Part shown: positions 1 through 44,701 of the stretch, piece after piece
Numbering within the stretch: the first letter of the stretch is position 1
Layout of the letters: each line of letters starts with the position of its first letter
From: Rubrivirga sp. SAORIC476
GTDB taxonomy: Bacteria; Bacteroidota; Rhodothermia; Rhodothermales; Rubricoccaceae
Assembly: GCF_002283555.1 (NCBI RefSeq)
Contig: NZ_MVOI01000018.1
Location: 1-44,701, forward strand
DNA length: 44,701 nucleotides
Direction: 5' to 3'
Position numbers and translations under genes: made by a program
The notes under the pieces: model-generated
The model's database searches: none
Told to the model about the DNA's origin: nothing
The model's input: the letters and a program-made list of their open reading frames with translations, nothing else

Positions 1-474
1 GATCCCGATGTTGGCCTGGTACTCGTCCTCGGTGGCGCCGTCGTAGGTGCCGTCGCCGTTGGCGTCCTCCTGGAGGTTCACCTCGACGACCAGGCGGCCG
101 TTGCCCTCGTTGACCGTCGGGCGGATGTAGAAGGTGAAGTACTCGGCGCCGGTCGCGTCGACGCCCATGCCCGGCGCCTCGACCGAGAACCCGGCGAAGG
201 CCGTCGTGCCGCCCGCCATCGTCTCCGTGCCCGGGTCGACGCCGAGGTTGAGCGCCATGCCGTCCATGCCGTCACGGTCGGTGGTCGGGCCGGTGCCCGC
301 CCCGCCGTTGGAGCCACCGTAGAAGGCGCCCGCGTTCGACGTGTCACCGTCGTTGAAGTCGTCGAAGACGATCTGGGCGAACGCAGGCGCCGTAGCGAGC
401 GCGAAGAGAGCGAGGGCGAGCGAGGCGCGCTGCAGGCGAGAAGCCAGGGGCGCCGGGAGTAGCAGTCGGGTCAT
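1..474 (-). CDS. Secreted protein, N-terminal part (cut by window edge)
   Basis: The reading frame opens at an ATG and runs off the left edge, so only the first 158 residues are visible. The N-terminus is a clear signal peptide: a basic start, a hydrophobic stretch rich in Leu and Ala, and a likely cleavage after APAFAQ near residue 34. The mature part begins IVFDDFNDGDTSN and is rich in Gly, Asp and Thr, with Asp/Asn-rich turns (EDANGDGTYDG). That look is common in extracellular carbohydrate-binding beta-sandwich modules (CBM11-like), but I cannot confirm a family. It has its own well-formed promoter with operator-like palindromes, and the next gene is a LacI-type regulator on the same strand. 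A role in sugar or polysaccharide use is therefore a reasonable inference. Confidence 0.75.
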   Translation of the reverse strand, partial: MTRLLLPAPLASRLQRASLALALFALATAPAFAQIVFDDFNDGDTSNAGAFYGGSNGGAGTGPTTDRDGMDGMALNLGVDPGTETMAGGTTAFAGFSVEAPGMGVDATGAEYFTFYIRPTVNEGNGRLVVEVNLQEDANGDGTYDGATEDEYQANIGI

Positions 475-504
475 GAGAGAGAAGGTGGGGGTGGGAAGAC
501 TGAG

Positions 505-535
505 TCAAGGTACAGGCTACGAAAACCTTTTCAAA
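505..535 (-). promoter_or_regulatory. Bacteroidota-type promoter TTTG-N19-TACCTTGA
   Basis: On the minus strand a TTTG box (532-535) is followed after exactly 19 bases by TACCTTGA (505-512), which lies 30 bases before the ATG of the secreted protein gene. This matches the known Bacteroidota promoter (TTTG, 19-base spacer, TAnnTTTG) with one mismatch. An operator-like near-palindrome lies across the -33 box and the start of the spacer, so repressor binding would block RNA polymerase. Confidence 0.65.
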
Positions 536-554
536 GTGTTTTCTGAAGCGCTTC
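520..554. promoter_or_regulatory. Two LacI-type operator-like palindromes
   Basis: CGAAAACCTTTTCA at 520-533 differs at two positions from the perfect palindrome CGAAAAGCTTTTCG found in front of the LacI gene itself. A second, perfect 10-base palindrome, GAAGCGCTTC, lies at 545-554. LacI-family operators usually have this A-rich/CG/T-rich symmetric form. The first site overlaps the -33 box of the promoter of the secreted protein gene. That the neighbouring LacI protein binds here is an inference from site similarity and position. Confidence 0.5.
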
Positions 555-676
555 CAGGATGAGGCCTCCAACGCTCTCATTCCCACCCCAGGATCCGCCG
601 TTCCGTAGGCAGGGGATCAGGAAACGCCCCGTTCTGCCGACCTGGGGCGGTCACAGACGCCCCAGCGTCGGCGTCG

Positions 677-1690
677 TCAGACGGACACCGGCGTCGCCGT
701 TGACGCCCGGACCACCAGATCGACGGGCACCACCTGATGGTCGAAGTCGCCTTCGGGCAGCTCGCCATTGAGACGAGCGACGAGCCGCCCCACCGCCCGC
801 GCTCCGATCTCGCCGATCGAGACGCGCGCCGTCGTCAGGGGCGGGACGCCGTACTTGGCGCTCATCAACCCGTCGAACCCGGCAACCGCGATCTCGTCCG
901 GGACCGCGATCCCGAGCGTATGGAGCGCGCTCACGACGCCCATCGCGCAGTAGTCGTTTGCCGCCAGGATGGCGGTCGGGCGCACTGTGCTGGCCACGAT
1001 CGCCTCGGCCGCGACGAATCCATCCTTCCGGTCGTAGCCGCCCTCGAACTCCAGTTCGTCGGTGTCCTCGATCCCTGCAGCGGCCATCGCATCCCGGTAC
1101 CCGCGGGCGCGCTCTTTCGCATCGCCCGCCGTCTGAGGCCCGAGGACCAGCGCGATCTTGCGATGCCCCTGATCGAGGAGGTGCTGGGTCAGCGCGCGCG
1201 ACCCGCCGTAGTTGTCGAAGTTGAACACGTCGGCGGGGAGGCCCTCGGCGTAGGTGTTGATGAACACCACCGGCGCGCCCGTGTGAAGGATCGACGCCGC
1301 GGCAGGCGCGTCGAGCTCCGGCGCCATGACGATCAGCCCATCGACCCGCTTGTCGAGAAACTGCATGGCCTTCTGGAACTCGGCCTCGTGGCGGTGCGAC
1401 GTCGAAATGACGAGGATGAGTTCGTTCTCCCGCGCGGCCTCGTCGAGCGTGTTCAGCAACTCGGAGAAGAACTCCCCGTGGACCGACGGCAGGAGCACGC
1501 CGAGGGCGCCGGTCTTCTTGTTGAGCAGGCTGAGAGCCGCCGGATTGGGTGAGTAGCCCAGGTCCCGGGCTGCTTCGAGAACGAGGAGGCGCTTGTCCTC
1601 GCGGACCTTGCACGTGTTGTTGAGCACACGCGACACGGTCGCGATCGACACGCCCGCACGGCGCGCGACATCATGGATGGTGACACTCAT
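677..1690 (-). CDS. LacI-family transcriptional regulator
   Basis: A 337-residue protein of normal LacI length. The N-terminal helix-turn-helix is textbook: TIHDVARRAGVSIATVSRVL at residues 4-23. A hinge region around YSPNPAALSL (46-55) follows, then a periplasmic-binding-protein-like sugar-sensing domain from about residue 62 to 330. Such proteins repress sugar-use genes until an effector sugar binds. The gene has a TATCTTCC promoter element 25 bases before its ATG and a perfect 14-base palindrome overlapping the upstream box, so it probably represses itself. A related site precedes the secreted protein gene downstream on the same strand, the likely target. The effector sugar cannot be read from the sequence. 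Confidence 0.95.
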   Translation of the reverse strand: MSVTIHDVARRAGVSIATVSRVLNNTCKVREDKRLLVLEAARDLGYSPNPAALSLLNKKTGALGVLLPSVHGEFFSELLNTLDEAARENELILVISTSHRHEAEFQKAMQFLDKRVDGLIVMAPELDAPAAASILHTGAPVVFINTYAEGLPADVFNFDNYGGSRALTQHLLDQGHRKIALVLGPQTAGDAKERARGYRDAMAAAGIEDTDELEFEGGYDRKDGFVAAEAIVASTVRPTAILAANDYCAMGVVSALHTLGIAVPDEIAVAGFDGLMSAKYGVPPLTTARVSIGEIGARAVGRLVARLNGELPEGDFDHQVVPVDLVVRASTATPVSV

Positions 1691-1715
1691 GGGGCTCTCA
1701 CTGCATCGGGGGGCC

Positions 1716-1723
1716 GGAAGATA
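1716..1723 (-). promoter_or_regulatory. -7 promoter element of the lacI-type gene (TATCTTCC)
   Basis: TATCTTCC on the minus strand, 25 bases before the ATG. Exactly 19 bases further upstream is TTCG (1743-1746), a one-base variant of the Bacteroidota -33 box TTTG. The TTCG forms the end of the palindromic operator. Confidence 0.55.
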
Positions 1724-1742
1724 CCCGTGGCTCCGTGCTCGC

Positions 1743-1756
1743 CGAAAAGCTTTTCG
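1743..1756. promoter_or_regulatory. Perfect 14-bp palindrome, probable LacI autoregulatory operator
   Basis: CGAAAAGCTTTTCG is a perfect palindrome, placed so that one end is the -33 box of the promoter of the LacI-type gene. Position and symmetry suggest autorepression. A two-mismatch copy lies before the secreted protein gene. The site sits at the very end of the preceding NFACT-R gene's flank, just past its stop codon. Confidence 0.6.
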
Positions 1757-2140
1757 CTACGTGCTCGCCGGGTACACCTTCACCGACTCGTAGCGCCTCA
1801 GTTGCACCGAGCCTGCCTTCGCGCCGCGCGGCTTGGTCACGTCACACGCACGGCAGACGTGGACGTCCACCTTGCCGGTCGCGTTCTTGGCCTTGGAGTG
1901 GCGGACGGCCAGCTCGGCGGCCTTCTTCACGACCCACCGCGGCACCTCCTCCCCCTCCGGCGTCCGCACGACAACGTGGCTACCGGGCGTGCCCCCGCCC
2001 ACGTGGAGCCAGACGTCGTTGGGCCGGGCCACCTTGAACGTGAGCCGGTCGTTGTCGCGCGCCGTCTTGCCGACGAGCACCTCGTAGCCGTCGATATCGT
2101 GCGTGTCGTACTCGGCGAAGACGGGTTCCTTGCGGGCCAT
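1757..2140 (-). CDS. Stand-alone NFACT-R (DUF814) domain protein
   Basis: A 127-residue protein that consists of a single NFACT-R domain. Visible family features are FAEYDTHDIDGYEVLVGKTA near the N-terminus, the block NDVWLHVGGGTPGSHVV (residues about 41-57), and AAELAVRHSKAK with VHVCRACDVTKPRGAKAG in the second half. In RqcH/NEMF this domain is the C-terminal part that helps add alanine tails to stalled nascent chains; single-domain versions are known, with less clear roles. The N-terminal NFACT, HhH and coiled-coil parts are absent and there is no room for them upstream. The start is an ATG, with TAGGTTTC 22 bases before it. It is divergent from the tRNA-modification gene tsaC, 35 bases away. 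Confidence 0.85.
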   Translation of the reverse strand: MARKEPVFAEYDTHDIDGYEVLVGKTARDNDRLTFKVARPNDVWLHVGGGTPGSHVVVRTPEGEEVPRWVVKKAAELAVRHSKAKNATGKVDVHVCRACDVTKPRGAKAGSVQLRRYESVKVYPAST

Positions 2141-2162
2141 GGCGGTGGGATCTTGCGGCTCC

Positions 2163-2170
2163 GAAACCTA
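2163..2170 (-). promoter_or_regulatory. -7-like element TAGGTTTC before the NFACT-R gene
   Basis: TAGGTTTC on the minus strand lies 22 bases before the ATG and matches TAnnTTTG at all but the last base. No clear -33 box is seen. It sits in the short region shared with the divergent tsaC gene. Confidence 0.4.
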
Positions 2171-2175
2171 GCCCC

Positions 2176-3108
2176 GTGCGCACGCTCCTGACGCGAGACC
2201 CCGACGAAGCCGCCGCCGTGCTCCGGCGCGGAGGGCTGTGCGTGCTGCCCACAGAGACGGTCTACGGGCTCGCCGCGCTCGCCTACGACGCCGACGCGGT
2301 GCGGCGCGTGTTCGAGGCCAAGGGGCGGCCGTCGGACAACCCCCTCATCGTCCACCTCGGAGAGGCCGCCGAGGCGGACGAGGTAGCGCACGTCACCGCC
2401 CTCGGGGGGGACCTGCTCCGCGCCTTCGCGCCGGGACCGCTGACCGTGGTCCTGCCTGCGCGCCCGGGCCTGCCGCCTGCCGTCACGGCTGGGCTCGGCA
2501 CCGTCGCCGTGCGCGTGCCCTTGGCGCCGCTGGCGCGCGCCGTGCTGCGGTCGACCGGCCCCCTGGTCGCCCCATCAGCCAACCGGAGCGGACGTCCGAG
2601 TCCGACGACCTGGGCGGCGGCGGCCGAGGACCTCGACGGGCGGGTCGATGCCATCCTGCAGGGTCCGCCGACGACCGTCGGGCTGGAATCGACCGTGGTC
2701 GACGCCACGGGCGACGTGCCGCTGGTGTTGCGACCGGGGGCCGTGACGCTGGACGCTCTCGAGGCGCAGTTTCCGGCGTCTCGCGCTGTCGCCGCCGAGG
2801 CAGAGCAGACGCGCCGTTCACCCGGCACCCGGCACCGCCACTACGCACCGCGGGCTCAGGTGCACCTCGTCGCACCAGGCGATGCCTCTCCGTCGGGCGA
2901 CGCCGCCTGGATCGGCCTCTCCCCTCCCCCGTCCGGCTATGCGCTCGCCACGGTCTGCCCCGACGTGGAGGCCTACGCGCGCCAGTTGTTCGACGCGTTC
3001 CGCCGTGCCGATGCCGCCCAGCTCTCCCGCATCGACGCCGAGGCGGTGCCGGAGGTCGGCCTGGGGGTCGCCGTCATGGACCGGCTCCGACGGGCCGCAG
3101 CGGGCTGA
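2176..3108 (+). CDS. tsaC: L-threonylcarbamoyladenylate synthase (Sua5/YwlC type)
   Basis: It makes threonylcarbamoyl-AMP from threonine, bicarbonate and ATP, the first step of the universal t6A modification of tRNAs that read ANN codons. At 310 residues it is the long Sua5 form. The YrdC-like catalytic domain covers about residues 1-190, with PTETVYGLAA (25-34), KGRPSDNPLIVH (49-60) and APSANRSGRPSPT (around 132-144). The linker with SPGTRHRHYAP, which closes over the active site in Sua5, is at about 214-224, followed by a C-terminal Rossmann-like domain. The start is a GTG; no Shine-Dalgarno sequence is seen. The partner genes tsaB, tsaD and tsaE are not in the window. Confidence 0.93.
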   Translation: MRTLLTRDPDEAAAVLRRGGLCVLPTETVYGLAALAYDADAVRRVFEAKGRPSDNPLIVHLGEAAEADEVAHVTALGGDLLRAFAPGPLTVVLPARPGLPPAVTAGLGTVAVRVPLAPLARAVLRSTGPLVAPSANRSGRPSPTTWAAAAEDLDGRVDAILQGPPTTVGLESTVVDATGDVPLVLRPGAVTLDALEAQFPASRAVAAEAEQTRRSPGTRHRHYAPRAQVHLVAPGDASPSGDAAWIGLSPPPSGYALATVCPDVEAYARQLFDAFRRADAAQLSRIDAEAVPEVGLGVAVMDRLRRAAAG

Positions 3109-3181
3109 ATGCCGGGGAGCACACGGGCGTCCGCCTCGCCGTTCATGGAGAGGCACCTCCCCCGAAACCACGTCTCACCCG

Positions 3182-3631
3182 CTAGCCGCCTACGACGCCG
3201 CGGCCGACGTACATGAGGATGAAGAGCACCAGCCAGACGAGGTTGCCGATGCCGAGGCCCGCCGCGAGTCGCTTCCGGCCGGACTCCGCCTCCGGCGTCC
3301 CGACCCCCGCGACCAGCTTGTTCCACCCCGTCCGGATGAGCAGCAGTTGCACGGCGACCAGGATCAGCCCGAGCGTCAGAGCGGTGTGGTAGGGCCACGT
3401 GTTGTACTGGGCCTCGAAGCCGAGCTGCATGCCGAGCGTCCAGTTGGCGACCGCGAACCCGTAGAACAGGACCGCGGACCCGTTCATCGCGCCGACCACC
3501 TTGCCCCCCTCAGCCGCTCCGGGCCTCATGGCGCTGCGCACCAGCGCCGGGAGCGCGGACGCCATGCCGAACCACGCGGCGGCGAACAGCACGTGCAGGG
3601 CGAGGACGACGGTGTGAACGAGGGGAAGCAT
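3182..3631 (-). CDS. Small integral membrane protein, about four helices
   Basis: A 149-residue, very hydrophobic protein. Four membrane segments are visible: residues about 5-30 (VVLALHVLFAAAWFGMA), 48-72, 80-98 (TALTLGLILVAVQLLLI) and 123-145 (IGNLVWLVLFILMYVG). Conserved-looking features are His13 and Trp20 in helix 1 and a Gly-Asn-Leu-Val-Trp stretch in helix 4. The layout resembles small CopD- or DUF2269-like membrane proteins, but I do not recognise it firmly and give no function. A consensus TAGCTTTG promoter element lies 20 bases before the ATG. The gene faces tsaC tail to tail. Confidence 0.75.
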   Translation of the reverse strand: MLPLVHTVVLALHVLFAAAWFGMASALPALVRSAMRPGAAEGGKVVGAMNGSAVLFYGFAVANWTLGMQLGFEAQYNTWPYHTALTLGLILVAVQLLLIRTGWNKLVAGVGTPEAESGRKRLAAGLGIGNLVWLVLFILMYVGRGVVGG

Positions 3632-3651
3632 GGTCCGAGGGGTGAGGTCCC

Positions 3652-3659
3652 CAAAGCTA
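3652..3659 (-). promoter_or_regulatory. -7 element TAGCTTTG (full Bacteroidota consensus)
   Basis: TAGCTTTG on the minus strand matches TAnnTTTG completely and lies 20 bases before the ATG of the small membrane protein gene. It overlaps the stop codon of the upstream RidA gene. No good -33 box is visible at the expected distance. Confidence 0.5.
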
Positions 3660-4034
3660 CGGTGTCGCGTCGCGCTTCACGACCGCGTCTACCTCCACCT
3701 CGACGAGCAAGTCCGGCGCGATGAGCGCCGAGACCGCCAGCATCGTCGCCGCGGGTGGGTGAGCGCCGAACGCCTCCGCGTGGGCTCGCCCGACCGCCTC
3801 CGCGTCGGCCATGTCGACCACGAACATGCGGGTGCGAATCACATCCTCGGGGCGACCGCCCAATTCGGCCAGTGCGTCCAGGGCGATGCGGAAGGCCGCC
3901 GATGCCTGGACGTACGCGTCCGGCCCAGGCGCCGTCGTCCCGGCCACCGCGATCACGTCCCCGAGGCGAACGGCTCGGCGGTAGCCATACACCGCTTCCC
4001 ACTCTGCGCCACTCGTGACCGTCCGGCGGCTCAC
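3657..4034 (-). CDS. RidA/YjgF/YER057c-family protein
   Basis: A 125-residue protein of typical RidA length. Family features are the start SGAEWEAVYGYRRAVRLGD, the segment VAGTTAPGPDAYVQASAAFR, and in the last third PEDVIRTRMFVVDM with PAATMLAV and a final strand LLVEVEVDAVV. In enzymatically active RidA the Arg in the R-T-R-M-F region binds the carboxylate of 2-aminoacrylate-type imines, and deamination follows. Here R-T-R-M is present, so activity is plausible. The GTG start overlaps the stop of the PAP2 gene by four bases (GTGA), so the two are translationally coupled. The frame stays open far upstream, but that extension lies antisense-shifted inside the PAP2 gene and was rejected. Confidence 0.88.
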   Translation of the reverse strand: MSRRTVTSGAEWEAVYGYRRAVRLGDVIAVAGTTAPGPDAYVQASAAFRIALDALAELGGRPEDVIRTRMFVVDMADAEAVGRAHAEAFGAHPPAATMLAVSALIAPDLLVEVEVDAVVKRDATP

Positions 4035-4708
4035 AGCGGGATCACGATCCGGACCGGCTGGGCCGCGGCCTCGTCCCCGAACACGTCCGGCATCAGGAAG
4101 TGGACCGCCGCGCCCGTCGCCATGCCGATGGCCGCTCCCGCCAGCACGTCGCTCGGGTAGTGGACCCCGTGCCAGACGCGCGCCACGCCCATCGTGCCCG
4201 CCCATGCCGCCGCCGGCAGGACCACGTACCACTCGGGGTAGCTCAGGCTGACCGACGTCGCGATCACGAAGGCCGTCGAGGTGTGACCGGAGGGAAACGA
4301 GTGCGGGTCGAACACCTCGTCGCCCTGGTGGCCGCGGTCGCGCGCCGAGACCCCCTCCACCGCGACGTAGGGCCGGGGCCGGTTGATGAGGTTCTTCAGG
4401 GCGAACGTCACCCCGAAGTTGGCCGCCTGCGCGACGGTCAGCCGGAGGGCCGGATCGAGATCGGCGTCGGCCAGGGCAGCCCCGGCCCAGAGCGCGGGCG
4501 CCGCGCCGAAGTAGACCGGATAGGCCGTCTCGTTCACGACGCGGAGCGGCACCACCACGGCCGGGTTCTCCCACGCGTACACGGACAGGAGCAGCCCCAC
4601 TTCGTACGGCTCGGTCTTGGGCGGCAGCGCCGTCGTGTCGACGGCAGCAGGCTGGGCCGCCAGAGGAGCGGTGAGGGTGAGGGCGATCAGAGACAGGACG
4701 AGACGCAT
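4031..4708 (-). CDS. PAP2-family phosphatase, secreted or membrane-associated
   Basis: A 225-residue protein with a signal peptide (MRLVLSLIALTLTAPLAAQ) and all three motifs of the PAP2/acid phosphatase superfamily: KNLINRPRPYV, then FPSGHTSTAF, then ARVWHGVHYPSDVLAG with the catalytic His and Asp. It probably removes phosphate from a lipid such as phosphatidic acid, undecaprenyl pyrophosphate or a lipid A precursor on the outer side of the inner membrane. The exact substrate is not readable. A start 13 codons upstream would spoil the signal peptide, so the internal ATG was chosen. TAGCTTGC lies only three bases before this ATG; if it is a promoter the transcript would be leaderless. Confidence 0.9.
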   Translation of the reverse strand: MRLVLSLIALTLTAPLAAQPAAVDTTALPPKTEPYEVGLLLSVYAWENPAVVVPLRVVNETAYPVYFGAAPALWAGAALADADLDPALRLTVAQAANFGVTFALKNLINRPRPYVAVEGVSARDRGHQGDEVFDPHSFPSGHTSTAFVIATSVSLSYPEWYVVLPAAAWAGTMGVARVWHGVHYPSDVLAGAAIGMATGAAVHFLMPDVFGDEAAAQPVRIVIPL

Positions 4709-4752
4709 GCCGCAAGCTATCCCGCCCCTGCGCGGACGTTCCCCCAAACGCG

Positions 4753-4784
4753 AGACGCCGCCCAGGCGAACCCAGGCGGCGTCT
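4753..4784 (-). terminator. Hairpin downstream of recA
   Basis: A perfect 10-base-pair stem (AGACGCCGCC paired with GGCGGCGTCT, 12-base loop) starts 21 bases after the recA stop codon. On the minus strand only a short T stretch (GTTTG) follows, so it is a GC-rich terminator with a weak U tract. Confidence 0.55.
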
Positions 4785-4805
4785 ATGGAATGACGAGTCG
4801 AGAGG

Positions 4806-5894
4806 CTACGCGTCGACGAGTTCGTCCTCCTCGACCGAAGTCTCGGGGGCTTCCGGAGCCGGCGCGTCGGGGTCGGGCATCATGCCCAGCGCGATCTTGA
4901 CCGCCTGCTTGACGGCCTCGCGGCGGTCGTCGTTGGTCTTCAGCCACTCCTTGGTGGCCTCGCGACCCTGGCCGATGCGCTCCTCGCCATACGAGTACCA
5001 CGAGCCCGACTTCTGGATCACGTCGTGCTCCAGCCCGAGGTCGATCAGCTCGCCGAGGCTGGAGACGCCCTCGCCGTAGATGATGTCGAACTCGGCCTGC
5101 CGGAACGGCGGCGCCACCTTGTTCTTCACGATCTTGACGCGCGTCCGGTTGCCCGTCACCTCCTGGCCGTCCTTGATGGCGCCGATGCGGCGGATGTCCA
5201 TACGGACCGACGCGTAGAACTTGAGCGCGCGGCCACCGGCAGTCGTCTCGGGGCTGCCAAACATGACGCCGATCTTCATCCGGATCTGGTTGATGAAGAT
5301 CAGGATCGTGTTGGTCCGCTTGATGGTGCCGGTGATCTTGCGGAGCGCCTGGCTCATGAGCCGGGCCTGGATGCCGACGTGGCTGGCGCCCATCTCGCCC
5401 TCGATCTCAGCCTTCGGCACGAGCGCGGCGACGGAGTCGATCACGACCACGTCGATGGCGCCGGAGCGGACCAGCATGTCGCAGATCTCGAGCGCCTGCT
5501 CGCCGGTGTCCGGCTGAGACATCAGGAGGTCGTCCGTGTTGACGCCCAGCTTCTCAGCATAGGTCGGGTCGAAGGCGTGCTCGGCGTCGATGAAGGCGCA
5601 GGTGCCACCGAGCTTCTGCGCCTCGGCGATGATCTGGGTCGCCAGCGTCGTCTTGCCGGACGACTCGGGGCCGTAGATCTCGATGATGCGGCCGCGGGGC
5701 ACGCCGCCGATGCCGAGCGCGTGGTCGAGCGTCAGCGAGCCCGTCGAGATGGCGTCCATCTCGACCGGCGGGGCGTCGCCCATCTTCATGACGGCGCCTT
5801 TGCCGAATTGCTTGTCGATCTGCTTCATGGCCAGGTCGAGGGCTTTCGACTTGGCCGCAGCGTCGGCGGGAATGGTTGCGGGAGACTTCGCCAT
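4806..5894 (-). CDS. recA: Recombinase RecA
   Basis: The DNA strand-exchange protein that also triggers the SOS response. 362 residues, normal length. Walker A is GPESSGKT at 75-82, Walker B is VVVIDS at about 149-154, and loop L2 with [20 protein letters not shown] spans about 202-221. The C-terminus is acidic ([12 protein letters not shown]), as expected. A start 35 codons upstream is open but reads through the promoter region and is not conserved-looking, so MAKSPATIP was chosen. It is the last gene of a pgsA-pyrE-cinA-recA run, but the 188-base gap to cinA holds a perfect inverted repeat and a possible promoter, which suggests separate, damage-controlled transcription. Confidence 0.98.
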
Positions 5895-5989
5895 GAGGGC
5901 AGGGCTCCGAAGAGCAGCTGTTGAATGAGTGGAGGGCCGAGGTTGTGGCCCCTCAGGCAGGGGGAACGCGACAGGGTACCGCCTCCAGG

Positions 5990-6007
5990 GTGACACCATC
6001 GTGTCAC
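5990..6007. promoter_or_regulatory. Perfect inverted repeat GTGACAC-N4-GTGTCAC upstream of recA
   Basis: Two 7-base arms separated by four bases (CATC), 96-113 bases before the recA ATG. A weak promoter-like TACCCTGT (5971-5978, minus strand) lies downstream, so the repeat would cover the -33 region. Symmetry, position and the gene behind it make it a candidate operator for a LexA-like SOS repressor. It does not match the Escherichia coli or Bacillus SOS boxes, so this is an inference. Confidence 0.5.
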
Positions 6008-6082
6008 GTCCCGATGACCTTTAGACCGCCGTGAAGGACAGACGTAACCTCGGCCGCCCGGAAAAGTTGAGGAGGCTCCGAA

Positions 6083-7342
6083 CTACGCGCCTCGAAGCAG
6101 CTGACGCCGGACGAGGTTGAGCACGGCTGTCACGGAAAGGGCGATGTTGGTCGCCCGGTCCGGCGTGAACTGCAGGCAGACGGCGCGCGTCGAGACGCCG
6201 TCGTCGTAGGCGAGCCACACCGTCCCGACGGGCTTTTCGGGCGTTCCGCCGCCGGGTCCCGCGATGCCGGTCGTGGAGACCCCGATGTCGGCGCCGAACC
6301 GCGTGCGGGCCCCTGCGGCCATGGCGAGCGCGACGGCCTCGCTGACCGCTCCCTCCACCTCGATCAGGTCGGCGGGGACGCCGAGGAGGTCGGTCTTGGC
6401 TTCGTTGCTGTAGGCGATCACGCCTCCCTGGAACACACCGCTCGCACCGGGAACCTCCGTGACGCGGCTGGCGATGGCCCCGCCGGTGCAGCTCTCGGCG
6501 ACGGCCAGCCGCAGCCCGCGCTCCCGCAGCGCCTCGTTGACGACCGCCGCTAGCGTCGTCCGCTCCTCCCCGTAGACGAGCGTTCCGAGTCCGTCGCGAA
6601 CGGCATCCGTGGCCGCGTCGAGAGCGTGTTGGGCGGCTTCCCGGTCGGCCCCACGAGCCGTGATCCGGAGGCGCACTTCACCGAGGCCGGGGAGGTAGGC
6701 CAGCGTCAGCCCCTCGGGGAGTCCCTCGACCTGCTCGCCGATCATGGCTGCGAGGTCGCTCTCCCCCTTCCCCGCCGTCAGCAGCGTCCGCGAGAGCACA
6801 ACGGCGTCCTGGAGCGCCGCCAGCCGCGGCAGCACGGCTTCTTCGGCGAGCACCTTCATCTCGTGCGGGACGCCGGGCATCATCGCCACGATCTGGCGGC
6901 GGCCGTCGTCGAGGTCGCGCGTGCCCCAGAGGCCGGGCGCGCTGCCCTTGGGGTTGTGGAGCGGCTCGAACCCGTCCGGCACCTCGGCCATGAGGCGCCC
7001 GACGGCGGGCATCGTCCGCCCGCGGGCCGCGTAGCGATTCTCGATCCAGGTCAGCACGTCCGGGCGAACGGTGACACCGACGCCGAACGCGCGCGCCACG
7101 GCCTCCTTCGTGACGTCGTCGTGCGTTGGGCCGAGGCCGCCGGTGACGACGATGAGAGCCGCCCCATCGTCGGTGGCTCGGTCGATGGCAGTCACGATGG
7201 CGTCCACGTCGTCGCGCACTGTCTCGCTGCGGAGCACGTCCACGCCGACCTCGGCGAGGCGCTCGCCCAACCAGGCGGCGTTCGTGTTGACGATCTGGCC
7301 GAGGAGGATCTCGTCGCCGACGGTGAGGAGGAGACCGGTCAT
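6083..7342 (-). CDS. cinA: CinA-family nicotinamide-nucleotide amidohydrolase
   Basis: A 419-residue two-domain CinA. The N-terminal molybdopterin-binding-like (COG1058) domain starts TGLLLTVGDEILLGQIVNTN and carries VVTGGLGPTHDDVTKEAV near residue 75. The C-terminal domain (about 255-415) has the NMN deamidase signature VAESCTGGAIASRVTEVPG and STTGIAGPGGGTPEKPVG. The enzyme recycles nicotinamide mononucleotide to nicotinate mononucleotide in the pyridine nucleotide cycle; in several Gram-positive bacteria it is also linked to competence. It lies just upstream of recA, a common arrangement. The ATG chosen is 16 codons inside the longest frame, because the family starts directly with this strand. 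Confidence 0.95.
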   Translation of the reverse strand: MTGLLLTVGDEILLGQIVNTNAAWLGERLAEVGVDVLRSETVRDDVDAIVTAIDRATDDGAALIVVTGGLGPTHDDVTKEAVARAFGVGVTVRPDVLTWIENRYAARGRTMPAVGRLMAEVPDGFEPLHNPKGSAPGLWGTRDLDDGRRQIVAMMPGVPHEMKVLAEEAVLPRLAALQDAVVLSRTLLTAGKGESDLAAMIGEQVEGLPEGLTLAYLPGLGEVRLRITARGADREAAQHALDAATDAVRDGLGTLVYGEERTTLAAVVNEALRERGLRLAVAESCTGGAIASRVTEVPGASGVFQGGVIAYSNEAKTDLLGVPADLIEVEGAVSEAVALAMAAGARTRFGADIGVSTTGIAGPGGGTPEKPVGTVWLAYDDGVSTRAVCLQFTPDRATNIALSVTAVLNLVRRQLLRGA

Positions 7343-7432
7343 GGTGCGGAGCGATGCAAAAGGGAGGGAAGCCACTGGGCACCTCCTCAACCCCTCTGTG
7401 CCGTCGTGGTGCCGGGGCCCCCGATGACCGCC

Positions 7433-7933
7433 TCACCCCACGCGCTCCGGAATCTGAAGTCGGCGCGCGACCGCGGCCGCAGCGTCGGCCGCGGTCTCCT
7501 CCGAGGGGCTGAACTGATGCGTGAGCGGCACCGTCTCGCCCGAGCCGAGCCGCAGCACCACCCGGTACGTCGAGTCTCCGTCGCTGTCGGCCATCTCCTC
7601 GACGAACACCGAGCCGATGTCGCTCGGCACGAAAAACCGACTCCGAGCCGGTCGGAGCCCGCCCCGCTCGGTCCACTCGACGCCCCGGCGGCGGACGACG
7701 GCACGCGACCAGCGACTCGCACAGAGGAACAGCCCGGCACCGAGATGCGAGGCACCGATGAGGGCCAGGAGGAGGCGAGGCCCCGCGCCCGCCTCGTCGA
7801 GCCCACCGCCGCCGCCCAGCGCTGCCCAGAGCGCGAAACTTCCGGTACAGACGAACACGCTTCCGAAGACCCGCACGCACCCGATCGCGTCGACGACACG
7901 GTCTTCTCGGTGGGTGGAGACGTGACGGATCAT
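7433..7933 (-). CDS. Hypothetical membrane protein with two helices
   Basis: A 166-residue protein of unknown function. Two membrane segments are visible at about residues 20-42 (VRVFGSVFVCTGSFALWAAL) and 52-72 (LLLALIGASHLGAGLFLCAS), followed by a soluble beta-rich domain of about 90 residues with RGGLRPARSRFFVPSDIGSVF and STYRVVLRLGSGETVPLT, ending in a helix. The layout (two helices, then a small domain that reads like a modified PH or DUF3592-like fold) is common in uncharacterised envelope proteins. It lies 54 bases after pyrE on the same strand and 90 bases before cinA, so it may belong to the same transcript. Confidence 0.65.
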   Translation of the reverse strand: MIRHVSTHREDRVVDAIGCVRVFGSVFVCTGSFALWAALGGGGGLDEAGAGPRLLLALIGASHLGAGLFLCASRWSRAVVRRRGVEWTERGGLRPARSRFFVPSDIGSVFVEEMADSDGDSTYRVVLRLGSGETVPLTHQFSPSEETAADAAAAVARRLQIPERVG

Positions 7934-7987
7934 CGAGGGGGAGTCGGTCCGGTTCGGGTATCGACCACCAGTGCGCCCCCTGAAGGC

Positions 7988-8635
7988 CTACCCCGCCCCG
8001 CCACGGGCTACGCTCCACGCGGCCGGGTCGTCGCGCCAATCGCGGAGGACCGCCCAGGCGTCGGGGCCGAGGGCGCCGGTCTCCTGCGCGGCTCGCGCGA
8101 GGGCGGCGAAGTCCGTCAGCGTCACCAGCGGCACGCCCGCAGTACCGAAGGCCTGGTCCGCCTCGGCGAAGCCGTAGGAGAACACGGCGAGCACGGCCGC
8201 CACCTCCGCGCCCGCCTCCCGGAGCGCCTCGGCGGCGCTGAGGACCGAGCCACCGGTCGAAACGAGATCCTCCACCAGGACGACCTGTTGCCCGGCCTCG
8301 ACCCGCCCCTCGATCCGGTTTTGGCGCCCGTGCCCCTTGGCCGCGCCCCGGACATAGCTGAACGGTAGGCGTGCGCGGTCGGCCAGCAGCGCGCCGTGTG
8401 GGATCCCTGCCGTCGCTGTGCCCGACACCGCGTCCACGTGCCCGCCGAGGGCCTGCAGAGCGCCGAGGAACGCCTTCGCGACCCGGTCGCGGACGTCCGG
8501 CACCGACAGCAGCAGCCGGTTGTCGGTGTAGACCGGCGAGAGGCGGCCCGAGGCCCACGTGAACGGCGCGTCGGGGCGGAGCGACACCGCGCCGACCGCG
8601 AGCAGGTCGCGGGCGATGGCGTCGGCAGGAGTCAT
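7988..8635 (-). CDS. pyrE: Orotate phosphoribosyltransferase
   Basis: It joins orotate to PRPP to form orotidine 5'-monophosphate in pyrimidine synthesis. 215 residues. Family features in order: FTWASGRLSPVYTDNRLLLS (residues about 24-43), TATAGIPHGALLADR, SYVRGAAKGHGRQNRIEG with the catalytic Lys/His loop, and the PRPP-binding motif VVLVEDLVSTGGS. It starts 17 bases after the pgsA stop codon, so the two are very likely co-transcribed. The frame stays open for almost 3 kb upstream, running antisense through pgsA and dnaK; that is an artefact of base composition, and MTPADAIARDLL is the natural start. Confidence 0.95.
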   Translation of the reverse strand: MTPADAIARDLLAVGAVSLRPDAPFTWASGRLSPVYTDNRLLLSVPDVRDRVAKAFLGALQALGGHVDAVSGTATAGIPHGALLADRARLPFSYVRGAAKGHGRQNRIEGRVEAGQQVVLVEDLVSTGGSVLSAAEALREAGAEVAAVLAVFSYGFAEADQAFGTAGVPLVTLTDFAALARAAQETGALGPDAWAVLRDWRDDPAAWSVARGGAG

Positions 8636-8652
8636 CGAGGCGGGCGAGGTCC

Positions 8653-9270
8653 TCACGTGGACGTCGGCGAGCGGAAGTAGAGGACGCCGGTGTAGACCGT
8701 CACGGCGGCGGTCACGACCAGGAAGACGAGGGCGGCCGGAGACACGAGGGCAGCGGAGAGAAACTGCCCGAGCGCCCCGAGCGCGCCGCCCATCGCTTCC
8801 AAGTGGCGCCCGGCGAGAAACACAAACGCGGTGATCAGAAACGTAAGCTGCCAGGCCGTCTTCCACTTGGCAGCCGTGGACGTGGCGAGCGATCGCCCCT
8901 GGCGCTCGTACACGGTCCGCAGCACCGTCACCGCCACGTCCCGCGCTGCGATGGCGCCGATGGCGAGCCACGGCAGCCACGCGCCCGCCGGCGCCGTCAG
9001 CCCTGTGCCGATCGGCTCCAGAAACGGGATCAGGAAGAAGGCGCCGAGCACCAGCACCTTGTCGGCGAGGGGGTCCAGAAACTGCCCGAGGCGGGAGGAA
9101 ACGCCGTACTCGCGCGCCAGCCGCCCGTCCAGCCAGTCGGTGATGGCCGCCAGGATGAACAGCACCGCACCGGCCAGCTGTCCCCAGACGGTGCCGGTCC
9201 AGAGCAGGTACAGGCACACCGGGGCCGCGATGATGCGGCCAACGGTGAGGGCATTCGGGACGTGCTTCAT
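8653..9270 (-). CDS. pgsA: CDP-diacylglycerol-glycerol-3-phosphate 3-phosphatidyltransferase
   Basis: It makes phosphatidylglycerophosphate, the precursor of phosphatidylglycerol and cardiolipin, in the inner membrane. 205 residues with five to six membrane helices. The CDP-alcohol phosphotransferase motif D-x2-D-G-x2-A-R-x8-G-x3-D-x3-D is complete in DWLDGRLAREYGVSSRLGQF and the following LDPLADK (residues about 45-71). The N-terminus MKHVPNALTVGRIIAAP is typical. An earlier in-frame start would read through the promoter region. The promoter element TATCTTCC lies 31 bases before the ATG. The gene is divergent from dnaK and leads the pgsA-pyrE-(hypothetical)-cinA-recA run. Confidence 0.95.
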   Translation of the reverse strand: MKHVPNALTVGRIIAAPVCLYLLWTGTVWGQLAGAVLFILAAITDWLDGRLAREYGVSSRLGQFLDPLADKVLVLGAFFLIPFLEPIGTGLTAPAGAWLPWLAIGAIAARDVAVTVLRTVYERQGRSLATSTAAKWKTAWQLTFLITAFVFLAGRHLEAMGGALGALGQFLSAALVSPAALVFLVVTAAVTVYTGVLYFRSPTST

Positions 9271-9301
9271 CGCGGGGAGCACCCGGAAACGGGGGGGTAC
9301 C

Positions 9302-9309
9302 GGAAGATA
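9302..9309 (-). promoter_or_regulatory. -7 promoter element of pgsA (TATCTTCC)
   Basis: TATCTTCC on the minus strand, 31 bases before the pgsA ATG. It is flanked as GGTATCTTCCGG, the same 12 bases as in front of the LacI-type gene. No clear -33 box is seen. Confidence 0.5.
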
Positions 9310-9535
9310 CCCTCCCGGCGAGCGCGCTTGAGGAATCCTCGAACGCGCCTGCCATAACGGCAATCGAGACGCTCTGGCACGCGCCTTGTCGAGGTACGGG
9401 GGTGGCGTCGCAGGCCTGACGCTTAGACAGTCCGCCCGGTGCGGATCCTCCTCCGCGAGCCTGCGTAGCCACACCAATACCATTCGACCGGGCCGCTCGC
9501 TGGCCTTCACCAACAGACTTTACTACTCGACCCCA

Positions 9536-11467
9536 ATGGGCAAGATCATCGGCATCGACCTCGGCACGACCAACTCCGTCGTGGCCGTCATGGAGGGCAA
9601 CGAACCTGTCGTCGTCCCCAACGCGGAAGGCGGGCGGACGACCCCCTCCGTCGTCGCGTTCAAGAAAGACGGCGAGCGGCTCGTCGGCGCGCCGGCCAAG
9701 CGGCAGGCCATCACCAACCCGACCAACACCATCGCCTCGGTGAAGCGGTTCATGGGGCGGCAGTTTGCGGAGGTCTCCGAGGAGATGAAGACCGTGCCGT
9801 ACGCCGTCACCAAGGGCGACGGCGGCGTGGCCCGCATCGAGGTGGACGCCGCAGGCGACACCAAGCTCTACACGCCGCAGGAGGTCTCGGCGATGGTCCT
9901 CGGCAAGCTCAAGCAGACCGCCGAGGACTACCTCGGCGAGCGCGTCACCGAGGCGGTCATCACCGTTCCGGCCTACTTCAACGATGCCCAGCGCAAGGCC
10001 ACCAAGGAGGCGGGCCAGATCGCGGGCCTGGAGGTCAAGCGCATCCTGAACGAGCCCACCGCCGCCGCGCTGGCGTACGGCCTCGACAAGAAGCAGGAGG
10101 ACGAGGTCATCGCGGTCTACGACCTCGGCGGCGGCACCTACGACATCTCGATCCTGGAGCTCGGCGACGGCGTCTTCGAGGTCAAGTCCACCAACGGCGA
10201 CACGCACCTCGGCGGCGACGACTTCGACCAGCGCCTCATCGACTGGATCGCGGACGAGTTCAAGCGGACCGACGACGTGGACCTGCGGACCGACCCGATG
10301 GCTCTCCAGCGCCTCAAGGAGGCCGCGGAGAAGGCCAAGATCGAGCTCTCGGCCGCCTCCCAGACGACCATCAACCTGCCGTTCATCACGGCCACTCAGG
10401 AGGGTCCGAAGCACCTCACGCTGGACCTGACGCGCGCCAAGTTCGAGCAGCTCGTCGACGACCTCGTGCGCCGTACCATCCCCCCGATGGAGAAGGCCCT
10501 CGCGGATGCCGGGCTCACCAAGACCCAGGTGGACGAGATCATCCTCGTGGGCGGCTCCTCGCGCATCCCCAGGATTCAGGAGGTCGTCAAGGAGTTCTTC
10601 GGCAAGGCGCCCAACAAGTCGGTCAACCCGGACGAGGTCGTCGCCGTGGGCGCGGCCATCCAGGGCGGCGTCCTCTCGGGCGACGTGACGGACGTGCTGC
10701 TGCTCGACGTGACCCCGCTCAACCTGGGCATCGAGACCCTCGGCGGCGTCATGACGGCGCTCATCCCGGCCAACACGACCATCCCGACGCGCAAGTCGGA
10801 GACGTTCTCGACGGCCTCGGACAACCAGCCGTCGGTCGAGATCCACGTGCTCCAGGGCGACCGCGCCATGTCGGTCGACAACCGCACCATCGGCCGCTTC
10901 CACCTCGACGGCATTCCGCCCGCCCCGCGCGGCCTGCCCCAGATCGAGGTCACGTTCGACATCGACGCCGACGGCATCCTGTCGGTCTCGGCCAAGGACA
11001 AGGCGACCGGCAAGGAGCAGTCGATCCGCATCGAGGCGTCGTCGGGCCTCTCGGAGCAGGAGATCGAGGCCATGCGCCGCGCCGCCCGTGAGCACGCCTC
11101 CGAGGACGCGCAGCGCAAGGAGTCGATCGACAAGCTCAACCAGGCCGACAGCCTGATCTTCTCGACCGAGAAGAACCTCGCCGAGTACGGCGACAAGATC
11201 CCGGCGGAGAAGAAGGCGGCCATCGAGGCCGGTGTGGAGCGTCTCAAGGAGGTCCACAAGAACCAGGACCTCGATCAGCTGGACTCGGCCATCGAGCAGC
11301 TCAACACGGCGTGGAGCGCGGCCTCGGAGGACCTCTACCGGGCCCAGCAGGCGGAGGCTGAAGCGGGCGGCGCGCAGGCAGCCGCCGACGCGCAGGCCAA
11401 TGGCGGCGCCACGCCGGCCGCCGAGGAGGCGGACTTCGAGGTCGTCGACGAGGGGGACACGAACTAG
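9536..11467 (+). CDS. dnaK: Chaperone DnaK (Hsp70)
   Basis: An ATP-driven chaperone for folding and stress survival. 643 residues, full length. Nucleotide-binding motifs are [14 protein letters not shown] (5-18), [14 protein letters not shown] (about 197-210) and [14 protein letters not shown] (about 339-352). The interdomain linker [11 protein letters not shown] is followed by the substrate-binding domain and a C-terminal helical lid. The tail is Ala/Gly-rich and ends [13 protein letters not shown], an acidic end similar to the usual EEVD-like DnaK tails. [10 protein letters not shown] was chosen over a start 50 codons upstream. No CIRCE element was found in the 265-base gap to the divergent pgsA. 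grpE and dnaJ are not adjacent. Confidence 0.98.
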
Positions 11468-11511
11468 GCTTCGCCTCGCCTCACTGGCGGCGCGCTGCCA
11501 GCCAGGATCGC

Positions 11512-11543
11512 ACCGCCCCGGTGGCTTCGGCTGCCGGGGCGGT
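11512..11543 (+). terminator. Hairpin with TTCG loop after dnaK
   Basis: ACCGCCCCGG pairs perfectly with CCGGGGCGGT; the inside continues with two G-T and two G-C pairs closing a TTCG tetraloop, giving a stem of up to 14 pairs. It lies 44 bases after the dnaK stop. No T tract follows, as in other terminators of this GC-rich genome. Confidence 0.65.
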
Positions 11544-11598
11544 CTCGTGATGGCCCGTCCGGGCCGAGGCCGTGTGGGGTTGGGTGACACTCCAATCA

Positions 11599-11608
11599 CA
11601 GAATTCTG
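11599..11608. promoter_or_regulatory. 10-bp palindrome CAGAATTCTG before the lipoprotein gene
   Basis: A perfect palindrome 31 bases before the lipoprotein start, within an unusually A/T-rich stretch. Arms TGACAC (11585-11590) and GTGTCA (11609-11614) form a second, off-centre inverted repeat around it. It could be an operator; no regulator is known. Confidence 0.25.
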
Positions 11609-11639
11609 GTGTCAGGGCTACACCCCTTTCCCGCCCATC

Positions 11640-12311
11640 ATGCTCTTGAGCCGATTCGTCGTCCTCCTCTCTCTCACGTGCTCCCTGACTGCCTGCTCTG
11701 TGAGCGCCCTTGGAGACATCGCAAGCATGGCTGGGGTGGGAGGCCCTTCCGGGAATGGCCCAGAGGGGCCGGTGTCGCCGCCTGCACTCACCGGCTCCGC
11801 CTCGGCCTGCCACCAGGGCACCTGGGCACTCGTCCCTGAGTCCGCGTGGAGTGCCGATAACCTCCAGCGCATGGGGCTGGGAAGCGATGAGTACGAGTAC
11901 GTCGGCTCCGAGGGCGATGCGTGGCTGACGCTTCAGCCGGACGGGACGTACCAGTGGTCGCTCAACCGGTTCGCGGTGACGCTCCGGAGTTCTGCCGCGA
12001 GCCCGTCGTCGCCGACCGATGTCACAGTCCACCTTCACGGCATGCTGTACGGAACCGCTGAGCCGTCCGGTCGAACCGTGCTCGAGATGCACCATGCCGC
12101 TCCCGGCACTCCGCCCCTGGCGCTGACAGCCTACGCGCAGGTCACAGGCGGGCCAGCGCCGCTCGGCCGGATCAACCTCAACGCGGGCCGCCTCCTGGGC
12201 GCCAATCAGTGGACTGCCGACGTGTCGTGCTCGACGTCCACCCTCTCACTGTCTTCCCGAGACGACGAGACCGGAGCTCTTCAGAACGCTCGCTACACAC
12301 GCGTGCGCTAG
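11640..12311 (+). CDS. Hypothetical lipoprotein
   Basis: A 223-residue protein of unknown function. The N-terminus is a lipoprotein signal: MLLSRFVVLLSLTCSLTAC, with LTAC as lipobox and Cys19 as the likely lipidated residue. The mature part starts with a flexible Gly/Pro/Ser-rich stretch (about 28-50), then a domain of about 160 residues with GTWALVPESAW, SEGDAWLTLQPDGTYQWSL and TALDVTVHL-like beta strands. The phrase L-x-L-Q-P-D-G-T-Y-x-W is typical of small beta-barrel lipocalin-like lipoproteins that report a value against a control, but this is only a resemblance. Two conserved-looking cysteines remain in the mature part. The longest frame begins inside dnaK and was trimmed to this ATG. 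Confidence 0.75.
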   Translation: MLLSRFVVLLSLTCSLTACSVSALGDIASMAGVGGPSGNGPEGPVSPPALTGSASACHQGTWALVPESAWSADNLQRMGLGSDEYEYVGSEGDAWLTLQPDGTYQWSLNRFAVTLRSSAASPSSPTDVTVHLHGMLYGTAEPSGRTVLEMHHAAPGTPPLALTAYAQVTGGPAPLGRINLNAGRLLGANQWTADVSCSTSTLSLSSRDDETGALQNARYTRVR

Positions 12312-12480
12312 CTCCGCGAGGCCACCGATGGCGCGGCTCCCGACCGCCATGCCGCTGCGCTCTCCGACGGCCGCTGCAGCCGCGAGATCGTCGGAGCACG
12401 CGACATCCTGAGGCAGGTCTGGATCAATCGGACCAGGTGGCGTAGGTGCCTCGGATGGGGCATCGCATCAGGGGCGTCTG

Positions 12481-12488
12481 TACGTTCG
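12481..12488 (+). promoter_or_regulatory. -7 element TACGTTCG before creD
   Basis: TACGTTCG lies 21 bases before the creD ATG and fits the TAnnTTCG pattern seen before other genes of the window. The -33 region has no TTTG. Confidence 0.45.
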
Positions 12489-12509
12489 GGCGACCCTGCC
12501 CCGAGCCTG

Positions 12510-13982
12510 ATGTCCGACTCGACTGACGCCCCCCCGCCCCCCCCCCCTGTCCCGCGGCTGCCCACCCCGAGGTCGCTGCGCCCGCCGAGGGTGCCGTCAC
12601 CGCGCCGGTCGCTGGCGCTGAAGGTGCTCGCCATCGTCGGGATCGTGCTGATCCTGATGGTGCCGCTGGCGCTGCTGAGCGGTCTCATCTCGGAGCGCGA
12701 GCAACTGCGTGAGGAGGCCCGGAGCGAAGTGTCGGCACAGTGGGGCCAGGACCAGACCCTCGGCGGCCCGGTGCTCACGATCCCGTACACGGCCACCGAG
12801 CCCGCCGAGGGCGGGGGCCAGCGGACCGTGACGCGCTACGCGCACCTCTTTCCCGACGCGCTCGACGTGGAGGGCCGCCTGGAGCCGCAGGTCCGCACGC
12901 GGGGCATCTTCCGCGTCGTGCTGTACGAGACGCAACTGACGGTGCAGGGCCGCTTCCCGTCGGTCGACTCGGCGGCGTTCGGCGTCGCGCGCGGCGCGCT
13001 CCGCCTCGACGAGGCGTTCGTCCAGATCGGCCTCTCCGACCTCGTTGGCGTGCGCGACCCGATCCGACTGGAGTGGGACGGCACCACGCGCGAGGCGGAC
13101 CCGGGCATCGTCACCGGCGACGTGTTCTCGACCGGCGTCTCGATTCCCGTCACCGTCGACGCCGACGGGGCTGCCTTCTCGTTCGACCTGAGTCTCAACG
13201 GCAGCGGCAGCCTGGGCGTGCTGCCCGTCGGCCGGGAGACGACGCTGAAGCTGGCCTCGCCCTGGGACACGCCCCGTTTCGCAGGCGCGTTTCTGCCGGA
13301 GGAGCGGACGGTCGCCGCCGATGGCTTCGAGGCGCGCTGGCGCGTCCTCCACCTCAACCGGAACTACCCGCAGGCCTTCACCGGGTCCTTCGGCCGGCCG
13401 ACGGCGCTCCCGAGGCGGGCCAGCTACGAGTACTACGAGCCGGGGTTCGACGGCAGCGGCCCCTCGGCCTTCGGCGTGGAGCTGCTGCTGCCCGTCGACG
13501 AGTACCAGAAGACGAACCGGGCCGCCAAGTACGGCGTGCTGTTCGTCTTCCTGACGTTCCTGACGTTCTTCTTCGTCGAGGTGCTCGGCGGGCGTCGGAT
13601 CCACCCGATCCAGTACCTGCTGGTCGGCTTCGCGGTGACGCTGTTCTACCTGCTGCTGCTGGCCTTCGCCGAGTACATGCCGTTCAACGGAGCGTACGGC
13701 GTCGCGGCGGTCGCCATCCTGTCGCTCGTGACCCTCTACGCGCGGGCGGTCTTCGGGGAGTGGCGGCTGGCTGCGCTCGTCGGCGGGCTGCTGACGCTGT
13801 TCTACGGCTACTTCTTCGTGCTCCTCCAGCTCGAGGCCTACGCCCTGCTGGCCGGGAGCCTCGGGCTGCTCGTGACGCTCGCCGTCGTGATGTACCTCTC
13901 GCGCAAGGTCGACTGGTACGGCGACCCCTTCGGGGGCATCGGCGACCCGGCGGACGCGCCGCCTTCTTCTGACCCCTCCTGA
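12510..13982 (+). CDS. creD: CreD-family inner membrane protein
   Basis: 490 residues. Apart from the Pro-rich cytoplasmic start, the order is that of CreD: one membrane helix (about 36-58, LALKVLAIVGIVLILMVPLALLSGL, interrupted here for brevity at either end), the signature I-x-E-R-E-Q-L-R-E-E-A and WGQDQTLGGPVLTIPY, a large periplasmic domain of about 270 residues, then a cluster of six C-terminal helices starting KYGVLFVFLTFLTFFFVEV. CreD is linked to envelope stress and, in Pseudomonas relatives, to beta-lactam tolerance; the CreBC two-component system is not present here. The coding sequence has an 11-base run of C near codon 10, a possible slippage site. The purU gene follows after three bases. 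Confidence 0.88.
   Translation: MSDSTDAPPPPPPVPRLPTPRSLRPPRVPSPRRSLALKVLAIVGIVLILMVPLALLSGLISEREQLREEARSEVSAQWGQDQTLGGPVLTIPYTATEPAEGGGQRTVTRYAHLFPDALDVEGRLEPQVRTRGIFRVVLYETQLTVQGRFPSVDSAAFGVARGALRLDEAFVQIGLSDLVGVRDPIRLEWDGTTREADPGIVTGDVFSTGVSIPVTVDADGAAFSFDLSLNGSGSLGVLPVGRETTLKLASPWDTPRFAGAFLPEERTVAADGFEARWRVLHLNRNYPQAFTGSFGRPTALPRRASYEYYEPGFDGSGPSAFGVELLLPVDEYQKTNRAAKYGVLFVFLTFLTFFFVEVLGGRRIHPIQYLLVGFAVTLFYLLLLAFAEYMPFNGAYGVAAVAILSLVTLYARAVFGEWRLAALVGGLLTLFYGYFFVLLQLEAYALLAGSLGLLVTLAVVMYLSRKVDWYGDPFGGIGDPADAPPSSDPS
12529..12547 (+). repeat. Poly-C tract (7 C, G, 11 C) in the start of creD
   Basis: Seven C, one G and eleven C in a row, coding for a run of prolines at residues 8-13. Runs of this length are prone to slippage, and a one-base change would end CreD early. 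It is also a place where sequencing errors are common. Confidence 0.8.
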
Positions 13983-13985
13983 CCC

Positions 13986-14858
13986 ATGCCGACGGACGCC
14001 GTCCCCCTCGCTCGCCTCCTCGTCACGTGCCCGGACCAGCCGGGCATCGTGGCTGCGGTGAGCGGCTTCCTCCGCAACCACGGCGCCAACATCACGGCGC
14101 TCGACCAGCACTCGACCGACCCCGTCGGCGGGACGTTCTTCCTGCGGGCCGAGTTCACCACCCCCGACCTCGACCTCGCGGCGGAGGCGCTGGAGGCCGC
14201 CTTTGCGCGGGTCGTCGCCACGCCGTTCGCGATGGACTGGCGGATCGACTACCAGGCACGGCGCAAGCGGATGGCGCTCATGGTGTCGAAGTTCGACCAC
14301 GCGCTCTTAGAGCTCCTCTGGCTCTGGCGCCGCGGCGAGCTCGACGCCGACATCCCGCTCGTGGTCAGCAACCACGACACGCTGCGCGACGAGGTCGAGC
14401 GGTTCGGCGTCGCGTACCACCACGTCCCGGTGACGAGGGAGACCAAGGCGGAGGCCGAGGCGGAGACGGTCCGGCTGTTCACCGAGGCAGGCGTGGACGT
14501 GGTCGTGCTGGCGCGCTACATGCAGATCCTCTCCCCCGCGCTCGTCTCGCGCTACGCGGGCCGCATCATCAACATCCACCACTCGTTCCTGCCTGCCTTC
14601 ATCGGGGCCGACCCATACCGCCAGGCGTTCGAGCGGGGCGTCAAGGTGATCGGCGCGACGGCGCACTACGTGACCGAGGACCTGGACGAAGGCCCGATCA
14701 TCGAGCAAGGCGTCGCCCGTGCCTCGCACCGGGATAGCATCTCGGACCTCAAGCGGACTGGCCAGTCCCTGGAGCGCGATGTGCTGGCCCGCGCGGTCCG
14801 CTGGCACCTCGAAGCGCGGGTGCTGGTCCACGAGAACAAGACCGTCGTGTTCGCCTGA
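13986..14858 (+). CDS. purU: Formyltetrahydrofolate deformylase
   Basis: It splits 10-formyl-tetrahydrofolate into formate and tetrahydrofolate, balancing one-carbon pools and giving formate for purine synthesis. 290 residues. The N-terminal ACT domain (about 7-85) starts [20 protein letters not shown], and the formyltransferase domain follows with [46 protein letters not shown], and the catalytic region [20 protein letters not shown] with [19 protein letters not shown]. Asn, His and Asp of the catalytic triad are all in place. It begins three bases after creD stops, so the two share a transcript. Confidence 0.96.
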
Positions 14859-14925
14859 GCCCCCCCGCCTCGGTCGCGCGACGGACCGTGCGGACGGGCT
14901 GCCAACGAGGCCTCTCGGCGGCGCG

Positions 14926-16128
14926 CTACGCGGCCTCCGCGCCCGACGGCGGTGCGTCGTCTACTTGCACCTCGGTCGCCGGGCCGGGGGGCACCCCCGG
15001 CGCCGTGGGGTGGTCATCGGCCGGGCCGAACTCCTCGGTGAAGATCTCCCAGACGGTCAGGAACAGACCCGCCACGACGGGCCCGACCACGAGGCCGGAG
15101 AACCCGAACGTCGCCAGCCCGCCGAGCGTCGAGAGCAGGATCATGTAGTCCGGCATTCCGGCGTCTCGCCCGACGAGGACCGGCCGGAGGGCGTTGTCGA
15201 CGGTGCCCATGATCCCCGCGCCGATGCCCGCCAGAATGAGAGCCTTCCCCCAGGAGCCGATGGCCAGCAGGTAGATCGCGGCCGGGATCCACACGATCGC
15301 GCCGCCGACGGCCGGGATTAGGGAAAAGACGCCCATGATGACGCCCCACAGGATGGGCGACCCGATGCCGAGAAGTGCGAACGCGACCCCACCGATGGCC
15401 CCCTGGACGGCCGAGATCACGAACGTGCCCTTGACCGTCGCCCGCGTGACGGCTGCGAACTTGGTGAACAACCGCCGCTCCCGCGGGTCCCCCAGCGGCA
15501 GCGCCCGGATGAGCACCTCCCGCAACGCCTCGCCGTCGCGGACGAAGAAGAACATGACGTACAGCGACACCGCGAGCAGCAGCGTGAACGTCACCGCCTG
15601 CTGCCCGAACCCCAGCAGCCGGGAGGCCACCTCCTGGCTGACCGCCAGCGCGGACGTCGCCACGTTCTCCCGGATCTGGTCGAAGTCGACGCCCAGTTCC
15701 TGCGCGCGTTCGGACAGCTGAGGCACGAGCCGCTCGACCGCCGCCACCGGCTCCGTCAGGTCGATCTCGCCACTTGCGACCCGTTGGTACACGCCGACGG
15801 CCTCCTGAGTGACCAGCATGCCGAGCACGACGAGCGGCACCACGACGGCCACCAGCACCGTCCCCAGCGTCAGCAGAGCTGCCGGGGTCGCGCGACCGCC
15901 GAGGCGGCGCTCGAACCAGCGGAACAGCGGCGAGAACAGCACCGCCAGCACAACCGCCCAGAACACCGGCAGCAAAAAGCCGCCCAGCGTCCACGCGAAG
16001 GCGACCGTCACCAGGACGATGAGGGCGAGGAACGCGCGATTCTCGAGAGGCTGGATGGGAGTCGAGGAGAGTGGGCGGGCGGAATATCGCAGTGCACGGT
16101 GTCGGGTTTCACCTCCCGATGGAAGCAA
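14926..16128 (-). CDS. AI-2E family transporter (PF01594)
   Basis: About 400 residues with seven to eight membrane helices. The N-terminal hairpin reads LALIVLVTVAFAWTLGGFLL and PVFWAVVLAVLFSPLFRWFE; a long amphipathic middle region with helical repeats (residues about 90-160) follows; the C-terminal signature has LVGRDAGMPDYMILLSTLGG and GLVVGPVVAGLFLTVWEIF. Family members export diverse small molecules or act as sodium/proton antiporters; the link with autoinducer 2 is not general. The start is uncertain: the first in-frame initiator is a TTG, giving a rather basic leader of about 30 residues before the first helix, and no better start is visible. Tail to tail with purU. Confidence 0.88.
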   Translation of the reverse strand: MLPSGGETRHRALRYSARPLSSTPIQPLENRAFLALIVLVTVAFAWTLGGFLLPVFWAVVLAVLFSPLFRWFERRLGGRATPAALLTLGTVLVAVVVPLVVLGMLVTQEAVGVYQRVASGEIDLTEPVAAVERLVPQLSERAQELGVDFDQIRENVATSALAVSQEVASRLLGFGQQAVTFTLLLAVSLYVMFFFVRDGEALREVLIRALPLGDPRERRLFTKFAAVTRATVKGTFVISAVQGAIGGVAFALLGIGSPILWGVIMGVFSLIPAVGGAIVWIPAAIYLLAIGSWGKALILAGIGAGIMGTVDNALRPVLVGRDAGMPDYMILLSTLGGLATFGFSGLVVGPVVAGLFLTVWEIFTEEFGPADDHPTAPGVPPGPATEVQVDDAPPSGAEAA

Positions 16129-16343
16129 AAATGCCCCAGGCCTTGACGGAGAAGATTCTGTTCCCTATCGTTCGAGCACCGAGTGAGGTCGAGCCTGGCG
16201 ATCTGTCCGGGGGGACGACAACCGGCACGGCCCACTTGCTCCACCCCGACCGGCCTTGGGCCGGTCGGGGTATTTGTTGGTGCCTCCTCGGCACGACATC
16301 GGACGTGCCCACTGTCGCACAAGGGCTTCTGCGTATCGTCTGA
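16119..16343 (+). pseudogene. Possible remnant of an aconitase/LeuC-type N-terminus
   Basis: An open frame starting at an ATG reads MEAKMPQALTEKIL and then SEVEPGDLSGG before turning into sequence without family features. L-T-E-K-I-L followed after about 12 residues by E-V-E-P-G-D-L is very like the beginning of 3-isopropylmalate dehydratase large subunits and related hydro-lyases. Only about 25 residues match, and the frame then runs through a strong terminator hairpin. It could be a decayed gene, a leader peptide, or chance. It overlaps the uncertain start of the divergent AI-2E gene. Confidence 0.25.
16244..16270 (+). terminator. Perfect 12-bp hairpin terminator without an obvious gene
   Basis: CCCCGACCGGCC, a TTG loop, then GGCCGGTCGGGG, followed on the plus strand by TATTTGTTGG. 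This is the most convincing intrinsic terminator in the window, yet no intact plus-strand gene precedes it. It may end a small RNA, or belong to the decayed LeuC-like gene. Confidence 0.7.
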
Positions 16344-16422
16344 CCTGCTACGCGGGCTGCGGGCTCGATCCGCCGCTCAGCGCTCCCCCTCCGGCGAGGC
16401 CCGCGCGCCGTCCCGGCGTCCC

Positions 16423-16430
16423 TATATTCG
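16423..16430 (+). promoter_or_regulatory. -7 promoter element of parA (TATATTCG)
   Basis: TATATTCG, 60 bases before the parA ATG, in an otherwise extremely GC-rich stretch. It fits TAnnTTTG with one change. The same eight bases recur near the start of the SpoIIE phosphatase gene. No TTTG box is present upstream. Confidence 0.5.
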
Positions 16431-16490
16431 TGGGTCCCCCCGGCCGCCTTCTGCGGTCGGCGTTGTCTCCTCCCCTCAGCGCCCCCCGTC

Positions 16491-17549
16491 ATGGGCAAGG
16501 TCATCGCGGTCGCGAATCAGAAGGGCGGCGTCGGGAAGACCACGACGGCCGTCAACCTGGCTGCGTCGCTGGCCGCCTCCGAGCACCCGACGCTGCTCAT
16601 CGACACGGACCCGCAAGCGAACGGCACGTCCTCCCTCGGCATCGAGCCGCGGACGGTCGCCTCGTCGGTCTACGACGTGCTCATGGGCGGCTCCTCGGTC
16701 GAGGACGTGTCGCTGCACACGGAGATGCCATTCCTGGATCTCATCCCGAGCCACATCAACCTGGTGGGGGCCGAGATCGAGATGATCGACCTGTTCGAGC
16801 GCGAGCGCGTGCTCAAGAAGGCGCTTCAGAAGATCCGGCGGCGCTACCAGTTCATCGTCATCGACTGCCCGCCGAGCCTCGGCCTGCTGACGCTCAACGC
16901 GCTCACCGCGGCCGACTCGGTGCTGATCCCGGTCCAGACGGAGTACTTCGCGCTGGAGGGCCTGGGGCAGTTGCTGAACACGATCAAGATCGTCCGCCAG
17001 CACCTCAACCCAGACCTGGAGATCGAGGGCGTTCTGCTGACGATGTTCGACGGGCGGCTCCGACTGTCCAACCAAGTCGCGGCTGAGGTGCGGCGCTACT
17101 TCGGCGACCGCGTCTTCGAGGCCGTCGTCCAGCGCAACGTCCGCATCTCGGAGGCGCCGAGCTTCGGCAAGCCGGTGCTCCTGTACGACGCCATCTCGTC
17201 GGGCTCGCGCAACTACATGGCCGTCGCGGCCGAGGTGGTGCGCAACAACCAGCGCTACCTCCAGCAGGCGCCCGAGGCGGCCGACGGCACGCCTCTCGAC
17301 GACGCACCCGCTCTCCGCGTCCCGACGCCCGCGCCGCGCGTGACCGCCCCCGCGCCCCCTCCGCCTCCTGCCGAGCCGGCGCCCGCGGAGCCGATGCCCG
17401 CCCGGACCCGCCCGGCTTCCCCCCGTCTCCCCGCCGGCGACGGCGACGCCTCGGCCCCGCCCGACCGCGTCGTCCTCGCCTCGCGTGCCACCCCTCCCTC
17501 GGCCACCGACAGCCTGCCCCGCCCGAGCGGGGACGCTCCCGACGCCTGA
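16491..17549 (+). CDS. parA: Chromosome-partitioning ATPase ParA (Soj)
   Basis: A dynamic DNA-bound ATPase that moves ParB-bound origins. The deviant Walker A motif KGGVGKTT is at 11-18, followed by DTDPQAN (38-44), and the Walker B region [18 protein letters not shown] at about 122-139. The normal ParA core ends near residue 262. After it comes an unusual, about 85-residue disordered tail rich in Pro, Ala and Arg (for example [16 protein letters not shown]-type runs), which most chromosomal ParA proteins lack. parB follows after eight bases, and no parS site was seen in the flanks. Confidence 0.97.
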
Positions 17550-17557
17550 CCCCCACC

Positions 17558-18511
17558 ATGGCCTCCCCCAAGAAAGCCGCCCTCGGAAAGGGTCTCAGCG
17601 CCCTCCTCCCCTCTCAGCCCGACGACGCGGGTGACGAGACGGGCTCGCGCACGCGCCTCTACAACTTCGAGGAGCGCCGCCGCCTCGCGGGCCGCGTCGC
17701 CGAACTCGATCTCGACGCGATCCGGCCCAACCCCTACCAGCCCCGGACCGACTTCGACGAGACGGCCCTCGACGAGCTGGCCTCCTCGATCTCGCAGCTC
17801 GGCATCATCCAGCCCCTGACCGTCCGCGCGCTGGGCGAGGGGCGGTACGAGTTGATCTCCGGCGAGCGGCGTCTCCGCGCCAGCCGCCGGGCGGGCCTCA
17901 AGCGGGTCCCCGCCTACGTCCGCGAGGCGGACACGGAGGCGATGCTGGAGATGGCCATCGTCGAGAACGTCCAGCGCGAGGACCTCAACCCGGTCGAGGT
18001 GGCGCTCGGCTACCAGCGACTGATGGAGGAGGTGGGCCTGACCCAGGAGCAGGTGGCCGAGAAGGTCGGCAAGAGCCGCCCGACGGTGGCCAACGCGCTC
18101 CGCCTGCTGAAGCTGCCGCCGCGCGTCCAGGCATCGCTGCGGGAGGGCGCGCTCTCGTCCGGTCACGCCCGCGCCCTCGTGGGCGTAGAGAACGACCAGG
18201 ACCTGCTGGATCTCCACCGGTCGATCCTGGACGACGGCCTCTCGGTCCGCGACGTCGAGCAGCGCACGAAGCAGCTCCGGGAGGGGCCGCCTGCCAAGAC
18301 GACCTCTGAGTCCAAGGCGACGGCCGACGGCCCCAGCCTGTCGGAGCGCGACCGCCTTCAGGTCGAAGCCATGGAAGCCCGGCTCCGCGAGCACGTGTCG
18401 AGCCGCGTCCAGATCAAGCACCGCGCCAGCGACGGAAGCGGCACCGTCGAGATCGCGTACTACTCAATCGACGATCTGGAGCGCGTCGTGGGCCGGCTCT
18501 CCGGCGCGTAG
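17558..18511 (+). CDS. parB: Chromosome-partitioning protein ParB (CTPase)
   Basis: 317 residues. The N-terminal ParA-contact stretch AALGKGLSALLPS (8-19) stimulates ParA ATP hydrolysis. The CTP-binding ParB/Srx domain has IRPNPYQPR (56-63), SISQLGIIQPLTVR and the Arg patch SGERRLRASRRAGL (101-114). The HTH for parS is LTQEQVAEKVGKSRPTVANA at about 164-183. The C-terminal dimer domain carries the KIKHRAS-like segment QIKHRASDGSGTVEIAYYS. An acid-basic linker rich in Lys/Thr/Ser separates them. It forms an operon with parA and the DUF5683 gene, six bases downstream. Confidence 0.97.
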   Translation: MASPKKAALGKGLSALLPSQPDDAGDETGSRTRLYNFEERRRLAGRVAELDLDAIRPNPYQPRTDFDETALDELASSISQLGIIQPLTVRALGEGRYELISGERRLRASRRAGLKRVPAYVREADTEAMLEMAIVENVQREDLNPVEVALGYQRLMEEVGLTQEQVAEKVGKSRPTVANALRLLKLPPRVQASLREGALSSGHARALVGVENDQDLLDLHRSILDDGLSVRDVEQRTKQLREGPPAKTTSESKATADGPSLSERDRLQVEAMEARLREHVSSRVQIKHRASDGSGTVEIAYYSIDDLERVVGRLSGA

Positions 18512-18516
18512 GGACG

Positions 18517-19137
18517 ATGCGCTGGCTCTGCGCCGCCTTGCTCCTCGGCGCCCTCGCTGGAGCCCCGGCCGCCCAGGTGGCCGACTCGCTCGCCCGTCCG
18601 GCCGCGCCGCCGGTTTCCCTGGACACCCTCACGCGGACGCCCCGGGGAGCTGTCACGCGGGCGCTCCTCCTTCCCGGCCTCGGGCAGGTCTACAACCGGC
18701 AGTCGGTCAAGGCGCCCGTGGCCGCAGCGCTGGTCGCCGGGGCCGTGGTCTACTTCGTAGATCGGCAGCGACAGTACATCCTCTACCGCAGGGCAGCGGC
18801 GTATGCCGGGTGCGTGGAGTCGCCGGGCGACCCGGAATCCTCCCCGGACCGTGTCACACTCTGTGCCGACGTGCTGGTGGCGGACATGGATGAGTACAAC
18901 CGTCTCAACGCGCAGACCTCGACGACGCTGACCTCCTCGACGCTGCGGTCGATCCGTGCGACGGCGCGCAGCCAGCGCGACATCGGGGGCGTGGTGGTGC
19001 TCGCGGCCTATGCGCTCCAGGCCCTCGACGCCTACGTCTCGGCCGAACTGGCCGACTTCGATGTGAGCGAGGACCTCAGCATTCGCCTTCTCCCCCGGCC
19101 GTCAGGTCCTGCCATGGGACTGCGCGTCCGGCTCTGA
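18517..19137 (+). CDS. DUF5683 domain protein
   Basis: 206 residues with a signal peptide (MRWLCAALLLGALAGAPAAQ). The DUF5683 core begins with the signature RALLLPGLGQVYNRQSVKAPVAAALVAGAVVYF (split here by two membrane helices), where the P-G-x-G-Q-x-Y-N-x-Q motif is characteristic. A middle, Asp/Asn-rich extracellular region (DEYNRLNAQTST) and a third helix IGGVVVLAAYALQALDAYV follow, ending with a short beta-rich tail. The function is unknown, but the family sits directly after parAB in many Bacteroidota, which is exactly the arrangement here. Confidence 0.88.
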   Translation: MRWLCAALLLGALAGAPAAQVADSLARPAAPPVSLDTLTRTPRGAVTRALLLPGLGQVYNRQSVKAPVAAALVAGAVVYFVDRQRQYILYRRAAAYAGCVESPGDPESSPDRVTLCADVLVADMDEYNRLNAQTSTTLTSSTLRSIRATARSQRDIGGVVVLAAYALQALDAYVSAELADFDVSEDLSIRLLPRPSGPAMGLRVRL

Positions 19138-19194
19138 CGAGGAGTTAACCGACAGCGGCGGAGGCCGATACCGTGGAGACGATCCATTCGTCCC

Positions 19195-19848
19195 ATGCGT
19201 CTCCTCGTCCTGCTCGCCTCGCTCGCACCCGCCGTGGCTCTCGCCCAGTCCCCGGCGCCCCCCGACTCGACCGAGGCGGCCTCGACCGATACCACGGCGA
19301 CGGCGTCCGCGCGGCCCCTGTTCTCGTTCGCGGCCCTGTCCGACTCCGTGCGCGCGAGGCAGCCGGCCGAGCCAGAGCCGGAGCCGAAGCCGGAGCCCAC
19401 GGCGGCACCACTCACCCCCACCCTGCACGTCGTCGGGACGGCCGGTGTCACGATGCTCCTCCCCGCCGGATGGGACGGGCCCGTGTCGGCCGTCGAAACG
19501 GAGAACCCCGGGTACGCACTGTACTCCGCACGGAACGACGCACCAGACCACCTGCTGGCGGGAGCCGTGCTGCGCGTCGAGCGGATCACAGGCCTCAACC
19601 CGCTCCTGCGGGAGCGCTTCACGCGCGGCCAGACCGGCTACGGCTACCACGGCACCACACCCGTCGGCCCGGCCGCTGTCCCCGACGGCCTCGGCATCGA
19701 GGTGGCGGGACCCGGGACCGGTGGCGCGGTCGCGTTCATCACGCGAGGCCCCATCCTGTGGGCCGTGTCCGTCCAGGCGCCCGCCACGACCTGGACCGCG
19801 CACCGGGCCGAAGTGATGGGCCTGCTTCTGAGCCCACGCCTGCCGTAA
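19195..19848 (+). CDS. Secreted protein of unknown function
   Basis: 217 residues beginning with a signal peptide (MRLLVLLASLAPAVALAQS). A linker of Pro, Ser, Thr and a charged repeat EPEPEPKPEP (about 62-71) leads to a domain of about 140 residues with LHVVGTAGVTMLLPAGWDGPVSAV, YALYSARNDAPDHLLAGAVLRV, and FITRGPILWAVSVQAPA. The phrase V-T-M-L-L-P-A-G-W-D is reminiscent of small periplasmic domains that sense or carry hydrophobic ligands (PsbP-like), but I do not recognise the family. It starts 57 bases after the DUF5683 gene and may be co-transcribed. Confidence 0.7.
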   Translation: MRLLVLLASLAPAVALAQSPAPPDSTEAASTDTTATASARPLFSFAALSDSVRARQPAEPEPEPKPEPTAAPLTPTLHVVGTAGVTMLLPAGWDGPVSAVETENPGYALYSARNDAPDHLLAGAVLRVERITGLNPLLRERFTRGQTGYGYHGTTPVGPAAVPDGLGIEVAGPGTGGAVAFITRGPILWAVSVQAPATTWTAHRAEVMGLLLSPRLP

Positions 19849-19855
19849 ACGCAAG

Positions 19856-19885
19856 GCGGGGCGCACCGGTGTCGGCACGCCCCGC
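19856..19885. terminator. Bidirectional hairpin between convergent genes
   Basis: GCGGGGCG pairs with CGCCCCGC, with an inner CCG-gtgt-CGG helix. It lies 7 bases after the stop of the secreted protein gene and 22 bases from the stop of the facing zinc-ribbon gene, so it can serve both. No T tract. Confidence 0.5.
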
Positions 19886-19907
19886 TGGACCGGACGATGA
19901 CGCCCGA

Positions 19908-20282
19908 CTAGTTGGTGCAGATCGAGCGGAGCACGCGGCGGCGCTCGTCGAGCGTGTCGCGCCAGCGCCCCTCGCCCACCTCCGAGTCGCCGAGGAAGTA
20001 GTCCCAGCGGTCGACGGTGTCCTCGTTGAGGACGACCGAGGTGGTCATCGTGGCCGTCCGCTTGAGGAGGGGCTGGAGGCCCATCTGGTGGACGAACGTG
20101 ATGCGGCAGTCCCCGCCCTCGACGCGGCGAACGGAGAGCCAGTTGTCGCCGCAGACGTGGCAGGTGAAGAAGCGAGCCTCGTGCTCGTCGGTCATGAAGT
20201 CGAGCTCGTCGGTCTCGTCCGCCTCGAGGTCCATCGGGAGCATCGAGAACGAGCCGCAGGCCTTGCACTGTAGGCGATCCAT
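19908..20282 (-). CDS. Zinc-ribbon-type hypothetical protein
   Basis: 124 residues. Two Cys pairs, CKAC at 6-9 and CHVC at about 41-44, could bind one zinc ion. Between them is an acidic stretch (DLEADETDELDFMTDEHEAR). The second half, with CRITFVHQMGLQP, TSVVLNEDTVDRWDYFLGD and RRRVLRSICTN, is not recognised. The overall look is that of small Bacteroidota zinc-ribbon proteins of unknown role. A TATCCTCG element lies 39 bases before the ATG. The gene is divergent from the EEP-family hydrolase. Confidence 0.7.
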   Translation of the reverse strand: MDRLQCKACGSFSMLPMDLEADETDELDFMTDEHEARFFTCHVCGDNWLSVRRVEGGDCRITFVHQMGLQPLLKRTATMTTSVVLNEDTVDRWDYFLGDSEVGEGRWRDTLDERRRVLRSICTN

Positions 20283-20321
20283 AGGGCGCGGGAGAGTCAG
20301 AGTTGGAAATGATTGTCAGGC

Positions 20322-20329
20322 CGAGGATA
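20322..20329 (-). promoter_or_regulatory. -7-like element TATCCTCG before the zinc-ribbon gene
   Basis: TATCCTCG on the minus strand, 39 bases before the ATG. It deviates from TAnnTTTG at two positions, so the call is tentative. Confidence 0.3.
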
Positions 20330-20392
20330 ACGGGTCGCACGGGATCGTCGCACCCCTGCTGATCGTCTTCACCCCGCCTTGTCTCCCTACCT

Positions 20393-21181
20393 GTGGCCCG
20401 TCCGACCCGCGTTTCTCCCTACCTCGCCGAGCTGATCGCTCGTCCCCACGTCTCCCCGGCGCCCCCAATCGGGAAGACCTTCCGGATGGCGTCCTACAAC
20501 ATTCACCGCTGGGCGGGCGTGCGCGGGGGGAAGCAGTACGAGCCCGAGCGTGCCGTGGCCGTGATCGACGAGATCGGGGCAGACGTGCTCGCGCTCCAGG
20601 AAGTCCTCCGGCCGTCCGTCGGCGACGACCCGTTGCGGGCCCTGGCCGAGCACCTCGGCTTTCACCTCGCGTTCGTCGTGACGCGGCTGCACAAGCGGGG
20701 TGAACTGGGCAACGCCGTCCTGTCGCGATGGCCGCTGGCGGGCGCTCTCGCCATTGACCTCTCGTTCGGGAGGCTGGAGCGCCGCGCCGCGCTGGCGGTC
20801 CGCGTGAGCGACGGCGAGCGTCACCTGCAGGTCGCCGCGACGCACCTCGCGCTGGTCGACCGGACGCGCGCCCGGCAGGTCGAAACCCTCCTCGGGCACC
20901 CGCAGCTGGCCGACGGACCGACGGTGCTCGTGGGCGACATGAACGCGTGGCGCCCTACCAAGGCGTCGCGCGCCCTCGACGACCACTTCACAGCGCGCCA
21001 CCACAACGCCAACTGGCCGGCCTCCTTCCCGGTCGTCCGCCCCGTGCTGGCGCTCGACCGGCTCTACGCGCGTGGCGTCACGGTCGTGGAGATGGGGGCG
21101 CACATCAGCGAGGCGGCGCGGCGTGGCTCGGATCATCTGCCGATCGTCGCGACGATCCAATTGGAGAGCCAGACCTCGTAA
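20393..21181 (+). CDS. Endonuclease/exonuclease/phosphatase-family hydrolase
   Basis: 262 residues of the EEP fold, a metal-dependent phosphodiesterase family that includes exonuclease III, sphingomyelinase and lipid phosphatases. Motifs in order: MASYNIHRWAG (about 32-42), ALQEVLRP with the metal-binding Glu, GNAVLSRWPLAG, VAATHLALVDRTRARQ, VLVGDMNAWRP with the catalytic Asp-Asn pair, and the final GSDHLPIVATI with the catalytic Asp-His. The substrate is not readable; in this family short proteins with this layout often act on phospholipids or inositol phosphates. The start is a GTG. There is no signal peptide, so it is probably cytoplasmic. Confidence 0.85.
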   Translation: MARPTRVSPYLAELIARPHVSPAPPIGKTFRMASYNIHRWAGVRGGKQYEPERAVAVIDEIGADVLALQEVLRPSVGDDPLRALAEHLGFHLAFVVTRLHKRGELGNAVLSRWPLAGALAIDLSFGRLERRAALAVRVSDGERHLQVAATHLALVDRTRARQVETLLGHPQLADGPTVLVGDMNAWRPTKASRALDDHFTARHHNANWPASFPVVRPVLALDRLYARGVTVVEMGAHISEAARRGSDHLPIVATIQLESQTS

Positions 21182-21560
21182 CGCGTCCTCGCCTCGGCGC
21201 CGAGGCGGGATCGCTGGCGCGGAGACCCAAAAGCGAGCGGGGTGGGCGCGGCAAACGGCGCAGACCGCACAAGACTTGGTCACATGCACCGACGCATCAG
21301 GCAGTCGACACGCTGACAAAATAACGGCATTCCACCAAGCCATAAGTGAGCCAACTGAACAGACGGGTCATATACTTCTACGTATGCCGCACCTTCCTAC
21401 CTATCCCTAGGCGACCTCAAAACAGTCTACGGTCCCCCTGGCGTATTTCTGTGTCGCTTGCATACCTACCCCGTCGGTTCCGCATCCTCGAAGGGATGCA
21501 AACAATGAAGGCTAGTACCATGCCGACTGGACACTGACTACCCTCTACACCTCGAGACCC
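21182..21560. other. 379-base gene-free region, visibly less GC-rich
   Basis: After a perfect 18-base palindrome (21190-21207), this gap is clearly richer in A and T than the rest of the window, especially from 21260 to 21540. Several short AT-rich stretches (TCATATACTTCTACGTATG, GGCGTATTTCTGTG) could be promoters of the lipoprotein gene behind it, but none fits the pattern seen elsewhere. No coding sequence, tRNA or transposase trace was recognised. Confidence 0.55.
21190..21207. terminator. Perfect palindrome CGCCTCGGCGCCGAGGCG after the EEP gene
   Basis: An 18-base perfect palindrome starting eight bases after the stop codon. It can fold into a 7-pair stem with a 4-base loop. The core GCCTCG/CGAGGC recurs in the hairpins behind the acyl-CoA oxidase fusion and the CruC-like gene. 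Confidence 0.5.
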
Positions 21561-22217
21561 ATGTACAAAGCGTTCGTCGCTGGCCTTCTCATCCTCACAG
21601 GCTGCTCCGAGAACATGGACATGTCCGACACGCCCATTCCGGCTGCTGCGCGAGCCGACGTGTTCGGCTTGGCTCCCGAAGGCGAGTCCCCTCCCGACAT
21701 CGGCGCGATGACAGACGAGCAACGCGACGCGTTCGGGGATGCGATGGTGCAGATGCGCATCGACATCGGGCGTGCGATGGCGACGCCGGGAGGCTGGACA
21801 GAAGCGGACGCCCAGCTCCGTCCTCTCCTTGACGACTACCCCGTGCTTCCTGCCTATCAGGTTCGCCAGACAGCGGGCTCGATCATGCTCAACACCTACC
21901 TGCTGGGGGACGAGGTGGACGACGCCAAGGCGGACGCCCTCGGCTTCTACACCACCCTGCTCGTCGAGAGCGGCAGCCCAAACGCCCCGCTCATCGAACG
22001 GGCGCTGGCCGGACTCCGCGGCCACTGGTCCGACGGGGAGATCGCCGAGGCGGCCACGGCGACCATCGCCGCGGGCGAGCGGTACGTGGCCACCACGGCA
22101 GACTGCGCCGACTGCTCCGCGACAGAGGCCCTTCGACGGGTCCAGTCGACGGCGACCGCAGACACCCGCGCTGTTCAGGTCTCGGCCTCCATCGCGAGAC
22201 TGCAGGAGATGCTGTAG
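21561..22217 (+). CDS. Hypothetical lipoprotein, helical
   Basis: 218 residues. The lipobox LTGC places the lipidated Cys at residue 15 (MYKAFVAGLLILTGC). The mature part is almost all helical and acidic, with DIGAMTDEQRDAFGDAMVQM, RPLLDDYPVLPAYQVRQTAG and repeated Ala-rich helices, plus a Cys pair, DCADC, near residue 178. No enzyme motif is visible. It looks like an anchored helical (TPR-like) protein of unknown role. An ATG start; no Shine-Dalgarno sequence. Tail to tail with the next gene, 18 bases away. Confidence 0.75.
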   Translation: MYKAFVAGLLILTGCSENMDMSDTPIPAAARADVFGLAPEGESPPDIGAMTDEQRDAFGDAMVQMRIDIGRAMATPGGWTEADAQLRPLLDDYPVLPAYQVRQTAGSIMLNTYLLGDEVDDAKADALGFYTTLLVESGSPNAPLIERALAGLRGHWSDGEIAEAATATIAAGERYVATTADCADCSATEALRRVQSTATADTRAVQVSASIARLQEML

Positions 22218-22235
22218 AGTCGCGCCGGTGATCCG

Positions 22236-23480
22236 TCAACGAGGCGGAGCGGCGAGAACGGGCCTCTCCTCGGGTGGAATCGCGGCTCCCGCCGAAGGGC
22301 GGCACGAGCGCCGAAGGCCCCAGCCGCCGACCACGATCAGCAGCACGCACACGGTGCCCCAGCGCCCTCGCCAGGGATGCGGACCCGCGTCCGCCTCGGC
22401 GAGCGGCAGCGACGACGCCCACGCGAGGAACGCGTCGCCGACGGGGAGACGGCCCAGGGCGTAGGAGCGCTCCCCCCGCCACTGCAGCGGCAGCCCTGCC
22501 GCCTCGACGGTCGCGCGGAGCGCCTCCGCCGTCTCAGCGTCCCCCACGGCCCGCGCCGCCGCCACCCCGACCACGGAGGCCGGCGCGCTCACGCCCAGCA
22601 CCACCGGCCCCGAGTCGATGTCGCCCTGACCGCGTCGCCCGTGCGGATACTCGCGGACCGTCGGCGCGACGCCGAGCAGGCGCGTGCCGAAGGTCGCCTC
22701 GAAGCGCGCGTACTGGTCGCGGGCGAACGCCGGGTCGATGTCGGCGAGGAACGGGATCATCAGCGCCGTCGACGAGCCGCGAGCGTCGGGGCGGACGGCG
22801 TCGTGGGGGATCAGCCCGGTCTCCGGGTCGAGCTGCTGACGGACGCGGGCGAGCCATCGTCGCGCCCCCCGTGTGTATGTCGAATCCAGCTCGCCACACT
22901 GCGCGAGGGCAGAGGCCCCGACCACGGCGTCGGCGGGCCAGGCCAGCCCCGGGTACGAGTCGGGGAAGAGGGTCGCTCCGTCCAGCGCGGCGCCGAGGCG
23001 GCGGCAACTGGCGACGAGGGCGAGGTCGGGCTCCTCCCCCTCGCGCCGAGCGGCCAGCCGAAGCTGGGCCGTCCACGCCTCGTAGAACATCCCGTGCGGC
23101 AGCCCGCCCGCCGGGCCGAAGGGCGCGCGCGTCGGGCCGTTCGTCGCCAGGGCAAGGATGGACCGCACCTCGTCGCGCGCGTCAGGTGCGGTCACCGCAG
23201 CGCGCTCCACTAGGTGGTGCCACGCCAGCCCGGTGAGCGCGAGCGTGAACAGGCGCCCCTCTGGAAAGAGGCGTTGCATCGCATCCGCCCGGTCGGCTAG
23301 AGGATCTCCGTCGCTCGCACCGCCGAAGGCCAGGAAGTCGAGTTGAGCGGCAGTGCGGTCGTCCCAGGCCCGCTCTCCCGGGTCCGGCCCGGCCGTCGCG
23401 ATCCACAGGCCCCGGACGCCCGCCACCAGCACGACGCTCCAGAGCATCAGCACGGCGACCCGGCGCAGCGAGCGCGTCAC
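22236..23480 (-). CDS. Membrane-anchored helical protein of unknown function
   Basis: About 414 residues: an N-terminal membrane helix (VAVLMLWSVVLVAGVRGLWI), a long external helical domain and a C-terminal membrane helix (WGTVCVLLIVVGGWGL), ending in a Pro/Glu-rich tail. The external part is rich in Ala, Leu, Arg and Glu with many Trp and Tyr residues (GLPHGMFYEAWTAQLRLA, LFPDSYPGLAWPADAVVG, QQLDPETGLIPHDAVRPD), like an alpha/alpha-toroid of the glycoside-hydrolase or terpene-cyclase type, where the P-x-x-G-L-x-W-P-x-D-A phrase could line an active site. No family is firmly recognised. The GTG start was chosen because it overlaps the previous gene's stop (GTGA). Confidence 0.7.
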   Translation of the reverse strand: MTRSLRRVAVLMLWSVVLVAGVRGLWIATAGPDPGERAWDDRTAAQLDFLAFGGASDGDPLADRADAMQRLFPEGRLFTLALTGLAWHHLVERAAVTAPDARDEVRSILALATNGPTRAPFGPAGGLPHGMFYEAWTAQLRLAARREGEEPDLALVASCRRLGAALDGATLFPDSYPGLAWPADAVVGASALAQCGELDSTYTRGARRWLARVRQQLDPETGLIPHDAVRPDARGSSTALMIPFLADIDPAFARDQYARFEATFGTRLLGVAPTVREYPHGRRGQGDIDSGPVVLGVSAPASVVGVAAARAVGDAETAEALRATVEAAGLPLQWRGERSYALGRLPVGDAFLAWASSLPLAEADAGPHPWRGRWGTVCVLLIVVGGWGLRRSCRPSAGAAIPPEERPVLAAPPR

Positions 23481-23707
23481 GTCCAGTCGAAGAACCACTC
23501 CGCGTGCTCGCACACGTCGGACTGGCGGTCCTCGTGGAGCACGAGCGTCTCCTCGCGGAAGGTGACCTCGAACGCGCCCGTGACCGGCACGGCGCGGTAG
23601 CGCTCGAACGTCATCCGATCGCCCGGCAGCACGAGCGTGCCTGCGTCGTCGCGGAACGACTGGCGGACGACGTAGGCGACGCCGGCTTCAAGATCGGTGA
23701 TGCGCAT
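23477..23707 (-). CDS. Small DUF3601-like protein
   Basis: 76 residues, beta-rich and acidic: ITDLEAGVAYVVRQSFRDDAG, LVLPGDRMTFERYRAVPVTG, then FEVTFREETLVLHEDRQSDV and CEHAEWFFDW. The order (start L-E-x-G-x-x-Y-x-V, a middle P-G-D-x-x-T-F, an end with E-x-L-V-L-H-E-D) resembles the DUF3601 family of small bacterial proteins, usually one domain with no assigned function. The resemblance is by eye only. Its stop overlaps the start of the next gene (GTGA), so both are translated together. Confidence 0.55.
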   Translation of the reverse strand: MRITDLEAGVAYVVRQSFRDDAGTLVLPGDRMTFERYRAVPVTGAFEVTFREETLVLHEDRQSDVCEHAEWFFDWT

Positions 23708-23714
23708 GGGTCGC

Positions 23715-23734
23715 TCCGCCTCGGGGCCGAGGCG
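23715..23734. terminator. Inverted repeat after the acyl-CoA oxidase fusion gene
   Basis: CCGCCTCGG-GG-CCGAGGCGG, a perfect 9-base inverted repeat just seven bases after the stop of the minus-strand oxidase gene. It has the same GCCTCG/CGAGGC core as the hairpins at 21190 and 35483. Confidence 0.5.
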
Positions 23735-23741
23735 GGGTGGG

Positions 23742-26177
23742 TCAGGGATCGAGCGGGAGACGGCCGGAGCCGATCTCCGAGCCCAGAAGTTCGTCCGGGA
23801 TGCCGAACGCGTCGACCAGCTCGACGGCCACCGGCCGGAGGCGGTGCAGCAGCGCGTTGACCTGGGTCCGGACCGCCTTCGCGACCGGCGCGTCGATCAG
23901 GTTCTGCTCCAGGAACCAGCCACGGTCGTCCTCGATCCGTTCGAGCGCGTAGAGGGCACACAGGAGGCCGAGGAGGGTCTTGCGCTGGTCGTCCGCGCCC
24001 GCCTCGGCCGCAGCCTGGAAGTCTTCGAGCACCAAGCGCTCGGCGTGCGCGCGGGCCAGGGTCAGCAGATGGTCCTGGACTTCGACAAACGCATCGAACG
24101 AGTCGCAGCCCTTGTCGATGCGGCGCTTGAGCCGCGCGGCGACCTGCACGAGCAGCGTCCGCTCGCGGCGTTCGAGGAGTTCGCGGTGCCACGCCGGGTC
24201 CATGAGGTGCGCCTCGGTCGTGTTGCGGCGGGCCAGCGGGTTGATCTCGCCGAGACGCACGTCCGCCTTGTCGCGCAGGTAGCGGACCAGGCCCCACGCA
24301 TTCATGTCGGAGAACTCCTGGCGGTAGCCCGCCAACAGGCCCTTTGCGACCTGAAGCTGGAGGACCGTGTTGTCGCCCTCGAACGTCGTGAAGATGTCGG
24401 AGTCGGCCTTGCGGTGGGCGATCCGGGCGGACCAGCGGAAGCCCTCGCCGCCACACGCCTCGCGGGCCTCCTGGAGCGTCGAGGTCGCGTGCCACGACGC
24501 CATCGTCTTGAGCGCCGACGCCCGGGCCTCGATCTCGCGCGTGTCGCCGCCGGGCTCGAGCGCCGAGAAGTCCTCCGCGACGCGGTTGAGCGCGAACGTC
24601 AGTCCGTAGCTGGTCGCGATGCGCGGGATGAGCCGCCGCTGGTGGCTGAGGTAGTCCAGGATGACGACCTCCTGCCCTCCCGCCGGGCCGAACTGCCGAC
24701 GCCGCGCGCCGTAGCGCACCGCCACCGTCAGCCCCGCCTTGGCCGCGCTGTTGGACGCCGTACCGACCGCGATGCGCCCGCCGACGAGCGTGCCCAGCAT
24801 CACGAAGAAGCGCTTGCCCGCGCTCGGGATGGGGCTCGTGTAGGTGCCGTCCTCCGAAACCTGCGCGTAGCGGCTGAGCAGGTTCGTGCGTGGGATGCGG
24901 ACCGCGTCGAACCAGAGGCGGCCGTTGTCGACGCCGTTGAGGCCCATCTTGTGGCCGCTGTCGCCGATGCGGACGCCCGGCGCAGGGTCGCCGTCGGGGG
25001 TGCGGATGGGGACGACGAACGCGTGGACGCCGTAGCCCTGCCCGTCGACTTCCAGCTGGGCAAAGACCGTCGCCATCTGCCCGTGGGCGGCGGCGTTGCC
25101 GATCCACTCCTTGTGGTCGTGCTCGGTGGGGGTCTGGATCACCCACTCGTCGGTGTCCCGGTCAAAGGTGGCCGTCGTCTCCAACTCGCGGACGTTGGAG
25201 CCGTGACCGCGCTCGGTCATGGCGAAGGCGCCCGGCAGCGCCAGCGTCCCGATCTGCGGCAGCAGCTCCCGCCGCTGAGCGTCGCTCCCGAGCGCGTTGA
25301 TGCTCCCGCCCCACAGCCCGAACTGGACGCCGTACTTGACAACGAGGCTCAGGTCGTGCGTCGCGATGGTCTCGAAGGCCGCCACGAACTTGGCGATGTC
25401 CCCTTCGCCACCGGCCCACTCCGGGTAGGCCAGTGCGCCCAACCCCTGGTCGGCCAGCAACTGGGTCCAGCGGAGGACGGTGTCGCGGTAGTCCGCATTC
25501 GACACCGACGGATCGGGGTAGGCGAACGCCGGGTCGCTGAGCAGACGCCGAACGCGGTTCTTGATCTCTGCGTGGCGCCCGTCGAGCAGCGCCTGCATGG
25601 CGTCCACGTCGAACGCCCGCCGGGGGAGCGCATCGTCCGCCTCGGGCCGGGCTGCGATCAGGTCGCGCACCGCCTCCTCGCCGACGACGCCCAGCAGCGC
25701 CTCGACTTCGCTGAGCGCGAGCCGGGCCTCCTCGGGGAGCCCGGCGCCGTCCCCACGTCCGGTGAGGGTGGCGAGGTCGGCGCCGAGGTCGGCGAGCGAC
25801 TTCTGGGAGACGTCCGGAATGTGATGCGCCGCGCGCCGAATGGCGCGGATCCACCCGAAGTAGGTCGTCGCGGACGGCGGGGCGGCGGGGTCCATCCAAG
25901 CAGAGACCTGGGCGAGGTCGGCCTCCGTCATCCAGTCGAGCCCGGCGAGGCGGTCGCGGGTGGCCGCGATCTCAGAGGGCGTCAGCAGGCCATCGGCCCA
26001 GGCGACGTAGAGGAGCGGAAGCACAGAGGCCACACCCCGAGACAGATCGGCGAGGGGGTCCTCGGCGGCGTCGAGGCGGGCGGTGTCGGTGGGCGCGTCG
26101 GGCATCGGGCTCGGGGCGGTGTGGGGTGACAACGAGCCGGACGCGGCGAGGATGCCATCGATCAAACTTTCACTCAT
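23742..26177 (-). CDS. TerB-like / acyl-CoA oxidase-type fusion protein
   Basis: 811 residues. Residues about 47-140 look like a TerB (tellurite-resistance/DjlA-type) helical domain: VLPLLYVAWADGLLTPSEIA is its signature. The rest follows acyl-CoA oxidases (ACOX) rather than simple dehydrogenases: QGLGALAYPEWAGGEGD, FGLWGGSINALGS, the flavin-site TERGHGSNVRELETTA, TEHDHKEWIGNAAAHG, HKMGLNGVDNGRL, then EACGGEGFRWSARI and FTTFEGDNTVLQLQ with the catalytic Glu, and a long C-terminal domain. Such enzymes oxidise fatty acyl-CoA to the 2-enoyl form, passing electrons to oxygen or a flavoprotein. An exceptionally good ribosome site precedes it; the M23 gene lies 21 bases upstream on the same strand. 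The role of the TerB part is unknown. Confidence 0.88.
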   Translation of the reverse strand: MSESLIDGILAASGSLSPHTAPSPMPDAPTDTARLDAAEDPLADLSRGVASVLPLLYVAWADGLLTPSEIAATRDRLAGLDWMTEADLAQVSAWMDPAAPPSATTYFGWIRAIRRAAHHIPDVSQKSLADLGADLATLTGRGDGAGLPEEARLALSEVEALLGVVGEEAVRDLIAARPEADDALPRRAFDVDAMQALLDGRHAEIKNRVRRLLSDPAFAYPDPSVSNADYRDTVLRWTQLLADQGLGALAYPEWAGGEGDIAKFVAAFETIATHDLSLVVKYGVQFGLWGGSINALGSDAQRRELLPQIGTLALPGAFAMTERGHGSNVRELETTATFDRDTDEWVIQTPTEHDHKEWIGNAAAHGQMATVFAQLEVDGQGYGVHAFVVPIRTPDGDPAPGVRIGDSGHKMGLNGVDNGRLWFDAVRIPRTNLLSRYAQVSEDGTYTSPIPSAGKRFFVMLGTLVGGRIAVGTASNSAAKAGLTVAVRYGARRRQFGPAGGQEVVILDYLSHQRRLIPRIATSYGLTFALNRVAEDFSALEPGGDTREIEARASALKTMASWHATSTLQEAREACGGEGFRWSARIAHRKADSDIFTTFEGDNTVLQLQVAKGLLAGYRQEFSDMNAWGLVRYLRDKADVRLGEINPLARRNTTEAHLMDPAWHRELLERRERTLLVQVAARLKRRIDKGCDSFDAFVEVQDHLLTLARAHAERLVLEDFQAAAEAGADDQRKTLLGLLCALYALERIEDDRGWFLEQNLIDAPVAKAVRTQVNALLHRLRPVAVELVDAFGIPDELLGSEIGSGRLPLDP

Positions 26178-26184
26178 AACTGAA

Positions 26185-26194
26185 ACCTCCTTCT
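26185..26194 (-). promoter_or_regulatory. Strong Shine-Dalgarno sequence before the oxidase fusion
   Basis: AGAAGGAGGT ends seven bases before the ATG, a nearly ideal ribosome-binding site. It stands out because almost no other gene in this window has a recognisable one. It fixes the start at MSESLIDG and suggests high translation of this enzyme. Confidence 0.75.
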
Positions 26195-26198
26195 GCCG

Positions 26199-27311
26199 CT
26201 ACCACCGCGGCGCCTGGTCGGCCGTGGTGCTGTAGAGCGCGAAGGTCTGGTAGCCCCGGCGCGTCGGCTCGAAGGAGATCCCCCGGCGCTGCAGCACCCG
26301 GTTCGTGCTCGCGCTCGTCAGCCAGATCCGCAGGCTCACGCCGTCGACCGTCGCCCGCTCGACGGGGGTGCGGGCCACCTCGACGCGCATCGGCGCCCCT
26401 TCCTGCGTGAACTCGATGCGCCACGCAGGCACCGAGGCCGGGTCGGCCGCGGCGGCCTCGGGGCCGAGCCAGGGGTAGCGCTCGATCAGGTCGAGCGGCT
26501 GGCCGCCGGGCAGGTCGATCACGTAGCTCTCGGCGAGGGACGCCACGTACTCCGGGAACGTCAGGTCGGGGTTCTCGCGGAGGGCGAGGAACAGCCCGGC
26601 TGGCGGCACTCCTGCCAGGTTCGACCCGAAGAACAGACCGTGGGCATCCTCGCTGCCGATGTACTCCTCGAACCAGACGCCTTCGTGCCGATTGATGAGG
26701 AAGGCGATCTCCAGGTGGACGTGCGCGCGGTCCCGGCTGATGCCGCGGCCGGTGTAGCCGAGCGTTCCGAGCCGGGCGCCCTGCGCGACCGTGTCGCCCT
26801 CGACGACCGCCGTGTCGGCCAGGTGGGCGTAGAGGCTGTACACCGGGCTGTCGCTCCAGTCATGCTCCACGACCACGTAGTTGCCGTACGCCGACGCGCC
26901 GGTGTTCACGTACGCCACGACGCCCCGGTCGATGGCCATCACGGAGTCGACGGGTTCGCCGAGCGAGTCCCGCTCGGCGGGCGCGATGTCGATGCCCTCG
27001 TGGACGCGCCGGAACGTGCGCCGACCGAAAGCCGCGGGCACGGGGTCGCGGACGAACCCGTACTGTCCCCCCTCCCACTTCTCCTCACGCATGCTGTCGA
27101 TGGTCACGTTCAGCCCCTGATAGAACCGCTCCGGCGCGTCCTCGAAGAGCGCACGGTTGGCCGTCGGAAGGATCAGCGAGAGGCGGTCGGGGTCGGCGGG
27201 CTCGGCGCCCGGAGAGCGAACGGCGGTCGTCGTGGCAGGGGGCGGCGTGTCGGGAGCGGCCTCACAGGCCGCGAGGACGAGGAGGGCAACGACGAGGAGA
27301 CGGGAGGACAT
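26199..27311 (-). CDS. M23-family metallopeptidase lipoprotein
   Basis: 370 residues. Lipobox LAAC with Cys16 in MSSRLLVVALLVLAACE, so it is anchored in the envelope. The LytM-type peptidase domain lies at about 90-230: RVHEGIDIAPAERDS gives the first zinc His and Asp, and the HxH motif is in RAHVHLEIAF. Between them are YGNYVVVEHDWSDSPVYSLY and LGTLGYTGRG, typical of the fold. The remaining 140 residues form a beta-rich C-terminal domain. It probably cuts peptidoglycan cross-links or, if a key residue is lost, activates an amidase. The longest frame begins inside the divergent cytochrome gene and was trimmed to the lipoprotein start. Confidence 0.88.
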   Translation of the reverse strand: MSSRLLVVALLVLAACEAAPDTPPPATTTAVRSPGAEPADPDRLSLILPTANRALFEDAPERFYQGLNVTIDSMREEKWEGGQYGFVRDPVPAAFGRRTFRRVHEGIDIAPAERDSLGEPVDSVMAIDRGVVAYVNTGASAYGNYVVVEHDWSDSPVYSLYAHLADTAVVEGDTVAQGARLGTLGYTGRGISRDRAHVHLEIAFLINRHEGVWFEEYIGSEDAHGLFFGSNLAGVPPAGLFLALRENPDLTFPEYVASLAESYVIDLPGGQPLDLIERYPWLGPEAAAADPASVPAWRIEFTQEGAPMRVEVARTPVERATVDGVSLRIWLTSASTNRVLQRRGISFEPTRRGYQTFALYSTTADQAPRW

Positions 27312-27435
27312 GCGGTCGGACAGAGAAGGCCTCTCGAACCCTGTCGCACGCAGTCTCCGTTCCGCCTGAGCGTGCGGACCCGGCGAATCCCCACCGCCCG
27401 CCGGGCGTCCTCCCCCTCCCCATCGCTCTCCGTCT

Positions 27436-27951
27436 GTGACCCGCGCCCTCGCCGTCTCCCTCGTCTCGCTGCTCGTCGCGCTCCTGTCGCTGGTGACGGC
27501 GCTGTTCGCCGTGTTCATCCCCCCCTTCCCGACCGTCGAGGGCCGCCAGGCCGAGCGGTTCGAGTCGTCCAAGGAGGAGGAGGCCTCGCTGCTGGACCAC
27601 ATGGTGCTCATGCAGCGCTACGTCGAAAAGGCCGCGCTGGCATCCGACGCCGGCAACACCGAGCTGACCTCGTTCTACGCCGACAAGATCTCAGAGCGCG
27701 CCACGCGCGTCATCGACGGCGGCTACGTGGTGGACGGCATCGACGTGTCCGCCATTGCGGCTGAGGTGGCCGACCCGCGCGCCTCGGCCCTCGTCGAGGC
27801 CGCCGCCAGCGGCGACCGCGCCGAGTTCGACGCGGCCTACGAGGTCATGGTGGATGGCTGCAACGCGTGCCACGCCCGCGCCGGGTACGGCCTCATCCGC
27901 ATCCAGCGGCCCGACGGGGCCGCGTACCCGTCGCAGGTGTTCGGGGAATAG
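27436..27951 (+). CDS. Membrane-anchored single-haem c-type cytochrome (class II-like)
   Basis: 171 residues: one N-terminal membrane helix (about 5-29, LAVSLVSLLVALLSLVTALF) without a cleavage site, an acidic linker, two or three amphipathic helices (HMVLMQRYVEKAALASDAGN, SFYADKISERATRVIDGG), and a haem-binding motif CNACH at 142-146 near the C-terminus. A late CxxCH with preceding helices is the layout of class II cytochromes (c-556 or c' type), here fixed to the membrane. It probably carries electrons in the periplasm. The GTG start is 22 codons before the helix ends; Bacteroidota-like class II cytochromes with this architecture are uncommon. Confidence 0.75.
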   Translation: MTRALAVSLVSLLVALLSLVTALFAVFIPPFPTVEGRQAERFESSKEEEASLLDHMVLMQRYVEKAALASDAGNTELTSFYADKISERATRVIDGGYVVDGIDVSAIAAEVADPRASALVEAAASGDRAEFDAAYEVMVDGCNACHARAGYGLIRIQRPDGAAYPSQVFGE

Positions 27952-27960
27952 GGAGCCGAT

Positions 27961-27994
27961 GAGGAGCGTGGGCGGACTCCCCGCCACGCTCCTC
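27961..27994. terminator. Bidirectional hairpin between cytochrome and S46 genes
   Basis: GAGGAGCGTGG pairs perfectly with CCACGCTCCTC (11 pairs) around a 12-base loop that can form further pairs. It lies 9 bases after the cytochrome stop and 11 bases from the stop of the facing S46 peptidase gene. Confidence 0.6.
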
Positions 27995-28004
27995 GACCTC
28001 CGCC

Positions 28005-30062
28005 CTACGGACGAAGCGTCCCGTCGCGGATCTCGGTAACCAGCCCATTGAGGCCGTAGACGTTGGTGAGCGCCTCGACCACGAGCCGGGTGTCCACCAT
28101 CACGTTGCGTCCGCGCTCGGGGGCGTAGATGTAGTCGCGGACGAGCCCCTCGATGGTGCGGTCGAAGTTGAGCCCGACCAACTCCCCATCGCGGTTGACG
28201 ACGCCCGAGCCCGAGTTGCCACCGATGGTGTCCGAGGTGGACGTGAAGTTGACCGGCGTCGAGAGGTCCATGCGCTCCTGAGCCTCCAGCCAGCGCGCGG
28301 GAAGATCCCACTCGCAGGGATCGGAGGCGCCCGACGAGCAGAAGCTGTGGTAGCGGTCGAAGAGGCCGTAGAGGGTGGTCATGGGCGGCGCGAGGGTGCC
28401 GTTGTATGGGTAGCCCATCACAACGCCGTCGGTGAAGCGGAGCGAGAACGTGGCGTCCGGCGGGACCGAGTTGCCGAAGGTCGCGAAGCGGACGCGGCCG
28501 AGTTGGCGAGCCACGTCGGCCTCGCGGGCGCGGAGCCCGGCGCTGGCCGAGGAGAACGCCTGGATCTCAGGGAGCAGCCCGCGGACGAGCGCGACGGCGG
28601 GGTCGTACTCGGCCTCCTGCGGGTCGGCGGACGGCATCGCCGCCATCGAGGTCTCCAGCAACCGGTCCGCCGCGACCTCGGCGGACGGTCCGTCGATGGC
28701 TTCGGGGAGGGCGAGGTCCTGCTCCTGGTAGTAGCGGCGGAGGGCGTCCACCTCGGCGATGAGGTAGGCCCGCTCCAGAAGGTCCGCCGAGGCCTCGACG
28801 GCGGCGGCGGCCTCGGCGTCGCCCATGGCGAGCGCGCGGGCGCGCTTCATGAGCGCCGAGCCGTAGTTGCGGTTGAAGAGGGTCGGGAAGGCGCGGTAGG
28901 CCGCGGCCATCTCCATCTTCTCGGCCTGGATGGCCGCCTGCTGGTCGATCAGCGCGGCGGCCTCGGGGCTGGCGGCGCGGAAGGCGCGCTCGGCGTCGGC
29001 CCGGCGGGCGATGATGATCGGGTCCGAGAGCCCGTCGAGCCGGCCGCCGTAGGCCTTGCGCGAGTTGCTCAGGCCGAAGATGCGGCTCCGGAGCACGTCT
29101 GGGTCGGAGTCCATGCCGGTGGCGAGGTAGGCGCGGAGGGCCGCCTCGCGCGTTTGGATGAAGCGGTACGTGCCCGCGAGCCCGGCGTCGCGCAGGAACT
29201 CCAGCTCCGCGACCGTCAGCCCGCGCGAGGTGCTGCCGGGATTGCCGATAACGAACACGAGGCTGCCCGCCTCGACGCCTTCGGCCGAAAGCGGGAAGTA
29301 CTCCGGCGAGTCCAGCGGCTGCCCGTCGTCGCCGTAGATGCGGAAGAGCGCGAAGTCGGCAGCGTAGCGTGGGTAGGTGAAGTTGTCCGGGTCGCCGCCG
29401 AAGAAGCCGAGCGCCTGCTCGGGCGCCATCGCCAGCCGCACGTCGCGGTAGCGGCGGAAGGTGTAGGCGGAGTACTTGCCCCCGTCATAGAGCGCGACGA
29501 CCTGCACGACGAAGTCGTCGGTGTCGGGGTTCGGCGAGGTGATGCCGTACTCTGCGAGCAGGCGCGCAGTGACAGCGGCCTCGGCAGCCTCGAAGGCGGC
29601 CTCGCGCTCGGCGTCGGTCTCGGCTGCGTCGACGGCCGCGCTCATGGCGTCGGTCACGTCGTCGATGGCGACGGCCTGGTCCATGAACAGGCCGGGCACG
29701 CGGCGCTCCTCGGCGCTCGTTTCGGGCTGGAAGCCGTCGTCGAGCAAGCCCTCCCCGCCGCGGTCCACCGCGACGATGTGGCGCTGCGCGCAGTGGTGGT
29801 TGGTCAAGACCAGCCCGTTCGGCGACACGAACGAGGCGGAGCAGCCCGGCATGCGGAGCGACGCCAGCCGGGCGCGGCGGTACCACGCCTCGTCGGGCGC
29901 GAAGCCGTAGGTCTCCTGGAGGTACTCGGTCGGCGGGTCCTCGAAGAGCCACATCTTGCCGCCATCGAGCGGCTGGGCGCGGGCGGCCTCGGCGTCCAGC
30001 GCGGGCTGGGCGACCGCAGGGACGGCGAGGGCGAGGACGGCGAGGAGCGAGAGCAGGCGCAT
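28005..30062 (-). CDS. S46-family dipeptidyl-peptidase
   Basis: 685 residues with a signal peptide ending VPAVAQ. The peptidase domain begins with the S46 hallmark GCSASFVSPNGLVLTNHHC (73-91), which carries the catalytic His, and the nucleophile is in IGGNSGSGVVN with NRDGELVGLNFDRTIEG near residue 640. The family cuts dipeptides off peptide N-termini in the periplasm and is typical of Bacteroidota that live on proteins. The residue after the F-D of the last motif is Arg; in characterised members Arg here selects for acidic residues (DPP11) and Gly for hydrophobic ones (DPP7). That reading of specificity is an inference. TACCTTCG lies 26 bases before the ATG. Confidence 0.92.
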   Translation of the reverse strand: MRLLSLLAVLALAVPAVAQPALDAEAARAQPLDGGKMWLFEDPPTEYLQETYGFAPDEAWYRRARLASLRMPGCSASFVSPNGLVLTNHHCAQRHIVAVDRGGEGLLDDGFQPETSAEERRVPGLFMDQAVAIDDVTDAMSAAVDAAETDAEREAAFEAAEAAVTARLLAEYGITSPNPDTDDFVVQVVALYDGGKYSAYTFRRYRDVRLAMAPEQALGFFGGDPDNFTYPRYAADFALFRIYGDDGQPLDSPEYFPLSAEGVEAGSLVFVIGNPGSTSRGLTVAELEFLRDAGLAGTYRFIQTREAALRAYLATGMDSDPDVLRSRIFGLSNSRKAYGGRLDGLSDPIIIARRADAERAFRAASPEAAALIDQQAAIQAEKMEMAAAYRAFPTLFNRNYGSALMKRARALAMGDAEAAAAVEASADLLERAYLIAEVDALRRYYQEQDLALPEAIDGPSAEVAADRLLETSMAAMPSADPQEAEYDPAVALVRGLLPEIQAFSSASAGLRAREADVARQLGRVRFATFGNSVPPDATFSLRFTDGVVMGYPYNGTLAPPMTTLYGLFDRYHSFCSSGASDPCEWDLPARWLEAQERMDLSTPVNFTSTSDTIGGNSGSGVVNRDGELVGLNFDRTIEGLVRDYIYAPERGRNVMVDTRLVVEALTNVYGLNGLVTEIRDGTLRP

Positions 30063-30088
30063 GAACAGACGGGAGTGGGACGACAGGT

Positions 30089-30096
30089 CGAAGGTA
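30089..30096 (-). promoter_or_regulatory. -7 promoter element of the S46 peptidase gene (TACCTTCG)
   Basis: TACCTTCG on the minus strand, 26 bases before the ATG, with TTCA 20 bases upstream. The same element, including the following ACC, precedes the NifU-domain gene. Confidence 0.5.
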
Positions 30097-30241
30097 GCGC
30101 GCCGTCTCCGGGTTCCTGAACGCCGGGGCATCTGGCGGTGCGCCTCGTCGGAGGACCACGCGGGCGTGCCGGGCGACTCCCTCCGCCCGCTCCGGAGGCC
30201 TCGCCCTGGAAGACGGACGCGACTATGCCCACGAGGAGCGC

Positions 30242-30940
30242 TCAGGACGCTGTTCTCGGACGGGGAGCGCCGAAGGCATCCACACGCTGCACGCTCGCCC
30301 GGAGCACGTCCGCCGCTGCCGGACCGTGGGTCATCAGCAGGTCCAGCACGCCGAGGCCCGGTACGAAGCCCTCCCCCACCTGCCGCCGCTCGGCCTCCTC
30401 GAACCGCAGCACGCGGACCGGCACGCCGACCGCCTCGGCGTCCCGCCGGGCCGACTCGGGCAGCGTGAGCACCGTCGTGGCCCCGGCGACATCGGCCACT
30501 TCGGCGAGCGCAGACGGCCTCCCCGGCAGGTCGGAGGCGCGGACGATCTCGGCCTCCGACTTCAACCACCGCGCGGTGAAGCGGACCGAGGCGACCGTGA
30601 GGTCCGCCAGCGAGCCGGGCGTGGCGAGCACGGCCGCCCACTCCGGCATCACGTGCTCGAAGAACGACGCGGACCCGTAGGCGGCGGTCAGAGCCGCGGC
30701 GTGGCGGCGGCGCCAGCCATCGTCGACCACCTCGACCTCGGTGAGCGGCTGGCCGAGGCCGGCGTGGCGGCGGGGGACGGAGAGCCAGAGCGGCCCCTGG
30801 CCGGTGCGGATGCGGGTCCGGTTGTGGCCTCCCTGGCGGCTGAAGGCGAACGTGTCGGCCAGGACGAGGCGGTCGGCGGTGAGCAGGAGCGCGGCGTACG
30901 GAAGGCGCGGGGCGAACTCGGGCGGACGGATGGCGGTCAA
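30242..30940 (-). CDS. WbqC-like family protein
   Basis: About 232 residues matching the WbqC (PF08889) pattern: a start TAIRPPEFAPRLPYAALLLT, LVLADTFAFSRQGGHNRTRI, then GPLWLSVPRRHAG, WRRRHAAALTAAYGSASFFE and a C-terminal helical part. The N-R-x-R-I with W-L-S-V-P is the family core. WbqC proteins occur in O-antigen and other polysaccharide gene clusters, where their role is not settled (one branch may act as an acyl or amino-sugar modifying enzyme). The start is uncertain; a TTG at the family start was chosen because all earlier in-frame starts run into the divergent carotenoid cluster. No other polysaccharide gene is nearby. Confidence 0.75.
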   Translation of the reverse strand: MTAIRPPEFAPRLPYAALLLTADRLVLADTFAFSRQGGHNRTRIRTGQGPLWLSVPRRHAGLGQPLTEVEVVDDGWRRRHAAALTAAYGSASFFEHVMPEWAAVLATPGSLADLTVASVRFTARWLKSEAEIVRASDLPGRPSALAEVADVAGATTVLTLPESARRDAEAVGVPVRVLRFEEAERRQVGEGFVPGLGVLDLLMTHGPAAADVLRASVQRVDAFGAPRPRTAS

Positions 30941-31033
30941 GAGAACCCGGAGGCGGCGGAGCGGATGGAACGCGGACGATGACAACGCCGTCCGCGCCGC
31001 ATCCTTCCCGCTTCCCTCTCCCGCGCTCACATC

Positions 31034-31855
31034 GTGCCCTCGCATCGCGTCTTCCGCGTCTCTCTCGGCGTCTTCGCCGCCACCATCGCGTTCGCCATCC
31101 TGGGCACGCTGTCGCTGTTCATCCCGCCCGTCCGCGACTTCTTCCTGCCGTACTACGAGACCCTCGTCGCGATGCCGACGTGGACGTACATGGCGCTGCT
31201 GCCGGTGGTCTCGCTGGCGCTGTACTGGGACCAGCTCGGCGTACGGCGGTCGCTGCTGTTCCTGATCGCGGCGAGCGTGCTCGGGGCGAGCGCGGAGCTG
31301 CTGGGCACCAACACCGGCTTCCCGTTCGGGGAGTACTTCTACACCGACCGCCTGGGCGCCAAGATCTTCGGCGACGTGCCCTACTTCATCCCGACCTCCT
31401 GGTACGCGCTCGGCATCCTGAGCTACGACCTCGGCGGCCGACTGGGGCGCGGGCGCCTGGCGCGGGCGCTCTGGACGGCGGTCTTCATGATCGCGTGGGA
31501 CGTGTCGCTGGACCCGGCCATGAACCAGGGCGGCGGGACGTTCGTGTTCTGGGAGTACCCCGGCGGCGGTGCGTTCTACGGAATGCCGTGGGTCAACTGG
31601 CTCGGGTGGGCGGTGACCTCGGTCGCCATCGCGTTCGCGTTCGAGGCGCTGGGCGGCATGGAGCCAGCCGGGAACGGGCTCACCGAGCGGTGGGCGCCGG
31701 TGGTCTACGCGCTCAACGTCTTCTTCCCCGCGTCGATCTGCCTGCTGTACGGCCTGCCGAGCGCGGGCGTGATCGGCCTCGTGGTGCTGGGTGCGCTGCT
31801 GTACGCCGTCCACCGGCGGACGCCTTTCGTGGGGACGCTCGCCCCCGCGTCCTAG
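31034..31855 (+). CDS. cruF: CruF-type carotenoid 1,2-hydratase (DUF422)
   Basis: 273 residues and about eight membrane helices. CruF proteins hydrate the 1,2 double bond of linear or half-cyclic carotenoids to give a 1'-hydroxy end, the position later glycosylated. Signature parts are LLGTNTGFPFGEYFYTDRLG, VPYFIPTSWYALGILSYDLG, IAWDVSLDPAMNQGGG and FWEYPGGGAFYGMPWVNWLG, all in the expected order. The start is a GTG, just after the divergent WbqC-like gene. The stop overlaps the crtB start (TAGTG), so the two genes form one transcript with the following acyltransferase. Confidence 0.88.
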   Translation: MPSHRVFRVSLGVFAATIAFAILGTLSLFIPPVRDFFLPYYETLVAMPTWTYMALLPVVSLALYWDQLGVRRSLLFLIAASVLGASAELLGTNTGFPFGEYFYTDRLGAKIFGDVPYFIPTSWYALGILSYDLGGRLGRGRLARALWTAVFMIAWDVSLDPAMNQGGGTFVFWEYPGGGAFYGMPWVNWLGWAVTSVAIAFAFEALGGMEPAGNGLTERWAPVVYALNVFFPASICLLYGLPSAGVIGLVVLGALLYAVHRRTPFVGTLAPAS

Positions 31856-32826
31856 TGGAGGTCTCTCGGTTCCTGCCCTCTCCCCCCCGCTTCGTCGCGC
31901 CCGAGGCGCCGCCCGCCGACGCCCCGCGCCGCCAGCAGGACCGGTACCTACGCCAGGCTTTCCGCCACCACAGCCGGACGTTCTCGCTGGCGACGCGCCT
32001 GCTGCCGCTCCGGGTCCAGCTGCCCGTCGCCGTCCTCTACCTGTACTGCCGGACGGTGGACACGCTGGCGGACGAGCGCGCCGCAGTAATCGGCGCCGAC
32101 GCCGCGCTCGCCGAGGTGGACGCCCTCGACGAGGCGCTGCAGGCGACGCTGGCCGGGCGCCCCCCCGCGACCGGCCCGCATGCGCTGCTGTGGCAGCGCC
32201 TCGCGGAGGTCCACGCGGCCTACGACCTCCCGGCCTTCCCGCTCCGCCAGTTGCTCGACGGCGCCCGCTGGGACCTGACCGGCCGGACCGTGGGGACCCG
32301 CGCCGACCTGCTCGCCTACGCCGACCTCGTGGCGGGCTCCGTGGGCGCGGCCATGCTGCCGTTCCTCGTCCGCGATCGCGCCGACGCGGCCTCCCTCGAC
32401 GCCCCCGCGCGGGCGATGGGCAACGCGATGCAGATCACCAACATCCTGCGCGACGTGGGCGAGGACTGGCGCGACCTGCGCCGCGTCTACCTCCCCGGCG
32501 AGGACCTCGCCCGCCTCGGGCTGGACGTGGGGCGCCTCGTGGACGGCGGCGGCGCCATCCCGGACGCCTACGCGAACCTCGTCGAGTCGCTCATGCGCGA
32601 CGCCGAGGCGCTCTACGACGAAGGCGGACGCGGCATCGGGGCGCTGCGGCGGCGGGCGCGAGCGGGCATCACGGGCGCGGCGCGCATGTACCGCGAGTTC
32701 CTGAACGGCGTCCGCGCCAACGGCTACGACAACCTCTCGCAGCGTGCGGCGGTGCCGCTGCCGCGCAAGCTGCGGGTGCTGGTGGCCGACGACTACGGTC
32801 GCCGCCGCGCCCGGTTGGTCCGGTGA
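31855..32826 (+). CDS. crtB: Phytoene/squalene synthase family protein (phytoene synthase)
   Basis: 323 residues. It joins two geranylgeranyl-PP molecules to phytoene, the first committed step of carotenoid synthesis. Both Asp-rich substrate motifs are intact: CRTVDTLADE (around 62-71) and NILRDVGEDWRDLRRVYLP (around 196-214). SRTFSLATRLLP, GNAMQITN and YREFLNGVRANGYDNL also fit. Phytoene rather than squalene is inferred from the neighbouring carotenoid genes. The GTG start overlaps the cruF stop, and the acyltransferase start overlaps its own stop, so this is a tightly coupled operon. A crtI desaturase is not in the window. Confidence 0.9.
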   Translation: MEVSRFLPSPPRFVAPEAPPADAPRRQQDRYLRQAFRHHSRTFSLATRLLPLRVQLPVAVLYLYCRTVDTLADERAAVIGADAALAEVDALDEALQATLAGRPPATGPHALLWQRLAEVHAAYDLPAFPLRQLLDGARWDLTGRTVGTRADLLAYADLVAGSVGAAMLPFLVRDRADAASLDAPARAMGNAMQITNILRDVGEDWRDLRRVYLPGEDLARLGLDVGRLVDGGGAIPDAYANLVESLMRDAEALYDEGGRGIGALRRRARAGITGAARMYREFLNGVRANGYDNLSQRAAVPLPRKLRVLVADDYGRRRARLVR

Positions 32827-33566
32827 GCGGCCGCCCCGACGGTGCTCCGAACGGACCCGGCGCCCGCCTCGCCCGCGCCTTCGCCGAGCGGACGCTCCGC
32901 GCCGAGCTGCGCGCCTTCCGCCGGGTCGTCGGTGTGGGCGGAATCGAGACCGACCCTGCGCCCGGACGGCCCCTCGTGCTGACGGCCAATCATCACGTCT
33001 ACGCCGACAGCTTCCTGCTCTGGCACCTCACCACCCAGGTGTGGCGCCGTCCGATGGTGGTGTGGATGGAGGCCTGGGACCGGGCGCCGCTGTTCGGCCC
33101 CGTCGGCGCGCTGCCGTTCCCCGAGGCCGACGCCCGGCGCCGTGTGCGTACGATGCGGGAGACGGCCCGGCGGATGGAGGCCGATCCCCGAACGGCGCTC
33201 TACCTCTACCCCGAGGGTCACATGCGCGTCCCCGAGGATGGCCTCGGCCCGTTCCGCGCCGACCTCCCGCGCCTCGCGCGCGTCCTGCCCCCGGCGGTCG
33301 GTTGGGCGCCCGTGGGGATCCACACGTCGTGGTGGGGCGAGAGCCGCCCGACCGCCGTGCTCGCGCTCGGCGCGCTCCACGACACGCCCGAGGCCGACGA
33401 GCCCGCCCGCCTCGGCGCCGCGCTGGACGCCGCCCGCGCCGCCCGCCCGGCCAGCCTCACCAACGGGACGGCCTCCCTCCTCCTCGGCGGCCGCCCCGGC
33501 CCGGACGAGCGCTGGGACCTCTCCCGGCTCGCCCCCCTCTACGAGCGGTGGACGTTTCGGCCGTAG
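32823..33566 (+). CDS. Lysophospholipid-acyltransferase-like protein (CruD-like)
   Basis: 247 residues, no membrane helices obvious. The acyltransferase motif I N-H-x4-D appears as TANHHVYADSFLLWHL, and motif III as LYLYPEGHMRVP, with GALPFPEADARRRVR between them. In carotenoid clusters such proteins (CruD type) add a fatty acid to the sugar of a carotenoid glycoside. The position directly after crtB with a GTGA overlap, and the glycosyltransferase two genes on, make that role likely. A general lysophospholipid acyltransferase remains possible. The protein is shorter than most PlsC enzymes. Confidence 0.82.
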   Translation: MSGRPDGAPNGPGARLARAFAERTLRAELRAFRRVVGVGGIETDPAPGRPLVLTANHHVYADSFLLWHLTTQVWRRPMVVWMEAWDRAPLFGPVGALPFPEADARRRVRTMRETARRMEADPRTALYLYPEGHMRVPEDGLGPFRADLPRLARVLPPAVGWAPVGIHTSWWGESRPTAVLALGALHDTPEADEPARLGAALDAARAARPASLTNGTASLLLGGRPGPDERWDLSRLAPLYERWTFRP

Positions 33567-33686
33567 GCAGAGGGTCCCGTTCAGCCGACCGCCCGCCGCA
33601 CCGGAGATCCTGACCGAGCGATGTCCCCTGAGCGCCAACCCCCGTGAACGTTCTGTGGGAGGGCCCGCACGAACACCCGTCCGTTC

Positions 33687-33694
33687 TAGGTTGG
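33687..33694 (+). promoter_or_regulatory. -7-like element TAGGTTGG inside the carotenoid cluster
   Basis: TAGGTTGG, 29 bases before the next ATG, in the 157-base gap after the acyltransferase gene. It suggests an extra start for the last two genes of the cluster. Confidence 0.35.
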
Positions 33695-33723
33695 CGTTTG
33701 CGTTGGATGTCCCCCGCCTCCTG

Positions 33724-34359
33724 ATGCTGCTCCCGATCGCCGTGCTCCTCCTCGGGCTCCAGCCCGCCGACGCCTCGACCGTCCGCGACTCGCTGACGCA
33801 CTACTACGTGCAGCAGGACGCGGCGGCCGTCGAGCGCCTGTACCGGACCCGGGCGCGGACCCGTGAGGACCGCCTCCTTTGCCTGTACCGCCTCTACCCG
33901 ATGACGCTCGACGAGGGCTACCTCGCCGACATCCCGTCCGAGGCGGGCGTCCAGTCGGCGCGCGAGCTGGCGCTGATCGCGGCGCTGTGGGCCTACAAGG
34001 CATCCAGCGGCCCCGCGTGGCGCCTGCCGACCTACGGGCGCCGCTCCGAGCGCATCCTCAATGACGCGCTCGCCCGCGACCCTGCCGAGCCGTACGCGCT
34101 GCTGGTTCGCGGGCAGAGCCTCTACTACAAGCCACGCGTGTTTGGCGGCGACGTGGACGCGGCGAGGGAGACGTTCGAGCGACTCCGCCAGCGGGTCGGG
34201 CGGACGCGCGTGCCGGGCCTCCACCCGTTCGAGGCCGAGGTCTGGATCTGGATGGCCGTCCGCAGGCAGGACGCCACCGCGGGCACGCAACTCCAGCGTC
34301 GGCTCCTCGCGCGCAACCCGCCGCGCATGTTCCGGCAGTTCCTGACCGACCCTCCGTGA
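33724..34359 (+). CDS. Small helical, TPR-like protein in the carotenoid cluster
   Basis: 211 residues with a signal peptide (MLLPIAVLLLGLQPADAS). The rest is helical with a repeat-like pattern: VRDSLTHYYVQQDAAAVERL, RTREDRLLCLYRLYPMTLDE, ALAALWAYKASSGPAWRLPT-type segments, and RILNDALARDPAEPYALLVR, the last being close to a TPR unit. No enzyme motif is visible. Its stop overlaps the glycosyltransferase start by four bases (GTGA), so it is coupled to that gene and may help build or place the carotenoid glycoside. This is an inference from position only. Confidence 0.7.
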   Translation: MLLPIAVLLLGLQPADASTVRDSLTHYYVQQDAAAVERLYRTRARTREDRLLCLYRLYPMTLDEGYLADIPSEAGVQSARELALIAALWAYKASSGPAWRLPTYGRRSERILNDALARDPAEPYALLVRGQSLYYKPRVFGGDVDAARETFERLRQRVGRTRVPGLHPFEAEVWIWMAVRRQDATAGTQLQRRLLARNPPRMFRQFLTDPP

Positions 34360-35474
34360 CCGTCGCCGATGTCCTCTTGGCCGTCGTGCTGCTGATCCAC
34401 GCAGGCGTGCTGGCCGTGCTCGCGGTCAACCTGCTGGCGTTCGCCCGCGACCGTCGGCGCCCGCTGCCGACCGACCTGCCGAGCGTTTCGGTCCTGGTCC
34501 CGGCGCGGAACGAGGAGGACACGCTGCGGCTGCTCCTCCCCACCCTCCTCGGCCAGCGCGGGGTGGACCTGCAGATCGTCGTGGTGGACGACGCGAGCGA
34601 AGATGGCACCTGGGACGTGCTCCAGTCCCACGCCGACCCGCGCCTGCTGCCCGTCCGCGGCGACGGACCGCCCGAGGGCTGGGTCGGCAAGCCGCACGCG
34701 CTGTACCAGGCGGCAAAGCGCGCCACCGGCGACGTGTTCGTGTTCCTCGACGCCGACGCCCAGCTCCGCGACGACCGCGCGCTCGCCCGGCTGGTCGGCC
34801 GCTGGATCGACGGCGGCGGGTCGGGCACCGCGATGACGGGCGTCCCCCGCTACCTCGACCGCGGCGCCGCCGCGCTGCTGACCAGCCTCGTCCCGTTCGC
34901 CGTTCTCGCCGCGCTCCCCATCCCGCTGGTCCCGCGGACGGCGTCGCCCGCGTTGAGCGCCCTCAACGGCCAGATCTGGCTCCTCGGTGCCGACGACTAC
35001 CGCCGCCTCGCGCCCCACGAGGCAGTCAAGAACGAGGTGCTCGAGGACGTGAAGATCGGCCGCTACCTGAAGCGCTCCGGCACCCGGCTTTTCTTCCGCG
35101 ACCTGAGCGGGGAGGTCGCCGTGCGCATGTACCGCGACTTCGGCGAGGCGTGGCGGGGCTTCCAGAAGAACGCGGCGCTGCTGGCGGGCGGGGCCCCCGG
35201 CCGACCGGTCACGGCGGCGTTCGTCGGCTTCCTGCTGCTCTACAGCGTGTCGTGGGTGGCGCCGGGCGTGTTGTGGGCGCTGGCCCCCGGCGGCTGGATC
35301 GCGCTCGGCACGCTGGTCCTCATCAAGCTGGCCATCGACTGGACGGGGCGCTTCCCGGTCTGGGTGAGCCTGCTGGCGCCGGTGACGCTGGCGCTGGGCG
35401 CGGGGCTGATGCTGGACTCGGCGCGCGTCCACGCGACCGGCGCGGTGTCGTGGAAGGGCCGGACGGTGGGCTGA
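34356..35474 (+). CDS. Family-2 glycosyltransferase, CruC-like
   Basis: 372 residues, membrane-bound. A first helix (5-27, LLAVVLLIHAGVLAVLAVNLLAF) anchors it, then the GT-A domain follows: PSVSVLVPARNEEDTLRLLL, IVVVDDASEDGTW, the D-x-D motif FVFLDADAQLRDD, and the acceptor motif ALNGQIWLLGADDYRRL with NEVLEDVKIGRYLKRSG. Three helices end the protein. The order agrees with CruC, which adds glucose to the 1'-hydroxy end of carotenoids in green sulfur bacteria; together with CruF and CruD homologues this gives an acylated carotenoid glycoside. A hopanoid or other lipid sugar transferase is the alternative. Confidence 0.83.
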   Translation: MTVADVLLAVVLLIHAGVLAVLAVNLLAFARDRRRPLPTDLPSVSVLVPARNEEDTLRLLLPTLLGQRGVDLQIVVVDDASEDGTWDVLQSHADPRLLPVRGDGPPEGWVGKPHALYQAAKRATGDVFVFLDADAQLRDDRALARLVGRWIDGGGSGTAMTGVPRYLDRGAAALLTSLVPFAVLAALPIPLVPRTASPALSALNGQIWLLGADDYRRLAPHEAVKNEVLEDVKIGRYLKRSGTRLFFRDLSGEVAVRMYRDFGEAWRGFQKNAALLAGGAPGRPVTAAFVGFLLLYSVSWVAPGVLWALAPGGWIALGTLVLIKLAIDWTGRFPVWVSLLAPVTLALGAGLMLDSARVHATGAVSWKGRTVG

Positions 35475-35482
35475 CCGGGGCC

Positions 35483-35498
35483 GCCTCGGGGGCGAGGC
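35483..35498. terminator. Short hairpin at the end of the carotenoid cluster
   Basis: GCCTCG-GGGG-CGAGGC, six pairs and a four-base loop, nine bases after the glycosyltransferase stop and five bases from the facing AP2-like gene's stop. Same core as the hairpins at 21190 and 23715. Confidence 0.5.
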
Positions 35499-35502
35499 TA
35501 GG

Positions 35503-36213
35503 CTACCCGAACAGGGCGTCCTCCAGCTTGCGGATGGTCTCCTCTTCGCGCGCGATCTCCGCTGCCGGGCTGGCCCAGCCGTCGCCCCCGGCCGCCTCGG
35601 TGGGCACGTCGGCCGTCTCGACGATCGGCTCTGCCGCGCGGGCGGCCGCCTCCTCGGCTTCGATCTCCGCCGCGATCTGGTCCTGGAAGGGCTCCTGCGC
35701 GCGGGCGAACATGACGTGCGGCTCCTCGACCGGGTAGCCCGCCGCCTGCCGCTCGCGGTACAGCTTCAGGCAGCCATTCCAGAGTGCCCGCCGGAGGCCC
35801 CACTTCTCGACCGAGTACGAGCCCGCCTTCCGCTTGCCCGCCGCGTCGACCCAGTTGAGCTGGACGTAGAGCTTCGAGCGCGCGCCCTCGTCTTTCTCGC
35901 GAACCGAGAGGCCGACGACGCCGGTGTTGCTCCACGCCTTGCGCGGCTTCTGGGGCTCGTCGGGCAGTTCCTCCAGCAGGCGGTCGCGGTGAGCGATGGC
36001 CGCCTCCAGGGCGCCCTCACGCCCGTCGTGCTTCGCGTCGGCGAAGAACTTCGAGAGCCGCTTGCCGTCGCGCCGGGCGCGGACCTGCCAGCCGTGCGTG
36101 GGATGCCGCTTGGGATGAGCCTCGGAGGGCTCGATGTCGATCCGCGTGATGTGGTGGAGCCGTCGCGGGGTCGGCTGGCGCTCGTCGGCAGCGCCCTCGC
36201 TCTCAAGGGCCAT
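35503..36213 (-). CDS. Double AP2-like domain protein
   Basis: 236 residues with two AP2/ERF-like beta-beta-beta-alpha units. The first, about residues 20-82, has ITRIDIEPS, HGWQVRARRDGKRLSKFF and ADAKHDGREGALEAAIAHRD; the second, about 92-160, has NTGVVGLSVREK, LYVQLNWVDAAGKRKAGSYS and WGLRRALWNGCLKLYRER. The motif G-W-x-V-R-x-R-x-x-G-K-R-x-S-K-x-F followed by an Ala-rich helix is the bacterial AP2 pattern, usually found in homing endonucleases and phage proteins, here without any nuclease domain. A DNA-binding regulator is likely. The C-terminus is acidic. The ATG is 52 codons inside the longest frame. Confidence 0.75.
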   Translation of the reverse strand: MALESEGAADERQPTPRRLHHITRIDIEPSEAHPKRHPTHGWQVRARRDGKRLSKFFADAKHDGREGALEAAIAHRDRLLEELPDEPQKPRKAWSNTGVVGLSVREKDEGARSKLYVQLNWVDAAGKRKAGSYSVEKWGLRRALWNGCLKLYRERQAAGYPVEEPHVMFARAQEPFQDQIAAEIEAEEAAARAAEPIVETADVPTEAAGGDGWASPAAEIAREEETIRKLEDALFG

Positions 36214-36263
36214 CAGGTCGGGGTGAGTCGGACCGGGACGCGACCGAGGCCGCGGGAGGCGGG

Positions 36264-36539
36264 TCAGGCAGCATGCGGCGCGACGGCCTCGACGCGCGTG
36301 ATCTCGGGGACCGCGCGCCGGAGGGCCTGCTCGATGCCGGCCCGGAGCGTCATCATGCTCATCGGGCACGTGCCACAGGCGCCCAGCAGTTCGAGTTCGA
36401 CGACCATGTCGTCGGTGACCTGCTGGAGGCGCACGCTTCCGCCGTCGGCCATCATGTAGGGCCGGATGGCGTCGAGCGTCTCCTCGATCCGCGCGTGCAG
36501 CGCGGGGTCCGAGGGGTCGAGGGGCGTGGGATCTGCCAT
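36264..36539 (-). CDS. NifU C-terminal domain iron-sulfur protein
   Basis: 91 residues: one NifU-type (PF01106) domain. MADGGSVRLQQVTDDMVVELEL leads to the cluster-binding CGTCPMS motif with Cys55 and Cys58, then a helix TLRAGIEQALRRAVPEI. Such proteins hold and transfer iron-sulfur clusters. The next gene upstream on this strand is the Mrp ATPase, also an iron-sulfur carrier, so the pair probably serves cluster delivery. TACCTTCG lies 18 bases before the ATG; it overlaps the alternative upstream start, which supports this one. Confidence 0.93.
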   Translation of the reverse strand: MADPTPLDPSDPALHARIEETLDAIRPYMMADGGSVRLQQVTDDMVVELELLGACGTCPMSMMTLRAGIEQALRRAVPEITRVEAVAPHAA

Positions 36540-36557
36540 GTCCGCGGGGGTGAGGTC

Positions 36558-36565
36558 CGAAGGTA
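36558..36565 (-). promoter_or_regulatory. -7 promoter element of the NifU-domain gene (TACCTTCG)
   Basis: TACCTTCG on the minus strand, 18 bases before the ATG. The flanks GGTACCTTCGGACC repeat the pattern seen before the S46 peptidase gene. It suggests the gene can be transcribed separately from mrp. Confidence 0.5.
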
Positions 36566-36636
36566 CCACCGGGCCGGAGGCCGGGCGTGGGGCTCGGGGA
36601 AGACGCGCCAGGGGGCGCCGGTCCTACCCGCTGATG

Positions 36637-37488
36637 CTACTTGTACAGAATCTCAATGGGGAGCGTCGGCGGCGCGTCGGCGTTGCGGCGCTCCACCTCC
36701 GCGACGACGCGCTTCGCCATGGCCCGGAACGCCTTCGCGGACACGCTGTCGGGCTCTGCCAGCACGACTGGCGTGCCGCGGTCCCCCGCCTCGCGGGCGG
36801 CCTGCTCGATGGGGATCTCGCCCAGGACCGGCACGTCCAGCTCGGCGGCCAGCTTCTGCGCGCCCGCCTCGCCGAAGAGGAAGTACTTGCGGTCTGGAAG
36901 GTCCGGCGGCGTGAAGTAGGCCATGTTCTCGACCACGCCGAGCACCGGCACGTGGACGTTCTCGAACATCTTGACCGCTTTCCGAGCATCCGCCAGCGCG
37001 ACAGGCTGGGGCGTTGAGACGACGACGGCGCCGGTCAGCGGGACCGTCTGCACGAGCGTCAGTTGGATGTCGCCCGTGCCCGGCGGGAGGTCGATCACGA
37101 GATGGTCCAGCTCGCCCCACGCCGCCTGCGAGAGGAACTGGCGGACCGCGCTCGATACCATCGGCCCGCGCCAGATGACGGCGTTCTTCTCGTCGACGAG
37201 GAAGCCCATCGAGAGCAACTTGACGCCGTAGCGCAGCAGCGGCACGATGTGGCGCTCGTCGTTCAGACGCGGCTTCTCGTCCTCGGGGACGCCGAACATG
37301 AGGGGCACGCTCGGGCCGTACACATCCGCGTCGAGGAGCCCCACCTTGGCGCCCGAGGCGGCCAGGGCCGCGGCGAGGTTGGCGGCGACGGTGCTCTTGC
37401 CCACACCGCCCTTGCCACTGGCGACGGCGATGAAGTTGGTGACCTGGGAGACGCCGCGGGGCTTCTGCGGGCGGGGTGCGTCGGACAT
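36637..37488 (-). CDS. mrp: Mrp/ApbC-type iron-sulfur carrier P-loop ATPase
   Basis: 283 residues. Walker A is GKGGVGKS at 25-32, then GLLDADVYGPSVPLMFG, HIVPLLRYGVKLLSMGFLVDE, and VIDLPPGTGDIQLTLVQTVP. It carries Fe-S clusters to apo-proteins with ATP hydrolysis. Two things are unusual but known in Bacteroidota: the N-terminal MIP18 (DUF59) domain is missing, and the C-terminal Cys-x2-Cys pair that holds the bridging cluster is absent; the equivalent region reads VENMAYFTPPDLPDRKYF. The paired NifU-domain protein downstream may provide the cluster site instead. ATG start; the frame upstream lies in non-coding sequence. Confidence 0.93.
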   Translation of the reverse strand: MSDAPRPQKPRGVSQVTNFIAVASGKGGVGKSTVAANLAAALAASGAKVGLLDADVYGPSVPLMFGVPEDEKPRLNDERHIVPLLRYGVKLLSMGFLVDEKNAVIWRGPMVSSAVRQFLSQAAWGELDHLVIDLPPGTGDIQLTLVQTVPLTGAVVVSTPQPVALADARKAVKMFENVHVPVLGVVENMAYFTPPDLPDRKYFLFGEAGAQKLAAELDVPVLGEIPIEQAAREAGDRGTPVVLAEPDSVSAKAFRAMAKRVVAEVERRNADAPPTLPIEILYK

Positions 37489-37613
37489 GGAGGCGGAGGG
37501 TTTGGGTGGGGACCCGGCCGCCGAAGCGCGGTTCCGCTCCCAGAGGGATGCGGGGTGAAGAGGGGCGGAGGGGATGCGGTTCGCTGCCGCGCGGGCCTCC
37601 CTCGGCCTCCTCG

Positions 37614-38495
37614 CTACGGCGCTCCGGCCGCCAGCGCCAGCCCGTGGCGGACGCCACCCAACGTCGGCACGTACGACGACGCACCGAACCGGGTCAGGGC
37701 GGCGCCGAGGAGCAGGAGTGCCGCCGCGGCCACGTCCTCGCGGCCCGCCAGCACGTCCGGCGACAGGGCGAGCGCCTCGGCGGGCGTGCGGGCGAGGAGC
37801 CGGTCGCGCCACTGGCGGACCGCCTCGGCCGAGACCGCGTCGTCCTCTCCGGCCAGGCGCGCCATGAGCCGACCTACGCTGCCGGTCGCCACCAGCGGCA
37901 TCGCTCCGCGCTCGAAGCCGACCCCAGAGAGCGCGCCCGACGCGTCGGCGAGAGCGGCGGCGATGGCCTCGGGCGAGGGAGGGCGCACCGCAAAGTGCCG
38001 TTCCGTGAGCCGGACGCTTCCCACGTCTACGCTCTGTCGCTCCGCCAGTCCGCCCGAGCGGGTGCCCAGCGCCACCTCGGTGGACCCGCCGCCGATGTCG
38101 ACCACGAGGGCGGCGTGCAGGTCCGGCAGGAGCGCGAGCGCACCGCGGAACGTCGCCTCGGCCTCCTCCTCGCCGGAGAGGACCCGGTAGACGAGCCCCA
38201 GCTCGCGGCGGACGCGGCCCTGGAGAACGTCCACGTTGCTCGCGTCGCGGCTCGCGCTGGTGGCGCCGACCACGACGTGCTCGGCGCCCAGCCGCTCGGC
38301 CGTCGCCAGCGCGCCCGCGAGCCGGTCCACGACGCGGTCCATCGCCTCCGGAGCCAGCCGCCCGCTCGCATCCACGCCCTGCCCGAGGCGGGCGAAGCGC
38401 TCCTCCTCCTCGATCACGACCAGACGGCCGTCCGTCACATCAGCGACGACGCTCATGACCGTGTTCGTGCCGACGTCGATGGCGCAGAGGCGCAT
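37614..38495 (-). CDS. Ppx/GppA-family phosphatase
   Basis: 293 residues of the ASKHA fold: MRLCAIDVGTNTVMSVVADV (1-20), HVVVGATSASRDASN, LVVDIGGGSTEVALG with the phosphate-binding Gly triplet, and VDVGSVRLTERHF. The C-terminal part (VPTLGGVRHGLAL) also fits. It hydrolyses polyphosphate or guanosine pentaphosphate. At this length it is the short form without the extra C-terminal domain of Escherichia coli Ppx, so the phosphatase activity is likely but the preferred substrate is open. It follows prmA after 68 bases on the same strand. A CATCTTGC stretch 25 bases before the ATG is a weak promoter candidate. Confidence 0.88.
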   Translation of the reverse strand: MRLCAIDVGTNTVMSVVADVTDGRLVVIEEEERFARLGQGVDASGRLAPEAMDRVVDRLAGALATAERLGAEHVVVGATSASRDASNVDVLQGRVRRELGLVYRVLSGEEEAEATFRGALALLPDLHAALVVDIGGGSTEVALGTRSGGLAERQSVDVGSVRLTERHFAVRPPSPEAIAAALADASGALSGVGFERGAMPLVATGSVGRLMARLAGEDDAVSAEAVRQWRDRLLARTPAEALALSPDVLAGREDVAAAALLLLGAALTRFGASSYVPTLGGVRHGLALAAGAP

Positions 38496-38563
38496 AGGGG
38501 TGGGGAGTCAGAGGTCGAGCAAGATGCGGCACACCGCGTCTGCCTGTCGCCATTTCCTCGTTC

Positions 38564-39412
38564 CTATTCCCCACGAGCGAAGCGCGCGCCCCACCACTCG
38601 TTCTCCGCCACCTCCGCCTCGGCGCGGTAGCCGAGGCCGGCCATGACGCCGAGGACGTGCTCGCGCTCGGTGGCCAGCAGCCCGGACAGGACGACGGGCG
38701 CCTCGGGCGTGGCCTTCGCGACCAGCCCGGGCAACATCGGCTCCAGGATCGAGCGGATGATGTTGGCGATCACGAGATCGAAGCCCGTCTCGGAGACGAC
38801 CTCCAGCGATCCCTCCCGCACCTCCAGCGCGTCGCCGACGCCGTTGAGCGCGGCGTTGTCGCGACCGTTGTCGACGCTCCACGGGTCCACGTCGACGCCG
38901 ATGGCGGAGGCGGCGCCCAGCCGCAGCGCCGCGATGGCGAGGACGCCCGTGCCGGTGCCGAGGTCGAGCACCCGGCCGCCCTCGGGGGCACACTCCGCGA
39001 GCAGGCGGAGGCAGAGGCGCGTCGTCTCGTGGTAGCCCGTGCCGAAGGCCATCTTGGGGTCGATGCGGAGGACGGTGGCCGCGGCGAGGTCGGGCGGGAC
39101 CTCGGTCCACGACGGCGCGACGACGAACGGACCCGCCTCGATGGGCTCCAGGCTCGCCTCCCACGTCGCGTTCCAGTCCTGGTCCGGCACGGTCTCCTCG
39201 GTGAGCGCATCGACATCGAGTCCACGCTGGCGCATCAGCGCGCCGACGGCCTCCTGGGTCGGTCCGTCCCAGCGGGGCGCGGGGGCATAGGCCACGAGCA
39301 CGTCGTCGGCCTCCTCGAAGGCGTCGAAGCCGAGGTCGGCGAGGTCGGCGAGGAGCGGCTCGCGGGTGCCGTCGTCGGCGACGGCGAGGGTGAGGCGGAG
39401 CGTGTCGGGCAC
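38564..39412 (-). CDS. prmA: Ribosomal protein L11 methyltransferase
   Basis: 282 residues. The N-terminal substrate domain (about 1-110) has VPDTLRLTLAVADDGTREPL and FDAFEEADDVLVAYAPAPRW; the C-terminal methyltransferase has the family block RIDPKMAFGTGYHETTRLCL (about 135-154), the SAM motif RVLDLGTGTGVLAIAALRLG and GFDLVIANIIRSILEP. It trimethylates ribosomal protein L11. The GTG start is preferred; the frame is open further up through the previous gene. It belongs to a minus-strand run with the four-repeat protein gene before it and the Ppx/GppA gene after it. Confidence 0.95.
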   Translation of the reverse strand: MPDTLRLTLAVADDGTREPLLADLADLGFDAFEEADDVLVAYAPAPRWDGPTQEAVGALMRQRGLDVDALTEETVPDQDWNATWEASLEPIEAGPFVVAPSWTEVPPDLAAATVLRIDPKMAFGTGYHETTRLCLRLLAECAPEGGRVLDLGTGTGVLAIAALRLGAASAIGVDVDPWSVDNGRDNAALNGVGDALEVREGSLEVVSETGFDLVIANIIRSILEPMLPGLVAKATPEAPVVLSGLLATEREHVLGVMAGLGYRAEAEVAENEWWGARFARGE

Positions 39413-39528
39413 GGATGTCGGGAGTGAGGAGCCCGCGTACGCCTGTCTGCCGGTGGGGTGCCGCGCCTGCGTCCCGGCGGAGGCGGCTCTCGACCGGGCA
39501 CCCGCACGGCCTCCGCGGCGCGTTCCGC

Positions 39529-41379
39529 CTAGACCTCGCTGCCCTCCCCTTCCTCCGGCGGGGGCGCCGGGGCAGACTCGGCGTCGGCCTCCGACCCGTA
39601 GACGTGGACGCCCCAGAGCGTGTAGCTGCTCGGTCCGAAGTCCCCGAAGTCGCGGCTCCCGTCTGACCGGTAGCGGAGGACGTAGGTCCCGGCGTCGAGC
39701 GCGACAGGCCCCTCGAAGCGGCGGTGGAAGAGCGCCTCCCCGCCGGGGACGGTGTTGGCCCAGCCCATCGACCAGACCTCCTTGCCGTCGACGCGCTCGA
39801 TGGTGGCGTAGTCGTAGGGCGACTCGTCCGACATCTCGCCCTGCGCGACCACGAGCACCTCGGTGGGAGCGTCGAGGGTGAAGCGCACGCGCCGGTCCTC
39901 GCTGGTCCCGACCGAGTCGATTCGCGCGAGCAGGCGTTCCGCTGGCGGCAGCGTGAGATCGGAGGACGCGGTCTCGAAGGAGGGCTTGTCCTGCGTCAGA
40001 GAGACGCCGAGCGAGGCCACGTCCACCGTCGGGTCGAGGGCGTAGAGGACGGCGCCCCAGAGCGGGTTGGTGGGACCGCCGGAGTTGTAGCCGCCGCCGC
40101 AGTCGTGCGAGCCGTCGGTCTCGTAGGTGAGCCGGTACTGGCCTGGCTCCAGGGTGAGCACGGCGACGGCGCGCTTGTTCTTGGACGCGCCGCCGGCCGG
40201 TTCGAGGTCGTCGCGCATCTCCCAGATCTCGTCCCAGTCGCCATCCTCGTCCATGCGGTCGAGCTCCGCGTAGTCGTAGCGGGAGCCGGACTCGATCTCG
40301 CCGACGGCCAGCAGCAGCACGTCCATCGTCGTCGGCAGGGTGAACGTGGCCTCGCGGTCCTCGTTGGGGCCGACGCACTCGAAGGCGACGATCTGCGGAC
40401 GGTCGAGGGTGAACGGGTCGAGGCGGGCGACGGCCGCACCGTTCGCCGCGCGGCGAACGGTCATCCCCCAGGAGGACGGCACGAGCGGAGGGTTGGCCGT
40501 CCACCCGGAGAAGGCGTGCGAGCGGTCGGCGGCGAAGGCCGCGCGGTAGAGGCCCGGCGCGAGCGTCACGGTCTCCTCGATGAGCCGGTTCTTGAGCGAG
40601 CCGCCCGCCCACTGGCCCGGCCCCGTGGCCGTCCAGACGGTGTCGGTGGTGCCGAGGCGGACGATGGACGGCACGTCGGCCACGACGCCGTCGGTGATCT
40701 CGGTGACCGCGCGGATCCGGACCTCGGCCGGGGCGGTGACCTCCAGCAGCGTCTCGGGATGCGCGTGGTTGCGGACGCTGAGGGCCTGCCAGACGAACGT
40801 CGAGTCGGACGGCGGGTCCTCGTCCTCGGGGTCGCCGAGGCCGGAGGTTCGGGCGGCGCGGGCGCCCTCGTCGACGGCGTCGAGGAGGAAGTGCCAGCGG
40901 CCGGCGTCCCCTACCCAGGCGCGCCCGCCCTGGCTCAGGAACGCGCGCACGCGCTCGCGGAAGGAGTCGTCGCGGGGTCCGGGCTCGCGGACGAGCGGGT
41001 CGCCGTAGCTGGCGAAGTACACGTCGTAGACGCCCGCCGGAAGGGTGAGCGTGTCCTGAACCGACGCCAGCGTGCCGCGCTCTGGGCGGGCCGGGTCCAT
41101 CTGCCACATCACCCGCTCATCCCCGCGGCGGACGATCCAGCCGGTGGCGGCCAGCGTGGTGTCCGAGGCCGCGCTGCCCGCCTCCTCGAACGACCCGGCC
41201 GCGTCGATGGCGAAGGTGCCCGGCCGGTCGAGGGCGAAGGCCTCGTGGACCAGCTCGTCCGCGTCGATGCGGTCGAGGGCGACCGTTCCGCCACTGGAGC
41301 CGTCGGCGAGACGGATGAGGGCGAACACGGCGACGCCGAGCAGGCCGACGAGGAAGAAGCGGGAGAGGAAGGTGCGCAC
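39529..41379 (-). CDS. Anchored protein with four beta-sandwich-like repeats
   Basis: 616 residues: an N-terminal membrane helix (VRTFLSRFFLVGLLGVAVFA) and then about four copies of a 100-110-residue module, roughly at 44-130, 205-310, 340-447 and 495-595. Each copy ends with a pattern like L-x-x-G-x-Y-x-x-x-Y-x-S/T-D-G-S-H, then about 12 residues later W-G-x-x-V/L-Y. Copies three and four also share V-G/Q-E-x-x-x-x-x-x-Y-D-Y-A-x-x-x-R and a Trp-x-Met before a K/N-rich turn. The modules look like bacterial prepeptidase C-terminal (PPC)-type or CBM-like beta sandwiches facing the periplasm. Function unknown. GTG start; divergent from the SpoIIE gene. Confidence 0.8.
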   Translation of the reverse strand: MRTFLSRFFLVGLLGVAVFALIRLADGSSGGTVALDRIDADELVHEAFALDRPGTFAIDAAGSFEEAGSAASDTTLAATGWIVRRGDERVMWQMDPARPERGTLASVQDTLTLPAGVYDVYFASYGDPLVREPGPRDDSFRERVRAFLSQGGRAWVGDAGRWHFLLDAVDEGARAARTSGLGDPEDEDPPSDSTFVWQALSVRNHAHPETLLEVTAPAEVRIRAVTEITDGVVADVPSIVRLGTTDTVWTATGPGQWAGGSLKNRLIEETVTLAPGLYRAAFAADRSHAFSGWTANPPLVPSSWGMTVRRAANGAAVARLDPFTLDRPQIVAFECVGPNEDREATFTLPTTMDVLLLAVGEIESGSRYDYAELDRMDEDGDWDEIWEMRDDLEPAGGASKNKRAVAVLTLEPGQYRLTYETDGSHDCGGGYNSGGPTNPLWGAVLYALDPTVDVASLGVSLTQDKPSFETASSDLTLPPAERLLARIDSVGTSEDRRVRFTLDAPTEVLVVAQGEMSDESPYDYATIERVDGKEVWSMGWANTVPGGEALFHRRFEGPVALDAGTYVLRYRSDGSRDFGDFGPSSYTLWGVHVYGSEADAESAPAPPPEEGEGSEV

Positions 41380-41423
41380 GGGGTCGGGGGAAGGGACGGC
41401 GCTACGGGACGAACCCGCCGGGG

Positions 41424-43754
41424 TTGCCCTGGCCGCCGCCCGATATATTCGCAACACCGCCGCGCGCCTGCCGAACACGGCGCACGCCGCCCCCTCGCCC
41501 CCTGCCGACGACCCTCCCCGCCACCCGCCGCGCACTCCGCGCCCTGGTCGCCACCGTCCCCCGCCGGCTGGCGCTGGCCGTGAGCGCGTTGCTGGTGCTG
41601 GGCCTGGTCGCGGTGTCGCGCGGAGCGACGGCCGCGCTGGGCGTGCCCGACGGCCTGGCGCTGGCCATCGGGCTGGACCTCGCCGCGGTCCTCTCGGGCG
41701 TGGCGCTGTACGTCGCCTTCGCGGGCCTCGGTGGGCGGACGGACCCGCTCCGGAGCCTGGCCGTCCCGCTGGCCCTGTCGGGGGCCGTGCTGACCCTCAT
41801 CCTCGTGGTCGGGAGCCTGCATGCCGGGTCCATCGACCCCAAGACGGGCCTGCCGGGCCTGCCGCTGACTGCGTTTCTGGGGAGCATCATCGGGACGGCG
41901 GAGACCGTGCTGGCGGCGGTGCTGATGGCCTCGCTGCGCCCGCTGGCTCTGCACCGACGGAAGCGGGCGACGCTGGTGACGTGGGGCGTTTTCCTGGGGC
42001 TGGTCACCGTGACGGCGCTGACCGTCGCCGGGCGCCCGCTGACCCGCTATGCCCCGGACGTGATGGCGCCGTTCTACCTCGCGGCCGTGTTGGCCGGGGT
42101 CGCGCTGACGGTCCGCCAGGGCTGGATCGCCGAGCTGTCGGCGCGGCGCCGGTGGCAGGCGGGGGGCCTCGCGCTCGGGCTGGCGCTGGTGCTGGGCGCG
42201 CTCCTCTACTCGCAGATCGACGGACCGGGGACGCTGCTCGTGGGCGACGGCACGGGCGAGGTGCGGGCGGTGCCCTACACGTTCGTGCTGAGCCGGTCGC
42301 TCTCCTCGCTGATGCTCATCCCGACGCTGTTCGGCGCCCTCTACGGGCTCGCGGTGACGCTGTCGCTGCTGTTCGGGCTGTCGTCGGCGACGCTGCAGGA
42401 CCAGCGTGCAGGGGAGCGGCGGGCGCTCCAGTCGCTGGCGGACCTGTCGGGGCGCCTGCTCGACCGCGGCGAGCTGGCGACGGCGGTGGCCCGCGGCCCC
42501 GTCGAGGCGGGGCTGGCGGATGCGGCCTGGGTGGCGCTGACAGACCCCGCCCAGGGCCAGATCCGGCCGGTGGTGGTGGCCGCCGCAGGGCTCTCGCTGG
42601 ACGCCGCGGCCCGTGCCGCCGACGCCGACGCGCTGTACCGCGCCGCGTCCGAGGCGAGCGGCCCGCTGGTGCTGGCGCACGCTGAGAGCGACCACCGCGT
42701 CCGCGCCCGGCCGGGCGACGGCGTGGCGAGCCTGGTGGCGCTGCCGCTCGGCGGGATGGACCACGGGCCCGGCGGGCTGACGCGCGGCGTGCTGCTCGTG
42801 TCGCGCACCACGTCGGACGCGTTCGAGCCGGACGACCTCGCCGCCCTGGACACGTTCGCCGGGCAGGCCGCGCTGTCGCTCTCCCACGCCGACCTGTTCG
42901 CCGACGCGCTCGAACGCGAGCGCCTGACGCGGGAGCTGGCGCTCGCCCGCGAGGTGCAGCAGCGGCTCTTCCCCCAGTCGCTGCCCGAGATCGCGGGGCT
43001 GGAGTTGGCGGCGGCCGAGCGCCCCGCCCGCGAGGTCGGCGGCGACTACTACGACGTGGTCCGCCTCGGGGACGACTGCGTCGGGGTGATGGTGGCCGAC
43101 GTGTCGGGCAAGGGCACCCCGGCGGCGTTCTACATGGCGGAGCTGAAGGGCATCTTCCAGGCGGGCAGCCGCCTGACGCGGTCGCCGGGGGCCCTGCTGG
43201 CCGGGGCCAACGACGCGCTGACGCCGTCGCTGGGCCGCGGCGTGTTCGCCTCGGCCGCCTATGCCGTCGTGGATGCCGAGGCGGGGACGCTGCGGCTGGC
43301 GCGGGCCGGGCACACGCCCGCCGTGCTCGTCCGCGACCCGGACCGGGCGGACGGCGGGATGTGGCTCCTCCGCGGCGATGGACTCGCCATCGGGCTGGAC
43401 CGGCAGGGCGATACGTTCCGACGGACGCTCCACGAGCAGTGCCTCCGCCTGGCGCCAGGCGACACGCTCGTGCTCTACACCGACGGGCTCACGGAGGCGC
43501 GCGACGCGGCGGGCCAGGAGTATGGCTACGACCGGCTGGCGGCGTTCGTCCAACGGCACGCGCACGCGAGCGCGCTCGACCTCCGCGACCTCCTGCTGGC
43601 CGAGGCCCACGCCTGGGCCGGGTCTGACGAGCCCGACGACGACACCACGTTCGTGGTCCTTCGGTGGACCGGCCGCGGCGAGGACGTGCCGTTGGCTGAC
43701 ATCACGGGCGGACCGCCGGTGACCGACCGCGCTTGGATGACGGGCACCGGATGA
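41424..43754 (+). CDS. Membrane GAF-SpoIIE protein phosphatase
   Basis: About 776 residues: a basic Pro/Arg leader, about eight membrane helices (50-320), a GAF-like sensor (about 340-490) and a C-terminal PP2C/SpoIIE phosphatase with EVQQRLFPQSLPEIAGLELA, GGDYYDVVRLGDDCVG, VADVSGKGTPAAFYMAELKG, LYTDGLTEARD and DDDTTFVVL. The metal-binding Asp residues are all present. It dephosphorylates the STAS antagonist encoded two genes downstream, relieving inhibition of the anti-sigma kinase. The start is unclear: the first in-frame initiator is TTG, and a promoter-like TATATTCG lies just inside the frame, so translation may begin later, for example at GTG 41580. Confidence 0.85.
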   Translation: MPWPPPDIFATPPRACRTRRTPPPRPLPTTLPATRRALRALVATVPRRLALAVSALLVLGLVAVSRGATAALGVPDGLALAIGLDLAAVLSGVALYVAFAGLGGRTDPLRSLAVPLALSGAVLTLILVVGSLHAGSIDPKTGLPGLPLTAFLGSIIGTAETVLAAVLMASLRPLALHRRKRATLVTWGVFLGLVTVTALTVAGRPLTRYAPDVMAPFYLAAVLAGVALTVRQGWIAELSARRRWQAGGLALGLALVLGALLYSQIDGPGTLLVGDGTGEVRAVPYTFVLSRSLSSLMLIPTLFGALYGLAVTLSLLFGLSSATLQDQRAGERRALQSLADLSGRLLDRGELATAVARGPVEAGLADAAWVALTDPAQGQIRPVVVAAAGLSLDAAARAADADALYRAASEASGPLVLAHAESDHRVRARPGDGVASLVALPLGGMDHGPGGLTRGVLLVSRTTSDAFEPDDLAALDTFAGQAALSLSHADLFADALERERLTRELALAREVQQRLFPQSLPEIAGLELAAAERPAREVGGDYYDVVRLGDDCVGVMVADVSGKGTPAAFYMAELKGIFQAGSRLTRSPGALLAGANDALTPSLGRGVFASAAYAVVDAEAGTLRLARAGHTPAVLVRDPDRADGGMWLLRGDGLAIGLDRQGDTFRRTLHEQCLRLAPGDTLVLYTDGLTEARDAAGQEYGYDRLAAFVQRHAHASALDLRDLLLAEAHAWAGSDEPDDDTTFVVLRWTGRGEDVPLADITGGPPVTDRAWMTGTG
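41444..41451 (+). promoter_or_regulatory. -7-like element TATATTCG at the start of the SpoIIE gene
   Basis: TATATTCG, identical to the parA element, with TTG 17 bases upstream (41424-41426). It lies inside the longest open frame, which argues that the true start codon is downstream. Confidence 0.45.
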
Positions 43755-43828
43755 CGGATGGAGGGTCATTCGCCCCCGTTCGCCTCCTCGTCCGCCCCTT
43801 CCCTCTTCTCTCTTCCCCGTTCTCCCGC

Positions 43829-44191
43829 ATGAGCTTCTCCGTCACCTTCGACCGCCGTGCCGGGGCGTCTGCCGCGCCCGTGCGCGTGCTCGCGCTCCGG
43901 GGCGAACTGGATGCCCACACGGCGCCCGACTTCGAGGCCGCGCTCCAGGCCTGCCTGGACGACGGCGACCACCGCCTCGTGGCCGACGGCTCGGCGCTCG
44001 ACTACGTCTCGTCGGCCGGGCTGGGGGTGTTCATGGCGTTCGTGGAGCCGGCGCGCGACGGCGGGGGCGACCTCAAGATCGCGGCGCTGCCGGAGCACGT
44101 GTTCGACGTGTTCGACCTGCTGGGCTTCCCGACGGTGTTCGACATGCACGAGACGGTGGAGGCGGCCGTCGGCGCCTTCGGGGGGGCGTAG
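43829..44191 (+). CDS. STAS-domain anti-anti-sigma factor
   Basis: 120 residues, a single STAS domain: MSFSVTFDRRAG, VRVLALRGELDAHTAPDFEA, and ALDYVSSAGLGVFMAFVEPA, where the Ser of the S-S-A-G-L motif is the residue phosphorylated by the RsbW-type kinase and dephosphorylated by the SpoIIE phosphatase. The end (FDLLGFPTVFDMHETVEAAVGAF) also fits. It works as the switch between the phosphatase upstream and the kinase three bases downstream. The final target sigma factor is not in the window. ATG start. Confidence 0.92.
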   Translation: MSFSVTFDRRAGASAAPVRVLALRGELDAHTAPDFEAALQACLDDGDHRLVADGSALDYVSSAGLGVFMAFVEPARDGGGDLKIAALPEHVFDVFDLLGFPTVFDMHETVEAAVGAFGGA

Positions 44192-44193
44192 CC

Positions 44194-44610
44194 GTGGCCG
44201 ACACCGCCCAGAGCCTGCGCGTCCGCGGGGACACGTCCGAGCTGGCCCGCGTGCGGGCGAGCGTGGGCGCGTGGGCGGACGCGGCGGGGCTGGACGGGAA
44301 ACCGGCGCGACGGCTCCAGCTGGCGGTGGACGAGGCCATCGCGAACGCCATCGAGCACGGCATGGCGGCGGACGCGCGCGTGATGGTCCGCGGGACGCGG
44401 GGCCGGGGGCGGCTGACGGTCACGATCCGCTACCGGGGAGCGCGGTTCGATCCGACGACGGCGCCGACGCGGCCCGCCGACGAGACGGTCCGCCAGCACG
44501 CGAAGCACGGCTATGGGCTGCACCTGATCCGGACGCTGGCCGACGAGGTGGCGTACCGCTGGGACCGGGGGACGAATGAGGTGCGGCTAACGGTGGGGCG
44601 GACGGCGTAG
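44194..44610 (+). CDS. RsbW-type anti-sigma factor serine kinase
   Basis: 138 residues of the GHKL ATPase fold. The N box is LQLAVDEAIANAIEHGMA, the G1-like box is DPTTAPTRPADETV, and the G2 box is KHGYGLHLIRTLADEV. It phosphorylates the STAS protein encoded three bases upstream and may hold a sigma factor. Together with the SpoIIE phosphatase this makes a complete partner-switching module. The GTG start directly follows the STAS stop. The protein lacks any sensor domain. Confidence 0.92.
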   Translation: MADTAQSLRVRGDTSELARVRASVGAWADAAGLDGKPARRLQLAVDEAIANAIEHGMAADARVMVRGTRGRGRLTVTIRYRGARFDPTTAPTRPADETVRQHAKHGYGLHLIRTLADEVAYRWDRGTNEVRLTVGRTA

Positions 44611-44641
44611 GCGGAGCTTCAGGTCAGCGCGTCGGGGTCCG

Positions 44642-44701
44642 ATGCCCGATGCTGCGGGATCGACGCTCGCGCCCGTGGAATCGACGCTCGCGCCCGTGGA
44701 A
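44642..44701 (+). CDS. Possible start of a repeat protein gene (cut by window edge)
   Basis: An ATG opens MPDAAG followed by two perfect copies of STLAPVE, encoded by an exact 21-base DNA repeat (44660-44680 and 44681-44701), and runs off the right edge. Exact DNA-level identity suggests a young tandem repeat that continues beyond the window. Whether it is translated cannot be judged from 20 residues. Confidence 0.3.
   Translation, partial: MPDAAGSTLAPVESTLAPVE
44660..44701 (+). repeat. Perfect 21-bp tandem repeat, two copies to the window edge
   Basis: Two identical 21-base units follow each other without interruption; the last base of the window is the last base of the second unit. The length keeps a reading frame (7 codons). 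More copies may follow. Confidence 0.9.

Follow-up and report, generated by a model that had tools for sequence, protein, structure and literature searches.

WYL-domain regulators are the closest described systems for the locus reported here, and LexA-independent activators of this type are already known from mycobacteria (PafBC and SiwR) and from Caulobacter (DriD). As set out in the available excerpts, PafBC is a heterodimer of the WYL-WCX type that activates recA and a large number of repair genes independently of LexA, with one half-site at -26 and with the polymerase needed for binding (PMC5656591, PMC6789036, PMC11804915), and its mycobacterial promoter motif is given as tTGTCRgtg-8nt-TannnT (excerpt of PMC5656591). 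DriD is, in the accessible part of PMC12340889, a homodimeric WYL activator with ssDNA as its effector and a small known regulon, recA being said to be a target; its operator is a pseudo-palindrome whose GAC...GTC half-sites cover the -35 and keep a fixed distance to the -10. SiwR of Mycobacterium smegmatis is portrayed in part of PMC10693628 as a WYL activator that forms homodimers and has an imperfect palindrome ahead of its -10. The LexA regulons of Balneolaeota and Bacteroidetes likewise have DNA-damage operators before recA in related bacteria, and the motifs quoted in extracts of PMC7739468 and PMC8565304 are the direct repeat TTACACATATTTTWTACATA, CTAA-N5-TTAG and GGA-N5-TCC. None of the boxes in those extracts resembles the recA palindrome described below, and their repressors are of the S24 peptidase family.

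The window analysed here is the whole stretch of 44,701 nucleotides from Rubrivirga sp. SAORIC476 (contig NZ_MVOI01000018.1). It carries recA (4806..5894, minus strand, 362 aa; TIGR02012 recombinase RecA, E 3.7e-170, and Pfam RecA), whose ATG is at 5894, and before it on the same strand cinA (6083..7390, upstream start putative; Pfam CinA 2.3e-55, CinA_KH and MoCF_biosynth). Positions 5990..6007 are occupied exactly by GTGACACCATCGTGTCAC, in which two 7-base arms form a perfect inverted repeat around a 4-base spacer (GTGACAC-N4-GTGTCAC, core TGACA-N6-TGTCA, no strand assigned); the repeat begins 96 bases upstream of recA. The original prediction, which had described a perfect inverted repeat about 100 bases before recA and an adjoining promoter-like sequence, was confirmed. 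TACCCTGT is the minus-strand reading of 5978-5971, and a -10 element, TACCCT, is proposed at 5973..5978 (minus strand), 12 bases after TGTCA, on the basis of its own pattern match and of the TANNNT spacing in relatives. Scanning the window with three mismatches allowed gave 2 matches against 2.5 expected from shuffles, which is chance level and uninformative. Genome-wide (4.48 Mb) there is one copy of the perfect 16-base core TGACAC-N4-GTGTCA, while TGACA-N6-TGTCA stands at six places, and the reversed control gave none in either case. An element like GTTA-N17-TGTCTA is found at window positions 6022-6048, and is perhaps a divergent promoter; it recurs before recA in L091-L093, L121, L193 and others, is also present in genomes without the palindrome, and its exact pattern occurs in 18 of 387 loci.

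The best evidence that the recA repeat is real and not due to chance is its conservation upstream of recA in relatives. The best named match of recA itself is from a Rubricoccaceae bacterium (L005, 80% identity), with an upstream identical to that of G054 in f1, the family of the window's genome, so that f1 is probably Rubricoccaceae; L005 was the only one of 80 recA-match loci with the same family name, and the other 79 were not used. Of the 99 genomes of the order that were searched, 90 entered the comparison of recA upstreams (30 loci and 60 further stretches); left out were those without a recA match (G005, G080 and G086), with a weak match (G037 and G091) or with a partial one (G031, G066 and G074), and one that was not fetched (G057). 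The pattern TGAC[AG]-N5-7-TG[TAG]C[AG] was present in 58 of the 90, compared with 37 of 1800 base-shuffled upstreams. Where one upstream held several matches, the one nearest to TGACA-N6-TGTCAC was kept, a choice that favours spacer 6, and with this selection 56 of the 58 sites have that spacer. The form conserved in the order is TGACA-N6-TGNCA, with a right half that reads TGTCR in 38 sites, TGACA in 14 and TGGCA in 6. The search did not demand a -10, and TANNNT nevertheless begins 11 or 12 bases past the site in 47 of the 58 (offset 11 in 32, offset 12 in 15, the window's own site being among the latter).

In its spacing this arrangement appears close to the PafBC motif (RecA-NDp, P1), where TGTCR is followed after 11 bases by TannnT, with TGNCR preceding TANNNT at offset 11 or 12; the gtg of the mycobacterial motif lay outside the scoring and is CCC in the window's own site. 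It differs from PafBC in that the operator is a palindrome of two halves, with one regulator gene, in another phylum. The palindrome over the -35 at a nearly fixed distance from the -10 recalls DriD, but the DriD consensus, ATACGAC-N7-GTCGTAT, has other flanks, and TGACA-N6-TGTCA (GAC-N8-GTC) is one base longer. SiwR is comparable by its description; as set out in the excerpt, it differs in controlling adjacent dinB-like genes and not recA.

The genome has a single WYL match, P0002 (C3:2110397-2111389), a single-module protein of 331 aa with HTH_11, HTH_PafC, WYL and WCX domains. It is thus an HTH-WYL-WCX regulator like PafBC, but it is one protein, and the genome holds no PafB/PafC pair or fusion. 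Among PDB sequences its best match is PafBC (6sj9, E 2.8e-30), with DriD (8tp8) weaker at E 3.3e-7. A structure model of middling quality (pLDDT 75.7, pTM 0.50) also gave PafBC (E 1.3e-16) and DriD (6.6e-16) as best Foldseek matches, at a TM of about 0.33. One of the six TGACA-N6-TGTCA sites of the genome, TTGACAAACGACTGTCACCC, lies upstream of the P0002 gene itself. The WYL gene has its own site in 11 of 30 loci, which are all 8 of f1 and all 3 of f10, that is, the window's genome and ten relatives. The remaining 19 have none, and in at least 9 of these the WYL gene lies no more than 160 bases after an ORF that looks RsmG-like by eye.

Across the order the recA site tracks one WYL-domain regulator and not the order-wide LexA. 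When a best match with E <1e-50 is counted as WYL ortholog and G088 (38% identity) is excluded, the recA site accompanies the ortholog in 53 of its 54 genomes and is seen in 5 of the 36 that lack it (90 genomes, Fisher p 8e-18; here, as with the other co-occurrence p values, the kinship of the genomes is ignored and their independence overstated). Seen from the other side, the ortholog is present in 1 and absent in 31 of the 32 genomes that lack the recA site. The exceptions are these: the WYL-negative genomes that bear the site are G054, G016, G020 and G084, all drafts that are 83-88% complete, and G088 with its 38%-identity WYL match, and G004, which has the ortholog, retains only a broken half-site at recA. 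Families f13 and f15 each contain both states (WYL gene with recA site, and neither), and the 6 genomes examined from f14 have neither. With the strict motif and the -10 both demanded, 58 of the 99 order genomes yielded 143 sites, against 1 for the reversed control, and strict sites went with WYL presence (2x2 table 51/8/7/33, p 3.7e-12, kinship again ignored); a single strict site is found in each of G073 and G080, which lack a WYL ortholog.

We put the probability at roughly 0.8 that the repeat is the operator of P0002, an HTH-WYL-WCX factor that is predicted to bind it, most likely as a homodimer and as an activator. Judged from sequence, the recA repeat is a DNA-damage operator of a new class and not a LexA box, and it is probably read by a WYL activator akin to PafBC, DriD and SiwR. 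The palindrome occupies the place of a -35 box, and TGTCA, the half nearer to recA, lies 11-12 bases before the -10. On the model of PafBC and DriD, DNA damage would cause ssDNA to accumulate and to bind the WYL domains, thereby switching on the dimer. The active dimer on the palindrome would then recruit the housekeeping RNA polymerase to a promoter that has no -35, raising expression of recA together with that of the regulator gene and further repair genes, without LexA cleavage. Both the ssDNA signal and the activation are proposed on the strength of homology to PafBC, DriD and SiwR; the site, its geometry and its partner gene come from the sequence comparisons above.

The palindrome's position also lends itself to the opposite sign of control, in which the WYL protein would be a repressor released by ssDNA or another ligand, as with the WYL repressors of phage defence. 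A site that overlaps the promoter suits a repressor as well as an activator, WYL repressors are mentioned in the excerpt of PMC11804915, and BrxR/CapW appear as lower Foldseek matches of the P0002 model. But an activator seated at the -35 would need just such a lock of 11-12 bases to the -10, and P0002 comes closest to the activators PafBC and DriD in both sequence and fold, so that we consider repression improbable and keep to activation by P0002 as the preferred reading.

Since recA is a usual LexA target, the original prediction had taken the repeat for a LexA box of a new class, through which a LexA of this genome would repress recA. Three proteins with a LexA DNA-binding domain were read in the genome, besides a fourth, weak match (C3:390220, E 1.5e-4), and the LexA types were assigned manually according to the model range covered by each match. 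LexA1 (L003) retains the Ala-Gly cleavage site, the Ser and the Lys, and the ACAC...GTGT-type symmetry seen by eye in its upstream has a distant likeness to the recA site. However, its relatives at 75% identity or more occur only in G012 and G032 and are absent from G033, G040 and G064, which are of the same genus and keep the recA site. LexA2 (L004:1117-1788, plus strand, C3) has lost the catalytic Ser and has Arg for Lys, and adjoins an ORF that is MraZ-like by eye. In place of the recA palindrome its upstream carries GTGAAA-N4-TTTCAC-type repeats, similar to repeats in L330 and L331. The genome's own copy of the third, order-wide LexA (L319:549-1139, minus strand, C6) keeps the DNA-binding half and has no Pfam S24 match. 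The four aligned f1/f10 members (L319, L320, L324 and L326, of which L324 retains the Lys) have lost the Ala-Gly site as well as the Ser, and both are kept in L329, L334, L335 and L336 from other families. Many order-wide lexA genes have TGTG-type direct repeats upstream (by eye, uncounted), like the Balneolaeota motif as excerpted.

Association over the 90 genomes gave a p of 0.77 for the order-wide LexA and 0.55 for LexA1, and of 0.016, a weak association, for LexA2, all three without regard to kinship. The order-wide LexA is present in 28 of the 32 genomes without the recA site and in 49 of the 58 with it, and seven f3 genomes have the recA site and no order-wide LexA match. None of the three LexA genes examined in this genome, nor umuD, has the site upstream, and none of the six listed sites of the genome lies at either kind of gene. 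In favour of LexA, motif-like strings do precede a few LexA genes elsewhere (L284, L293-L295, L306, L308 and L309). A clean swap to LexA control at recA in the genomes that lack the WYL gene was not seen either, as one pattern for the TGTG-type direct repeat was found at recA in 5 of 31 WYL-less upstreams, 18 of 59 others and 10 of 900 shuffles. The distribution, the different repeats before lexA genes and the absence of the site there led us to reject LexA as the reader, and we regard LexA control through this repeat as very unlikely. The new operator class of the original prediction survives, as a site of DNA-damage type unlike the LexA boxes of E. coli and Bacillus, but LexA as its reader is not supported, given that the site is missing at the three LexA genes and follows the WYL gene. 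An RNA hairpin that would terminate cinA transcription or fold in the recA leader is suggested by the 7-base stem and 4-base loop about 75 bases past the cinA stop codon, but can be dismissed, since the right half varies among relatives (in the 20 of 58 with TGACA or TGGCA the stem is broken and the half-site kept), the minus strand has no T run after the repeat, and the same site precedes unrelated genes at a set distance from the -10.

Having set these alternatives against activation by P0002, we turn to the genes behind the operator. Of the 143 strict-site loci, 70 were read (30 from the listing and 40 hand-picked), two being without an ORF by our rule, and the downstream clusters were named by Pfam on one representative each. 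They include SSB (8), Rad52/22 (6), RecA (3) and topoisomerase IV A-type (3), and single cases of RecR, RuvB, RecT, an AlkZ-like protein, a UvrD-type helicase, two exonucleases, DUF2461, a calcineurin-like phosphoesterase (SbcD-like by eye) and a RadA-like protein (by eye). The original prediction had suggested a search for the repeat at lexA and other damage genes, and in relatives the site does stand before other repair genes. An AAA_24-like ATPase (below the cut-off) and an unknown family recur behind the site, own genome included; many of the remaining single ORFs have no recognised function or are possibly in wrong frames. In two relatives (L259 and L268) the operator precedes a CRISPR Cas_GSU0053 gene and a RecT gene. 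The six sites of the window's genome are at recA, at the WYL gene, at a PARP-domain gene, at the unknown family and the AAA_24-like ATPase, which stand in tandem, and inside an ORF. When a relaxed pattern is combined with the -10, recA and the tandem pair alone are recovered, and no TANNNT stands at the expected distance from the sites at the WYL and PARP genes. The PARP-domain protein is bacterial and is encoded at L166:212-1450 (minus strand, C3).

The operator extends beyond the order. The strict motif was found in 93 of 296 phylum genomes (control match in 9) and in 39 of 43 genomes of the class outside the order, and two of the four class genomes without it have a WYL match of E 1e-40 or better. 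Such WYL matches occur in 80 of the 296 phylum genomes, at a likeness too remote to be equated with orthology. Outside the class, a WYL-family ORF lies near the site in 8 of 12 loci (8 of 10 from the scan listing, 0 of 2 hand-picked), within 100 bases in three cases; within the class, none of the 18 loci read has a WYL ORF near the site. Among the neighbours tested at phylum loci are two DinB-family proteins, a glyoxalase-fold protein and a methyladenine glycosylase. DinB-family and glyoxalase-fold neighbours are of the kinds described next to SiwR in the excerpt of PMC10693628, and some phylum loci thus share the DinB-superfamily neighbours of SiwR. At class locus L377 the site precedes recA. 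A small conserved protein of 100-126 aa stands behind the operator in 11 of the 18 class loci, in sister lineages of the class (by eye; L365-L368, L371, L372, L374, L376 and L380-L382), and the one tested gave no Pfam match.

Taken with the known WYL activators, these sequence data point to another large setting, in which a WYL activator would preside over recA and a recombination programme in most families of the order and, going by the motif, in 93 of 296 phylum genomes. The titles and opening abstract lines of the open-access literature on WYL with recA, Bacteroidota or DNA damage, and on LexA with Rhodothermus, contained no account of such a regulon. A defined operator, a candidate regulator and a set of target genes are now available. 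A broader proposal, to which we give about even odds, is that in this Rubricoccaceae-like family the LexA switch has been dismantled, the order-wide LexA having lost the half that carries self-cleavage, and that a WYL activator sensing ssDNA and reading TGACA-N6-TGTCA at the -35 has taken over the inducible control of recA and of a recombination regulon, the operator class being phylum-wide and possibly an old, undescribed second damage response of Bacteroidota and their relatives. WYL control of recA might account for the loss of LexA self-cleavage in a lineage, and a second switch that has been little explored seems to govern part of DNA repair in this bacterial group.
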